Made by a program: the position numbers and the translations under genes
Part shown: positions 1 through 64,000 of the stretch, one piece after another
Numbering within the stretch: the stretch's first letter is position 1
How the letters are laid out: every line of letters starts with the position of its first letter
The notes under the pieces: generated by a model
The model's database searches: none
Told to the model about the DNA's origin: nothing
The model's input: the letters and a program-made list of their open reading frames with translations, nothing else
Assembly (NCBI GenBank): GCA_019054805.1
Contig: JAHQIY010000002.1
Coordinates: 5,456,001 to 5,520,000, forward strand
Direction: 5' to 3'
DNA length: 64,000 nucleotides
DNA from: Brachionus manjavacas
Lineage: Eukaryota > Rotifera > Eurotatoria > Ploima > Brachionidae

Positions 1-290
1 AAGTTGGTTAACTTAATCATGAGCGTTTGAGTTATCAAGGGGCATAAAAAGCTGCTTCAATACGTCTAACGAGAAGATCGGATAGACGGGCCCAAGAGTC
101 ACTAATGTCATTATTAGTCATTATTTATTCTTCTTTTCTTCATTCGATCTTCCTCAAATATTATATTGAATTAATCAAATCTTTTTCATTCCTCATCTCC
201 TCTTTCCATTATTACCGTATTTTCTCACTTAATGTCCCCTGAAAACTGAAGAAAATACTTTTTAACATCCTATGGGGTATCTTTTATTTT
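1..290. other. Gene-poor left edge
   Basis: No gene is supported here. The first 120 bases are less A+T-rich than what follows, and on the minus strand they can encode a 27-residue peptide (MTNNDISDSWARLSDLL..., stop near base 39). It could be the end of an exon or a piece of transposable element; I do not recognise it. Bases 280-290 carry TTTATT, a minus-strand AATAAA poly(A) signal directly after the neighbouring AT-hook gene. Confidence 0.4.
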
Positions 291-674
291 TCAATTATTA
301 TCATTAGTTGTTTTTTTTGGACGACCTTTTGCTCTTTTTAATGGTTGTACAACACCGTCTTCTTCTATAACTGTTTTTGGACGTCCTCTCTTTTTTTTTG
401 CTGGTTGATTATCAATACTTGTCAATACTGTATCTACTTGAAACTCAAGCGGTATGTTTGGAGATTGTAATTGTAATCGATTTTCTATCTCTTGAATATT
501 TTCAATAAGATCTTGTTGAACATTAAATTCCATTGATTGATTTTCGATTATATTATCTTGGACATTTATATTGAAATCGAACATAGGAACAACAGAATTA
601 CGAGTTAAAGCTGGTGCTGCTTTTTTAGGTCTGCCCTTTTTTCTGATACCCTCCACTGGTATGTCGACTGCTGG
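291..674 (-). CDS. AT-hook protein, C-terminal exon
   Basis: This is a 3'-terminal exon encoding about 128 residues of a small nuclear-type protein. Three AT-hook cores are visible: KKGRPKK near the start, KKRGRPK in the last third and AKGRPKK next to the stop. AT-hooks bind the minor groove of A+T-rich DNA, so a chromatin or transcription role is likely from family knowledge. The middle is Asn/Gln/Ile-rich and looks unstructured. There is no in-frame ATG. The sequence at the exon's upstream edge (minus-strand TGTTTCCAG, then CAGTCGAC) is a good splice acceptor, so the 5' exons must lie further right, beyond base 680; I did not find them. An AATAAA signal follows the stop within 10 bases. The specific gene cannot be named from AT-hooks alone. 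Confidence 0.6.
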   Translation of the reverse strand, partial: PAVDIPVEGIRKKGRPKKAAPALTRNSVVPMFDFNINVQDNIIENQSMEFNVQQDLIENIQEIENRLQLQSPNIPLEFQVDTVLTSIDNQPAKKKRGRPKTVIEEDGVVQPLKRAKGRPKKTTNDNN

Positions 675-2166
675 AAACACATTATACTTTTTGAAAAATT
701 TTTAGTTAGTTGAAATGTCACTCAAGTTAAAAGATAAAAGCCAGTAAATGTTATAGAAGCAGGAGTAATTTTATACGATATTTTTAAAAAAAAAATTCTT
801 TTAATTTATAATTTTATTTGAGATAAATAAAAATTTTATTGCAAAATAATTTTCTAATTATTTACATTAAAAAATCATTTTGACAATTATTTTTAACAAA
901 ATTTTTGCAAAAAAGTAATTATTTCTTCAATAAGGTAATATTTAGTCAGCTAGAAATAGCGTTCTTACATTCGATCTACTTTGATTGTTACATTGATGAT
1001 TTAATTTTTCCATTTAAGATATTTAGTTTAAACAACCAGACTGAATACATTAAACAACTAAACATTTCCCAATGTTGATTAACGGAAATTAATCTTGACA
1101 CTTACTCAAAAATCTATCCAAATATTTTTTTACTCCATTACGAAAGAATCTGTATTTAAGCAAAATTAAAAAATAACAGTCAATTGGAAAATTGACAGTT
1201 TCAAAATTGTTGAAAAAAGTTTTTGATAGAAATTCTTTTAAAAATCGCATTATAAATTTACAATATTTTAGATAATATAAAGTTTCATATAATATCCCAG
1301 GGTAATTATATTTGCAAAAAATCAAAAATTTCGCATAATTTTTCAGGGATATTAAAAGGTGTTTCATTTAATTGCCCATAGGACATTAACTGATGAAATA
1401 AGGTACAATTTAGATTTATAATGAAAAATTTTAGATTTCAAGAAATCAAATTTTTAATTAAAAAAAAATTAGGATTGTTTACCTTTTACATTTTTGAACG
1501 TAATAAATTCAAGTTTTACGTACAAATGATAATTTTACATTAAATCACGCATAAATCCTTGATCAAGTCAACATTATTAGGATTTATAAAAAGTATTTAA
1601 AATTTATTTAAGTTTTGTTCTTTCTTTTTTTTTCGAATTCTTTAAACTATAATTTGTCAAATCATTTTCTTTATTCATCAAGCGTTTTTAGTATTTGTAT
1701 TTTTGTTAAATTTCTAAAAAAATTGTAGTGTTCTGAGTTTCTTAATAATTTCGTTGACCTAGTCTTTTAAAAACAGGTGCATGTTGAGAATTATCAGGAT
1801 TTTTGATTTGTTAATTTTTACGACTTGTCATTAAAATTGAATATTTTTATTTTAAAACTTTTTTTATTTGGAAATAATTCATTTAGTGACATCTCAAAAA
1901 ATTCAGGTAATCACTTTAAAAAAAATGCTATGCAATTTTAAAACTAAAGGAGAAGTATTTTTATGAAATTTTTTATTATTTTTTTAGTTTTGAAATATTT
2001 TACATTAAAAACTCTTTAAATCAATTAAAATAGCATTTTAATTGCCAAGTAATAAATTCAACTTACTTTGATTTTTAAGATCTTTACTGTTTATTCGTGA
2101 TTTTAGCTACGATTTAATTAAAATTTCTGCTATTTAAAAGCTGAATTAGTGCTTGAATTATAAAAA
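675..2166. other. A+T-rich stretch without a recognised gene
   Basis: Mostly homopolymer-rich A+T sequence. A 92-codon minus-strand open frame at 1089-1367 has low-complexity Phe/Leu/Tyr/Lys composition typical of chance frames in A+T-rich DNA. The unseen 5' exon(s) of the AT-hook gene to the left may lie here. Confidence 0.4.
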
Positions 2167-3508
2167 ATGAAATACTTTTTATCAATTTTTAGTAGTAAGA
2201 AAAATCCTTGATAATTTGCCTAAATTAAAGTTTATAAAATTAGCCCTGGGATTCTTAACCGTTGGATTAAAAACATTAGAATTCTACTCTAGCTTAGGAA
2301 ATATAAATCAATCATGTCTAATCCATGGATTTAGAAGATATTGCTTGGGTGAATTTAAGTGCAGATCCAGAATATGTCTATGCCCATCTAACTCGACATG
2401 GAATGGAAATTACTGCGGTATATTTTTTCAATTCTAATTAGCTTAAATAAATATTAAATAGAACGTTTCGGAATGTCTTGTAAAAAGAATGGCCAATGTA
2501 GACCACAAGGCCTGGTTTGCTCTAATACTGATGATGGCATTTGTCAGTAGGTTAATTTAAATAAGAAAAAACAAGTTTAAAAGTAAAAAAATTTATAAGA
2601 TGTCCTAGTGATTCTATTTGGGATGGCATAAAATGTGGTATAAATTCTAAATTAATCATTTATTTAGTCTTTATAAAAATAAAAAAACAATAGAAAAATT
2701 TGGAAGCAATTGCTCAGGTCAACCCAAAAATTACTGTAGTAGAGACTATGTTTGTTTAAATGGAACTTGCCAGTGTATTTAAAAAAAAATCTAACATATG
2801 TGTACATTTTATTTTAGATGTCCTGGAGAAGCTGTTTGGGACGGGAAAAAATGCAGTTAATGAACTAATTTTTTTTTAATGTTACTTTTATATTAAAATA
2901 AAGTCTAAATTAGATCATTTTAATAATACTTGTTTAAACCATCGATTTTGCAATCCTCAAGGACTAAAATGTGTCAAAAGTGATTCAGGAAAGCATTGCT
3001 TGTAAATTTTGTAAAATTAGTTGAAGTTTTTTTAGAGTAAAATTAGAAACTTTAAAAATGTATTATAGATGCAAGGCTGGAAAATGGAATGGTGAATTTT
3101 GTGATACTTTCAATGCTACTTGTAGAAATAAAATAAGAGATAAAATATGCACGCGGGGCTTAATCTGTTTATTTAGAAGTTGCGTGTAAGCTGCTAATTA
3201 ATAAGGGAATTAAAAAAAAATTTAAAAATCTAATCTTAGGTGTTCATTAGGAAGTTGGAACATAACAACAGGATTCTGTGGTTTGATTTAAGAATTCATT
3301 TATAAAGAATTATTTAATATTTAGAATTTATTTTATAGATTCGCTGCCTTTAAATGCTTTTTGTAGTAATACAAATCTGGTGCTGCCGAAGGACTTTACA
3401 GACTCCTTAAAAGTAGACCGATGTGATCCTTCAGCAAATTTAAAATGCAATGGATACAGATGCGTGTGTAAAGATGGTTCTACTTTGACGAATGGAGTAT
3501 GCGCTTAA
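2167..3508 (+). CDS. Secreted protein of six cysteine-rich EB-like modules, ten exons
   Basis: I modelled ten exons: 2167-2194, 2244-2417, 2462-2546, 2600-2637, 2694-2772, 2818-2855, 2914-3001, 3069-3185, 3240-3280 and 3339-3508. They sum to 858 bp, or 285 residues. All nine introns are GT-AG and 44-73 bp long. The first two exons give a hydrophobic leader (MKYFLSIFS...), probably a signal peptide. Then come six modules, each with about six cysteines. Most fit the plan FxxxC...C...C...C-x-C-P....WDG..C, as in CPSDSIWDGIKC and CPGEAVWDGKKC. The pattern resembles EB-type disulfide modules of invertebrate extracellular proteins. Introns fall again and again at the same two places of the module, between its halves and just after its last Cys. 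This shows growth by tandem exon-pair duplication. The last module is longer and more diverged. Function is unknown; an extracellular binding role is an inference. The exon 1/2 junction is the least certain. Confidence 0.72.
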
Positions 3509-3685
3509 GTTTTTATTTTATATCAGAATTTCATTATATTAGAAAACGCTAAATTTAAAATTTTTAAAACTAATTATAAAAGATTTTAAATTATTTCTGA
3601 ATAGCTCTTACTTTTCAAAGTCTAATAAAAATATTTGCAAATATAAAACATCACATATTCGTCTTTTTAAAAAAAAAAATTGATT

Positions 3686-5303
3686 GCTGAGTTGTTAAAG
3701 GATCAGTTTCATTCCGTCTTTAATAAAGAACCCAATGATACTATGCCTTTTTTTCTTTAACGAACTTTTTCTTATTTCGATATTGAGAATGTCATGAGAG
3801 AGCTTAACGAGGATCTAATTGAACTGAGACTAAAGAAATTAGATGGAAACATATCGATGGGCACTGACGAAAAACATCCACTGATACTGAAAAACTGAGC
3901 AAAAACGATGTCAGTGCCATTGAAGATAATTTACGAAAAATCATTAGAGACAGGAAAAATCCAAAAAGAATAGAAAAGAGCAAATGTGTCGCCGATCTAC
4001 AAAAAAGGAAGTAAATTAGAGCCTGTTAAATATCGACCCGTATCACTCACCTCAGTTGCATGTAAAGTACTAGAAGGTGTTGTCAGGGACCAACTAATGT
4101 TTTACCTTCAAGAGAATAATCTTATAATTGGAAGTCAACATAAATTTGTCCCATAGAAAGGTTTTATAACAAACCTACTTAAAACGCTTAATATGATCAC
4201 TATTGAGTTGGCAAAAGGTAACAGTGGGGATGAAATACTTTTAGACTTCTCAAAGGCTTTTGATACTGTACCGCATCAACGACTTCTTCATAAACTACGT
4301 GGAAAATAGAAAGGTGGTTGGAAGACTTTTTGAGTATGAGAATTCAGCGAGTTGTACTTGGTGATGGAATTTCTAGATGGTCAGAGACACTGAGTGGATT
4401 TCCGCAAGGGTCTGTACATAATTGACCTACCTGACTGCGTTTCAAATAGAATGGAATTGTATGCAGATGACTCAAAAATACTCGGCATAGTTAATTAAGC
4501 TAATGAGAGAGCGATTTTACAGAAAGATCTGGATGCAGTATGTCAATGGATAGAGATTTGGCGTATGGGACTGTTTGCTAACAAATGTAAAGTAATGCAT
4601 TTCGGCAGACTAAATGTATGGCATAAATATACACAAAAATGCAACTCAGATGTTATACTAGCAAGCACAGAGTGTGAAAGGGATCTTGGAGTGATGGTTT
4701 CATCAGATTTAAAGTGGACCCGCCAAGTGAAAAGTGCTTGTGTGAAAGCGAGTAGGGTACTTGGTATGCTAAAGGTAACGTTTAAAAGTAGAGAGGAAAG
4801 ACTGTGGGTATGATTGTGCAAATCCATGGTAAGCCCTCATCTAGTTTGGAATCCAAGTATGAAAATGGACGTGAATACGTTGGAAAAGGTGCAAGAGAGG
4901 GCAACAAAAATACCTTTGCCTGTAAGAAACATGTCGTATGAAATGAGGTTGACGAAATTTGAACTGACAAAGCCGAGTGAAAAGAGTGAGAGGGGACTTG
5001 ATTGAAATGTACAAACTAGTGAATAGAATAGAAAAGGTAGGCCTGGTCAAGAATCTAGTGAATAGATCTGAAAACAAAGGTCCAATCGGGGCGTAAAGAG
5101 GCAATAGCATCAGAGTCCGGAGGGAAAATTTTCCTGCTCAAATTAGAAACGATTTTGTAGCTGCAGTCAGACATGTGTTTTTCTCAAATAGAGTAGTTCC
5201 GCATTGGAATAAGTTGCCAGAAAATGTGGTGAAATCTAAGTCAACCGCTAATTTTAAAATGGCTCTACACGGCCAATTGGCGGTGATGGGCTCAAACTCT
5301 CTA
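3686..5303 (+). mobile_element. Degraded CR1-like LINE, reverse-transcriptase region
   Basis: A 5'-truncated non-LTR retrotransposon. Conceptual translation shows the usual run of CR1/Jockey-type RT blocks: VFNKEPND, then KIIYEKSLETGKIP, ANVSPIYKKGSK, YRPVSLTSVACKVLE, LDFSKAFDTVPHQRLL, the catalytic YADDSKIL (around 4460) and the C-terminal ERDLGVMVSSDLKW and LEKVQERATK. The frame is interrupted by several in-frame stops (for example after SQHKFVP near 4155) and frame changes near 4300-4420, so it is dead. It ends where a perfect inverted copy of its own RT segment begins. Family assignment to the CR1 side of the non-LTR tree rests on motif order, not on a tree. Confidence 0.85.
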
Positions 5304-5304
5304 C

Positions 5305-5431
5305 ATGTTGACTTCCAATTATAAGATTATTCTCTTGAAGGTAAAACATTAGTTGGTCCCTGACAACACCTTCTAGTACTTTACATGCAACTGAGGTGAG
5401 TGATACGGGTCGATATTTAACAGGCTCTAAT
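5305..5431 (-). repeat. Perfect 127-bp inverted copy of LINE bases 4015-4141
   Basis: By direct comparison, these 127 bases are the exact reverse complement of 4015-4141, which encode the RT block around YRPVSLTSVACK. No mismatch was seen although the parent LINE is badly decayed. The inverted piece sits between the end of one LINE and the start of another LINE fragment. This could be a 5' inversion of the twin-priming type seen in LINE insertions, a recent inverted duplication, or a foldback artefact of assembly. Confidence 0.9.
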
Positions 5432-5439
5432 CCGAACTA

Positions 5440-6460
5440 ATGATGGGGGAAGACGACTCCAGGAGTGCACTAGCTTACGTCGACACAGAAAAGGATCTGG
5501 GAGTTACATTATCACGTAATTTGAAATTTTCTATTCATATTAAAAATCAAGTGAACAGAGCTACCGGAATACTCGGCCAGTTGAAAAGATCATTTAGATA
5601 TTGGACTTTAGATACCTGCAGGACCCTTTATTGTGCCTACGTTAGACCTCACCTGGAATATGCCGCTGTTGTCTGGTCCCCCCCTAGCAAGAAAGACGCA
5701 AAGATGCTCGAGCAGGTGCAGAGAAGGGCCACCAAACTGGTGCCCTGCATTAGAAACTGGCGCTACGAAGACCGTCTTGCCGTCCTTAGACTAACTCCCC
5801 TTCATGAGCGCCGTGTACGTGGAGACCTGATCCAGATGTTCAAACTCACCAAAGGCATCAACGAAGTGAGCTGGGTGAATCCCCCGGTTCCCGCAAGTTC
5901 ACTTTCCCAACCCGGACCCGCCGGAGGTATCAGAGGTCATGCAAGAAGATTGTCCGGCCAGGCCTCGACCAAATGTCTTCAAAGAGCAAACACATTCACC
6001 AACAGGATAGTCAACGAGTGGAATGCCCTACCAGCTACAGTCATAGACGCCGACTCGGTCAACAAGTTCAAGAACCGATACGATACCTTCATGTCCAGTC
6101 AACAATCATGAATAGGAGCATTTATTTATAAAAAATCGGATCAAAAAGAAAAGAATTTTGAGTTTCCTTGATTGTGGTCTTTGTGGAGCTAGATTGGTCT
6201 GGTTGATTTGCTTGATTGGATCGGTCTAAGTCTAGCATAGAAAAAAAAAGAAAAAAAAGGAAAGGAAAGAAAAGAAAAAGAAAGAAATAGAAAAAAAGAA
6301 AAAGATTAATTTAAAATTCAAATGCAATGGTGATGTAGTGTATGTAGCAAATGAAAGTGTGAAGTAGTATATGAATGTTTTTTTTTTTTTTTTTTTTTAG
6401 CTTGTTGTAACTTATATTATTATTATTTATTATTATTTTGACCTAAAAATTTAAACAGTT
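5440..6460 (+). mobile_element. Second LINE fragment: intact RT C-terminus plus 3' UTR
   Basis: Bases 5440-6111 are an open frame of 223 codons matching the C-terminal part of CR1/Jockey-type RT proteins. It shows EKDLGVTLSRNLKFS, YCAYVRPHLEYAAVVWSP, MLEQVQRRATKLVP and the terminal FTNRIVNEWNALP...VNKFKNRYD. It is uninterrupted and clearly richer in G+C (codons such as GCC, GTC, AAG) than the surrounding DNA. It is a different family from the element to its left, which has other residues at the same motifs. Downstream come a purine-rich stretch at 6240-6305, a T-run near 6380 and a TTA-repeat tail at 6414-6438. The tail is typical of LINEs that end in short tandem repeats. It is 5'-truncated and so cannot move by itself. 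Confidence 0.85.
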
Positions 6461-6499
6461 TTTTCTTTTTGCAGTAAATTTTTATGTGTAATGTGCAAA

Positions 6500-6587
6500 G
6501 AGCTACCATAGGTGACCTCCTAGTAGGCCACCTCCGCAAGCTAGTCTTGCTGTAGCTTATATATATTATTATTATTATTATTATGTT
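6500..6587 (+). mobile_element. Solo LINE 3' end with (TTA)n tail
   Basis: The sequence around AGCTAGTCTTGCTGTAGCTT followed by a (TAT/TTA) repeat resembles the tail at 6400-6438 (AGCTTGTTGTAACTTATATT, then TTA repeats). It is probably a second, extremely 5'-truncated insertion of the same LINE family. No coding part is left. Confidence 0.5.
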
Positions 6588-6639
6588 AGGTGTCGCAGCA
6601 AGAACTACTGCTAATTTTAAATATTTAGAATAAATATAA

Positions 6640-7248
6640 GGAAATTCCAAAGAATGACTAAAATGTTTCTAATCAGTTAAAAATCCTTGACTCATTGTTC
6701 TCAAATATTATTCATTATTTAATACTAAATTAAGAAAACTATTATATCTCCATCAAAATCACTTTTAAATTTGTTTATTTCTTAAAATAAATCCACGTTA
6801 AATTGAATATTTTTGAAAAAAATTAATTTTCACCAAACTGTTGAAACCATCTTTATCGCCTAAAATAATTATTATTTTTAAGTTATTAAAAAATTCAAAA
6901 AAAAAATTCTTTAAAAAGATTATAAAGTTATGCAAGAGTTTTTTAGGGCTAGAATCAAATTGAAAAAATTCAAATCTCTATCAATTATATTTCAAATAAA
7001 ATTGAAATTATCTTTAGATAATAATGCCTAAAATATTTAAATTTAAATGCACAGACTAAACAACGCCTTAGCATAGCGTCAATTGTAATCGATAAGTAAA
7101 ATCGAACTATAAATACAGATAAAGTTTTTCTCAAGCTAACTCCTACTTTATGAATTTTAAAAATAGGAACCTCAACTCTAGTATTTCCAATCAGTTAAAT
7201 TAAAGTTTTGAATAATCAATTAACCGTTTATTTTACAAAAAAATAATA
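6640..7248. other. Upstream region of the lipase gene
   Basis: A+T-rich sequence with no coding signal. A TATA-like CTATAAATAC at 7109-7118 lies about 140 bases before the lipase ATG and could serve its promoter. Nothing else stands out. Confidence 0.35.
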
Positions 7249-8245
7249 ATGATTAAATATTTGATTTTTTTAACTTGTATTTTGTGGCAAATTGTTGGCC
7301 AACTTTTGAATTGTACACCAAACAACGTCCGGATCAATACATGCTCGTCAAGGCATCCAATCTTGAAAGGTTAGGCTTCGACCATTTAAAGGAAACAAAA
7401 TTAGTTATTCATGGATTTTCAGCGGATTCTTCTTCACTAACAGGAATAAAAAATAAACTTCTAATCTTTGATGATGTGAATGTTATAATGGTTAATTGGA
7501 AAGAGGGTGCAAAGGCTCCTGATTATTACAATGCATTCACCAATGTAAGGGAAGTTGCCCAGAAAATAGCTGATTTTGTCCAGCAAGGCAAAATTGATTT
7601 ATCTAAAGTTCACTGTATTGGACACAGTTTGGGTGCCCATGTTTGTGGATTTGCCGGAAAAAGAATTGTTGGGAAAATCGGTAGAATCAGTGGCTTGGAT
7701 CCAGCGGGACCATTATTTGAAGGAAAGCCTGCTTATTCAAGATTAGACAAAACTGATGCTGAATTCGTTGATATAATTCACACTGATGCTTCCCTTGGAA
7801 TACAGGACTCAATTGGTCATTTGGATTTTTACCCAAATGGAGGTCGAGTACAACCCGGATGCTTATTTAAATTGAATGATTTGACTAACCAAACTCTAAA
7901 TGATGACAGATCTAAAATGATTGAACTACGAATGGAACCAAAAGGAGAAATTCTTAGTTTTTTATCATGCAGTCATACAAGATCTCATTTGTATTACAGT
8001 GAAAGTATCGGAAAATGTTATTTTAAATCTGTCCTCTGCAAAAGCTATGGTAAACTCTAATATTCTAATTTCTTAATGAAATAAAATTTTAAATTTTTTT
8101 AGATAACTTTAAATCTGAAAACTGCAAGATAAGTAGCTGTGCGTCGACTCTAGCTGGCTGTGCAATAATGGGATATAAAGCTCATAAATATCATCCAAAT
8201 GGAAAATACTTCCTAGATACCACTAAGACTTGGCCATTTTGTTAA
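7249..8245 (+). CDS. Secreted pancreatic-type (lipoprotein lipase family) lipase
   Basis: A triacylglycerol or phospholipid lipase of the pancreatic lipase family; two exons, 7249-8049 and 8103-8245, with a 53-bp intron. The catalytic triad is complete: Ser127 in GHSLG, Asp151 in GLDPAGP and His243 in SCSHTRSH, with family-like spacing. The second exon supplies the cysteine-rich end and the typical terminal PFC. The start at 7249 gives a good signal peptide (MIKYLIFLTCILWQIVG). However, the body of the enzyme, starting FELYTKQRPDQ, is in the next frame. One extra T in the T4 run at 7304-7307 joins them perfectly and makes 314 residues. I therefore suspect a one-base assembly error or a recent frameshift allele. 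Only the N-terminal catalytic domain is present, with no PLAT domain, as in many invertebrate lipases. It likely acts in the gut lumen or extracellular fluid. Confidence 0.88.
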
Positions 8246-8684
8246 AATGATCGACTAAGAAAAGTAATAAAAAAACTAATTATTTACAAAAATAAAAAAC
8301 TTAAATTCCTAATAATTGTTTTCAATTTTCGGTGTACGAAAATAATGGTATGTCACTTTTTTATACTAGCATGTCGATATTTAAAATTTTTTTATTAACA
8401 ATCGCTTATATTGCTCTTTATAAAAAAATAAACAAGCAAACAAACACAAAAAACTGAAAATGAGATGACTTTTAATCACAAAAATGAAAAGTATGTTAAC
8501 AGTTTTTTCTAAGCATGTACTTCATGAATTCGAAAAAAAAATTTCAATTAGCCATTGAAATTGATTATAAATTATAAAATTTTTTTTTTTCAAATATTAA
8601 TCCCAAAATAAATTTTGAAACAAAGTAGTATTAGTAAATAAATCTTTTTTAATTAAAAACTTAACCTTAAGATAAAAAAAACTC
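8246..8684. other. Downstream of the lipase, no gene seen
   Basis: A+T-rich. AATAAA-type signals occur just after the lipase stop (around 8264 and 8290). No other structure is seen. Confidence 0.4.
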
Positions 8685-9235
8685 TTAATTCAACTGAAAG
8701 CGAATCCGAAGCGAGTGAAATACTTCAAGAACTAATAATTTTGAATTGTTCTTAATCAAAAACCAAACAGATTATTATTAATTCAAAATTAAAAAGAGAA
8801 ACCGATGAAAGTGATAGCCAAATTCAAGAGTCATTCAATAAAGAGACATTTCTTGAACAAACTGAATCAAATTTTTTAAATAAAGAAATAGCAGATTGTA
8901 AAGGAAGTTTAGGTATTTTGAACTTTTTAAAATTTCATCTTGACCTAAAATATTTACATTCTAGAACTACATAATTCGTCTGTTTATCATGCCATTGATT
9001 ATATCTTGAATAACTGAAAGAAATTCACTGATTTTATCTTGGTTCTGCCTAAAGAAATTCACTGTGATTCAGTATTTTTAGTTGATTTAAATCAATTTCA
9101 GCTTGGTGATGCATTAGCATTTTTTTTTTAATAGTTATTTTTATTTAAAAATTAATTTAAAAAGGCTTCGAGCTAACATTCGAAAAGAGCGCAAACTGCA
9201 CATTCGAAGTGAAGCTCCTTCTGCCCAGTAAAAAA
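8685..9235 (+). pseudogene. Broken gene of unknown family
   Basis: The stretch 8660-8915 translates into acidic, Ser/Glu-rich protein (STESESEASEILQEL, then RETDESDSQIQESFNKE). A plausible intron (8912-8964) follows, then NSSVYHAIDYILNN and DFILVLPKEIHCDSVFLVD, and further right ANIRKERKLHIRSEAPSAQ. Codon use looks protein-like, but the frame does not stay open in this sequence, so it appears dead. I do not recognise the family. It could be a host gene or a transposon-borne one. Confidence 0.35.
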
Positions 9236-9389
9236 ATAAAACAATAATAAAAACAAACAAACATATTTTAAATTACATCATTAAAAATAAATTTTTTCTT
9301 TTTTAAAAAAGAAAAAAGAAAGACAGAAGAAAAGAAAGAAGACAAAAAATTGATATATTCTAAGTAACTATATAAGAGAATCCTGTTCT

Positions 9390-11290
9390 CATATCAGATC
9401 TTAAAAAAGCTAAGAAACAAATATAAACTAATTAGGACAGTACACGCATACGCAATTCGAATTATAGAGAAAAAGGCTCCTACCGGAGTAGAGGTTACCG
9501 ATACTTTAGCTGTGTTTTCAGACCACGACCCACTATATTCCTCAACAAGTAGCTTAATGAATCTATTTTTATAAGAGAAACATTTTAGCATATGTTAGGT
9601 GCGCAAGATGTTCTTCAAATGTCTTCAAATGTCTTGTCTATCTAGATGATGACATCATCTAGATACACAAGGCAGTATAACCATTTAAGACCCCCAAATG
9701 CCGCGTACATGTACCTTTGAAAAGTAGCGGGAGCGTTAGTTAGGCCAAAAGGCATTACAAAGACCTTGATGACTAATCTTGATGACTTGATGATTTAACT
9801 TCCGTTAAATCGATGGTTGAGAAAAAAAAGATTGCCCGAAGGCATCCAAATAGTCATCTATCCGTGGCAGTGGATAAACGTCTCTTTTTGTTACTTTATT
9901 TCATTCCCTGTAGTCTATACAGAACCGGGTCGTACCATCCTTTTTTTCCTACTAGAATTACTGGGGCTGCCCACGGACTCTTCGATGGCTGGATAACCTT
10001 TAGGTCAAGCACATCCTTAATGTGTTGCTCAATCACCTTTCTTTCTGTAACTCCTGTTCTGCGCGTTGAAAACTTTTTTGGTAAACTGTGTCCAGTTTCT
10101 ATTGTGTGGATTACGTTATCAGCAGTTCCTGGTTTTTTGAAAATAAATCTTTATTTATAGACAGGAGTTTCTTAAAAATCTTCGCCTCATTTTCTTTTAA
10201 ATGCATCTTTGTTTCATCTATACCTTTAGGTAAAACAATCTCTTCCTCTCCTTCAACCTTTTCTTGTTCCGTCAAGTCCTTTTTGGTGCTTTCCTCATTC
10301 ACATTAAAGTTTAGCAAATTATAGTTCTTCCTCTTAAAATTTTTCAGATGCCCTAAAATGGTACCCTTAGGTAGACAAACTGTTTTCTTAGATAAATTTG
10401 ATACGTTTGACTTAATCTCCTCCCCGTACTCTATGATACCCTTAGCTACGAAATCACCAAGCCTCTCTACTAGATAAGGGTTGTTTTGGACAAGAACATC
10501 CAAAAGGGTTTATTAGGCTTAGTAATGGTAACATAACTGCAAAAAGAAGGAATAAAAATATCTTCAAGTGAATAAAGGTAAAAAAGTCTTGATTCTAAAA
10601 TACTGGGGTCATAAAGATCATATTCTGGATTTAAGCTAACAGTTTTTGAACTAGGCCTTATAGCCACGTCAAATTTCAGTACGAAGTCCATACCAAAAAT
10701 ACAATCATAGTAACTTATGTTAACTTATCAACTACATAAAAATCAACTAAATATAAGTCATTGTGAATTTCTACAGGTAGAATCACCTTGGAATGTGCTG
10801 TTAATTTAGATTCATCCCCTAATTGAAATTCACATGACTGCTTTAAAGGAGTTATTTCAACCATTTTCCTCGTATTTTTAAGAAAATCTTTTTTTACTAA
10901 ATTGGTACTTGCACCGGTATCTAAACAATTGTTCAACGGGAGTCCAAAAACTTGAGCTGGAAGTTCTATTAACTTAGAAGAAATTATCTTAAGGCTGATT
11001 GTTTTATGTACATTTAAATTTGTTGGGTCGTTACTGAACTCTTCAGGGTACAGGTGAGAAAATGGGGCATGGTATAAAAATGGGTCATAAAAAGAATACG
11101 AGCAAAGTTGATGTAAGTTTATTGGGTCAGAAGAAGTAGTAGTAGTAGAATTAACAAAATTATTTACGTCTGAATTGTTACTAGTGGGCTGAGACTGTAC
11201 TGAATTTGAATTTGATTTTGCTTGTGGACATGTTCGTTGTAAATGACCGGTCAGATTGCAAATATAACATCGTCTAGGTCCATAAAGATA
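9390..11290 (-). mobile_element. Ty3/Gypsy-like LTR retrotransposon fossil
   Basis: Minus-strand remains of an LTR-type retroelement, in the order gag zinc knuckle, protease, reverse transcriptase. The nucleocapsid-like knuckle (CYICNLTGHLQRTC) lies near 11230-11275. The aspartic protease active site (DTGAS) lies near 10905-10920. The linker that precedes RT is near 10111-10500, and RT signatures [12 protein letters not shown] and YLDD lie at about 9640-9760. This order and the YLDD box fit the Ty3/Gypsy group. No LTRs, integrase or RNase H were recognised. The element is broken in several places and looks moderately old. Confidence 0.8.
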
Positions 11291-13415
11291 AAGGTACTAA
11301 TACTTAGGGAATTATGTCAATATTCGGTTTAAGACACCACACTAACATAAAAAGCATCAAAAATTTTAACTTGTATTGTATTTAAATTTATTTTGTAAAA
11401 TAAAATGACACTAGATGACCCCCTTTATGGTATACTTTTTTTTATTTTTAAAAATTTATTTCATTAGATGTGTAAGATTGAAATATAATATTTAAAAATT
11501 ATTAAATTGATTTAGAAACTTTAATAATGAAAAATTGAAGATGAAATTTGAGGATATGAAATTCAACTCAATTACCAAATTCAATTACCTTTAAAAAATT
11601 TTAAGAACAAACCGGCTTTTCTAGTTCTTAAGATTTAAAAAAAAATTAGAATCATTTTTTAACAGTATGATGGAAAACACTTTAAATGAGAAATCGAGAA
11701 GCAAGTCCATTTTCACTAAAATTCCAAGATGAAAGAGAACGATTTTTTGCATTTTTTTTTTAATTAATTTTTTCCTTTTTTTTCTTTATTTTCTTTTTTT
11801 TAAGAAAGAAATGTTGAATTTTTAAATGTTTAATGTTTAAATATTCTATATTTAAATGCTTTATTTTTGTTTTGTTTAATGTTTATTTGAATTTTGTAAC
11901 CTTCTTAGAATTTAAATTTATTTTAATCCGATTAAAATTCATAATATTTAAAAATTAAACGGGGTCTCGGTGGAACACTTACACAGAGTTTCAGGCTTGT
12001 TGTCAGTTAGGTTTTTTGAAATTCAGTAGAAAATGATAAAAAGAACAGAAAAAATGTAAAAAAATTGAATAACTTTTTTTCTAAAAGTTAAAACTAAATT
12101 CATAAATGCAACTTAGTGCAAAATTTAAAGTTGCATCAAATATTAATTTCTGCTAAATTCTGCAAATTTAGCAGAAATTAAATTACAATATAATCGAGCG
12201 TATGGCATTTTGCAGAGATTTTGCACATCATAAACAGAACATTTACAGTTGGTGCAACTTTGAATGTTGCACCATGCTGCATTCACAGAATAAATTTTTT
12301 ACTTTTATAAAAAAAGTTATTTAATTTTTTATTCCTTTCTTTTGTTCTGAACTTCACATAACCTGACAGTTAGAGAAATATTATTTAAAATGAAAATTGA
12401 AAAAAATGAAAGTACAGAAAAGATTTTTACATTTTATTATTCTCATTGTCTTTACCTCATTGCAGATTTTAGTGTTTTAGATTTGAGCAATATTTAATTT
12501 AGGATAACTTTCCCTGAATGTTCGAATTTCTAAATTTTACCGTTTTTACAATATAATGCTTCTTTAAGGGAAGAGATAAAAATAAAAATAAGAATAAAAC
12601 AAAAATTAAAAAAAAAATCTTAAATTAGCTAGATAATACGTTGAATTTAGAATTTTTGAAAATATTATAATTAATGCACTAACATTTTTGATAGAATTTT
12701 TGCATCAAGGTTCTGAGAAAAATTTGTATGTTTAATTTCATTAAGTTTATTTTTAAATTTATTTAATTAGTTAATTTTTTTATTTGTAAAAAAATAATTA
12801 GAAATAATAAGAAGATAAGATTTATTTATTCAAAATATTTTTTGATTTTTTTATTTTTCATATATTTTTGCACATATTTTTCAATAAAATTAAATTTAAA
12901 AAAAAAGAAAGAAAAATTAAGAATTTAAAGTTACAGTAAAGATAGAATAGAAAGAAAAGCTAAATTTTATCCCTTTTTTTTTATAAGTGCGAGAATATTT
13001 TTTCTTTCATGTTTAAATTTTCAGCTAAGATTTTCTCACGCTTATTATCTTCATCTAAGATTTTCACACATTTGATTTTTAAATAGTAAGATTATGTGAA
13101 TTTTGGAACAAATTAAAAAAAAACAAAAATTTTAAATGCAATTACTCTTTACTATAAGTCTAAAAATTAAACTTTGCTCCAAAATTCCAATTACTAAATA
13201 AAATAAAATGTTCAGAAATTAATTATGGGTTCCTTTGAGAGGATTTTTTAAGCTTAAGATTTTTTATTTTTTATATTTTAAGGTATTTTTGCTTTTACAG
13301 AAATAAAAAAAATAAAATTGAATTTAGTTTATTTTAAAGCTATCTGTTATGATATTAAAGATACTAAACATGATCAATATTTGATTTAAAAGATAATCTC
13401 AAGGAAAACTAATCA
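11291..13415. other. Gene-free A+T-rich spacer with one MITE
   Basis: No coding potential seen apart from the inverted-repeat element at 12009-12364. The rest is homopolymer-rich sequence. It lies 3' of the ABCC gene on the minus strand. Confidence 0.45.
12009..12364. repeat. MITE family A, copy 1
   Basis: A non-coding element with long imperfect inverted ends. The left end (AGGTTTTTTGAAATTCAGT...) and the right end (...GAACTTCACATAACCT) are reverse complements over at least 75 bp. Inside are a small palindrome (CTGCTAAATTCTGCAAATTT) and a conserved core around ATAATCGAGCGT. Two more copies lie at 44274-44628 and 55888-56739. There is no transposase, so it would depend on enzymes supplied elsewhere. 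Target duplication could not be settled. Confidence 0.75.
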
Positions 13416-16400
13416 TTAATAATTATTTGTTAGATTTCCTCTTTCAAATTTGCTGTATATTGATTCATGATTGATTCTCAAATCTTTAGGAGTATCATAT
13501 TCAAATTGGTTATTTCCTCTAACACCCTGTAAATAATAATATAGTGAATTATTTTTTTATTTAATTTTTTTTTTTCAGTATTTACCAATATTTTGTGACA
13601 ATTTCTTATTGTTTCAATACGATGCGCAATAATAAGTACTGTTTTTCCCTGCAATTTTTTTTCAATAACATTTCGAATTATTTCCTCAGCTCTTAATGAG
13701 AATAATTTTTTTAAGAGTAAGCCATTTTAAAAATTTCTTACTCTCTGCTAAGATTTGAGGTCGCTTCGTCGATCAAATAAATCATTGTATCTTTTAAAAG
13801 CCCTCTAGCAAAGCACAACAACTGCTTCTGACCTTTGCTTAAATATTGCACTTTTTTAGGATCATCTAATTGTTCATTAGTAAATTCCAATTTAACCTTG
13901 AAAGAAATTATTGAAACAAAAATTTTAATTGAAAATTTAATATTACCGATTTTAACGCTTCAATTATTTGATCATCATTGTACATTTTCAATGGATCCAA
14001 ATTTTCACGAATTGTTGTGTCAAAAATTACAGGATCTTGCTAAAAATGAACATTAACTTCATTAAAGCTGGTAGTTTTTGTTTTATATGTTAAAAATATA
14101 ATCAAATAAATTTAAAAAAATAAGATACCGGTATTATTGTAATATTTTTTCGTAGATCACTTAAACTGGTTTGGTGTATTTTTACATTATCAATTAAAAT
14201 TTCACCTTCTGTTATTTCATAGAGACGAAGAATCAGATTAAAAAACGAAGATTTTCCTGCTCCGTTAAAACCTTCGATTTTGTTAGAGAAATAAAACAAA
14301 AAATACTAAAATAAAATTCATCATAAAATATTTAAAAATACCTATAATTCCAACATGTTTACCAGATTCAAAAGTTAGAGTTAAATTTTCAAAAACTTTT
14401 TCACTTTTATTGTTATATCTAAAAGTGACATTAATTAATTTAATTTCTCCCTTTGAAGGCCATCTTATGTTGACAGAAGTTTTATTGTTTGACTCAGATG
14501 GATATTCATTTGTGTCAGTATATTTACAAATTCTCTCAACCGATATCATCTTAATTTAGTAAATTTAAAATTAATTGTAAATATAAATTCTTAAAAACAT
14601 TTATACTGAACATTCAGCGTCACAAGACTGTCGAACACAGAACTGAAATTGAGTTGATAATTGAAAGCAATATGTCAACAACAAGCCAATACTTGCTGGA
14701 GTTATTGGAAAATTTTCCAAGAAATCTTCAAAAAAAAATATTTTTCTCAAAATATCTGATTTTTTAAAATTATTTTACTTTGAACCACTACAGAGCCATA
14801 TATTATGAAAGCTATAAAGGCAACTATGGCAAGATCTAGTCTAAGAGCAAACCATCTCTTGGCAGTGATAAAAGGAAAGTTAACCCTTGTGTATTGATTC
14901 ATTTTTTCATTATATATTCCTTTATATTGATCAGTCTTGCTTGATGAACGAATAATGGCGATTCCAGCTGTTAACGCATTTAAAAGATCAAGCAGTGGTG
15001 ATCTCTCTTTTGAAAAAATTTAAGCAATTATTTTAAAATTTAGAAAAAAATACCATCAGCCTCAAGTCGTTTCAGTTGACGAGCTATCTTTATATAAAAG
15101 GTTCTAAACCACCAAAGAAAACCTATAAGTAAAGCAAGCGGAATCAAGATGTAATAGTTAACAAATACAGATAGACCAAAAGTAGCTAAAATAAATGATG
15201 ATATCTTGGAAAAAAAATAGAAAAAATATTTTTAATTGAAAAATTTTACTTGGATAAAATCAAAATTAGTAGTAGCAAGTGTATCATCAATGATTCCTTG
15301 ATCTCGATTAAAACGATTCATAATCTCTCCTAAATTTATATTTGAAATAATTAAATGGATTATAAAAAAAATTCAAAGAAAAGTTACCTTCGCTGTTTTC
15401 CATGAAAAAATTGTACTTCTTTGATAAAACAGCCCTGAGAAGCTTATTAAACAAATGCTTGGCCGCCTTAACGCACATTATGTAATAAAGCAAAGGCCTC
15501 ACAAGTAATAATAATAAAACAACATTAGCTTGAACTTAAAATAAAATATAGTTAAATTTTGTAGTTAATTTTTCTAATACTTTTGTATTGTAGTATGTAA
15601 TTCTCTCTATTTGGAAAAAAATTTCTGCTCAATGATATGTTGTAGAAACTTTCATTAAAATTGTTGTTTTCAAGTTCATTCATCTTGGATAAAATGGAAT
15701 GCTCTTTATTTGCCCTTTTAGATAAAATTATTAAATATAAATTTTTTTTAAGACTAGAAAAGGTTACCAGTCTGAAACAAAATAATCTGTGTAAACTACA
15801 CTAGATTGGACACCAATAAAAAAAGCCAATAGAAGAAAACTTCCAATTGTACCATAGCCAGCTTTCAAATATTCTTTATAGTGTTTCCACTTAACACCGG
15901 ACCTTAAGTTTTCATTATTTTGATTTTCAACGTCATTATTTCTTAATAATGAAAGAGTATTTTCATCATTTCGTACGGCTTCCTTTGCCATCGGAAAGCT
16001 TGAAGATTGCATTTTTTAAAACCTTTTTGATTATTAATCTAGATTAAAGGAAATAAAATTATCTTAACAAAATATAGAAAAAAAATACTGCATTACCAGC
16101 ATTTTTTTTATGATTAATAGAAGTTTGTTTATTAGAATTATATTTATTAAAATAATTATATTTTAATTAATCTACTTTTCTCGCTAATCTATTCTTCATT
16201 TATTTCATTATAATATTCACTTTTTTTGAAATCAGGATAAGTACCATTGAATACAATCGATCCTTTGTCAAGAACAATCACTCTATTACAAAAATTCCAA
16301 TTTTTCACGAGATGAGTAGCAACAATTCGTGTTTTGTTTTCTAGTAATTGTTCAAAAACACTTTAAAAAAAAGTTAGCGATTTTTATTTAAATTTTAAAG

Positions 16401-18765
16401 AAAGAATATTGTTTACTTTTTACGAATTGTTTCAGAATCTTCATTATCAATAGCACAGAGTGGTTCATCAAACAAATAAATATCTGAGTCTGCATATATC
16501 GCTCTCGCAAGACAAACTCTTGCTTTTTGTCCGCCACTAAGCTCATTTTCATTCACCTTGGTCAAATCACCATGTGCAAGTCTTCTAAAGTCCTTTGATT
16601 GTTACAAAAATTAAAATAATCAAAATTCAAGTAATTTAATTATTTGAAATTAAATAAATAATTTAATAATTAATCAAATAATTGATTGAATTTCAAATTA
16701 TTAAATTACTTAATAGTAATTTAATGTCGTTAACTACTTTTTTTAGTCCCAATTTTTCAACAACTGTTTCATATCTATTCGTGCAATTACTAAGAAACAT
16801 TATATTATTTCTAATGGTATCAACAAATATCCATGGTGTCTGTGTGACATAGTAAATACTTCCAAATATATCCACACTACCTGAAATTTTTCCAACTTCA
16901 TTCAATAAACATTCTAATAATGTTGTCTAAATATTCTGTTAAAATTGTCAAAAATTAAATCAAAAATATACTTTTCCGCTATTGTTTGCTCCAGTTAACA
17001 ATATCAATTCACCTTTTTCAACTTCAAAGTTAATATCTTTCAAACTGAATTGCTGGTTCAGAGATTCAGAAAACAAATTATTAACTCTAATACTACATGA
17101 ACTTTTGGACTGGTCTAAAATTTCTATATTTTGGTATTCATCAGATTGACAGAGAGTGTCCTATAAATTATACAGTTTCTTAAACTTATAACACACTTTA
17201 AAATATATATTACTTGAATAACCCGCAATCTTTGCAGACAAGTAAAACCATTTTTGATTGCCTTACTCAAAAAATATCCAAGTGTGCCATTAAGACGTGT
17301 GTAGAAGGCCACTGAATAAACTATAAATGCAGGATCAAGAGGGATGTCGGTGAACAAAACTAGACAGATAACGCTCACAAATGTTATGTAAACAGACAAA
17401 TCAATTTCGATAATGGTATTAAGAGCCGAAATTATGTGAATTCGTTTCAGGTACTTAGTTTCCAAACTTTAAAAAAGTTTAAATAAAAAAATGATCTAAA
17501 AAAAATTATAATTCTACTCTCTGAATATTTTAACTCGGTTAAAAATGTAATCTTCATAATTATTTAATCTTATCACTTTAATACTACCAAGCATTTCTTT
17601 TAGTTTGTCAATCCTTGCTCGTGTGTTTGCATTTAGTTTATCTCTTAAAATTAAATTAGGAAATTTTTTTTTGAATGGAAACTTACTGGAAATATTCAAA
17701 AAGTTTGCCAGTAAGAAATTGAATGGGTAAAAAAAATATTAGAATGACGCAGCCAGATAAAAATGCATAGTGAACATGAACAAACAGATAATAGAAAACA
17801 AAAATTAGCTGCAGTGGCGCAATTATAAAATATGGCAAAAATTCGATAACCATTTCGAAAGCACTCAATCCATTTGAAAAAACATCATCTAATTTCCCTT
17901 TATCAATTTTGGTCTTTTTTAATCTAAGGACCTAAAAATTTAGAAAAATATAAGTTGTTTTTTTTTTAATTTTTTGTACAAACTTTTTCATATAATAGTC
18001 CTCTTAATGCTATTTGTATTTGTAGACCATATCTGGCTGAATTCCAAAAGTAGACATGATCGACCAGAGTGCAAATTAGAAGAGATAATAAAATAAAAGA
18101 ACCATAAATTAGTCCCCATTCGAAATTAATTTTATTATCAAAAAATTCCATAAATTTTATAACTGCAAGAGTTTGAAGAATTCTTAATGTTTCCTAAAAA
18201 TAAAAATTAAATTTGCCAGGTTAAGAATGTTAAGATAAATTCAACTTCTAAAAAACAGAAAAGGCTGTTCAGTAAAATTCCCCCACCAAAAGTTTTGACT
18301 ACAGCTTTAAATAGACTCGGACTGTTTTTTTTTTGATTCGTTTTCCCAGTTCCTTTAAAAATTTTTAAAAAATTTTTCAATAAATTTATTCTATTTTTAC
18401 TTTGAAAGCCTGTCGATTAATTTACTAGATTCGTTCGCTGAAGCAACTTCATCTAGATCAGCTGTTTTCAAATTATCACCTTGTCGACCTCTTTTCAGCA
18501 AAGGAGTCAGCCAGCTTAAAAATATGATTAAAATAAATAATTTTTTAACAGTGATTTTTTGAGCATTTTGAATTCTAGCTGAGAAAAGAGTAAAATTATT
18601 AAAATTATAGGAATCTAATCAAATGGATGTGATAAATATTTCATATTAGAAAAATTTAATCAATTGTAAGTTAAAAGAATTCAAAGTTAAAAAATAATGT
18701 CTCTCTTGCCTGAAGAAAAGAATTGAAATCCAATTTGCTTGATCATAGGGATTTTTTCGGCTCAT
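13416..18765 (-). CDS. ABCC-type (MRP-like) ABC transporter, 24 exons
   Basis: A full-length TMD1-NBD1-TMD2-NBD2 exporter of about 1250 residues, similar in size and plan to short MRPs (MRP4 type). It probably exports organic anions or conjugates across a membrane. The start at 18765 gives [18 protein letters not shown], then [10 protein letters not shown], the family N-terminus. NBD1 has Walker A GANNSGKTT across an exon junction (16972/16926), signature LSGGQ and Walker B IYLFDEP. NBD2 has Walker [10 protein letters not shown], signature LSKGQ, Walker [10 protein letters not shown] and switch His in IIAHRIET. Exons run 18710-18765, 18401-18514, 18246-18352, 17984-18193, 17687-17931, 17518-17643, 17214-17466, 16972-17160, 16738-16926, 16417-16592 and about 16189/16221-16360. 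Then 15768-16022, 15581-15714, 15388-15534, 15250-15329, 15054-15204, 14779-15006, 14607-14725, 14342-14549, 14129-14272, 13947-14039, 13742-13896, 13586-13691 and 13416-13526. Intron 1 appears to use a GC donor. Exon 3 needs one A fewer in an A10 run (18325-18334). The NBD1-TMD2 linker reads through only with one more A near 16012-16017; otherwise the locus would be two half-transporters. Confidence 0.88.
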
Positions 18766-20500
18766 TTTTAATTTTAACTTGAAAATAAATTAAAAAAAAT
18801 TAATTCATTTTACTCTTATTTATACTTCTTTTAGGGGAAACCCCTGTTCTACAATTAGGGAAAATTACCTTAATATTAAGATTAGATAAGTATTAAAAAC
18901 GATTAAAAGTTAATTATGAAATGTTCAACAAAATGGAAAAATGTTTAGTTTTTATTTAAATTTTTCTCTAATTATGACTTTTCTTGAGCTCAGTTAAAAG
19001 CCAAGGGAGTATTTGTTTAATGTTAGCTTGTTTGAATGCATGAATGGTTTTAGAAAATATTTAGCATCTAGCATATTTGTTTAAAAGTCCGAAATTAAAG
19101 TCTAAGTCCGTAGTTGGACTTGACTTTGAAAGTCTGCCAGAACCTAGTCTTTATAAAAAAGAACTTTGTATGGGTAATAATTGTGATGTTGAAAATCAAC
19201 TATACTTAGTAAGATCTGTTTTTAAATCCGACTCTGTATTGTTAACATTGGTACCTTTGGGTTCATTCTTAATTTATACTGAATTGAGAAACGGCCAAGA
19301 GGCCTAAAACTTGGCCAAAAAAATGTGGCCACTACCGTGGTCGGCCTGAAGGGTGGCCATTAAACGACTGGTTATTCATCGACCATCGTGAGTAATTAGT
19401 CTTTCAAAGTTTTAATTTTTAAATTTTTTTATTAAATTAATTGAAAACCAAATAATTTAATTTTTTTGCTATGAAATAAGTTCTTTTTATTTTCACAAGC
19501 CTTAAAAAATTGTATTTTTATATGAAAAAATTAATTTAAAAAAGTTTTCAAAATGATTTCTCAAAATTAAAAAAAATCTTTTTTTTTTAAAAAGTAAAAT
19601 TTTCAAATAAATGACATTTTTGTATTTAATTTATTTAATAGTTCGGTAAATTTTTATAAATTTAATTGAGAACAATTTTCAAAATGGAAATATTAAATAG
19701 AAGCAAAATTATTTTTATGAAATTTTAGATTAGTTTAGCGAAATTCTAAATCAGGTCCATCTATATTGCATTAAAGTTTGCATTTTTATAAAAATTTAAA
19801 TGCTCAAATTTTCTTATCATTGTAAAGACTAATAAGAATAATATTTTAATCATTTCTTAGATTAATATTCCTCAAGATTATTTTAATTGAAAATTTTATG
19901 ATTTAAAAAATTTTGTTAATTAAAAATTTTTAAAAATTTCCTAATTAATTCAATTTGAATATTTAAATAATGATTATTTAGTAGATAATAAAAGAAAATA
20001 AATAAATTTTGGATGATTAATAAGAATTTTATGATGAAAATCCTTTTTAAATTATTTGAAAAAAAATTATACAAATTTAAAATAACGCTTTTTAAAACCA
20101 TATCTTCGTTTGACCATTTAAATGAAAAAAAAAAAGCGAAATTGTAATTAGGTTAAAAAAATAATCTTTAATTAGGTTAAATTAACTAATTTAATTAAAT
20201 TAACTTATCCTTTATTTTATGGTTAGATTTGCTTAAAACAAAAAAATGATTACGGGGTCTGGAGCATATTCATGGCTCAAGGAATCAGGTTCATTAAAAA
20301 ATAATATCTAAATTTATTCGAAACTTATTTAAAATTTTATTATTAGTTTATATTTATTGCCTTTTATCTTATGATATGGGCGAATTTCGCCATTTTTATA
20401 ATTTTTTTGGGGTTTTCCCCTAAAATAATAAAAGTAAAAAAAAAATTTAATTTACCTTGAATAATTTTTTAAATTTAATATCTATTTAGAAATTCAAAAA
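18766..20500. other. Spacer upstream of the ABCC gene
   Basis: Mostly A+T-rich. A patch at 19077-19400 is less A+T-rich and contains a 76-codon plus-strand frame (GLDFESLPEPSLYKKELC...) without recognisable homology. It is followed by a cluster of GGCC sites near 19293-19365 (ACGGCCAAGAGGCC and neighbours) that looks like a worn repeat. Not called as a gene. Confidence 0.35.
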
Positions 20501-20792
20501 CATCAAAATGGAAGAGAAGTTTCTGACAGCCTCGCTTCCATTAAAGCTAAATTTAAACGATTTAGTAGACAGCTAGTTAGATCAGAGATTTATGCTAATC
20601 TAGTTATTCGAGTGTCCAAAGGATGCAAACTTGGGATATTATAGTTTGTTTTGTTATAAACAATTTGCACGATGGAGTCCAGGTTGTTTGGGGATGACTG
20701 CAATTTTTTCTAGATAATTAGGGGACTAGTTTCGACTGGATTTGTGATAAATCGGAGCAGTTGTTCATAAGTTTTCGAAAAGGCGATGAGCG

Positions 20793-20879
20793 CCAAGCTC
20801 TGCAAAAACTCTGCATTCGTTAGTAACATGCACTCACCAAAAAATATTTGGTTAGTCTAAGAGTTTTTACAGAGCTTGG
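20793..20879. repeat. Hairpin with 20-bp arms
   Basis: CCAAGCTCTGCAAAAACTCT at 20793-20812 is matched by its reverse complement, with one change, at 20860-20879, around a 47-base loop. Pairing continues weakly outward. It could be an element end, a structured RNA or a foldback remnant. The stretch just left of it (20490-20655) has a plus-strand open frame (REVSDSLASIKAKFKRFSR) that may be an old exon. Confidence 0.55.
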
Positions 20880-21198
20880 TACTCGTTTGAACAAATTTGT
20901 ACAATATTGTACTGTCTGCAGAACCATTTTTGCACAATCAGATAAAAAATTATAACGTTTTTACTTTAGGGAGGTATTTAATCGATCTCTAAAAATACTT
21001 AATCGATCACTAATATTTTTCTATCTCTAATTTTACTAAATACCCTTAACTTATCTTTATTAATCTGTCTCCTAAATTAAATAAAACAGCAACTAATTTT
21101 ACTTAAAGTATCTCTTATTTTTATTTATTAAATTGATTTAAAAAAAAAAGAATTATAAAAAATTTCAAATAATTTCAAATAAAATAATATCTTATAAG

Positions 21199-21300
21199 TT
21201 TTTTCTTGGTCTACCTCTACCTCTCTTTAGTGGATCTTCTACTTTCTTACTTATATCACTGCTGGTTGATGCTTGCAATACTTTTAACTTAAGTCCAAAC
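21199..21300 (-). CDS. AT-hook protein, terminal exon
   Basis: On the minus strand this stretch ends in EDPLKRGRGRPRKNL and a TAA stop. It contains a textbook AT-hook core (RGRGRPRK) that would bind A+T-rich minor grooves. The upstream part, FGLKLKVLQASTSSDISKKV, is open from an acceptor-like AATTAAG near 21300. An alternative join runs from an open stretch at about 21448-21490 (KKSIIRTPQPI) through an intron to 21243. The 5' part of the gene was not resolved. It may belong with the AT-hook-like exon at 22102-22242 or be separate. Confidence 0.4.
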
Positions 21301-21642
21301 TTAATTTTTTTTTAATAAAATAAAATGTTTACTAGTTAAAAAAACAAAATTTGAAATATCTTATATAGTGTTCAAACAATTTTTTAAGATACTAAAATAC
21401 CAAAATCTTAGTTCTCGGTGGGAGGGCTATTCTTTTACCTATGGGTTGTGGTGTCCTGATAATCGACTTTTTGTTCTCCTATTTTTTTTATTTTAGAAAA
21501 TTTAAAATTTTAATTTAAAATTAATTATTAAATTAAAATATCGAAAAATATCTAAGGAAATTTAGCAATTTAAAAAAGAAGAATCATTATGATTGATTTT
21601 GTCATTTTTGCTTTAAAAAATTATTTAGCACAACGATATTCT

Positions 21643-21995
21643 GGGTCTACCCGATTATGTAATAAGTTGGCAATAAAAAATGTTATCAGACAGGGTACCA
21701 CCGGTTATGATATCAATTGATGAAAAAATTTTGTAATTAGCGGAAAACGTTAACAAGTTAATATTTTATTTAAAATTCAAAAATTATTTTGTCATCAAAA
21801 AAGTTTAATTATCAAAATATTTTATTAATTTTAGAAAAAGATTTAAAATATTTAATTTGAAATTATTATTATAAGTCTTAATTTTTAACCATTTTCGGTA
21901 ATTAAAAGAATTTTTTCGTAATGTTGTCATTTTACCCTGGGCCGTTATTAGTTGATAACAATAAATGATATAAGACAGGGTACAACCGGTTCTAA
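21643..21995. repeat. Diverged relatives of the hAT-like MITE end
   Basis: Two stretches in direct orientation, 21643-21710 and about 21938-21995, share AGACAGGGTACMACCGGTT. The first begins GGGTCTACCCGAT and continues to GGTACCACCGGTTATG. These match, in order, the end (GGGTCTAGYCG) and subterminal part (GGTACCATACCGGTTATG) of the MITE at 55958-56450. They are probably old, rearranged copies of that family. Confidence 0.45.
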
Positions 21996-22101
21996 GCTAA
22001 AACCAATGCTCTTTATTCTTAATGTAGACATTTAAAAATTTTTTGAATTATTTTGTACTTATTAAAAATAAAAACAGACACTAAATCGTCCTAAAAATTA
22101 A

Positions 22102-22242
22102 TGAGTAGCTTTTATTTTTTTTTATTTAGTTGGACAGGTTGGCCGTCTTTAGGACGCGACTTTTTATGAGTTTTAATTTTATTAGAACTGCTGTACTTCA
22201 TTTGACGTTGATGGCTTCTCTGAAGACTAAAATTATACTCAT
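22102..22242 (-). CDS. Possible terminal exon of a basic protein
   Basis: The minus strand reads DEYNFSLQRSHQRQMKYSS... and then THKKSRPKDGQPVQLNKKK with a TAA stop. An acceptor-like CCCGCAG stands immediately before it. The KKSRPK core resembles a degenerate AT-hook. It lies about 140 bases beyond the stop of the fusion enzyme gene on the same strand. It is a short exon with no upstream partner identified, so it may be a gene fragment. Confidence 0.3.
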
Positions 22243-22385
22243 CTGCGGGATAGTATTTTAAAATAACTTTAAAAATAATTCAAAAGATAAAAACTTAAAT
22301 TTTAACTAATTTTACTTAACTAATTTTATTTAACTAATTAAAAATATAAATGTTTTCTTGATGAAAATTTAAATAAATTTAAACC

Positions 22386-24575
22386 TTAATCAATCCAAAT
22401 TCGCCATAAAATTCTTTTACTTAATTCAGATTCATCGACATATGCATTTCTGTCATGAGCAATCAAGCCATTTTCAATTAAAATTACTTGCCCAGGCTCA
22501 AGCTTAAATGACAGCTGATTTTCTTCCAATATTTTGTCCAATTTATCCATTGCTTCAATTATTGCAGGACTTATTTCTTTATTCATATTTTTATATGCCA
22601 ATTCTATCCATTTACGCATGTATCTAAATTTAAAAGGTTCGCAAGAAAAAACTGGGTATTCATTAGCCATCTCTTGATCTTCACGAGTATGTTGTTCTCC
22701 AAAACCTGTGGTAATTAATGAACGTTTAATTGGTTCTGAAAGAATTTTCACCAAATGTGGATATTTTTTTTTCATCTCAATAAAAGCATTATATGCATTT
22801 GATAAATTTGTTTCGCCTCCGATTTCACTTTGATTTACGCACATAAGACCAACAATTCTAGGAAAATAGTCTTTGCTACTTCCGTCAGTATGAAAACCAG
22901 ACGACTGATTTGTCGCACTTAAGAGCACATTTTTTCTGTTTATATCAAGTTTACGGTCAAAAACTTCGTATACTTCACCACGTCGTGAGCTAATTGTTCC
23001 AAAAATTTTCGATAAAGATACCAGAAATTCTTTCTCAATTGGACATTTGTCAATTAAAACACAGCCATTTTTCTCAAATGCCGATTTCAATTCTTCAGCA
23101 TTCAGATTTTCATATGAAATCTTTGTCAAATTTAAACCCATCGGATATCTTGTTTCTTTTATTAATTCAAATTCAATATGCAACGGAGCGTGCTTTATGG
23201 GTGACAAAAAATTAAATTGACACAAGAGCTCTTCATCGATACCAAATTCTCTAAATTTTTTCAACCTAAATTCATCGAACATTTCAAAATAATCTTGAAT
23301 AGTCTTGTGAACATTTCGAACATTCAATTTTTGTTTATTGTCCAATTTTGTTATAATACCCTCATGAAGTTTGTCCCGGTCATTGAAATAATTTTTCACA
23401 TTAAAGTAAAATACTTCATTAGGCTCGATCATTTGAGAAAAACAAGGATGTGGAACTGAAAAAAGCAACTTTCCGCCTTCCTTGAGAGCTCTAAAACACT
23501 TTCGAATAACAATGTATGATTCCTGTATTGTTAAATAGTTGAATAAAAACACTGCTATTATCATATCCCAATTTTTGCCAAAGTCAAAATTTAAAACGTC
23601 ACCAACAAAATATTTAATATCATCATCATGTGATTTAGCAGCTTCAATCATTTTTTCGGAGATATCGATTCCGGTAACCACAGCTCCTTTTTTACTCAAA
23701 ATTCTTGCACAGTATCCCTCACCGCATCCTAAGTCAAGAATTTTTTGGCCATTTACTTCTAAATTTTTAAACATGGGAGCTCTAGCGGTCAAGTCTGACA
23801 AGCACCCAACTTCTCGGTTCCAATTGAATGCTTGTGAATTATACAATTCCTCAGTGCTTTCCATTTTTTTTGCCATAGCGTCAAAAAATTGTGTTCTTAA
23901 CCTTAGGGCTACTTCCATTCCAGTTTTCAGATCCTGTCTACCCTGTTCAGAAGCAGCAAATTTAATGGCAATTTTTTTCAGTGATTCAGCATGGTCATCA
24001 TCGAAATAAATGTGTAAAGGGAAAAAAATATAGTCCTCTGGCTTTAGATTAGTATGAGTTTTGATGGCGTCGAGAATTTTTTTATAAATTGGTTTTACTA
24101 TTCCCTCAGTGCCTAGACTAAGAGCGCCTAAACCCAAAGGCGCGTTTTTTCCACAAATCGTAAACATTTCTTTAGTCCAATTTTTAACCTCACTGCAGAA
24201 CAAGCTTTCGTCGTCAAGTAGATTCATTTCTACCCCAATTTGTCTTTGAAATATTCGGAACAGTTCAGTATGTCTTACATTTTTGACTAATTGTGGTTCT
24301 ATGCCACATTCTAAGAGTTTTTCTTCATCAATAAGACCCATTTCTTCTTCAATATTTTCTTCTAAAATATTTTTTTCATCATCGTCCAAATTTTGCATCA
24401 ACAACTTTAAATAGCTGACAAAATGCCTCGAGTACCAGGAATATTGAAAAGCGAACAGTTTTAAGGCATGACTTGCATCTTTAAAATTGAAATCCAAAAA
24501 TCTATGATTTACGGCTTCAGATTCAGATGCAATTTTCTCAAGATGGTCAATGTATTCTAATTGATCGGTTTTCAT
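22386..24575 (-). CDS. Tri-domain enzyme: diiron oxygenase (HDO)-SAM methyltransferase-TauD dioxygenase
   Basis: A single uninterrupted 729-codon frame starting at an ATG (24573-24575). Residues ~1-235 form a haem-oxygenase-like (TENA/PqqC-fold) diiron domain. The expected six ligands are visible: Glu78 (EEEMG), His102 (RHTELF), Glu157 (LGTEG) and the HxxxDxxH box His188-Asp192-His195. Residues ~250-470 are a class I SAM methyltransferase with motif I DLGCGEGYC (281-289), acidic GIDIS and the HPCF loop. Residues ~485-729 are a TauD/clavaminate-synthase-like Fe(II)/2-oxoglutarate oxygenase. It has His562-x-Asp564 (FHTDGS), distal His707 (GLIAHDRNAY) and Arg722/726 for 2-oxoglutarate. All three active sites look intact. 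In bacteria such enzymes usually act in natural-product or amino-acid tailoring. The combined product here is unknown; successive oxidation, methylation and hydroxylation or desaturation of one small substrate is an inference. It has no introns, signal peptide or membrane segment, so it is likely cytosolic. An AATAAA lies 55 bases past the stop (22325-22330). Bacterial origin by transfer is likely. Confidence 0.92.
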   Translation of the reverse strand: MKTDQLEYIDHLEKIASESEAVNHRFLDFNFKDASHALKLFAFQYSWYSRHFVSYLKLLMQNLDDDEKNILEENIEEEMGLIDEEKLLECGIEPQLVKNVRHTELFRIFQRQIGVEMNLLDDESLFCSEVKNWTKEMFTICGKNAPLGLGALSLGTEGIVKPIYKKILDAIKTHTNLKPEDYIFFPLHIYFDDDHAESLKKIAIKFAASEQGRQDLKTGMEVALRLRTQFFDAMAKKMESTEELYNSQAFNWNREVGCLSDLTARAPMFKNLEVNGQKILDLGCGEGYCARILSKKGAVVTGIDISEKMIEAAKSHDDDIKYFVGDVLNFDFGKNWDMIIAVFLFNYLTIQESYIVIRKCFRALKEGGKLLFSVPHPCFSQMIEPNEVFYFNVKNYFNDRDKLHEGIITKLDNKQKLNVRNVHKTIQDYFEMFDEFRLKKFREFGIDEELLCQFNFLSPIKHAPLHIEFELIKETRYPMGLNLTKISYENLNAEELKSAFEKNGCVLIDKCPIEKEFLVSLSKIFGTISSRRGEVYEVFDRKLDINRKNVLLSATNQSSGFHTDGSSKDYFPRIVGLMCVNQSEIGGETNLSNAYNAFIEMKKKYPHLVKILSEPIKRSLITTGFGEQHTREDQEMANEYPVFSCEPFKFRYMRKWIELAYKNMNKEISPAIIEAMDKLDKILEENQLSFKLEPGQVILIENGLIAHDRNAYVDESELSKRILWRIWID

Positions 24576-24890
24576 TTTTTTTAAATATTTCGGTAAAAAA
24601 AATACATGTTCTTTTTATATTATGTTCAAAACCTATGATGCGAATAAAAAAATGTCGATTTTTTAAAATCGAAATATTTTTTGATTTTGAATTTAATTAA
24701 TCTTTTTGAGAAAACAATAACTTAAAACAAAATAACTAAATTAGCATGCCAGAGAATTTTTCAAAAGTATCATAGTTCTTTTTTTTAAATTAACTATTTT
24801 GTAAGATGGTACAATTAAAATCAAATTTAACACATATTTTTTTACGGGCAAAATGAATTAACTTGGATTAAATAAATTAATTAGTGCTAA
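24576..24890. other. Upstream of the fusion-enzyme gene
   Basis: A+T-rich sequence that should hold the promoter of the minus-strand fusion enzyme. No motif beyond generic A+T runs was recognised. Confidence 0.35.
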
Positions 24891-24894
24891 TTTT

Positions 24895-25000
24895 TAAAAA
24901 ATGGCTAAGCTGATGACGTAGTCGTTCTATTAATTGCTATTTAGAAGCAAAATAAGCAAGTTCGAACCCTCTCATAGAATATGGGTTGTTGGTCGAAAAG
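24895..25000 (+). repeat. tRNA-derived SINE-like head
   Basis: TGGCTAAGCTGATGACG resembles a pol III box A. About 45 bases later, AGTTCGAACCC is a near-perfect box B. The arms do not fold into a convincing tRNA cloverleaf: the T-stem pairs poorly. A worn SINE head or tRNA pseudogene is therefore more likely than a working tRNA. Less A+T-rich sequence continues to about 25440 and may be the SINE body. Confidence 0.4.
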
Positions 25001-28000
25001 GATCCAAACATCACTAGTTAAAAAGTTGAAAATTTAGAAAACAGTTCAATGGAGAAGGAATAGCAATCCAATGACCAAAAAAACATCTTTTCTGACGCTT
25101 GAAACTGAAAAACCACGAGAGGTTATATACATGTTTATTTACTTCGCATCACAAATGTATAGCCTGAATCCGGAATGTGGGAAACATCAAAATGTGCTAA
25201 AGCCGCGCTGGTCATGAACACAAATGGATTAAAAGTGCCAGCTTTTTTTAACTCATGAACTTAGAACGAGAAGAACACGCATAGCAAACATTATCCTTCA
25301 ATGGGCGCTCAAAAGGCTACAGAGGATAGAACCAACAGAAACTTGAAAATCAACAATCACGAAAAAGCTCACCGAAATGAAGATGAATCAAGGGTTAAAG
25401 CAAAATATCGACTAAAAGTAAAGATTCTATGCTCGTCAAGGAGAAAAAAAATCAAAATCCATTTTAAACGATTTTTGTCAAGATTATTTTCATTATTTAT
25501 TAATTTAGTTATGAAAGATTAATTTAATGTCAGAGATATGACCATAAATGGTTAATGGTATCTAAGAATCATTGTGAAATTCCATACAAAAATTCCAAAA
25601 TTAAGTTTAAATTCTTAATAAGAATAAGGATTTTTCTGTGAGTTTTAAAAAGTGAAACAAGCAATGTTTCATTTAATGGTCCAGTTTAAAACAAATTAAA
25701 GAAATACTTGCAAATAAATTTATAATTTTAATCAAATTGCTTGTTAATTTAGAATTGAAAAATAAATTTTTTACAATATTAACCACTTAATTCAAAATTA
25801 CTTAAGTACCGATGAAAGAATTTTGAAATTTAAATAAAATAAATTAAAAAAATTACAAAAAAAATTATAGAAGCAAAAAAAATAAATCTCAAAATATTGA
25901 CACTTTATTTGATCATTTCTACTTCCTGTGTTAATTAAAATTATTTTATTTTATTGAACATATTTTGTTTCATGTTGTTTCATTTTTAAATTTTAAAAAG
26001 CTCAATTTTTTCAATTTAAATTAATGAAAAAAAAATTATTTTTGTAATTTTTGAAATGTTTGTATGAAAATTCACAATGCCGTGAATGTAAAAATTTTAT
26101 ATTTATTCTGGTAAATTTAGAATTTTAACTTTTTTTAAATTTCTTTTTGAATAAAAAAATTAATTAATTAACAGAAAAAATTAATAATATTCCCATATTA
26201 ATATTTATTCAAGGAGAAATAAAAAAAAAAAAATTTCTAAAAATTTCGATTTTTTCTTTGGTGATTTAAAATTTGATTAATTTAAGTACAATAAAGCTAT
26301 CGTAGCTAAAATTCTAAAAACAATAGTCTAAGTGGCCTAAAACAAAATTAAAATTTATAGCTTGTAATTATTAAGTCAAAGAATCCGCACATGTATTCGT
26401 TGGTTTCCATTAATAGGCTTATAATCAAAAGCACAACTCAAATCAGCATTACTAGAAATTTTGATTCTGAATTTCTTTTTTATTATCAACGTTTTTGCCA
26501 CATTTAAGTCACTTTTGAATTATTTTTCAAATTTCCTTGAAGGTTCAAATTCTTTTATTCCTCTCATTTGTGAACTTTTTTTTTTCAATCCAAAAATAAC
26601 CGCTTTAAAAATATTCTAAAGTTAAAAATTTTTTAATTGGAATAATAATTTTATAAAATTAAATAAAAAATATATAAAAAAATATTTGATGACAAGGACA
26701 CTAGCCCGTTAAAATTGAAAATTTGAAAAAATTTATGATTTTTACGAAAAAATTTTTAATTATGACCAATGGTAAAGAAAAAAATTTGACAAGTAGATTT
26801 TTCTTGCAGAATAATAAAATAAAAAAGAGCTTTATGTAAAACGAGTAATAATTTCATGTATTAACGGCATAAATTTTGGTTAAAAATCGGCTTACTTTTA
26901 TCAAGTTTACTTTTAACATAGACAACTAAATTTTTAAAGACTTAAAGTTCTTTAAAAACTCCAACAAATGCTCTTTACATTTAAAGTGAATTAATTTAAT
27001 TTTTAGAGAAATATGTTATGAAATGAATTGTGAAAAAAATGTCTTTATTGGGATTTTTTTCATGACAAATTAAAAAAAAAATTAACAAATGAAAGACTTT
27101 TATCGATTCAAATATCCAGAAAGATATCTTAAAATAAAGGTTTTAAATTAATAAAAAATTTACTAATTTATTAATAAAATCTTCACAGATTATGCCGTAA
27201 ATTTACCATATTTTGTGTAAAAATGTAAATTCATCGTATCGTGGCAGCATTGTAAGGAAAAACAATAAATTGGATTGATCCAGATATTTTTATGAATCAA
27301 TTACATTCAAATTAAAAAAAACGATTTATATGCTGTCTCGGTATGTTAATTTATGATTTCTCTTTTTTTCTAATATAATTACTGTCTTCTTAAATTAATA
27401 AACATTAGTGTTTTGAATATCATAAATGGAATTTTAATTAATCATTAATAACAAAATTCACTATCCCTTATCCTTGATTTAAGCATTGAAAAAATAATAA
27501 AAAAAAATAATTAATTATTTTAAATTATTTGAAATAATAATTTAAAATAATTTTTTGATTTTATTTCCAAACTTGGTATTAAAATTCGATTTAACAAATT
27601 TTGAAGCAATCTAGATAGTTTAAAAAAAAGGAGTTTTTACAAATACTCTGGTTAAGATGATTAAGAAAACCAAGGAAGACAGAATAAATTAATGTTTAAT
27701 TCGTGATTTGACTTCAAAGTTTTCTGAGACACCTTCTGACCGCAACCTTTGATCGACGGTGATGTCGAGATCGGCATGGTGGAGAAGGAATGTTGGTTAC
27801 CTCAAGACTATTTTTATTGAGGATATCCTTGAAGTATCGGACCCTTCTCGAGATTTTAAAAATTCATTAAACCAAGTTTGTTTTTTCAGGATTCATTATT
27901 GGACTGGAATTTTTGCTCCTGTTCATCATTAATTAAGAAAAATTTTTTAAGAAATTCTTTTATTTTTTTATAAAATGTCTTTGAAATAGAAGATTAGGAT

Positions 28001-28083
28001 CAGGAGTTCTTCTAAAAATTTAAATTAAACAGAAATTTATTAAATTTTTGCCATTTTTACAGAATTGTGTTAAGTACTGATAT
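25001..28083. other. Spacer with no supported gene
   Basis: A 73-codon Lys/Arg-rich plus frame at 25301-25522 lies in the possible SINE body and is not convincing. From 25530 to 27650 the sequence is extremely A+T-rich. Around 27690-27860 a richer patch reads on the minus strand as RVRYFKDILNKNSLEVTN and further, reminiscent of the linker before RT in non-LTR elements, but it is too short to call firmly. Confidence 0.35.
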
Positions 28084-31000
28084 TTATCTGTAAACGATGT
28101 TATTTGCTGGAATATTTTGAATATTAGGATCAGTTACATAGACATAATTTTGGGAATCTAGATAATTGACCGGTTGCTGGATATACTGAGGTTGTGCCAT
28201 GTATTGTGGTTGCGTGGGCATATATTGAGTCTGCGGTAAATACTGAGTTTCTGGCTGAAGTATATATTGAACTTGAGGCTGTTCATAAGTCTGGGGCTGA
28301 TTGGCATAAACTATTTGTGGTTGCTGATAGACATACTGTTGTTGTGGCTGAGCATACATAACTTGGTTAGCTGGTTGTTTTCCGTATACATACTGTGGTG
28401 ATTGACCCCGATCTACATAAACTACATTTTTTTGAGGAGGGTCATCGACATAGATTACTTTTTCCCTCTGTTTTGGTGGATCGTCAACGTAGATAATCTT
28501 TTCCCTTTGCTTTGGTGGATCATCAACATAGATTATCTTTTCTTTTGGTTTGGCTCTAGGTCTGTGCACAACTTGGACAAATTCTTCAGGATCTTGGTCA
28601 ACTACCAATGTTCTCTGCAAGTCCTCATCTGAATTTACACGGTACAAAGGCTGTAGTTTTACCGGTTTGCGCGAGCTTACGATAACTTTTGGCTCAGGTT
28701 TCTAGAAAATAAATTTATTTAGTTGAATGAACAAATCAATTTAAATTTAGATAGATATTTGATACAAATCTTTTGAAAAATCAAGTGCTTTATGAAAAAG
28801 AGTTCAAAAATTCAAAATTTTTTGAAAAATACCTTTATTTTTATATAAACGTCGTCGTATTCTGGTATGTTTTTTTTCCGTTGTTTCGGAATTGAATTTT
28901 GAAACCCTAAGTTCGGTAGCTAAGTATTATTAAGACTTGTGCAATTTAGGGCTTATGTTTATTTTGAGTGAAAAAATAACTAATCTTGTTTAGAAGTTTA
29001 TTATTTGGAAATGAAAACATCCTTTTGAAACAAACTTCAAAAATTTAATTATACTTATTTGGCTTCATGATAAAAAAACTGTAATGTTTCTTTATGGTGG
29101 TAAAATTTAAACTAAAAATTACGCATTTTTTTAAAAAATTTGTTAAAGTTCTTTTATTAAAGGGTGTAGAATAATTAAAATAAATTGTTATTTTATTTTT
29201 CTAAAACTATCTATGTAAAGCTATTAAATAATCATAAAAGATTTAAGAAAAAATTGAAGGACAAAGCTTTTTTTTTAAAATTATAAATAAAATTGTTTTA
29301 ATTATATTTCTAAAAATATGACTTATAAGCGTAAACCGTTTCTCCGATTTGAAATTTGTATTAATAACATTTTTCGAGTTTAGATAAAAAAAATTTGATC
29401 AACCAAAATTTAAAAGCTTTTTTACTAAATCTTGATTTTCAAATACTGCTATCAAATTTCAAGAAAAACCTTTAACCTTTTAATATTTATATGTGATTTT
29501 TTAAATCTTTTAAAATGACTTTAAAAATAGATTGGCCTTCAAAATTTAAATGAGAAATGTTAAAACTATTAGGATTTTTTATGATATCTATTAAACCCTT
29601 CATTTTTAAAATTTAGATTTAAATTAAAAATTAGGTTAAATTATTTACCAAAATGAATTTTTTCCTAAATGACATTGTTTTTTGCAATTCAGACACTTGT
29701 AATTGAGAAAAATAAAAAAATTCGAGAATAAAATAAATCTAAACGTAAATTTTCAGTCAAAAATAAACCAAAAATTTGTTTTAAATTCTCTTTTCTACGA
29801 GCCCAAATTTCCCATTTAATATTTAAAAGTGAAACAAAAAATTTGTTTACCTTAATCAAACATTAAAGCTAATTTAAAAGAGAAAACTTAAAATAATCAA
29901 TTTTTTGTAATCAGTTTTTAATTTTAGACACTTAATAAATTAGTACTTTTTTAAAATTTTTAAATGTGAATAATAGTAAGTGGTGTGATTTTTAATTTTT
30001 CAAATTGAGTTAATCTCAACAACTACAAAAAATCGCATGAGTGTTTTATAATTAATAATTAATAAAATTTTAAAGGGCAGTTCTCAATTGTCCAAAATTA
30101 ATAATTTCTAGTCATATTTTTACGTTAGTTATTTTTAGTAAAAAAATTAATTCAAAAAAGCTAACTAATGTAATTCAGAATAGTTATAAAATGCAAAGAC
30201 TTGTCATGATAACTGATCTTGTTTAGACTACTGGTTAAAATATTATTTATTCAAAAAAATATCTAAAAAACATACGTAATTTAATCTCCTCAATTATTTT
30301 ATATCTCTAAGATAATAATTTAAAGGAAGGGACTTAACATAAGTTTGAACTCTAAAATTACCTATTTTTGGAGTATTTATGAGTTTCCTAGACAATTAAA
30401 TTAGCAAAACATTATTTTTAATTCTATAATCAGTTTTACTAGCATTTATTTTACTAATTTCTGATCAGCAAGCTCGACAAAGAATTAATCAATACACTAA
30501 ATTTAAAAATTACTACTACTAATAATAATAATAAACTACGGTAAGGAAGTTTGCGAAGATGTCTCAATAAGAATATTATGTTTTTAAAAAAAACATAATA
30601 ATAAACATTAAATAATGCTTTTTTATTCGCAATTTTTCCTCAAAAAGATTGGTTCCAATTAGGTTGAATCAAATGAAACCAAGGAATTTGATTAGAACAT
30701 TATTTGTTCTTAAAGACAAAGTATCATTAAAACTTTTAATTTCCATATTTGACAGGTTTAAAAATGTCTTAAATTTTTTTTTATTTTTTTTTTTATTTTT
30801 TTGATGAAACAATTTTAACTTGAATTTTAGTAAATCAACGCGATGTAATTATTAATTTAACTTTGTTAAATTATTTTTAGAGAAAATGAAAGAATTTTAC
30901 TCAGTAAGAAATAAAATCTTTAGCCTTATTGTTTAAATACTCGAAGCCTTTAAAAATTTAATTTAAATATTAAAAAATTAATAAAAAAAGCATAACATTA

Positions 31001-32626
31001 GCTCGGAATGATGAACATTTTAAAAGAAAAAGAAAAGGTAGCGATTCTAAACAGAAAATTTTTTTTTCGAAAATCGAAAATAATTAGGCTTTATTTTTTT
31101 ATTACAAAATAAGCTTTAAATTTTTGTGCGATAAATTTTGAGAAATGAATCTTCCAAAAAGAGATAATTTAGTTCTGTAAAATGCTTATTATTTAAGCAA
31201 CTTTGCTCAATCGAAAAAAACATTTAACACCAAAAGATGTAATCAGATTCTAGCTTAATGAAGCTCCTACAATAAATAAATGAAAAAATTCTCCATATTT
31301 TTATTCACTTAGAAAAAATTTTAAATTTTAAGGTTTTTATCCTTTTTGGTCAATTTTGATTAATTATAATTTTCACTTTAGATGACTTAAGTACTAATTT
31401 CTTATTTATTTCTTAACTGACGATTCTGTTTAAAAAAATAAAAATTAAGCTATTACTTTTTTAATTTAATTCTTTAATTATAATTTTTAATTTTTTGAAG
31501 ACATAATTCTAATTATTTTCTGCCAAATTTTTGTTCTTTTGTTCTCATAATCTGAAGAAAAAAAATTTTTTGTTTTGAAAAAATATTAAAAATAAAAAAT
31601 TCAAATTTCTGTCTTATGATTTATTTTTAATTTCCTGATTAAATCAAATTGCAGATAAATTAATATAAAATAAAATATTTAATTTTTTAGTTGCATTAAT
31701 AAAACGAATTCTAAACTTGATAATAAAAATTATTTCATTCTGTATTGATTTACCAAATATCTCAATACTAAAATTCATTTTTTGTATTTTCGTTCAAGTT
31801 TTAAAATTAAAAAATTTTAAATATTCTAAAATATCTAACAATTCGATTGTGTTGTTGATCAAATTTAGATATTTAAAAAAATAATTAAGAAACTAGTTTT
31901 GATAGATTTATGGCTGATTATGGCGAATTAAAATAGTTCCAAACTAAAGACCACTTTGGAAAATAAAAGGGTGCATTAAAAAATTATAATCTTACGTAAA
32001 CAAAGCGGAGGATTTATTATCTAATGAGAGGTAAAAAATGAAAAAAACAAAAACTCAAGTACTTTAGCCGGTTTTCGCCGTGTTGTAGTGTTAGTGTATC
32101 CGCCAAAGCCACTTGAAATAGGCATTGCTGTAGGCTCAGGTGTTAAGTCAAGCTTATTTCTTGTATTTACTGGTGATGATGAGTATGGCTTTTTAAATTG
32201 GCCTGTAAAGTCAAAAACTTGCTGAGAGCTGGGTTTAACTTTATTCTGCTGAATAAAATTTTTATTTAAATTTCTACTTTTAATTTCGTTGTTGGATTTT
32301 GTTTCTGTTTGATTTTTATTTTTATTCATATAATCATAAAAAGTGTATAATTTAGGTTTTGTTTTTTTTGTTTGATTTGAGATATTGGTACTCTGAATTG
32401 ACTCGGCGTCTCTCGTCTCAATAGAGAATTCATCATCGTGTTGCTCACTCCAATCGAAACCTTCATTAACGTGAGCTCGACTAAATCTCTCGTTGCCGTT
32501 GTTTACTCCTTGGTTGTTAACATAACCATATTCGTAACCATTTTCATTTATATGTAAATTTGAGCTCAGATTTCTGTTTATTTTCAAAGGTAAATTGTGA
32601 TTGATGCTTGAGTTATTATAAGACAT
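28084..32626 (-). CDS. Unknown protein A with YVDDPP repeats; paralogue of neighbour B
   Basis: Exons recognised: 32063-32626 (starts MSYNNSSINHNLPLK), 28833-28906 and the terminal 28084-28701. The first exon is Asn-rich and disordered and ends with PKLYTFYDYMNKNK and TTTRRKPAK. The middle exon reads FQNSIPKQRKKNIPEYDDVY. The last exon has three near-identical copies of EKIIYVDDPPKQR and then a long Gln/Pro/Tyr-rich tail (QYVYQQPQIVYANQPQ). Gene B to the right has the same plan: SKLYTFYDYRDK in exon 1, QNSI at the start of exon 2, then a YVEE/VYVRH region. The two are therefore tandem duplicates. The 3.15-kb intron between 28907 and 32062 is exceptional here. The phase at its end does not match by one base, so a small exon is missing or a one-base error is present near 28902. 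No signal peptide, membrane segment or known domain is seen; function is unknown. Confidence 0.6.
28907..32062. other. Long intron of gene A, or intergenic DNA
   Basis: 3.15 kb of A+T-rich sequence with a short ATA/TAC microsatellite near 30508-30535. No exon, repeat family or RNA gene was recognised. Confidence 0.4.
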
Positions 32627-33308
32627 TAATTAAGCTAATTGGATTCTCTGCTGGCCAAAAATGTTTAATTATCTTGAAGAGTTTCACTTAAGAAAGCAAT
32701 TCAATCTTTTGAAGAAATTTCGAAATTATTTCTAAAATTTAATGAAACATTTATAAAAAAAACAAGTTTTAAATTATTCTGAAACTATACCAACAGTAAA
32801 AACTGATACTGATACTGATTTTATGAAACTATTGCCTTATTCAAATATTCGCGCTAAAGAAAACAACTCTTTCAAAAAGTAAAAAAATAATCAAAACGTT
32901 TATGACAAGAAATAGAAATTAAAAAAATATCCATTTGGTTTATCATTGAAAAAAGAGATTTGAATAAGAAATAATACTCTTATACAGATCTGAAAGAAAT
33001 TTATTTTAATGTTTCGCTTTAAGGTAATTGATTGCTTGATTGAAATAAAAAAAATTCGAAATAAAATCCAAGGTGCTGACGAAAATAGCTCCAAAAGTTA
33101 GAAAATATTAAAATTTTCAAAGTAATCATTTATGTTTAGTTTTTTTTGGATTTGGAAACCTATTTTTGAGTCGAATGTTACATTTTTTTATAATTTCAAA
33201 ACATCAAGAAAATATTTTAAAAAATTCAAATATTTTCTAAAAATCTTTATTAAAAATATTAATTTTAAATTAGTAGCCTTGGGGTTTTTAAAATAGAGAT
33301 TAAAATTT
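32627..33308. other. Spacer between genes A and B
   Basis: A+T-rich, presumably holding the 3' end of gene B and the promoter of gene A on the minus strand. No specific site recognised. A 64-codon minus frame at 32900-33094 is Phe/Ile/Lys-rich and looks like chance. Confidence 0.4.
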
Positions 33309-34025
33309 TCATCTGAAAACACTGTTTCTTTTAATGGTGTTGTATTTAAGTGGTGAATGAAAAGGAAGAGCTTGGATTGATTGTTGCATGGGAGCTAGTT
33401 GGACTAGTGATGGAGTTTTGGTCAGGATGGTTGGAGTTGGTATAACAAGTGGTTTGATTGTTGGTTGGTAAACATATTTTTGTGATGAATTTGGTATAAA
33501 AGATACTTCAGGCATTGAATGCCTCACATATACAATTTTTACCTCTTCTTTGTGTGGAGGTTCTTTTAAATGCAAAATTTTTTTTTCCTTTGAAATAAAC
33601 GTTCGATCAATATCTTCTTCATTATCGCTCTGGTCATAAGAATCTTCTTCTACATAAATTTTGTTTACGTTTTTCATTAATTGAGTTCTTTTTGGAGATA
33701 ATTTGATGCTGTTTTGCTTTATTTCAAGTGTTAATTTTTAATTTTTAATTAAAAAGAATCAAACTTTGTTATAATTTGAACTTGATTCATTCTCAGAAGA
33801 ATCCTCATCATCAAACTTGACTTTCATTGACTTTTTATCAATTTTTGGCTTGTAAAAAGCAGTTGATGTGTCCACATTTTTCTTTACTTTATCCCGATAA
33901 TCATAAAAAGTGTACAGTTTGCTATTACTTTTGACTACATTGCCATTTGAAGTAATTCTTATATCAGTCTGCTGGGCAGAGTCGATCATTAAAGGTGAAT
34001 CTCTTGCTGCTTTTTTCTTAGACAT
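33309..34025 (-). CDS. Unknown protein B, two exons; paralogue of gene A
   Basis: Exons 33765-34025 and 33309-33716, a 48-bp intron, 222 residues; the exon sum is a multiple of three. I chose the ATG at 34023-34025 (MSKKKAARDSP). The earlier in-frame ATG at 34049 would add a short hydrophobic stretch not seen in gene A. Exon 1 carries SKLYTFYDYRDKVKKN and an acidic end (DDEDSSENESSS). Exon 2 begins QNSIKLSPKRTQ and carries KIYVEEDSYD, KIVYVRHSMPE and a Pro/Thr/Val-rich tail. The KLYTFYDY motif and the exon layout are shared with gene A on the left, but the triple YVDDPP repeat is not expanded here. It is probably a disordered, lineage-restricted protein. No known domain is seen and the function is not known. 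Confidence 0.65.
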
Positions 34026-37000
34026 TTTTTTAAAATATAAAAATGACAAAATAACAAACAGCTTAAATAAGCTAAGAAGACTTGAGATTTCTAATCAATT
34101 TTTAGGTAAGCCAAATAAATACGAATAATTCAATAAACATGAATAATAAAAATATAGAACTCTAGGCTTTTTTTTAGAACAAATTTTACTTTTATTTAAT
34201 TTTTTTTTAAATTTTTTAATTAATAATAAAAATGTTTAAACAAACGCACATTGATGTTAAAACAGCTGAGTTGAAAAATATTATTTTTCGGAATTTTGGA
34301 TCTAATTCTCCTTCTTTATACCATTTAATCTTGACAAAAAATTTATTAAAATAACAATTAAAAATTTTCTAGATTTAAAATTACCATAAATAAATGAGAA
34401 CAATTCAATAAAAATATAAAAAATGTTGTCATAATATTCAATACTCTTGGTTTAATCAAAAATGAGGCAATTAATAATTCCTTGATAAATTAATAAATTA
34501 AAAATATAAAACAATTGACTTATTCAAAAACAAACTAGATAACATATTGAGTGACTAATATTGCTTACAGTCTGATTAATCCAGACTTCACGCATAAGCG
34601 TAGCAATTATCCTTATTATTATTATTATTAATTAATAAAATAAAAAATTTCAGATTTTTGGATGCTTATTTTTCATTTAGCTTTTGCAATAAAAGCCTTC
34701 CTTCAATTTTTCGATCACTAAACTTTTAAATTAAAACTTATGTTGTCAAGGGTCTTTGTTTGTTCCCTTTCTATTCAGGTGTCTTCGTTTAATTTATCTA
34801 ATTATAATCTTTATTACTTCTGAAATTAATCCAACATTTAAACAAGAAATTTGAAAAAAAGCAAAATTTTAGTTTTAACTAGTATCTCATCAACCCAAAT
34901 CCATTCGGTACCTTTTCTTTCTATTCAGAACTGGCGAATACTTAAAACCTCTAGAGCATGTCACATCTTGTTTTAATTATCTTATTCCCTTGTTCTATAT
35001 TAAACCGAAAAACTGCTTTGGTGCATACAATAAACATCATCTCGCTCATGTCAAAGCATTCTTAACTTAAATCACATGCACTAAAGATTCGTTTTAGGGT
35101 CCGCAATAGAATAAATTTTTTAACTTTAATGCGGTATTAAAGTTTTAGATTATTGTAAGTAATTAATTTTTTTAATTTTGCATTTAATCCAGGGCTATTG
35201 ATTAAATACATAGAAAAATTAGAAAAATGATTATTTTGCTTAGTTTCATGCTTAGTAATTTTATTTTATGAATTTACTAACACAATTTAATTTTAATTAT
35301 TTAATTTTCTTTTAAGTTAGATTAAGCTTTTACTTAATACTTATATTAAAAAAAAATAAAATCTTTAATCTCTATTTTGTCTCTATGTCGAGGCTGAAGT
35401 CATTTTAACAAAAAGTCTAGAAAATTTTTTGTAAATTAATTAGACCTAAAAGTTATTTTAAAAGTGTATATTAAATACAATATAAATTGATAATTAATAC
35501 AAATATTTATTATTTGCCTCAAAATTAAAAAAAGTAATAAAATTTTTAAATTCGTTCTATTATTTTAGATGTTCTCATCGTTTATAGCAGTGAATTGATT
35601 TAAATTAATTTCATAAGAACCAAATTCAGAAAATTGTGTTTAAAAGTAACTAAATAACAAGAAAAAGAAGAAGTAACTAAATAAAAGAAATAATAAAATT
35701 ATTTAAAATGAAAAGCTACAAGTCTTAGCAAATTGTTATCAATAATTTTTCGCAACTCTCAATCATTTCCATAAAGTGGTGATTTTATTAAATAATTAGA
35801 AAAATTTTGTTTTTGGATAGTCATATTGTAAATATTTTAAAATTTCGAATTTAAAAGCTCAATTTTCAAAAATTAAAAGATTAAATATTTTTGTGTTAAT
35901 TATTATTTAGTTAAAAAAATTAGATCAATAAAAAATATTAATTTTTTCAAATATAAACAAAATATTAAGCATAAAAAAACGCTGATCGAAACCTGATAAT
36001 AATAATATTGAATAAATAAAAATGAATAAAAAATAAAAATTCAGAAGTCAAAAACTACCTTTCTTTAAAAAAATTACAATCAAAAATCGAAGCAAAAACA
36101 AGTTAAAAAAGAGGAATTCTTATTTTCCATATTTTTTGTCCCAAAAACTAATCTAGAAAAAATTCAAAATAATTACATACTTTTCTTAAAGGCAATTTTC
36201 GTTTTTTTATTAATTAAAAGATCATTTTTTTCAAAAAAATGTACATTAGTCATTAAAATAAACATAAATTGCATTTTCAAATTTAGATGTAGTCTTTTTA
36301 ATTAAATCTTAATAGAAAAATCATAAATAAGATTTAAAATAAATACTCAGAAGTCAAAAAATTATTTTTTGTTGTTGGAAAATTTGCAACCGAATTAAAA
36401 AATAAGTTAATCAAAAAAGAGCCATTTTCTAGTTTCCTTTTTAGCAACAAAAAAAAAATAGACTAGATAAAAATTCTATACTGAAAGTAATTCTTAAAAT
36501 TTACTAACTTAGCGTAATCGAAAGTTTGATTTTTTTTGATAACAAAATATTACCTGTTTGGTCTAATTTTTTTTGGTTTTTCAAAGCCATAAAAGTTTAA
36601 ACAAAAAATAAATTTTAGAAAACTAAAAATGATGAACAAAAAATTTTCAATCAGAAAATGTTAAAAAAATTTAATGAAAAACATCATAATTAATGACGGC
36701 CCTTGATATGTATTAAAATGTATTAAAAACGTGTGGACTTACCTTTTAACTAAAGAATGATAAAAAATTTAATCACTTGTTCATTCGAAAACAGATTCAA
36801 AAAGATTTATAGCTAAAATAAAAAATACCAAAAAAAGTATGATAATGTGATACAATTTATTTAGCTAATCATTGTAAAGACCAAACAAAAAAAAAGCTTT
36901 TGAGGCTAATTTACAAAAAGCTTCTTGTTAAATTTTTAATAATTTTTGTTTAATCTAATAGATTTTAGTTAAATGAGATAAAAGTCTAATAGACTGTCCT

Positions 37001-37170
37001 TGACTCCATTTCGACATTTCTTGGAATAAAATTAGATTCTAAATTCGACAACAAAGAACATTTAAAGTTATTAATTCAAAAAAAATATCCAAAATTAATC
37101 AGAAAGATTAAGAGTTACGAATGGAGATTCTCAGCATAAAATAAAAATACTCCTCTATATGTCACTAATT
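34026..37170. other. Gene-free spacer
   Basis: 3.1 kb of A+T-rich DNA. At 34580-34632 the sequence CACGCATAAGCGTAGCAA followed by (TTA)n looks like a very short LINE 3' end with its repeat tail. Around 34740-35100 the composition is slightly richer, but no protein or RNA was recognised. Confidence 0.4.
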
Positions 37171-37410
37171 ATCATATATCATTATTTTATTTCTGTTCTA
37201 ATACTCTAATGTGGTACCCAGAATGTAATATTCGAAATTCAAAAAATTAAAAATCGGTTCTTGAAAATCATCAAATATTTTTCATTAAAGACAAGAATCA
37301 AAACGATCAACAAAGAGCTAAGGATTGATCTTATCGATGACAGATCAAATAAAAAAACTTTAAGTTCAAAGCTCCTATTGATTCCTTACTTCATTTGAGA
37401 ATTACTTTTC
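37171..37410 (+). mobile_element. LINE remnant, RT C-terminal region
   Basis: The translation shows IKNRFLKIIKYFSLKTRIK and then INKELRIDLIDDRSNKK. This is the block that follows RT in CR1/Jockey-type proteins (QNRFLR.I...P....I...L.I..L.D). Just before it, YSNTLMWYPECNI matches the preceding EYA..VWxP box, in another frame, so a frameshift separates the two. It is a small dead fragment of a family different from those at 3.7-6.1 kb. Confidence 0.6.
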
Positions 37411-37740
37411 AGTGTAAATATAAAGATCTAATTTTTATACCAATCTTTTAAAAAAAAAATTTTAGCTACTTTTTCAACAATATTAAATTTAACAATTTAA
37501 ATTGATAGCAAGAGGGCTGAAATTAAAACACCGCTATTCATCTCTGTCAAGGAAATTTATTTTTCTAAATTATTGTTGAAAGAAAACAATAAAACTTCCT
37601 TAAATTTTTCACAATTACGAAGATGACAGATTGACACGGGCCAACCTACTGCTAAAGGAAAAAATGCCTTTATTTTATTCATTTATAATTTAACTTCTCT
37701 TTTGATATTCCAATAGCTGTTTATAAATAATTAAATAAAT

Positions 37741-37925
37741 CGTGACGTCTTGTCAGCAAAGACACAACTTCTTCATCAATCGGATAGCAAATGTATGTAA
37801 CGCACTACCAGACGAAATAATCGCAACTGAGACGGTAGACTCCTTTAACATGAAATACGACCGCTTTGAAGGGCATCCCTGCGAGTTATCTCGCTTCGTG
37901 ACCTTTAATCACTACTACTGAATCG
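37741..37925 (+). mobile_element. LINE remnant, extreme C-terminus
   Basis: An open stretch reads HNFFINRIANVCNALPDEII and then VDSFNMKYDRF. This is the terminal FxNRxxNxWNxLPxxVVxAxSVNxFKxxLDxF block of CR1/Jockey-type LINE proteins. It stops at a TGA near 37920. Less A+T-rich than its surroundings. Confidence 0.7.
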
Positions 37926-39634
37926 CTGAATAAAAAATTTCGAAGTGGTAACATTTTCGTCTAGTTTAAATTTGGATATTCTATACGATACAAAGAATGA
38001 GCGGAAAAATATAAGAAAATGTATTTTACTTCAACACTGTGAAAATTAAATCTTATAATTATCAAAATAAATCTTTTGATCAATTTATCAATTTATTTAC
38101 TCTCGTAAGTTTAGAATTTTAATTTGGCTTAAATTTTTTTTATTTTTGATAGATTGTCATGTCAGAAAAACATTTCTTAAACAATGACTCTAAGTAGACA
38201 AAAAAAAATTGTTAATTAATTCTGTCATTCTTAAAAATAATAAACAATTCAAATAAAGTGTGAAAAATTTCACAAATAATTTTTTTTTAGTTAGATAAAA
38301 TTTAAGCTTTATTAAGAGCCACATCTTAATATTGAAAAATTTTCTAGAGTTTAGGAGATTTTGTGATGAGATGTTCAATAAAATGCTCGTTTATTTACTT
38401 TAAACTTTACCGTAAATGAAAAAATAATCACCAAAATATTTAAATGTAAATTTGTGAAAAAAATTCAGACAATTTAAAAAATAAAACTAATAACAATTTT
38501 TTTTTTTTAAATTTTGATAAATTTAAAGACTAATAATTAACTAAGAACTAAACCAATTAAAAAAAATCATAAATTTTTTAACGTCTTTAAAGAATAATTT
38601 AAAATTACCGTATTTCCTCAAATAAAAGAAAGTTCGGTCATCAAAGGATTTCTTCTATTCGAAAATTTTTCACTCCCAAAATGTGACTCAATTACAAGAA
38701 ATTAATAGCTATTTTTTTCTTCTATTAAAAACTAGAAAGATGCATGTTTTACATGAGAGATTATTCATAAATTTTCTTTTAAACAAGACATATTTTCTTT
38801 AGAAAAATAACTCAAATAAAATTTTTGACTGAAATACAAGCAAGTTTCTTCTATTTGTGGTTACTTCTATTTGAGGAAATACGGTAGTATTGATCATAAT
38901 GAAAATTGTGAATCAAATTTACCAAAATTAAATGAGAAGTGAGAAGAAATCACTTTAGATGCATCAAAAATGATTAAAAAAATAAAAAAAATTTTTTAAT
39001 TTTTGTGTAATCATTTATCATTATCAAACAAAATTAAGTATTTATTAACATGAAAATGAATAACATAAATATGAAAGTAATTGTAGAAAACTAGCTTATT
39101 TTTTTTAATACTAGAATTGTTAAAAGGGGTCAGATAGGATTTTAATTTTAAATTTAGTGCATTAAAAAATTAAAAGTCTTTACAATTGCTATTATGGTTG
39201 GTATTAGGGAACAAGAGGCGAGCAATAATTTGTCCTATAAATTCAAAGCCATGAATAATTTAAACAATATTCGTTCATTTTTTACTTTTAGAGTGGTTTC
39301 GCCAAATAAAGGTCTATCAACCGATTCATCGAATGGACTATTCGGCATCTATACAATATTCAAATTTAAATCAACTAAATAAATTTTACTTTTAAGGACT
39401 GTCAGGTCTTTAATGCGCCAACAAAAAGAAACAAATACAAAAATTTAAATTTATTTTTAATTGTTAAACTATCAACAAATATTTCACAATTTTTTTTTGA
39501 AAATCTTTGGAAAAAAGATGCACCAGTTATAATAGATATATCTGACATTAGGAAAAAAATTGTCACAAATAATTCTTTAGCACCTATTATAAAGCTTATC
39601 ACGTCCACTAGCCAATTCAACGCTGGCACTTATT
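37926..39634. other. Spacer downstream of the BTB-kelch gene
   Basis: A+T-rich. Two segments around 38622-38660 and 38850-38885 are related in inverted orientation: TACCGTATTTCCTCAAATA at 38609-38627 and TATTTGAGGAAATACGGTA at 38869-38887 are perfect reverse complements. They are likely the ends of a 279-bp foldback element with TA at both tips. The frame at 39194-39382 (+) and the 75-codon minus frame at 39402-39629 are not supported as genes. Confidence 0.45.
38609..38887. repeat. Foldback element with perfect 19-bp inverted ends
   Basis: TACCGTATTTCCTCAAATA at the left is the exact reverse complement of the right end. Imperfect similarity continues inward: AAAGAAAGTTCGGTC on one side, GAAGTAACCACAAATAGAAG-like sequence in reverse on the other. 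The outermost TA could be a Tc1/mariner-style target duplication with CCGTATTTCCTC as the end. There is no coding content, so it would be a MITE. Confidence 0.6.
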
Positions 39635-41830
39635 TCAAACAAGTGACATTTTGAGCCTAAAAAAACTGTTTATCATCTTGTATTGCTCATTTTTATTCAC
39701 ATTGATGGGATATTTTGTCAAGACGGACCATTGGCGCGTATCTCTGTCAAAAGATTCAAGTTGAAAGAATCCATCCTCGTCGCCGACACCTCCAGTTACA
39801 ATCACCTGTGACTTGATCTTGAACACAAAGCTGTCATATTTATCATGTTTTAGAAGCAAATTGGGCAATCTGAGCAGTTTGTTTTTGCCCGGATAAAATT
39901 CATAGAGCAAACCTTGCTCGGGATTTAGGATAAAAATTAGGGCTTCTTTTTCTTGTCTTATCATGACTCGTTTGCACGAGCTCTCCTCGTCATAGTCATG
40001 TATGGTCGGCGATTGAAGCGAATTGCTCGATGTCGAGGACATCGACGGCGATTTGTCTTCAGAGTCCGAGTACCAAGAGAAGAGACTTTTTGTACTAGAG
40101 CTCTCCATGTCAAATTGAGTTAGTATATTGGCCGTTTTAAAGCTGACCGCTCTGGCTAGCACAAACCCACACAAATTTTTGGGCAGTCTAAAATAAGGCA
40201 GGTAGGAATTCACAGTTTGCTCATCGAACTCAAAACAATGTATACAGTTATCATTTAAGACATAAATCAAATTCTTTAGTCCAACAACCAATTTGGACTG
40301 TTCTATCTGAAAGCTGATCAAACTGGCCAAATCATAGTCTTGCACTTCGGCGCGATGGTACAGCGAGAAAAAATGATGGCTTAGTAGTGAATTATTCAGA
40401 AGGTTCACCTCTTTCCATTCGTCACTCTCAATGGTGTAGAATTCGATGGCCATTGATTGTTTGAAAAATTGTCCTGGTTCCAAATCTTCTTGGGGTTCAT
40501 TTGCAAGGCCGTACATGACAACGATATAATTCTGCTCTTTTGACTTAGATAAATGGATAGTGTGGTGAAAGGCACGCTTTGTCCGCATCGGACTCAAACT
40601 TGACCACTCATTTTTGACCGGATCAAACTTAAAGAGCGAGTTCTTGAGCTCTATTGTGTCCATTTTTTTTACCATGCCACCAATTACATACAGTATATTG
40701 TTCACTGTACACACTGAATATCCGTCAAACATTTGCTTAAATTCGTACTTGGACTTGAGTTGGGCAGGCGGCCAATTGACCAATCTGTCCCATTTTGACT
40801 TGCTAATATCGAACAAGTCAAAATTGTCCGCGGCCAAAGAACAAATGTAATCTTTGGGCAAAGTGGACGGTCTTATGTTCTCCTGACTGGACTCGAAGTC
40901 GCCAAGTGCCGATTCAATTTTTTGCTTCAAATGTTCATTTTGGTCAAGAATTTTGTCATTTTTAAAAATAAACTCCAATTCCTCTTTGCTTAGAGAATTA
41001 AGTCTCAAATGCTTGAACAACTGCTCATGAAGCTTGGACACTTCTTTTTGATCATTGCACTGGCTCTGGTACTCGATCCATTTCATTATCGAATAGTAAA
41101 CATAAATTTCTCTTTTCACATTTAGTTGGTCCGATGCGAGCAGACTACAGAATGTTTTTTGGTCCAGTCGGATAAAGGACGAGTAGAAATTTTCCTTGGC
41201 TTGCTCCAGAGAGAGATTGGACATGGGCTTCGAGTTAAGCTGGGCGAACACGTTGTCGCACGGTGGCTCGCTCAACTTTGAGTACAAATCAATGGTGAGG
41301 TCGATTAAAAGCCGGAAGTTTTCGAGTATAAATTGGTATGTGTAAGTCTGAAGGTCGCTGAGGCCGTGCATCGAGGCGAACAGGTAAATTTCGACACAAT
41401 TGCTCAAGTCGACATTCTGCTTGACGTAGCTGATGCATTTGTCGACCAGCTTGGACAGCTGGAAGAGCACAGCTGCGTTAAACAGCTCGATCACGTTCTC
41501 GTAGCTGATCTCAATTTTTCCTGTGTAGATGAAGTCCAGTAGACGCTTCATGGTCCACGGCGACATGTTCTCGATGAATACTTTGCCGTGCCGGCTCTCC
41601 TTGAGGTCGCATGAGAACATCGCCTGAAAGTATTGGCTTGATGCGCACAAGATTACTTTGTGGCACGGAAATTCTACGCCCTCAACGTAAATAAACACGT
41701 CTGTGAACAAATTTTCGTTCCTGAATTTGAACAGTGACTCGCATTTTTCGCTCTGAAAATCTTCGATGTAAATTTGGTCAGTGTGAGTTGACTGCGCCTC
41801 GACCATCATTGGTATAGAGCTAGAAAGCAT
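39635..41830 (-). CDS. BTB-BACK-kelch protein, intronless
   Basis: 731 residues in one exon, starting at the ATG at 41828-41830. Residues ~30-135 are a BTB/POZ domain (FTDVFIYVEGVEFPCHKVIL..., SSQYFQAMFS, LLDFIYTGKI). Residues ~140-310 form a BACK domain (LYLFASMHGL, ENF..L, SLLASDQLNVKRE, VYYSIMKWIEY). The C-terminal part holds degenerate kelch repeats (LYVIGGM near residue 385, VIVTGGVGDEDG near 690). They are split by a Ser-rich acidic insert (SEDKSPSMSSTSSNSLQSP). Proteins of this plan are usually substrate adaptors of Cullin-3 ubiquitin ligases, with kelch repeats binding the target. That role is inferred here. The absence of introns and the much higher G+C of the 5' half than of nearby DNA are unusual for this window and suggest a retrogene or strong codon selection. 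Kelch diglycines are present only in some repeats, so the propeller may be irregular. Confidence 0.9.
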   Translation of the reverse strand: MLSSSIPMMVEAQSTHTDQIYIEDFQSEKCESLFKFRNENLFTDVFIYVEGVEFPCHKVILCASSQYFQAMFSCDLKESRHGKVFIENMSPWTMKRLLDFIYTGKIEISYENVIELFNAAVLFQLSKLVDKCISYVKQNVDLSNCVEIYLFASMHGLSDLQTYTYQFILENFRLLIDLTIDLYSKLSEPPCDNVFAQLNSKPMSNLSLEQAKENFYSSFIRLDQKTFCSLLASDQLNVKREIYVYYSIMKWIEYQSQCNDQKEVSKLHEQLFKHLRLNSLSKEELEFIFKNDKILDQNEHLKQKIESALGDFESSQENIRPSTLPKDYICSLAADNFDLFDISKSKWDRLVNWPPAQLKSKYEFKQMFDGYSVCTVNNILYVIGGMVKKMDTIELKNSLFKFDPVKNEWSSLSPMRTKRAFHHTIHLSKSKEQNYIVVMYGLANEPQEDLEPGQFFKQSMAIEFYTIESDEWKEVNLLNNSLLSHHFFSLYHRAEVQDYDLASLISFQIEQSKLVVGLKNLIYVLNDNCIHCFEFDEQTVNSYLPYFRLPKNLCGFVLARAVSFKTANILTQFDMESSSTKSLFSWYSDSEDKSPSMSSTSSNSLQSPTIHDYDEESSCKRVMIRQEKEALIFILNPEQGLLYEFYPGKNKLLRLPNLLLKHDKYDSFVFKIKSQVIVTGGVGDEDGFFQLESFDRDTRQWSVLTKYPINVNKNEQYKMINSFFRLKMSLV

Positions 41831-44273
41831 TTTTGTTCAGAAATCTATTAATTAAATTTTTAATTGCTAAGATACAAAAATTTTTATTATTTATTACTGT
41901 TCACAAATATATTTATTTTTAATAAAATAGAATAAAAAAAAGAAAAAGAAAAAATTAAAATATGCAATTAAAATAAGCAGATATTTGGTTTTAATTTTTG
42001 AGTGTAAGGACCAGAGTGAAAAAATCGATAAGATCTCTGTTGGACTAAGTAAGAAAAAGTTAGAAAAATATAATTTTTGAAATATTAAATTAGGCAGTGA
42101 ATATTTTATTGAAATAATATGCGAATTTTGAACAAGCTATAGAAAAAAAATAAAACATATAAATTCAAATTGTTTCAATTCTTTATAGAGCTTGAATATT
42201 TTGGCTAAATAAACTTGATTATTCGATTTGCTTTGTGATTGAGTTATCCTCGGGAAAGAATTATTTTCTCGCTTTGTTTCCAGTTTTAATTCGAAAAAAT
42301 AAAATAATTCATAATTTTCAGTTTATGTCGTTTAAATTACGCCCTTAGGTCTACCAATTTCGGCATAATAAATTTTTGATTTATGTACTAAAAAATTGTA
42401 TTTTACGAAACATTTTTCTAATTTAAAAAATCTGCCTTAACACTTGATCATTTTTGTTTTCTAGCCAAAGAGATAAATTCAAAAACGTGACTTTAAACGA
42501 TCAAACTTGACTATTTGCTTAAAATTTAATTTGAAGCAGATATTTAAAAAAATAGACGACTTTAATCCTTGTTTAAGCATAATTCTTAAACAAAATTAAT
42601 TTTTTTTTTTGTCATGTGATCTCTATCAAGAATATCAAGACACAAATTTTAAATTAAAATAAAAAACTGTCTTCTTTGGTTCGTTATGATTTTATAAAAA
42701 GCTTTTTCTCTTTCATCCATTTTTAATTTTAAACACTCATTCAGAATTTGCTTTAAATTCTTTTATTCAATTGCCTGGATTTTAATGGACTTAAAAAATC
42801 AACAACCGAACTGCTTATTTGTTTTGCTGAAAATTTTTTTCGCAAAATAAAAAATGATTTTTATTTGCCTAATTTAAGGCTTTTGGAAATTTTGAAATTA
42901 TTTTTGTCACTTATATAATTAAAAGCTTTTTTTGCACATTTTTTAAAAATTTCAATTTTAATAAAAATGCTTAATTTAAAAGAGTTTTTTAACTCTTTAA
43001 TTTATTCTACATCAAGAGTCAACAAAACTAAAAAACTAGATTTTTAAAAAATGCAACGTCTGGAAACTTTTATTTATTTTGAGATGATTAAAAGTTCAAT
43101 TAAGTAATTCAACAAAACCTTTTTTTTTTAATTTAAATCGACATGATAAGACACCTCGAATGATAGGTAGTTTTTTTTAAACCTAAATTCTACCGAAAAA
43201 TGTATAAAATTTTTGAGATTAACCAAATATCAAATTTTAACACTAATTATTTACTGAAACAAAAAATCTATTAAGTTAATTTATTTCAAAAATTTTAGCT
43301 ACTCTATTTAATAACTAACAGCGTCAACGTTAAAATTAGAAATTTTCATTAATTTAAAATTCTTTCAAAAAACTAGAAAAAAAAACTTTTCATGTGAAAA
43401 CTTTTTTCCAGTTTTTGAACATTACGTCAATCATTCGAGAGGCCTCAGACAAAATTATACAATAAAAGATATTTATGAAGAATTTAATTCAATTTATTTG
43501 ACTTGATTTAATGCATTTTTGCCAAGACTCGTCAAAATCAATCTTATTTCCGCAATTTCTGTTTTATCTTAATATCAAAATTGAATGTTGAAACAGGAAT
43601 ATTCATGGAATATAATACTATTTTTATTTTAGTTCTTGATCGTAAATCAACTTAAAGTTAAGTATCTTCGTTATGAAAAAAGCTATTGAATCTTGGAAAA
43701 AGAGGCTGTTTTCCGGTTGAAAACAATCAATTGGATGCTATTAATCCTTTTTTAATCTACGAAGGAAAATATTAGATTTAGAAAATTAAAATATTGTACT
43801 TAAAATTAGTACCTATTGATAATAGGCTTACCAATTCGAACCAAAAATTACTAAACCTCAATTTTGGTACTAAAGCTAATTCAAAAATATCTATTTTAAA
43901 ATTTGAGTTCAACTGAAATAAGATTCGATGTATGAAAAATTAAAATGAATTTCAAATTTTATATTTTTTTAATTTTGTAATTAAAAAACGGGGTAAAACG
44001 TGGTTCAGTTTAGTCGATATATTAGTTGATATTTAAATTGGTCTCTTACATGAATTAATTTTACTTTGTATATCATGTACATTTATCAAATTGAATTTAT
44101 TACTTAAAACCTAATACTTGAGACTAGCTGTAAGTATTTCAATTGCTTAAGATGAAATTTTTCTCAATTATTTTTAATTTTTAGATTTTTTTAAAATTAC
44201 ATATTAAACTTTAAAAATAAATACTAAATTTAAATCATTTCAACTAAGTGAAAGTTCAAATGACCCATGATTT
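41831..44273. other. Gene-free spacer upstream of BTB-kelch
   Basis: 2.4 kb of A+T-rich sequence without coding signal. It should contain the promoter of the minus-strand BTB-kelch gene. No site recognised. Confidence 0.4.
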
Positions 44274-44628
44274 AGGTTTTGTGAAGTTCAGTACAAAAGA
44301 ACAGAACAAAATGTAAAAAAATTGAATAACTTTTTTCTAAAGGCTTAAAATTAGTTCAATGAATAGAACATAGTGCATTATTCAAAGTTGCATCAAATGT
44401 CAATGTCTGCAAATGATGTGCAAAATCTCTGCAAAATGCACGATTATATTGATTCCTGCTAAACTCTGAAAATATAGCAGACCTTGATATTTGACGCAAC
44501 TTTGAATGTTGCACTATGTTACATTCACAAAACAAAGTTTAAAGCTTTAGAAAAAAGTTATTCAATTTTTTTTTACCATGATTTACTATTAAAAAAAAAT
44601 TGTAGCTAATATTGCTCTGAACTTCTTA
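44274..44628. repeat. MITE family A, copy 2
   Basis: Starts AGGTTTTGTGAAGTTCAGTA and ends with the rough reverse complement (TGAACTTCTTAAAT). It carries the shared blocks AAAAAAATTGAATAACTTTT, CAAAGTTGCATCAAAT and the inverted CAACTTTGAATGTTGCA. The middle block (CTCTGCAAAATGCACGATTA) is in the opposite orientation relative to copy 1, as expected if the inner part has flipped. Non-coding. Confidence 0.7.
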
Positions 44629-44863
44629 AATCGATTTTTTTATTTAATCTTTTTTAAAATAATTATTATTATTTCACAAGTCTCATAGATAAATGACCGA
44701 TCAATATTGTAAATTTTCTGACCTAACTTTTTTTAATATGCAAAAATATTTTAAAAAGTTTTAATATGTCATTTGGTTTGCTATTTTCTGTACTTTTTAA
44801 AAATTAAATTAGTTTTTTCCAAGATATTGTTTTTTTTTTAATTGAATTTTATAATTTTAAAAA

Positions 44864-45185
44864 CCTGACCCCTACTGACTTACATTATTTTTGTAGAGAA
44901 TTTCACGGGCTTTGCAAAAATGCGTCTAGTCTTTTTCGGGGGAGTACAGTTAGATTTGAGAAATTAAGAATTAAATTAAATATCAGTTATTTCGAGAATG
45001 GAATTTAAAAATTCTAATATGACATACCGTTCGATTCAGAATTTTCTAAGCTTTTTATAAATGATAATTTTTTCTTAATTTTTATATTATTTTTAGTGAA
45101 AAACAAAAATTTAATTTTGTAGAACACTCACCCCTTACTGACCCCCGTTATTCTTGAAGAGAATTTCACGAATCTTGGAAAAAAA
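44864..45185. repeat. Diverged direct repeat pair of about 60 bp
   Basis: 44864-44925 and 45127-45185 share CTGACCCCTACTGAC-like, GTTATTNTTGNAGAGAA and GAATTTCACG blocks in the same order. A third, inverted piece (GTGGGGGTCAGTGTTTCAG) lies at 45250-45268. Probably an old dispersed repeat that has been rearranged. Confidence 0.4.
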
Positions 45186-45863
45186 TAATTTAATTTTCAA
45201 AAAGTTCAGAAAATTCCAAACTAAATGACATATTTGCTTATCAAAAAAGTGGGGGTCAGTGTTTCAGTTAAACCCTTTAATGAATCATTTAAAATTTTTA
45301 ATAATAAGAAGTAATTTGAATTAAACATTGCTTTAATCTTGATTTGTATTAACACTTATTTTACTGAATCTACCAAGCCAGGGTTCGTACATTTAAACAG
45401 AAATTTATTCATAAATAATATTAAATTTTGATTTAAAATTAGGCCTAATATATAAATTATTGGTCATTTTTAAATATTTTGAAAGTTTGGGAATTTCTAG
45501 TATACACTTGAATTTTACTGCGTATAGCTTGAAAAAAGCACCATTTTATTATAATTCCATCAAAAGAGTTTTTTTTGTAATAAATTAAGGTGATTAATTA
45601 TTTTTTTAATTTACTGAAAAAAAAAATTTATTTGCTTACTATTTGCTTTTGAATTGATGGAGATAAATGGAGTTTGAAAAATAAAAGAACAAATAAAATT
45701 TGAAAATCAGAAAATACCTTGGTTGAATTTTTTTTTTTATAATTTAGCAACTAAATAGAGGAGTAGGATTTGAAACAAATCTTGAATTGAAGCCTCTTTG
45801 GTTTTCAGAAACAGGCCGTTTAGTCAATGGAACTGAATTATCTAGAGCTATAGAGCTACACAC

Positions 45864-45912
45864 AGTGGTGTAGCCAGGGGTGGGGCAAGTGGAGCGACCG
45901 CCTGACCATTTT
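45864..45912 (+). repeat. Lone transposon end (CAGTGGTGTAGCCAGG)
   Basis: CAGTGGTGTAGCCAGGGGTG followed by a G-rich run and GCGACCGCC is the typical tip seen in many animal DNA transposons of the CAGTGGCGTAGCCAGG type, often hAT-like. A second related tip, CGGCGTGGCCAGAGAAGAGC, lies at 47588-47607 in the same orientation. No matching opposite ends were found, so both look like decayed solitary ends. Confidence 0.45.
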
Positions 45913-46708
45913 GGTTGGATTTTTACGGAATATAAAGATTAAAAAATATTCAGATATAAAACAATTCATACCAAATATGAAAAAAAAAATTTAGATGCCC
46001 TAACTCTGAACATTTTGATTTTGATTATTGATAAAATCTGAAAGCAGGTTGAATAAATCAAGACAATTTCTATCTTTATTTTTAAATTTCAAATACAAAT
46101 GCAGAACGGTCTAAAACCTAAAAATTGAAAATCTACGTGAAAATTTAGATAGGTGCACAATTTTATAAAAAAATTTGCTAGGCGTATTTTTTAACTATAG
46201 TTTATCATTTGATGAATCTTAATAAAATAATTGTTATAATTTTTGTATCCATTAAAACCATCATGTTACCACATGTTAGAAATGGAAAGATATAATTTAG
46301 AATAGAGCCAATAAGTCCCTAATAAAGATTAGCTAATGTGTAATGATTGAGCTTGCAATTTTTGAAGACAAATTTTTTAATTATATCAAGTCTTTTATTT
46401 CACTTTTATCTTTTGTCTTAATACCTGCAGTATATCTTGGCATATTTCTGAAAAAGCTGTAAATCACTTTGCTTTGCAAAATTATTTAAAAAGAGACATT
46501 AAAAAGTTTTGAAATATTTGAAATAAAAAATAGAAAAAAAACAATCTTCAAAAAAACCCTTTAGCTGAATATCGTCAAAGTCAGTAATTAATTTATAGGA
46601 AGAGTTTTTAGTTAAGTCACTTTCTTAAAATTCATTTAGTTGGTCAAATGAATTTTTAGTTAATGACGCTTTTGTATAAAAAAAAAAATTATTTACTGCC
46701 ATAGCTTT

Positions 46709-46752
46709 ATTTGAGCTTAACCCGAATGGGTCGCAGTATTTTATTACTACTA
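46709..46752 (+). mobile_element. LINE/SINE 3' tail
   Basis: TTGAGCTTAACCCGAATGGG, then TCGCAGTATTTTATTACTACTACTA, resembles the 3' ends of CR1-like retroposons that finish in a short tandem repeat. On the minus strand at about 48640-48740, TTATCGCAGTTACTAACTAC followed by TACTAC is a similar end. Only tails remain. Confidence 0.4.
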
Positions 46753-49249
46753 CTAAATGAACATATGAGGAAGAAAGTGAGCAAAAAAATATCTAGAATA
46801 ATGTAAGAAAAGAATTTAATTAAAAATATTTTTTATAAAACAACTATTACTAAATTTCCCTAGAATGTTTAATAACTTAAAACAATAATAAATCATCACT
46901 AGATTTTAATAAAAAAAATTTGAAATTCGGTGAACATTTGATAATTTATCTTAACACTAAAAATCCTTATTGAACAATTTTAAATCTCTAGTTTCTCCAA
47001 TAAATAAATAAAATAATAGGTTAACACGATTTCGTGAATACTTGGTGTTCATGTAATAGGATGTTTGAATAGCTTAATAACCTTTTGAAATTAGCCAGAA
47101 AAATTTTAATTTAAAAAGATTCAAAGAAATTATCTGCTAATTAATTATAATATAATTTAAAACTTTTTTTAAATCTTGTCTCAAAATAAAGTTCATCTAA
47201 TCAAAATGTTATCATTTATGTATATTAGAATTTTTTCGATATAATTAGCTTTTTAAACGCATTTATATAACATTTCATTTTTGTTTTTTTCTTGAGCTCC
47301 ATCTAATTTTTAAAGATTAATAACTTTTTTTAAGAGTAAGTTGTATTTCAATTCACCGTCGTTCTTACAGCTTAAAATCCATTTTTCGAGAGTTATTATA
47401 CAAAGAACTAAACCTCATTATACTAATGAAAGTTTAAATTTTAAATTAATTTTTTAAATTCACATCCCAATTTTTATATTTTTATACACAATTTTTTTAT
47501 ACAGGTTGATCATATTTTTTGAAACTATTTATTTCTACTTACCTTTAGTCTTAGTTAAAAGGAACTCTTTTATTTGTAAAAATCAACGGCGTGGCCAGAG
47601 AAGAGCTTAGGTGCTCAAACCATCTATCCAAAATTTCTATCAAAAAAAGTCGAAAGTTAATATTTTTTTTATTAATTTGTTTTAATATTTTATAAATCAT
47701 TAAATAAATTTTTTTTTAAATTTCATCTATTATAATGCAATCTTTGAATTTTTTTCCCAAATGATGTGATTGTAATCGAAGTCTTAGTATTTAATAATTT
47801 AGTGCTTTAATAGCTAAATTCTTTTTCTTTAAAAAAAAATGAAAAGATATTATAAAAATAGAGCACACAAGAATAATAATTAATAAAATAAAAATAAAAT
47901 TTCATTTCAAATCATTTTTTTATTTTTTTTTACATCGACTTTAAGGCGTTTATTAAAAATAAATAAATAGATAATATAATGTAAAAATATGTGAAGTAAA
48001 CTAATGGATGCTTACAGCATTTTTTTACTGAAAATATCTTATTTCTTTTTTCCTGAATGAAAAAAGTTTAACTTTTTAAAACCTTAAGCAGTTTTTGAAA
48101 TAAAAAAAATAACTTAACAAATCCTTGACTGGATCAATTTTATATAATTATTCTAAGAAATCATTCAAAGAAAACAAGTCATTCATCCAACAGATCGGTA
48201 TATTATAAAACTAAAATATTACACTCCTGCAAACATCATACACTGGGATTATAATCTGACTTTTCTAGGTACTTTCCTAAAACGCGTACCAAATTTTACT
48301 ATTTTATGCGTAATTTGTCAATTAAAAATGCGTATTTTTTTATCAAAAAAAAAAAGTTTTGTTTTATTTCAATGAATTAGTCATAAAGATTAAAGATATT
48401 AGATGATGACTTTATATTTTTGGAAAATGCATGACTGTATCATTCTGCTCCATTGGTGGTCAAACTGAAGGATGATTTTTCGCTTTCTTTCCTGAACTGT
48501 TCAATACTTAAACATTTTGCACATGTCATTACTTTTTCGATTTGTCTTTTTTAATTTTCTAATTTATTATATTTTAAATTGTTTAACTTTAAATTTTATT
48601 TTTCTTGATTTTTTGATTGTTTTTTAATCTGTAGGAGCGATAGCTAGGCACAGAGGTAGTAGTAGTTAGTAACTGCGATAAAGTTCTCTTACCAGGGCAA
48701 ATTTGCGCTTAGTCATTAAGGTTATTGCAGTCTTTATGAAATCAATTTGGACAACCATTTTCGACAATCCTTTATGATGAAAAAAATTTCTTCTATAAAA
48801 AATATTTATTTACTGACAAAAAATACTCTCGTAAATAATACAGCAATGCGATTGTCAAATATCACTAATTACTGATTTTTTTTATATTCCCTTTTAATTT
48901 TTATTTATATTTTCCAGAACTAAATTCTATTTTTTTTATCAAAAATGAGTTTAGAACATTATATATATTAGAAAAGCTAAAAAATACATTAAGTAAAATA
49001 AAAAAAAATCTCTTTAAATTTTTAAAAAAAAATATTTTGACAGATTTATTTTAATGAGATGCTGTTTTTACATTTCGAACCCTGAATCAAAATTAATTAT
49101 GTTTTAAAAATGTTGATTTTTTATGTAATAATAAATTAATAATATTTTTCAAATAGATAATAAAATAATTAAAGTCTATTTCGTAGGTATAAAAAACAAT
49201 AATCAAGCTGCTAACTAAATTTTATTAAAAGTTTACATTAAAAAAAGTT

Positions 49250-50650
49250 TTAATTTATAGGATTAAATGATGCTTTTATTATATAAGATCCAACATCATT
49301 TAAATTATTAACTGATGCAATCAGCTTGTAGGTTCCAGTTGTCAAATTTCCATTCAGTCTTGACGAAACACCTCCAGGAGGGTTCGAATCATCATTACAA
49401 TATAAATGTGAATAATAAAAGTCAAGTGACTCGCACTGTTCATTAAGCAATTCTAAAATAGTATCCATTTTGTTTGTCCCATCAAATTTACTCATTTGAA
49501 TTTCATATTTCATTTCTACATTTTCCGGTATGTCAAATCGGTAGACTACTTTGGGAAGAGAATTGGGTATTGTTGAAAAACTTGCACATGTTATTATTTG
49601 ACTACTTGAACTAAAATTGGCCAAATTTCCAAAAACAAGATAGTCATTTAGTCCTTTACTGGGAATCTGTGGCTCAGTATACAAACTAATAGGATTGAAG
49701 CAAGTTCCATAATCACCAAATGGGCCATTGATTTTAATGGTCGAGTTAACTTGCACAACAAATGAACCAGAATGATTTGAATTATAGGCAGAAAGTACTA
49801 ATCGATATTCCCCAGATGAAAGACTACCATTCACATAAGATCCAAGACCAGCATGAATTGGAGAATCATCATTACAAAGGGAAGTGTCATTTAATGGATA
49901 ACAATTGGAATCAGCAATGGAAATTAAAGTATCAAATTTGTTGTTATAATTGAACGATCTAATCTCTAAAAAAGTTTCGAAATTTTCTGGTACTATTAAT
50001 TTTACAATAAAGTCAGCACTATCGTATTTGGAACAAATTGGTCTAGCCGAATCTACATGTGTATATTGATCCAAATATATATAATAATTCAAATTTCTGA
50101 AATTAGTTCTTGGTATTTCAATCACTTCACCAGGATTATCGCACGAACCAAAAGGAGGTGGTCTAGTTGGTCTGAGATTTTTACGAAAAGAGATGGTCAA
50201 TTTGAAATTAGAATCTATATGTGAATTACTATAAACTGATGCTATTAAAAAATAGTCACCACTATCTAATTCTCCTACTATTCTTGATGATACTCCATTA
50301 AAGTCATCGTTACAAAAAAGAACATAAGAACAGTCATTCGAAAGAGCTAGAACAGTATCAACTGAGTCTCCATCATTTTCATCGGTCATTTTTATATCAA
50401 ATGACATTAAATGGGTATCTGGAATGTTAATATTAAAGGAGTAAAGTCTGTCAGGTTGTTCTGATGAAATGCAAGTGTGAGCTTTATGGGTTTCATTGGT
50501 AAGATTTCCAAAAACAACTAAATCCAAATCACCATCTATCACTCTTTCTGAATAAAGTTGGAACGATTCGTTACATGCGCTGTTTTCCAACGATTGAGTT
50601 GAACTAATCGCCAAAATAAGTGAGATAATCTTTATTATAAAAATAAACAT
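49250..50650 (-). CDS. Secreted protein with three PPC-like beta-sandwich domains, intronless
   Basis: 466 residues in one exon, with a clear signal peptide (MFIFIIKIISLILAISSTQS). Three tandem units follow, at about residues 25-155, 165-305 and 320-466. Each has the scheme ...YxFxxPxxxxxxxxI... DT(V/L)(L)x(L/I)xxxxC......CNDD.......S.(L/V).G.L..G.Y.L..S.......G.(F/Y)...(V/A). Examples are DTVLALSNDC with LFCNDDFNG, DTLISIADSNC with LCNDDSP, and DTILELLNEQC with LYCNDDSNP. The scheme matches the bacterial pre-peptidase C-terminal (PPC) jelly-roll, which in bacteria accompanies secreted peptidases. The conserved Asp cluster could bind calcium. There is no catalytic domain, so a carbohydrate- or protein-binding role outside the cell is an inference. 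Lack of introns together with this fold makes bacterial origin possible. Confidence 0.75.
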   Translation of the reverse strand: MFIFIIKIISLILAISSTQSLENSACNESFQLYSERVIDGDLDLVVFGNLTNETHKAHTCISSEQPDRLYSFNINIPDTHLMSFDIKMTDENDGDSVDTVLALSNDCSYVLFCNDDFNGVSSRIVGELDSGDYFLIASVYSNSHIDSNFKLTISFRKNLRPTRPPPFGSCDNPGEVIEIPRTNFRNLNYYIYLDQYTHVDSARPICSKYDSADFIVKLIVPENFETFLEIRSFNYNNKFDTLISIADSNCYPLNDTSLCNDDSPIHAGLGSYVNGSLSSGEYRLVLSAYNSNHSGSFVVQVNSTIKINGPFGDYGTCFNPISLYTEPQIPSKGLNDYLVFGNLANFSSSSQIITCASFSTIPNSLPKVVYRFDIPENVEMKYEIQMSKFDGTNKMDTILELLNEQCESLDFYYSHLYCNDDSNPPGGVSSRLNGNLTTGTYKLIASVNNLNDVGSYIIKASFNPIN

Positions 50651-52785
50651 TTTACTATTTTTTGTAATTTTATTTCGTTTTCTTTTATAATTTTTTTTTT
50701 TAATTTAAAAATCTAGTTCAATTTTCCTGACAAAACTGTTGGTGATAGTTCCCTGGGATTATTATTTTCAAGTGGAAACATTTTGTCTAATGTAAATTGT
50801 CTAATAATGTCAGGAATTAAATAGCTTTACTTGATGAAATTCAATTTAAAAAAAATATTATCGTTCAAACTGTGCACAAAATATTTATATTAAAATAAAC
50901 TTATTATTTTTAAATTTAAGGCATTCAAACATAAATTTAAATCTTTAAATTATTGAAATTGCAAACTTTGTATTGTCGAAGAATTCGGTAAAAAAAATAA
51001 AAAATTTTAAATAAAATATTTGAATTGAAAAAAATCTTGATTTTGAAAATTCTAATAATTTTAAAACCAAAAATTTTATGATCTATTCAATTTATCAAAA
51101 TATTTTGGATTCATTTTAGTGTGAGGAATCGTACACGCGATCAGCTAGCCTATTAATAATTCACGTGGCCGGTTAATTGCTAGCTTTAGTGTGCCAAACT
51201 TAAGTGATCTGAGGAATGACCAGATGGCGGGTTTATTAGGCGATCAAAAATTCTGATTGGTAAATTATGCGATCAGAACCGATTCAACATGAACCGTTGC
51301 TGCTTTTTCAGAAAGGGTGCACTTTTTCTGTCTCATTATTTCTGATGATTTTAAATATTTCTTTTGGATTTTGGTATTTTTTCCTTCAATAGGACTAAGA
51401 AGCCATCAACAAAATCTAATAAAATAATTTTTTATCTTTAATTAAAAAAATTTAGCAAAAGATTAAATAATTTTTCTTAAAAAATTAATATTTTGTAATG
51501 CTAGGCAAAAATTGGCACCAAATCTAAAATCACTAATATTTAGATGAGGTAAAATTCTGATCGCACTCACGATCCTTTATATTGAGGTGATCGCATAATT
51601 TGTCGAGCAGAATTTTTGATTACGATTTAATTGTTAGAATCATTAACTAATTTAATCAAAAGCATAGAAACAATATTTCCCAAAAATTGTTTAGTTTCTT
51701 GATTTAGATTTTGAAATAAAAAAGCCGAAATATTACAAAAGAAAATATCATCAAGAAGTATCATAATTTTTACAAAAGCAGGTACAAATAAATTTTCAAA
51801 TTTAAAAAATATATTTTTTTATTTTATTTTTTTGCTTATTCTTTTTTTTTGATGTTAATAATATAACATCAACTGTTCAAACACAACCATTAAATTGGAG
51901 TTAAGCAACTTGAATAAAAAACACTAATGGGATACCGACTCAACACGCGATTCACCAACGATATTAACATTACCAACACCTCCAATCATGCGAATTAAAG
52001 GTATCTCTCATAGCTCAATCTAATAATTGTTTTCCAACTTCAAAATCAAAGAATTTAAATATTACTTTTTGGCCAAATGCGTGGTCAAACATAAAAAATT
52101 AGATCATGCTATCAGCAAATTTGTCGAAACATAACATTCAATTAACACGAAATAATACTAAAATACTACAAAAATCAAAGAAAAAAAGATAGGAGGACGA
52201 TTTAGCTCAAAAATAAGAAAAAGAATTATTTAATAATTGATTTTGTAATAAATATTGTAAAAAAAAAATTTAAAAATTTTTTATACAAAAACCAAAATTT
52301 TTTAATTAATGAAAATTTTTTACTAAAATTAATTTTTTTTAATTAAAATTGACTATTTTTGATAAAAATGTAATTTCATTATATTTGATTTGTCTTATTT
52401 TATTAAATAAATTAATCGAATAAAATTTTATTAAATTTATCAAAGTAAAATTAAAATCGATAGTACAAAATTTTAATAAAATACACTATTTCTTTCATTT
52501 TTTACCAAATCTTAAGATCTTATATTCAAAAATCATTCAAAAATCAAAATTTAAAGACTCCAAATTTTTTATCTTTGATTCGGATTAAGATTTAAAAACA
52601 AATAAAAAAAGTGAATCCAAAAAAATAACGCATAAAAATATTAATTGCAAAAATAAATGCTAAAAAAGTTGAATAACGCATAAAATTAATTTTTTTTGTA
52701 GAAATTTGTGCGTTTGTCTTACTTTAAAATTTTTTTGATATATACAATTTGAATCAAGTGAAAAACACATAAAATTTCTAAAATG
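50651..52785. other. Spacer with a foldback element
   Basis: A+T-rich apart from 51120-51300 and 51540-51640, where GCGATCA motifs recur. No gene recognised. The stretch 51920-52200 is slightly richer, but its frames are broken and unrecognised. Confidence 0.4.
51240..51623. repeat. Foldback element with imperfect 36-bp inverted ends
   Basis: GCGATCAAAAATTCTGATTG... at 51240-51276 is matched by the reverse complement of 51588-51623 (inner TAAATTATGCGATCA shared almost exactly). About 30 of 36 positions agree. The inner flank repeats GCGATCAGAA in inverted form. A MITE-like element is likely; target duplication was not clear. Confidence 0.5.
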
Positions 52786-53104
52786 AAAAAAAAAATCGAT
52801 TGGATAGTTATTTCCAAGCTAAATTCCGAAACCGAACTCGAGTTTTTTCTCAATCAATTTCCGCCTATGTCATCAGCGAATTCTAATTTAAACAATTGCA
52901 CCATCTGTTCCGAAAATGATATACTGTTGTACTGAGTGTACCAATTGCAGTTGTGTTAATTTTTTAGACAAGGCGGTCTGCACTCATTTTGTTGGGTGTT
53001 GTTTATTAGACTCTATTTGTTTCCCTGGTGTTTTTATTCAAAAATTCAATTCGAGAACTAAATCAAAAAAAAGAAAAGCTGGTCAATGGTTTGAAAAAGA
53101 CTAG
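52786..53104 (+). mobile_element. MULE-type transposase remnant with SWIM zinc finger
   Basis: Two overlapping frames read IDWIVISKLNSETELEFFLN and NNCTICSENDI, then CCTECTNCSCVNFLDKAVCT, HFVGCCLLDS and KKRKAGQWFEKD with a TAG stop. The CxC...CxH arrangement (CSC-x8-CTH) is a SWIM zinc finger, as found near the C-terminus of MULE-family DNA transposases. A one-base frame change near 52920 separates the two parts. The catalytic region is absent, so this is a dead 3' fragment. Confidence 0.55.
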
Positions 53105-53661
53105 ATTTTGATAAAAATTTTTATTGACTAAATTTTTTTTATGCGTTACTCACTCTTTATTAAAAGATTAATAAAAATAATATTAAAATAATTTTTATGC
53201 GTTATTGACTTTTTTTGATTTAATATTTATGTGCTTGTCAACTTTTTGTAAGAATAATTTTTTTTATGCGGCTCTCACTTTTTTTATGTATTTTAATCTT
53301 ATTTTTTTGTATCTTCATCCTCATCCCTTTGATTCTTTTTAATTGCAATAATAATACGAAAATTAAATTAAAAAAATGCATGTAATGATGTAATTACTTC
53401 CTTATAATTTTCTCTTATTTTTCAGAACCTATTATTACTTGAAATTTTAAAATCTATTATTTCTTATTTCAATTTTTCTATTTTAATTTTTAAATCTGAA
53501 AGACATTAGCCCGAGACAAATCAAAGAATTTAAAACTAAAAAAAAATAATAATAAGCATTTTTTATAATGTCTTGTTAAGTAAGTATTTGAAAAAATTAT
53601 TGTTTTTTTTTTAATTTTTTTTTTTTTAAATATTTTTAAATCCTTTAATATAAAATTTAGG
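53105..53661. other. A+T-rich spacer
   Basis: No gene or repeat recognised between the MULE remnant and the mariner-type MITE. Confidence 0.4.
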
Positions 53662-53663
53662 TA

Positions 53664-53918
53664 CAGTGCCGGAAATTAACTTGTCACATCATATCATATG
53701 ATATCATTTGATATTAGATTATATGATCTGATATCAACTGATATAAGCTAATATCAAGAAAAAAAATTAATTCCATATTTTTACACATAAAAATTTATAT
53801 TTTGATTCACCTGAAATTATCTGATATCAAAATTTAATAGCTGATATGAGGAAAGTTTAAAAAAATGATGTTAAATGATATCAGATGATATGATGTGACA
53901 AGTTAATTTCCTGCAATG
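53664..53918. repeat. Tc1/mariner-type MITE, 255 bp
   Basis: Inverted ends of about 34 bp: CAGTGCCGGAAATTAAC at the left and the reverse complement of CATTGCAGGAAATTAAC at the right, identical beyond the first few bases. They are flanked by TA on both sides (53662-53663 and 53919-53920), the hallmark target of Tc1/mariner transposases. The interior is made of many ATATCA/TGATAT palindromic units, so the whole element can fold on itself. No coding capacity. Confidence 0.85.
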
Positions 53919-53920
53919 TA

Positions 53921-54520
53921 CTTTAAATTGGATTTCATTTTTTAAAAAAAAATTTTAATTTATTAAAAATATTTGATATCTTTTTAATTTAGTGTTAATC
54001 AATTTTTTTCATGAATAATTTAAATAATTGGGGAAGTATTTGAACTAAATATTTCTTTATTAGTCAAGTTTTTATTAGAATTGTTATTTTATAATATTAG
54101 AATTCTTTAAAATTGAATTAAATTTCATAAATTCATCCATTTAGCTGGCCTTCCATGTTAAAAAATACTGTAACATGGGTGATTTGTTATTGAGCGCAAG
54201 CGCTAGAACTGAATTTTCGGCTTTTGAGACCACGTTATAAAACAAAAGAAAACCGTGTGATTATTTTAAATAGAGAGTAATTTTTATTAAATTTATTTAG
54301 ATCCAGCCGTTCTTGCCTCTTTCCATAATTTTCAATCTGGCTAACATAAAAATCAGTAGTAATCATCGATATTCAAAAAAAATTAATTCAGTACTTTTCA
54401 ATACAAGCGGAATATTTTTTTATTAATTATGATTTTCTTATCATATTTTCAGAATTATTCTCTGAATTGTTTAACCTCTTAAAACAAAAACACAAAATCT
54501 TTTACTTGATTCTATCATTT
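53921..54520. other. Upstream region of GGCX
   Basis: Contains no coding signal before the GGCX start. A richer patch near 54170-54230 (CATGGGTGATTTG..., GAGCGCAAGCGC) might be promoter or 5' UTR sequence. No defined motif could be supported. Confidence 0.35.
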
Positions 54521-57500
54521 ATGAAAAAAATGGCTACTAAAACAAAATTTAATGATCTCTTTGGCTTTAATTTTGATGAATTAAAATCATGGAATGGTTT
54601 GGTGCGTCTGCTAAATCGCCCCGAAGATCCATCATCTCTTGCCGTTTTTCGTATATTCTTCGGTAAGAGATAAAAATATTCATTTGACGTTTTTAATTAA
54701 GCAGCTTTTTAGGTCTCATAATGATGTTGGATATTCCGCATGAACGAGGAATGACAGATGCAGACTTGGAATTTGGCAATCCAAAACAGTGCTACTTTCC
54801 TCTATTTGACTTTTTGAAGCCTCTTTCAGCAGAATGGATGGTTATAATCTACGGAATCATGTTTTTTGGAGCAATGGGTATAATGCTCGGTTTCAAGTAT
54901 CGTTGGTCATGCCTTTGCTTCACTATTCCATATTGGTATTTATTTTTCTTGGATAAAACAACATGGAATAATCATTCGTATTTATATGGATTGTGTGGAT
55001 TTCTTCTCTTTTTTATGGATGCTGACCGATATCTGTATTTTTTTGATTAATTGATCTTTTTTTAAGTTAAACTTTATTTACAGATCGATTGATGGTTTGA
55101 TGGATAAAAATATTAGAAATGCTCATGTACCATTATGGAACTATAGTATCTTGAGAATCCAGATATTTTTTGTCTACTTCATGGCCGGTTTGAAGAAAAC
55201 CGAACTGGATTGGATTAAAGGTTATTCAATGGGAACATTAGGAACTCATTGGGTTTTCGACCCTTTCAAGTAATCTATCATATTAGTTAAAGAGGCTAAA
55301 TTTGATTGAAATTGTAATTTCAAATTTTTTTAAAGTCAGAGTTTTATAAAAGTTATACCTTCACAAATTTCGTTTTTTTATTCAAACTAGTGCAAAAGTA
55401 AAGAAAAAGTCATTTGACATGACTTTATTTGAAAAAAAAGAGTGCTAAAAAAAAAAGGTGAAAAATGATTAAACTAAAAAGTTGTAAATCATCATATTCA
55501 AAATAAAACTTAAAATAAGAAAAGATAGCGTTTTTTTTATTGTGGAAAACAATTTTATCATAGAACTTAGAAAAGATTTACTATAATCAAATGCCAAATG
55601 AATCTAATGTCAAATAACGAGTGTTCAAAAAAGAATGTTCAAAATTTTAACTGAAAAAAAAATCTTTGTCTTCTATTTTTTATTAATATTATAAATTAAT
55701 TTTATACTTAATTTTAAAGAGCAATGAAAAATAAATAAAATGAGCTCTTAATCAATTTTTTAATGACAAACAGTTCAAAAGTTATTTGAGTTTGTCCGAT
55801 TTTACTTTTTTACTAGAAAACCGCCTGCTAATTCACTAGATCGAGATACTCTGTAGTTAAAAAGAAAAATAGAGTGTCCTAAATTTTAGTTTTGTGAAAT
55901 TCAATACAAAATGATAAAAAGAACGGAAAAATATGTAAAAAAATTGAATAACTTTTTGGGTCTAGTCGAAAGTTTTATCAGGTGATAACATAATATCTTA
56001 TCATTTGGTACCATACCGGTTATGCTAACATCCTGATAAAGAAATTGTTATCAGTGTTTTATGTTATCAAAAAGAGTATATTAAAAATACAACTAAAAAG
56101 ATGTTATCATTTACTCAATTATGTTACCATCTTGACAATTTTTTTATCAAATAACATATAAAAAAAGTCTTTTTCAAGAAAGTTTATTTGAATCTTTTTA
56201 AAACGAAGCATATTCTAAATTATAAGAATATTAATTATTTTTTAATGTGTGCGTGATATGTGTAAAATAACCCTAAAAAATTTTGTGCTCATCAGGACTA
56301 AAAAATGTTATCAAAGGTTAATTTTTGTTATCATCTCTGATAACATAAAACGCTGATAACAATTTAGTTATCAGGATGTTAACATTACCGGTATGGCTAG
56401 GTTAACATAATATGTTATGTTATCACCTGATAACATTATCGGCTAGACCCAACTTTTTTTCTAAATTTTAAACTTAGTTCTGTAAATGCAGCAGTCAAAG
56501 TTGGAACAAATTTTAAGGTCTGCTAGATTTGCAGAGTTCAGCAGAAATTAAAAATCAATTTAATCGAGCGTGGTGCATTTTTCATAGATTTTGCAAACCA
56601 TTGGTAGACTTTTACAGTTGATGCAACTTTGAATGTTTCAACATGCTGCATCGACAGAACTAATCTTAAACTTTTAGAAAAAGAGTTGTTCAATTTTTTT
56701 GCCCTCTTTTCTTTATTTTGTACTGAACTTCACAAAACATTTCATTTTATATTCATTCATTCATTTTAAATTGCTTTTTCATTAGTTTTTTTGGTATTTA
56801 TTTGTTATTTATATTTTCAGCAACGATTTTCTTTGGCATTAAATTCATGAAATTACATTCATTTGGCATCACATTGCACAGGATCCTTGGAAACTTTGTC
56901 TTTATGGTTGCATTTTAAAAGAAATTCTTTGAATAAAATTATTCTCAACTTCCAGTATAGATCAAAATTTTTAAGTCAACTCAATTGACGTAACTTTGGT
57001 TTAATGACTTTTGAGCAACACAGGTTTTCAATAAAATGATTAAATTTGAAATGCAAAAAGTCACTTATCTCTCAAGCATTGTATTTGAAAATTCCGCGTG
57101 TTGATTTATTCATTTGTTTAATACACACCTTTGATCTAATTCAGTCTCTTATTAGACCAAGATAAAAAATTTAAAAAAAAACCCTAAATTAGCATTAAAA
57201 ATATACTAAAAATTTTGAAATTTTATCACTGATAGAACCTTTTTTTAATAGACAATATCATGTAAAAATTAAAAAGATTTTATTTAGCATCGAAAAAAAA
57301 TGAATGAAAGTTTAAATTTTTAAATTTTGAATTTTTGCTACAAAAAAAATTAAAGCTTAAAAAATATTTAGATTATCTTTTATAATATCAAAATCAAAAT
57401 TTTTTATCTTGGGAATAAAATTTTAATTGTTTTTAAAAAATCCTAATATTTAAATTTCAGATCTATTTTAACTACGGATCAAATAACTTTGTTTATAGTT

Positions 57501-59169
57501 CACGGCGGAGGTCTTTTCATTGATTTATTTGTGGGATTTATGCTTTTTTTTGACAAAACTCGTCTAATAGGAACCATGATCTCATCTTCGTTCCATATCA
57601 TGAACTCAAGAATGTTTAATATAGGCATGTTCCCATATACTATGCTGGCCACGACAACACTCTTCTATTCACTAGACTGGCCAAAAAGAGTAATGTCCAA
57701 AGCTGGAATAATTAAAGAAACTCTAGATGAGAATAACAAATTTTTGATTAGTAAATTATCTGAACACTGCATCTATGACAAAACTAAAACTGAAGAAAAG
57801 GTAATTTTTAAGAGAAAAACTCAAATTCCGTTCTCTAATCCATTTCGAAGAAAGGAAAACAACCAAAATCGACATTTTATCACAAATTTTTTACTCTTTT
57901 TACTTTGTTTTATATTTCGGAACAGATTTTTCTACCCTATTCTCATTTTATAACCAAAGGATACAACAACTGGACTAATGGACTTTATGGTAAAATAATA
58001 ATTTTCACTTAAGATACTAAAAGTTAACTAATTAAGGTTATTCTTGGGATATGATGGTACATTCATGGCATACTCAACATATAAAAATCCATTTCATTGA
58101 CAAAAAAACAAATCAAACCCATTATTTAAACCCGAAAGCATGGACTACTAGACGAAGATGGTCGTCGCATGGTGACATGATGTACCAATATGCAAAATGC
58201 ATTGAACAACGTCTCAGCGAATACGGGTTCAGCCATATTGAGCTTTATTTTGACATATGGCGTTCAATGAACCATAGATTTAACCAACGCCAGGTGGATC
58301 CCAGGGTTGACATGACCAAAGTGGAGTGGAGTCCGTTCAAAGAAGTCAAATGGCTGGTACCTTTAATGACCGATTTAAGTGACTGGAGAAGCAAATTGAA
58401 AGAAATCGAGGACCACTACTCAAAAAATAAAACTGATTTTGATCTAACTTTTGTGGCTGATTTAAATGGACTTAAATTGGAGAATTTTGTATCACCATTC
58501 TTAAACTCTACTATAGAAGTATTGAATGGAAAAGTCCAGGTTGAAACTGAGGCTAAAAAAGGCAAAAAGTTTAACACCACATTAAAAGTAGGAGATAAAT
58601 TTAATCTCCCATCAGGCACGTATCACACAGTCTACACAATTTCAGATCAACCATCGTGTTTTTTTTATATCTATTTGAATGAAACAGCCATTGTTTTGTC
58701 TGATTGGTTTGACAATTTTTCCAAAAATATGCTACAAACATATAACAGGACTTTTGACGCTTTGAAAATCGCTGAAGAAATCAAGGATGAAAACGAGCTG
58801 CTGTGGAAAGCTTATAATAAAACATTAATTATAAACTCAAAAAATTTCTATGAAATGATTGCCAAAAATGGATCCAATCCGAAGCAAAATTTGAATCAAG
58901 ATATCATTAATATTGTAAATTACTTAAGTGAAAAAAAATTGAATAAAACCATTGTTTATCACAGTTTTGTTAACCAATTTTACACAAATTTTAATGACAA
59001 AATGGTCAAAGCTAAATATGGATTTATTTACAAAAATTATCGCAAGTTTTTGTCGGTTTTTATTAGATTTAAACAGAGTTTTTCTATGCTTTATTTGGCT
59101 TTAAGAAGCGTTTTTTTTAAAGAAAATTTTTCCAAACTCATCAATACAGAACTATTTTTAGATTATTGA
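54521..59169 (+). CDS. GGCX: Vitamin K-dependent gamma-glutamyl carboxylase
   Basis: Six exons: 54521-54662, 54713-55034, 55084-55269, 57461-57800, 57851-57989 and 58037-59169. The exact sum of 754 codons gives 753 residues, close to the vertebrate enzyme. It converts Glu to Gla in secreted proteins in the ER membrane, using reduced vitamin K, CO2 and O2. Family landmarks run the full length: [67 protein letters not shown] and [10 protein letters not shown]. The catalytic Lys is kept (Lys193, matching human Lys218), as are the assisting Asn134 and His135 with identical spacing. Several hydrophobic segments lie in the first half and a luminal beta-rich domain in the second. I start at the ATG at 54521; a second ATG three codons later is equally possible. 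Intron 3 is 2.19 kb and contains nested MITEs, while the others are 48-51 bp. No Gla-domain substrate gene is visible in the window. Confidence 0.95.
55888..56739. repeat. MITE family A, copy 3, in GGCX intron 3
   Basis: Ends AGTTTTGTGAAATTCAATAC and ...GTACTGAACTTCACAAAAC are inverted copies. The inner blocks AAAAAAATTGAATAACTTTT and AATCGAGCGTGGTGCATTTT match copies 1 and 2. It is split by a younger element at 55958-56450. With that removed it is about 350 bp, like the other copies. The intron is on the plus strand and is otherwise A+T-rich. Confidence 0.75.
55958..56450. repeat. hAT-like MITE with 8-bp target duplication, nested
   Basis: 493 bp, with ends GGGTCTAGTCG and CGGCTAGACCC and long imperfect inverted arms of over 110 bp rich in TGATAACA/TGTTATCA. 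It is flanked by a perfect 8-bp duplication, AACTTTTT at 55950-55957 and 56451-56458. Eight bases is the duplication size of hAT transposases (P elements too). Removing the element and one duplication restores the uninterrupted family-A MITE, which proves the order of insertion. Diverged relatives lie at 21643-21995. Confidence 0.85.
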
Positions 59170-60323
59170 AAATCAAAAATTTTGTTTGACTTTTAACTTA
59201 AAATTTAATAAAAGTTTTATAAAGAATTCTTTTATTTAGAATAAACAAAACAAAAATACAGTTTGATCTTAACTCCTCAGAAGTTTCCTGCTGGTCAGTC
59301 GCATATCAGTTAACCCATTAATTTGTTTGGATTTTGCCAAACGAACTTATTTCTAAACATGTTCGGAATGATTATAGATTGATTATTTAAAATGGTAATT
59401 CTTTAATTGTTAGCAACTTTAACCCTAATTTTTTTGAGATACCTCAAGCTAAGAATCTAGAATCGGTGGGTATTTCAATTAGCGACATTTTGAAGAAAAA
59501 ACGACTTGACTGTAAACCAAGGTTCGAATGTCTCTATTTGGTTAGTTTTCTGTAAAATCAGTTTTGCCAATTTTTCTTACGTTATCATTTGGATTTTGTT
59601 TTATCGATCAAAAGAAAATTAACGAACTTGACTTAAAATATTCTTCTTTTTTTTCCTTTTTCTTTTTATATGATTTTTTTAAATTTTAAAATTTAACATC
59701 TTGTTTTATTATCTAAATTTACTTAACATATACTATCCTGATCCTGATAATGTGTTTTGTTCTTTGAAAGAATTCTCCAAGGTTTAGAGTTAAGTTTTAT
59801 ACTTTTAATTACCCTTTGAAGTGTTAGAATATATTTTTTGATTGCAGTAGCACTATTTTACACTGAGTATGTTTACTACAGAACCTATTGAATCATTAAA
59901 AAAGAATTATTTATTTTTAATTCATTTATTTATAAATTAGTTTATAAATTTTCAAATTTATATCAGCTTGTTAGTGGAAGGAAATAACAATTTTAAATTG
60001 ATTTATTTCTTTTTTTTTAATACCAATATTCCCAAGAAAAAAGCTTTTTGAATCAACTTAGTTGAAAATTAACAGATATTGCTTTTAAACTAAAAAAACA
60101 TTCAAGAGTAACTTCAAACTGCTTTTATGCTCTAAATTTCACTCTAATTTTAAAAATATATGTTTTTACTAATTAAAAGTGGAGAGTTAAAAATTATTAT
60201 TAAAAAAAGAATATTTTCTCATAATATTTTCTTTTTTTTGATTTTAGATTTAATTTTACGGAACTTTAATTTCATTAATTTAATGTACAAATTATTAAAT
60301 AAGAAAAATTGAGAAAAATTGTT
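59170..60323. other. Spacer between convergent GGCX and RAD9 genes
   Basis: An AATAAA-type signal (TTTAATAAAAG) lies about 38 bases after the GGCX stop. The rest is A+T-rich. AAGGTTCGAATGTC at 59518-59531 resembles a box B but has no box A partner. No gene. Confidence 0.4.
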
Positions 60324-61948
60324 TTATTCATCTTCACTATCAGTATTATCAACAAAAACTGCGCATTTTCTAACATTTTCATTTCTCTCTTCATCTACAT
60401 CCATTGAATCATTTAGAAACATTGCCAATGTTTTTTTACCAGCAATCTTTTTATCTTCTTCTTCGCCATCATCGAACAAAGCGTTAACCAATGATTTCAT
60501 TTTTTTAGCAACAGGAGGAGACGGAGTAGTCGGTATATTAATACTAGTCATGTTTCTTGTCCTTTCTTGATGCTCATCTAATGCCTGACTTAGCATTGCG
60601 TCTTCCTCTTCCTCATCAATTTTTATTACTCTGGTCTGTTCATTCAAATAAGTCTGTCCATTTGATGCATCATATAGAGTTCGTCTTGTCATTTAATTTT
60701 TAAAAAATCCATTAAAAAAATATTAAAAAGTACTTGGTTGGTTTTATAAATTTAGATTCGTTTCTGGTACTGAAAATGTTAGCTCCGTGCAAGGAATGAT
60801 CCATTATTTCGCTGATATTAGACGTGTCAAAGCTCTTGTTGTTCTTTAACTGGCTAGATCTACTAGTACCTGAAGAAACATTTGTGCATTGCGAAACTGA
60901 TGAATCATCAGATAAGGTAGCAAAGGTAAAATTGGCCTCGAAATTTTGGTTCGCGTAGGAAAATATGATCGGTCTGCCTTTATGCTTAAAATATATATCT
61001 ATTGACAAATCAAACCAGAATCCAAACAGCAGACACACTTTGAATTCCTTTAGGCAGAAAGTCAAACTTTCACATTCTTTGTCAATTTCGTAATTACTAA
61101 ATTCATCACAGTCAAAGTTAACTTGGGTGTTTATAAGTGATTTTAAATCAGCTTTAGTTGAAAAAAATTCAAAAAATTTAAAATAAATTAAATTGATAAA
61201 ATTTACAATTTTCAGGAATGACATAATTTTTTATCATCAATTTACTTGGTTCAACTATAAAAGTAACCTCATCTGTATCATTAGAAAAACTGTTCATGGT
61301 CTCATGGAAGTATCTTAAGTAAAGATAATTAACTAAAAAATTCCAGCTAAAAAGTGTGCTTTACTTTGAGCTAATGCTTATTTTATAAGTACAATTTTTG
61401 ATTGAGAATGAAGTCTGCAAGTTTTCACAGTCTGATATACTAAGAATAAAAGTTTTTCTTAGACCGTACTTAGATGTCATTATAATGAGAAATTTGGTGT
61501 CATATAACTGCTCTTGGTTGTTTTTGTTTAGTTTTTTTGTTACCATTGTGGAATCGTAGTCGTATACTTTTTGAGCAGTGTCATTTGTCAACGGAATGTA
61601 TTTTACTGTAATGGTACATTTTTCGATATTTTTTTCCAAAGAATTTATGTTTTTAAAAATTGATAAAAAACACTTGGAATAAAAATTAAAGCTTTATTTT
61701 TATTTTAATTTTATGCCCGGTACCTTTACTGGAATTTTGCATTTGAATGGTTCAAAATCTACAATTTCATCCTCTTGGTCATTTGGGTTTCTAGTTGTAT
61801 TACAATCGTTTACAGTTGTGTTATTTAAATTCGTCGTGTTCAAGCAGTTCTGGCTTACCAAATAAGGCTCAAAATAGGAGAAAAATGACTGCTTGAAGGA
61901 AAAGCATGTAAAAGCTGAGCGCGATGAATTAATAGTTCGTATTGATAG
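60324..61948 (-). CDS. RAD9: RAD9 subunit of the 9-1-1 DNA-damage checkpoint clamp (first exon not found)
   Basis: Five exons recognised: 61724-61948, 61365-61672, 61207-61346, 60734-61151 and 60324-60684. They sum to 1452 bp, exactly 484 codons with the stop. RAD9 joins RAD1 and HUS1 in a PCNA-like ring loaded at damaged DNA to activate ATR signalling. Recognisable blocks: LSIRTINSSRSAFTCF, then CFLSIFKNINSLEKNIEKC, KYGLRKTFILSISDCENLQ, ESLTFCLKEFKVCLLF and KGRPIIFSYANQNFEANFTF with ATLSD. The tail is acidic and Ser/Thr-rich (TTPSPPVAKKMKSL, ending DNTDSEDE), like the phosphorylated RAD9 tail that binds TopBP1. The first exon recognised begins at a splice acceptor, at about residue 40 of the family. 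The N-terminal beta strands must lie on a further exon to the right that I could not identify. Introns are 49-55 bp. I cannot tell RAD9A from RAD9B and assume a single gene. Confidence 0.88.
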
Positions 61949-63886
61949 CTTAAAAAATTCATTTTTTATTGATTTTAAATCAAGTTATTTTTAATGAGGA
62001 ATATATTTATACTTATTTTTGATTTTTTGTAATTTAGTACAAATTTCGTAGAAAATTATTTATTATTCTAAAGACATTTTTCAGAGAATTTACATGTAAT
62101 AGGCAGACTTTATTAATCAATTAATCAATGCTAATTTTACTTTGCTACATTCGCAGAACTAATTTTATTCTTTTAATAATAAAAATTTAAATATTTATAT
62201 GCCATTATTTTCAAATTTAAAAAAAATGAGCATGCAAAAATGAATAACTATTCTTTATGAATGTAATTAGCAAAAAAAAATATGAAAAATATTTTATTAA
62301 TATTTTTATTCGATATGAAAAACTTTGTCTAAAAGCAAAAGAATTATCATTAGAGATGTTAGTGACTCATACCACTGTTCAAAATCTTACGAAATTGGAA
62401 ATGTTAATTTGGTAAGAAAATGGGCACCACTAAGTTAATAATAGTTTTAAACTTAAGTTTGATGAAACATTGTTTTATCTAAAAGTGTAAAAATGTAAAT
62501 TTAACCAAATAAAGTGTTGATTTTGTTCTGTCTAATGGTTCTTTTGTTGCTTTTCAGCAGTGCAAAATCATAAAATGGTAAACTTGGGTGATTAGGCTAA
62601 ATAAAAAGTACATTTTTTCCTAGCTGAAGAACAAGGTGCTAGTGAGGAGTCAGAGATGGAGATGGAAAAGAAAGCCATGGTTAAAACCGATGAGTCTTGA
62701 AGAATAAATTTGTTAGATCAACAAAAAACAGACTCTGCTCATTTTTTTTCTGAAGAGTTTAAGGTCTTTTAAATAAAAGATTAAGAAAAATAAAAAATTA
62801 ATTAAAATTAGGTAAGAAAAGGGTTATTTTACGCTTTTTTTAGCATAAGGTAATATTGATTTTGGGCAATGGCTATCTACGTGTTGATAGACGTGGGAAA
62901 TTGGTTTGTCGAACCGGTTCAAAATTAAATATCAGAATTTTAAATTTTTTATATCAGAATTTAATTTTCAATAATCGTTTACTAAACAATTGAATTGAAA
63001 CAATTTGAAATTAATAAAGTTAAACTTTCAAAAGTCTTCTTTTTATTCCTCTGCTATAAACGGTTTTATTCAAAACCACTTTCAATATCGAGCCGATACC
63101 ACAAACCGGTTTCTGTATGGAATCGGTTTTCCACCTCTACTTGTTGATTTGGAAATTTAGTAAACCAAAATGTAAATAGGCTAGAAAGTGGTGTTTCACC
63201 CAATGTTTACAAAAATTCTCTTGAATATTTGTACAAATTGGTTAAATTCGGTCAATAAGAACATAATTTATTACTTTTCAAAATTTTTAAAATCCAAAAG
63301 TAAAATGAAAAAAAATCCTCTTTAACCTAATATTTAGTAATTTATCAAACAAATTTATTTTACGAGATTTTAAACTAGAAACTAGTAGAAAAATAAATCA
63401 TTTTATTGCATGATTTAAGTATTAGTAGCAAATTTTATCAATAAGTAGTAAAAATAATGCGTTGAATAGTAAAAATTAGGTTTTTGAATTTTAGGAGAAA
63501 AAAAAAATACAAGAAGCGCCAAAGCTTTAATTCATACGGATCAAAACATGTTTTGTAAATTGTAGCAACTGATACATCCTCTGTACCACCATTTTTTTTT
63601 TTTTATTAAGTATATCTGTTCGAGCATAAGGTCCTTCAGAAAGATTTTAGTATGTTAGTAGATTTTTTATTATGTTTTCATTTGTATTTAATTTAATATG
63701 AGTAATAAAATAATGAAAATGTTTATGATCTAAAGTTTAATATAGATTATATGTTATTTTGATAGGGTTAGAAGAAAATGAATTATAGATTCATGGAAAG
63801 TAATTTTGAACGACTAGATAGCATTTACATAATGGAGTTGGTCTATCAATCATACGTGATTCAAAAACCAACTTGTACTCACTTAC
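61949..63886. other. Region upstream of RAD9, unresolved
   Basis: It should contain the missing first exon of RAD9 (minus strand). On the plus strand a stretch at 62340-62411 (IIIRDVSDSYHCSKSYEIGN) ends in a good donor. A stretch at 62624-62700 (EEQGASEESEMEMEKKAMVK, stop TGA) follows a good acceptor. Their phases could not be joined, so a small plus-strand gene is possible but not established. A T-run lies at 63591-63604. Confidence 0.3.
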
Positions 63887-64000
63887 CAGCCTTACTATTA
63901 ATGAAACAGATTTGTCCAGACCTTGTTGTATATATTTCTCATTTAAATCAAAAAGGCGATTGTTAACACGATGTAACTTTAGCTTTTCTAAACCATTTAA
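63887..64000 (-). CDS. Partial exon of an unknown gene at the window edge
   Basis: The minus strand is open from the window end through LNGLEKLKLHRVNNRLFDLN, then KYIQQGLDKSVSLIVRL, and meets a strong donor (GTAAGTGAG) at 63886. The frame also stays open beyond the donor for about 30 codons. Composition is protein-like, but I do not recognise the family. The plus-strand frame over the same bases is taken as its shadow. Confidence 0.4.

Follow-up and report, generated by a model that had tools for sequence, protein, structure and literature searches.

A single uninterrupted reading frame in the rotifer Brachionus manjavacas (22386-24575, minus strand; 729 codons plus stop, no internal stops) encodes an HDO diiron oxygenase, a SAM-dependent methyltransferase (MT) and a TauD-type Fe(II)/2-oxoglutarate oxygenase in one chain. 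Coordinates are those of the window, the 64-kb stretch of DNA analyzed in this study. As judged from its sequence, the fusion is probably an animal tailoring enzyme with three functions, and it probably descends from a biosynthetic unit of bacteria. Its likely role would be to oxidize, methylate and again oxidize a small molecule, probably one resembling an amino acid. Pfam assigned three domains to the 729-aa protein, every one above its curated cut-off, which bears out the original prediction of three complete catalytic domains in one chain.

Read on the plus strand, the same interval contains 41 stops. When the window was shuffled 20 times by mononucleotides, no shuffle had a stop-free run above 136 codons, the maxima ranging from 95 to 136. 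A candidate poly(A) signal AATAAA (22325..22330, minus strand) lies 55 bases past the stop codon; it is weak evidence, as six AATAAA/ATTAAA motifs occur within the same 500 AT-rich bases. The gene is presumably expressed. Mean GC of the window is 26.7%. The fusion gene has a GC of 0.33 and a GC3 of 0.27 (HDO 0.29, MT 0.31, TauD 0.22), versus a GC of 0.515-0.65 across six bacterial loci. Its codon usage correlated at 0.90 with a pool of eight window ORFs from which it was left out (0.38 to 0.91 for the individual ORFs of the pool), versus 0.03 with two HDO/MT genes of Porticoccus. Animal-type genes flank the fusion gene on either side: a lipase gene (7.3-8.1 kb), a single-exon BTB-Kelch ORF (39635-41836, minus strand) and exons of a vitamin-K-dependent gamma-carboxylase (54.7-59.2 kb). 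Such a frame could be an artefact, produced by contaminating bacterial DNA or by separate genes joined during assembly, and it fits this explanation that HDO and MT are separate genes in bacteria and that the fusion gene has no intron. However, the frame runs unbroken across both seams, there is no N anywhere in the 64 kb, and GC and GC3 are low compared with the GC of the bacterial loci. Given the host-like codon usage and the animal-type genes on both sides, an assembly join is unlikely, and we regard an artefact of either kind as very improbable. The animal context of the three-domain protein thus holds.

No second copy of the fusion gene was found within the 64-kb window, which also had no match in Rfam and no predicted tRNA. 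The BTB-Kelch ORF has a GC of 41.7% inside the AT-rich window. By eye, a non-LTR reverse-transcriptase fragment (5431-6111, plus strand) and an LTR-element gag/protease stretch (10111-11296, minus strand) were recognized; the two ORFs scanned there had no Pfam match at 1e-3. A cluster of repetitive minus-strand ORFs, related by eye (28084-28701, 32021-32629, 33309-33737, and 33759-34094), has the motifs IIYVDDPP, YVYQP, and LYTFYDY in common. A Pfam scan of the first of these ORFs (28084-28701) gave no match.

HDO enzymes have been described from bacteria, where they perform unusual N- and C-oxidations, and their ligand rule is three His and three carboxylate residues (3H/3C) on the core helices (PMC13108848, available text). 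In the fusion the HDO domain occupies residues 1-233 (23877..24575, minus strand), with a Pfam Haem_oxygenas_2 match at residues 41-227 (1.2e-15). The 3H/3C set was found in this domain, and all six residues named in the original prediction (Glu78, His102, Glu157, His188, Asp192, and His195) are at the positions given there. These six positions were invariant in all rows of two alignments (4/4 and 3/3). E77 was also invariant in both, so the first metal ligand would be either E77 or E78. A seventh ligand, a carboxylate, has been described for SznF (3H/4C; PMC13108848, available text). In the fusion, acidic residues are present in segment 80-102, and none of the columns between G80 and H102 was invariant in four rows. 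Two-metal binding and O2 activation by this domain are putative.

Modelling of the structure, suggested along with the original prediction, gave a confident fold for the HDO part. The AlphaFold model, built from three sequences, has a mean pLDDT of 91.5. A Foldseek search with this model matched 27 chains of the PDB at E<=0.001. CADD of Chlamydia (query-based TM 0.72-0.75), BesC (0.74-0.76), and the N-oxygenase HrmI (0.72-0.74) headed the list; HamA (0.68), UndA and FlcD came lower. PqqC had the top TM-score (0.77-0.78) but a weaker E-value, and a TenA homologue was also among the 27 chains. Since PqqC is highest in TM-score, the fold by itself is no proof of diiron chemistry. A sequence-profile search ranked CADD (3e-12) and BesC (2e-9) ahead of a weak match to HrmI (0.003). 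According to the model, the HDO part has the HDO fold. CADD, BesC and HrmI have this fold and the 3H/3C ligand set in common with it, whereas identity in the structural alignments is 15-19%.

The MT domain (residues 234-470; 23166..23876, minus strand) matches Pfam Methyltransf_25 at residues 279-368 (4e-18). The motif DLGCGEGYC, noted in the original prediction, is present at residues 281-289, and the domain has the features of a class I SAM methyltransferase, i.e., a DxGCGEG nucleotide-binding motif and a Rossmann core. The AlphaFold model of the MT core is of moderate confidence, and with the full-protein model methyltransferases alone were among the best 50 Foldseek matches. Identity to the MT of bacterial genome G460 is 42%, and to all eight HDO-linked MTs of bacteria (see below) 35.1-41.7%; the remaining MTs in the fetched loci gave 24-30% over shorter stretches. 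Two further signatures, SVPHP (373-377) and VHK..DYF (422-430), lie in columns kept in 4/4 rows. By these signatures, which define the subfamily in the present analysis, the fusion MT is a member of the HDO-linked MTs.

The TauD domain comprises residues 471-729 (22386..23165, minus strand). The Pfam TauD match at residues 481-727 (2.3e-28) spans profile positions 14-267 of 267. In an alignment with two bacterial relatives, the facial triad His562/Asp564/His707 was invariant in 3/3 rows, at the positions originally predicted, as were R721 and R725, which we take to be the 2-oxoglutarate-binding Arg pair after TauD. Among solved structures, those nearest in sequence are gamma-butyrobetaine dioxygenase, FrbJ, and TmpA (1e-8 to 4e-7). 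Most of this part of the AlphaFold model is below pLDDT 50, for want of aligned sequences; the TauD assignment, including a double-stranded beta-helix fold, is thus a prediction from sequence matches.

Close relatives of the first two domains were found in bacteria as neighbouring genes. In 8 of 10 loci with a close HDO relative, from three lineages, the next gene encodes an MT; in the other two it is a cupin gene. The eight HDO-MT loci come from Porticoccus, six genomes of one family, and an Indioceanicola plasmid, and therefore are not eight independent cases. Order and strand of HDO and MT are the same in all of them. The pair on the Indioceanicola profundi plasmid consists of two adjacent genes, each about 35% identical to the corresponding part of the fusion. 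The Porticoccus sp. W117 pair came from a scan of genome contigs with two exact HDO peptide patterns, which returned two loci and would miss divergent relatives. Genome searches added G460, two genomes of its genus (G872, G873) and three of its family (G1223, G1224, and G1225). Nine sampled genomes matched an HDO query or profile at E<=1e-15; an MT adjoins the HDO in seven of them and a cupin gene in the remaining two (G691, G1143), a proportion biased toward HDO-MT loci by profiles built from HDO-MT members. The HDO stop and the MT ATG overlap by one base in 4/8 loci, and the other four have a possible MT start inside the HDO gene; two of these four (L004, L086) have a further possible MT start 8 or 15 bases past the HDO end. 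The three-enzyme combination of the original prediction thus stands as one chain, but not as a free combination, since HDO-MT is a pre-existing bacterial gene pair.

The window HDO is 30.3-32.8% identical to the eight MT-linked HDOs, whereas its identity to the HDO of G691, which is cupin-linked, is 34.4%; a second comparison pointed the same way (37.0% for G691 versus 34.6%). Scores against the window were 101-120 bits for seven MT-linked HDOs (Porticoccus 120), 89 for Indioceanicola, and 112 for G691. Since the most identical HDO is cupin-linked, nothing in the HDO by itself assigns the protein to the MT-linked branch. By sequence comparison, the tie to this branch comes from the MT and the common gene order. 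No well-supported clade in the HDO and MT trees includes the HDO or MT of the window.

In 7/8 HDO-MT loci (L004, L032, L074, L075, L086, L087, and L088) the MT gene is followed by a gene for a ligase of about 900 aa. Compared with the G460 ligase, the other six show 43-67% identity along almost its full length. AMP-binding domains were present in all three of the seven that were scanned, together with a carrier (PP-binding) match below cut-off. For two ligases the top NCBIfam match was an acyl-CoA ligase profile (218 and 223 bits, cut-off 476), above the amino-acid adenylation profile (144 and 163 bits). An MFS transporter is next after the ligase in two genomes, G460 (scanned) and G873 (by reading). 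The HDO-MT-ligase operon is a candidate small-molecule pathway of its own. No ligase was found in the Indioceanicola locus, and none matched in the 64-kb window at E<=1. This comparison does not bear out the original prediction of a self-contained pathway: with the ligase present in most of the bacterial loci and not in the window, the animal protein may need partners elsewhere.

No TauD match at E<=1e-3 was found in any of the 10 HDO loci (15.0-21.5 kb each), and none genome-wide in Porticoccus. Elsewhere, G460 has a weak, distant TauD match 0.2 Mb off and G872 has one on a different contig. With no TauD in the loci and a scatter of them elsewhere, these matches do not establish a three-gene operon as the ancestral state. 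In Indioceanicola, an ORF 1.3 kb past the MT gene (P0004, 12784-13626) looked like an iron oxygenase by eye; Pfam and PDB searches gave nothing for it at E<=10, it does not truly resemble the fusion protein, and it was not counted. The Indioceanicola pair itself (L001:5010-15589) adjoins flagellar-hook-like ORFs, by eye, and is near a glycosyltransferase, a TylF-type MT and a DegT aminotransferase (Pfam); the region is perhaps a glycan-modification island. On a Pantoea agglomerans plasmid (L002:7845-9845) an HDO domain is fused to a class III aminotransferase, annotated merely as ectB.

Neither phages, plasmids and viral contigs nor the one contig pattern scan and the sampled genomes yielded another chain with the three domains; the comparison set one host sequence against phage, plasmid, viral and sampled bacterial DNA. 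All 14 matching phage records matched via the MT part only, and among viral contigs there were no relatives of the whole protein or of the TauD part. The whole protein matched 611 plasmid records, and among the 40 listed only Indioceanicola had HDO plus MT. The HDO part alone matched four plasmid records at E<=1e-3 and the TauD part 17, from which we infer that the rest are MT matches. Most genome searches used the HDO part alone, and loci were read for the strong matches and a few weaker ones. HDO matches at E<=1e-3, mostly to distant HDOs, were obtained in 10/369, 9/145, and 24/398 genomes, and matches at E<=1e-15 in 2/385 and 6/21, with some genomes recurring between these overlapping samples. 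A whole-protein search of the genus of G460 matched 3/3 genomes. Among the literature matches listed there was no paper on an HDO-MT-TauD architecture, on an HDO with a methyltransferase, on the bacterial HDO-MT pair or on an HDO-MT-ligase operon. The domain order is thus without precedent in the sequences and literature covered, as originally predicted, although an exact-pattern scan is a weak test of whether bacteria have a protein with these three domains. Relatives of the fusion protein may occur in other animals. By sequence, each domain is of an already known kind, and among the loci sampled only the addition of TauD is without bacterial precedent.

The seams of the fusion coincide in the alignments with the ends and beginnings of bacterial genes. 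The first (about residues 234-243; 23847..23876, minus strand) corresponds to the junction of the HDO and MT genes in bacteria, whether these abut or overlap. The second (about residues 471-485; 23121..23165, minus strand) lies past the last residues that align with the C terminus of the bacterial MT. The likely history is that a bacterial HDO-MT gene pair was transferred, became a single chain, and gained a TauD domain. The transfer into the animal would have been horizontal. A small frame shift where the two genes touch or overlap would join them, and the TauD domain would have been added likewise or through a later fusion.

With all three domains complete and their catalytic residues kept, the simplest interpretation is an enzyme that tailors its substrate in successive steps; its chemistry, substrate, product and order of steps are proposed from sequence. 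The diiron HDO would use O2 to oxidize a small amine or a substrate resembling an amino acid, with N-oxygenation somewhat favoured over C-H/C-C oxidation. The MT would methylate the same substrate before or after this step. The Fe/2-oxoglutarate domain would then carry out a second oxidation, i.e., a hydroxylation or rearrangement, and the intermediates would travel along the single chain.

Because of the ligase in the bacterial operon, the main rival of this proposal is a substrate bound to a carrier or CoA. An acyl group would be loaded by the AMP-ligase, modified by HDO and MT, and then hydroxylated by TauD. The homologous ligases after HDO-MT, with their AMP-binding domains, sub-cut-off carrier matches and preference for an acyl-CoA ligase profile, speak for this, as does BioC (malonyl-ACP O-methyltransferase) as the second-ranked MT profile. 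However, BioC is far under its cut-off (57 of 185 bits), and the ligase is missing from both the window and the Indioceanicola locus. Furthermore, the closest HDOs in the PDB (CADD, BesC, and HrmI) act on free or self substrates. We consider an acyl substrate possible but doubtful.

TmpA, gamma-butyrobetaine dioxygenase and trimethyllysine dioxygenase are the best family matches of the TauD part, as would be expected in a betaine/carnitine-type pathway where the product of the MT, a trimethylammonium compound, is hydroxylated by TauD acting as a gamma-butyrobetaine/TmpA-like enzyme. The scores for the betaine-family profiles are far under their cut-offs (67/400, 58/415, and 44/268 bits), and about the first 110-120 profile positions are unmatched. 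FrbJ, which is not known as a betaine enzyme, matches about as strongly. The trimethylammonium cage of human gamma-butyrobetaine dioxygenase (GBBH), which we take to be Y177, W181, and Y194, aligns to Arg, Tyr and Ala in a low-identity alignment. With the cage positions not kept, a betaine substrate is decidedly unlikely. FrbJ, TmpA and gamma-butyrobetaine dioxygenase thus have in common with the fusion a TauD-type sequence and an HxD...H triad, but differ in the N-terminal part that the fusion lacks, in the aromatic cage of GBBH, which is not kept, and in their low scores. Least probable of all is a CADD-type p-aminobenzoate synthase, self-sacrificing and extended by further domains, even though CADD is the best HDO match both in sequence and in Foldseek E-value. 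CADD sacrifices Tyr27 and Lys152 (PMC13108848, available text). In a low-identity alignment these residues correspond to Leu27 and Ile167 of the fusion (Lys166 is adjacent), and the CADD-family profile scores 34 bits of 200. The absence of the sacrificial residues makes this function highly unlikely.

If the fusion is a tailoring enzyme as proposed, it would parallel the division of labour in streptozotocin biosynthesis. There, according to the available parts of two reports (PMC11705231, PMC11177257), arginine is first methylated by SznE; SznF then hydroxylates two nitrogens with its HDO domain and rearranges the product with its cupin. In both systems an MT, a diiron HDO and a mononuclear iron domain come together. 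However, SznE is a separate arginine methyltransferase, unlike the in-chain MT, and SznF ends in a three-His cupin whereas the fusion ends in an HxD...H Fe/2-oxoglutarate TauD domain. The domain order HDO-MT-TauD also differs from the order of the SznE/SznF steps. Membership in the SznF type of N-nitrosating enzymes was rejected, as the C-terminal domain is TauD and the missing cupin places the fusion outside the SznF family.

Among bacterial systems, the HDO-MT pair is the closest: it has a related HDO and MT in the same order with the same seam position, but as separate genes, mostly with a ligase next and no TauD. In a second group, more distant HDOs are fused to cupins in Lonsdalea quercina (L005:7848-9050) and genome G167 (L034:5411-6571), and together with G691 and G1143 a cupin was adjacent or fused in all four such loci scanned. 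Like the fusion, these systems have an HDO joined to or beside a second metalloenzyme candidate, and G691 of this group holds the HDO most identical to that of the window; unlike the fusion, they have a cupin in place of TauD, and no MT was seen beside them. The Lonsdalea gene adjoins ORFs that by eye resemble acyl-ligases and a hydroxylase system. In animals, horizontally acquired biosynthetic genes have been described from bdelloid rotifers (PMC11258130, available text), which is a similar case of foreign biosynthetic genes in a small animal, with different genes.

A bolder version of the tailoring-enzyme proposal is that the animal makes a reactive, bacterial-style natural product with one polypeptide, derived from a fused transferred operon, that methylates, N-oxygenates and oxidizes. 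The product could be, for example, an N-oxygenated, N-methylated amino-acid derivative with an N-hydroxy, nitroso or related group. This is speculative and at present rather improbable. More generally, the animal may use the fusion to make or modify a so far undescribed small molecule. An intact animal HDO in one chain with its bacterial partner MT and a second iron oxygenase would be an example of how two overlapping genes of bacteria can outlast transfer into a eukaryote by becoming a single polypeptide. The finding also points to a bacterial HDO-MT-ligase operon, and makes the fusion a testable candidate for the synthesis of an animal-made specialized metabolite.
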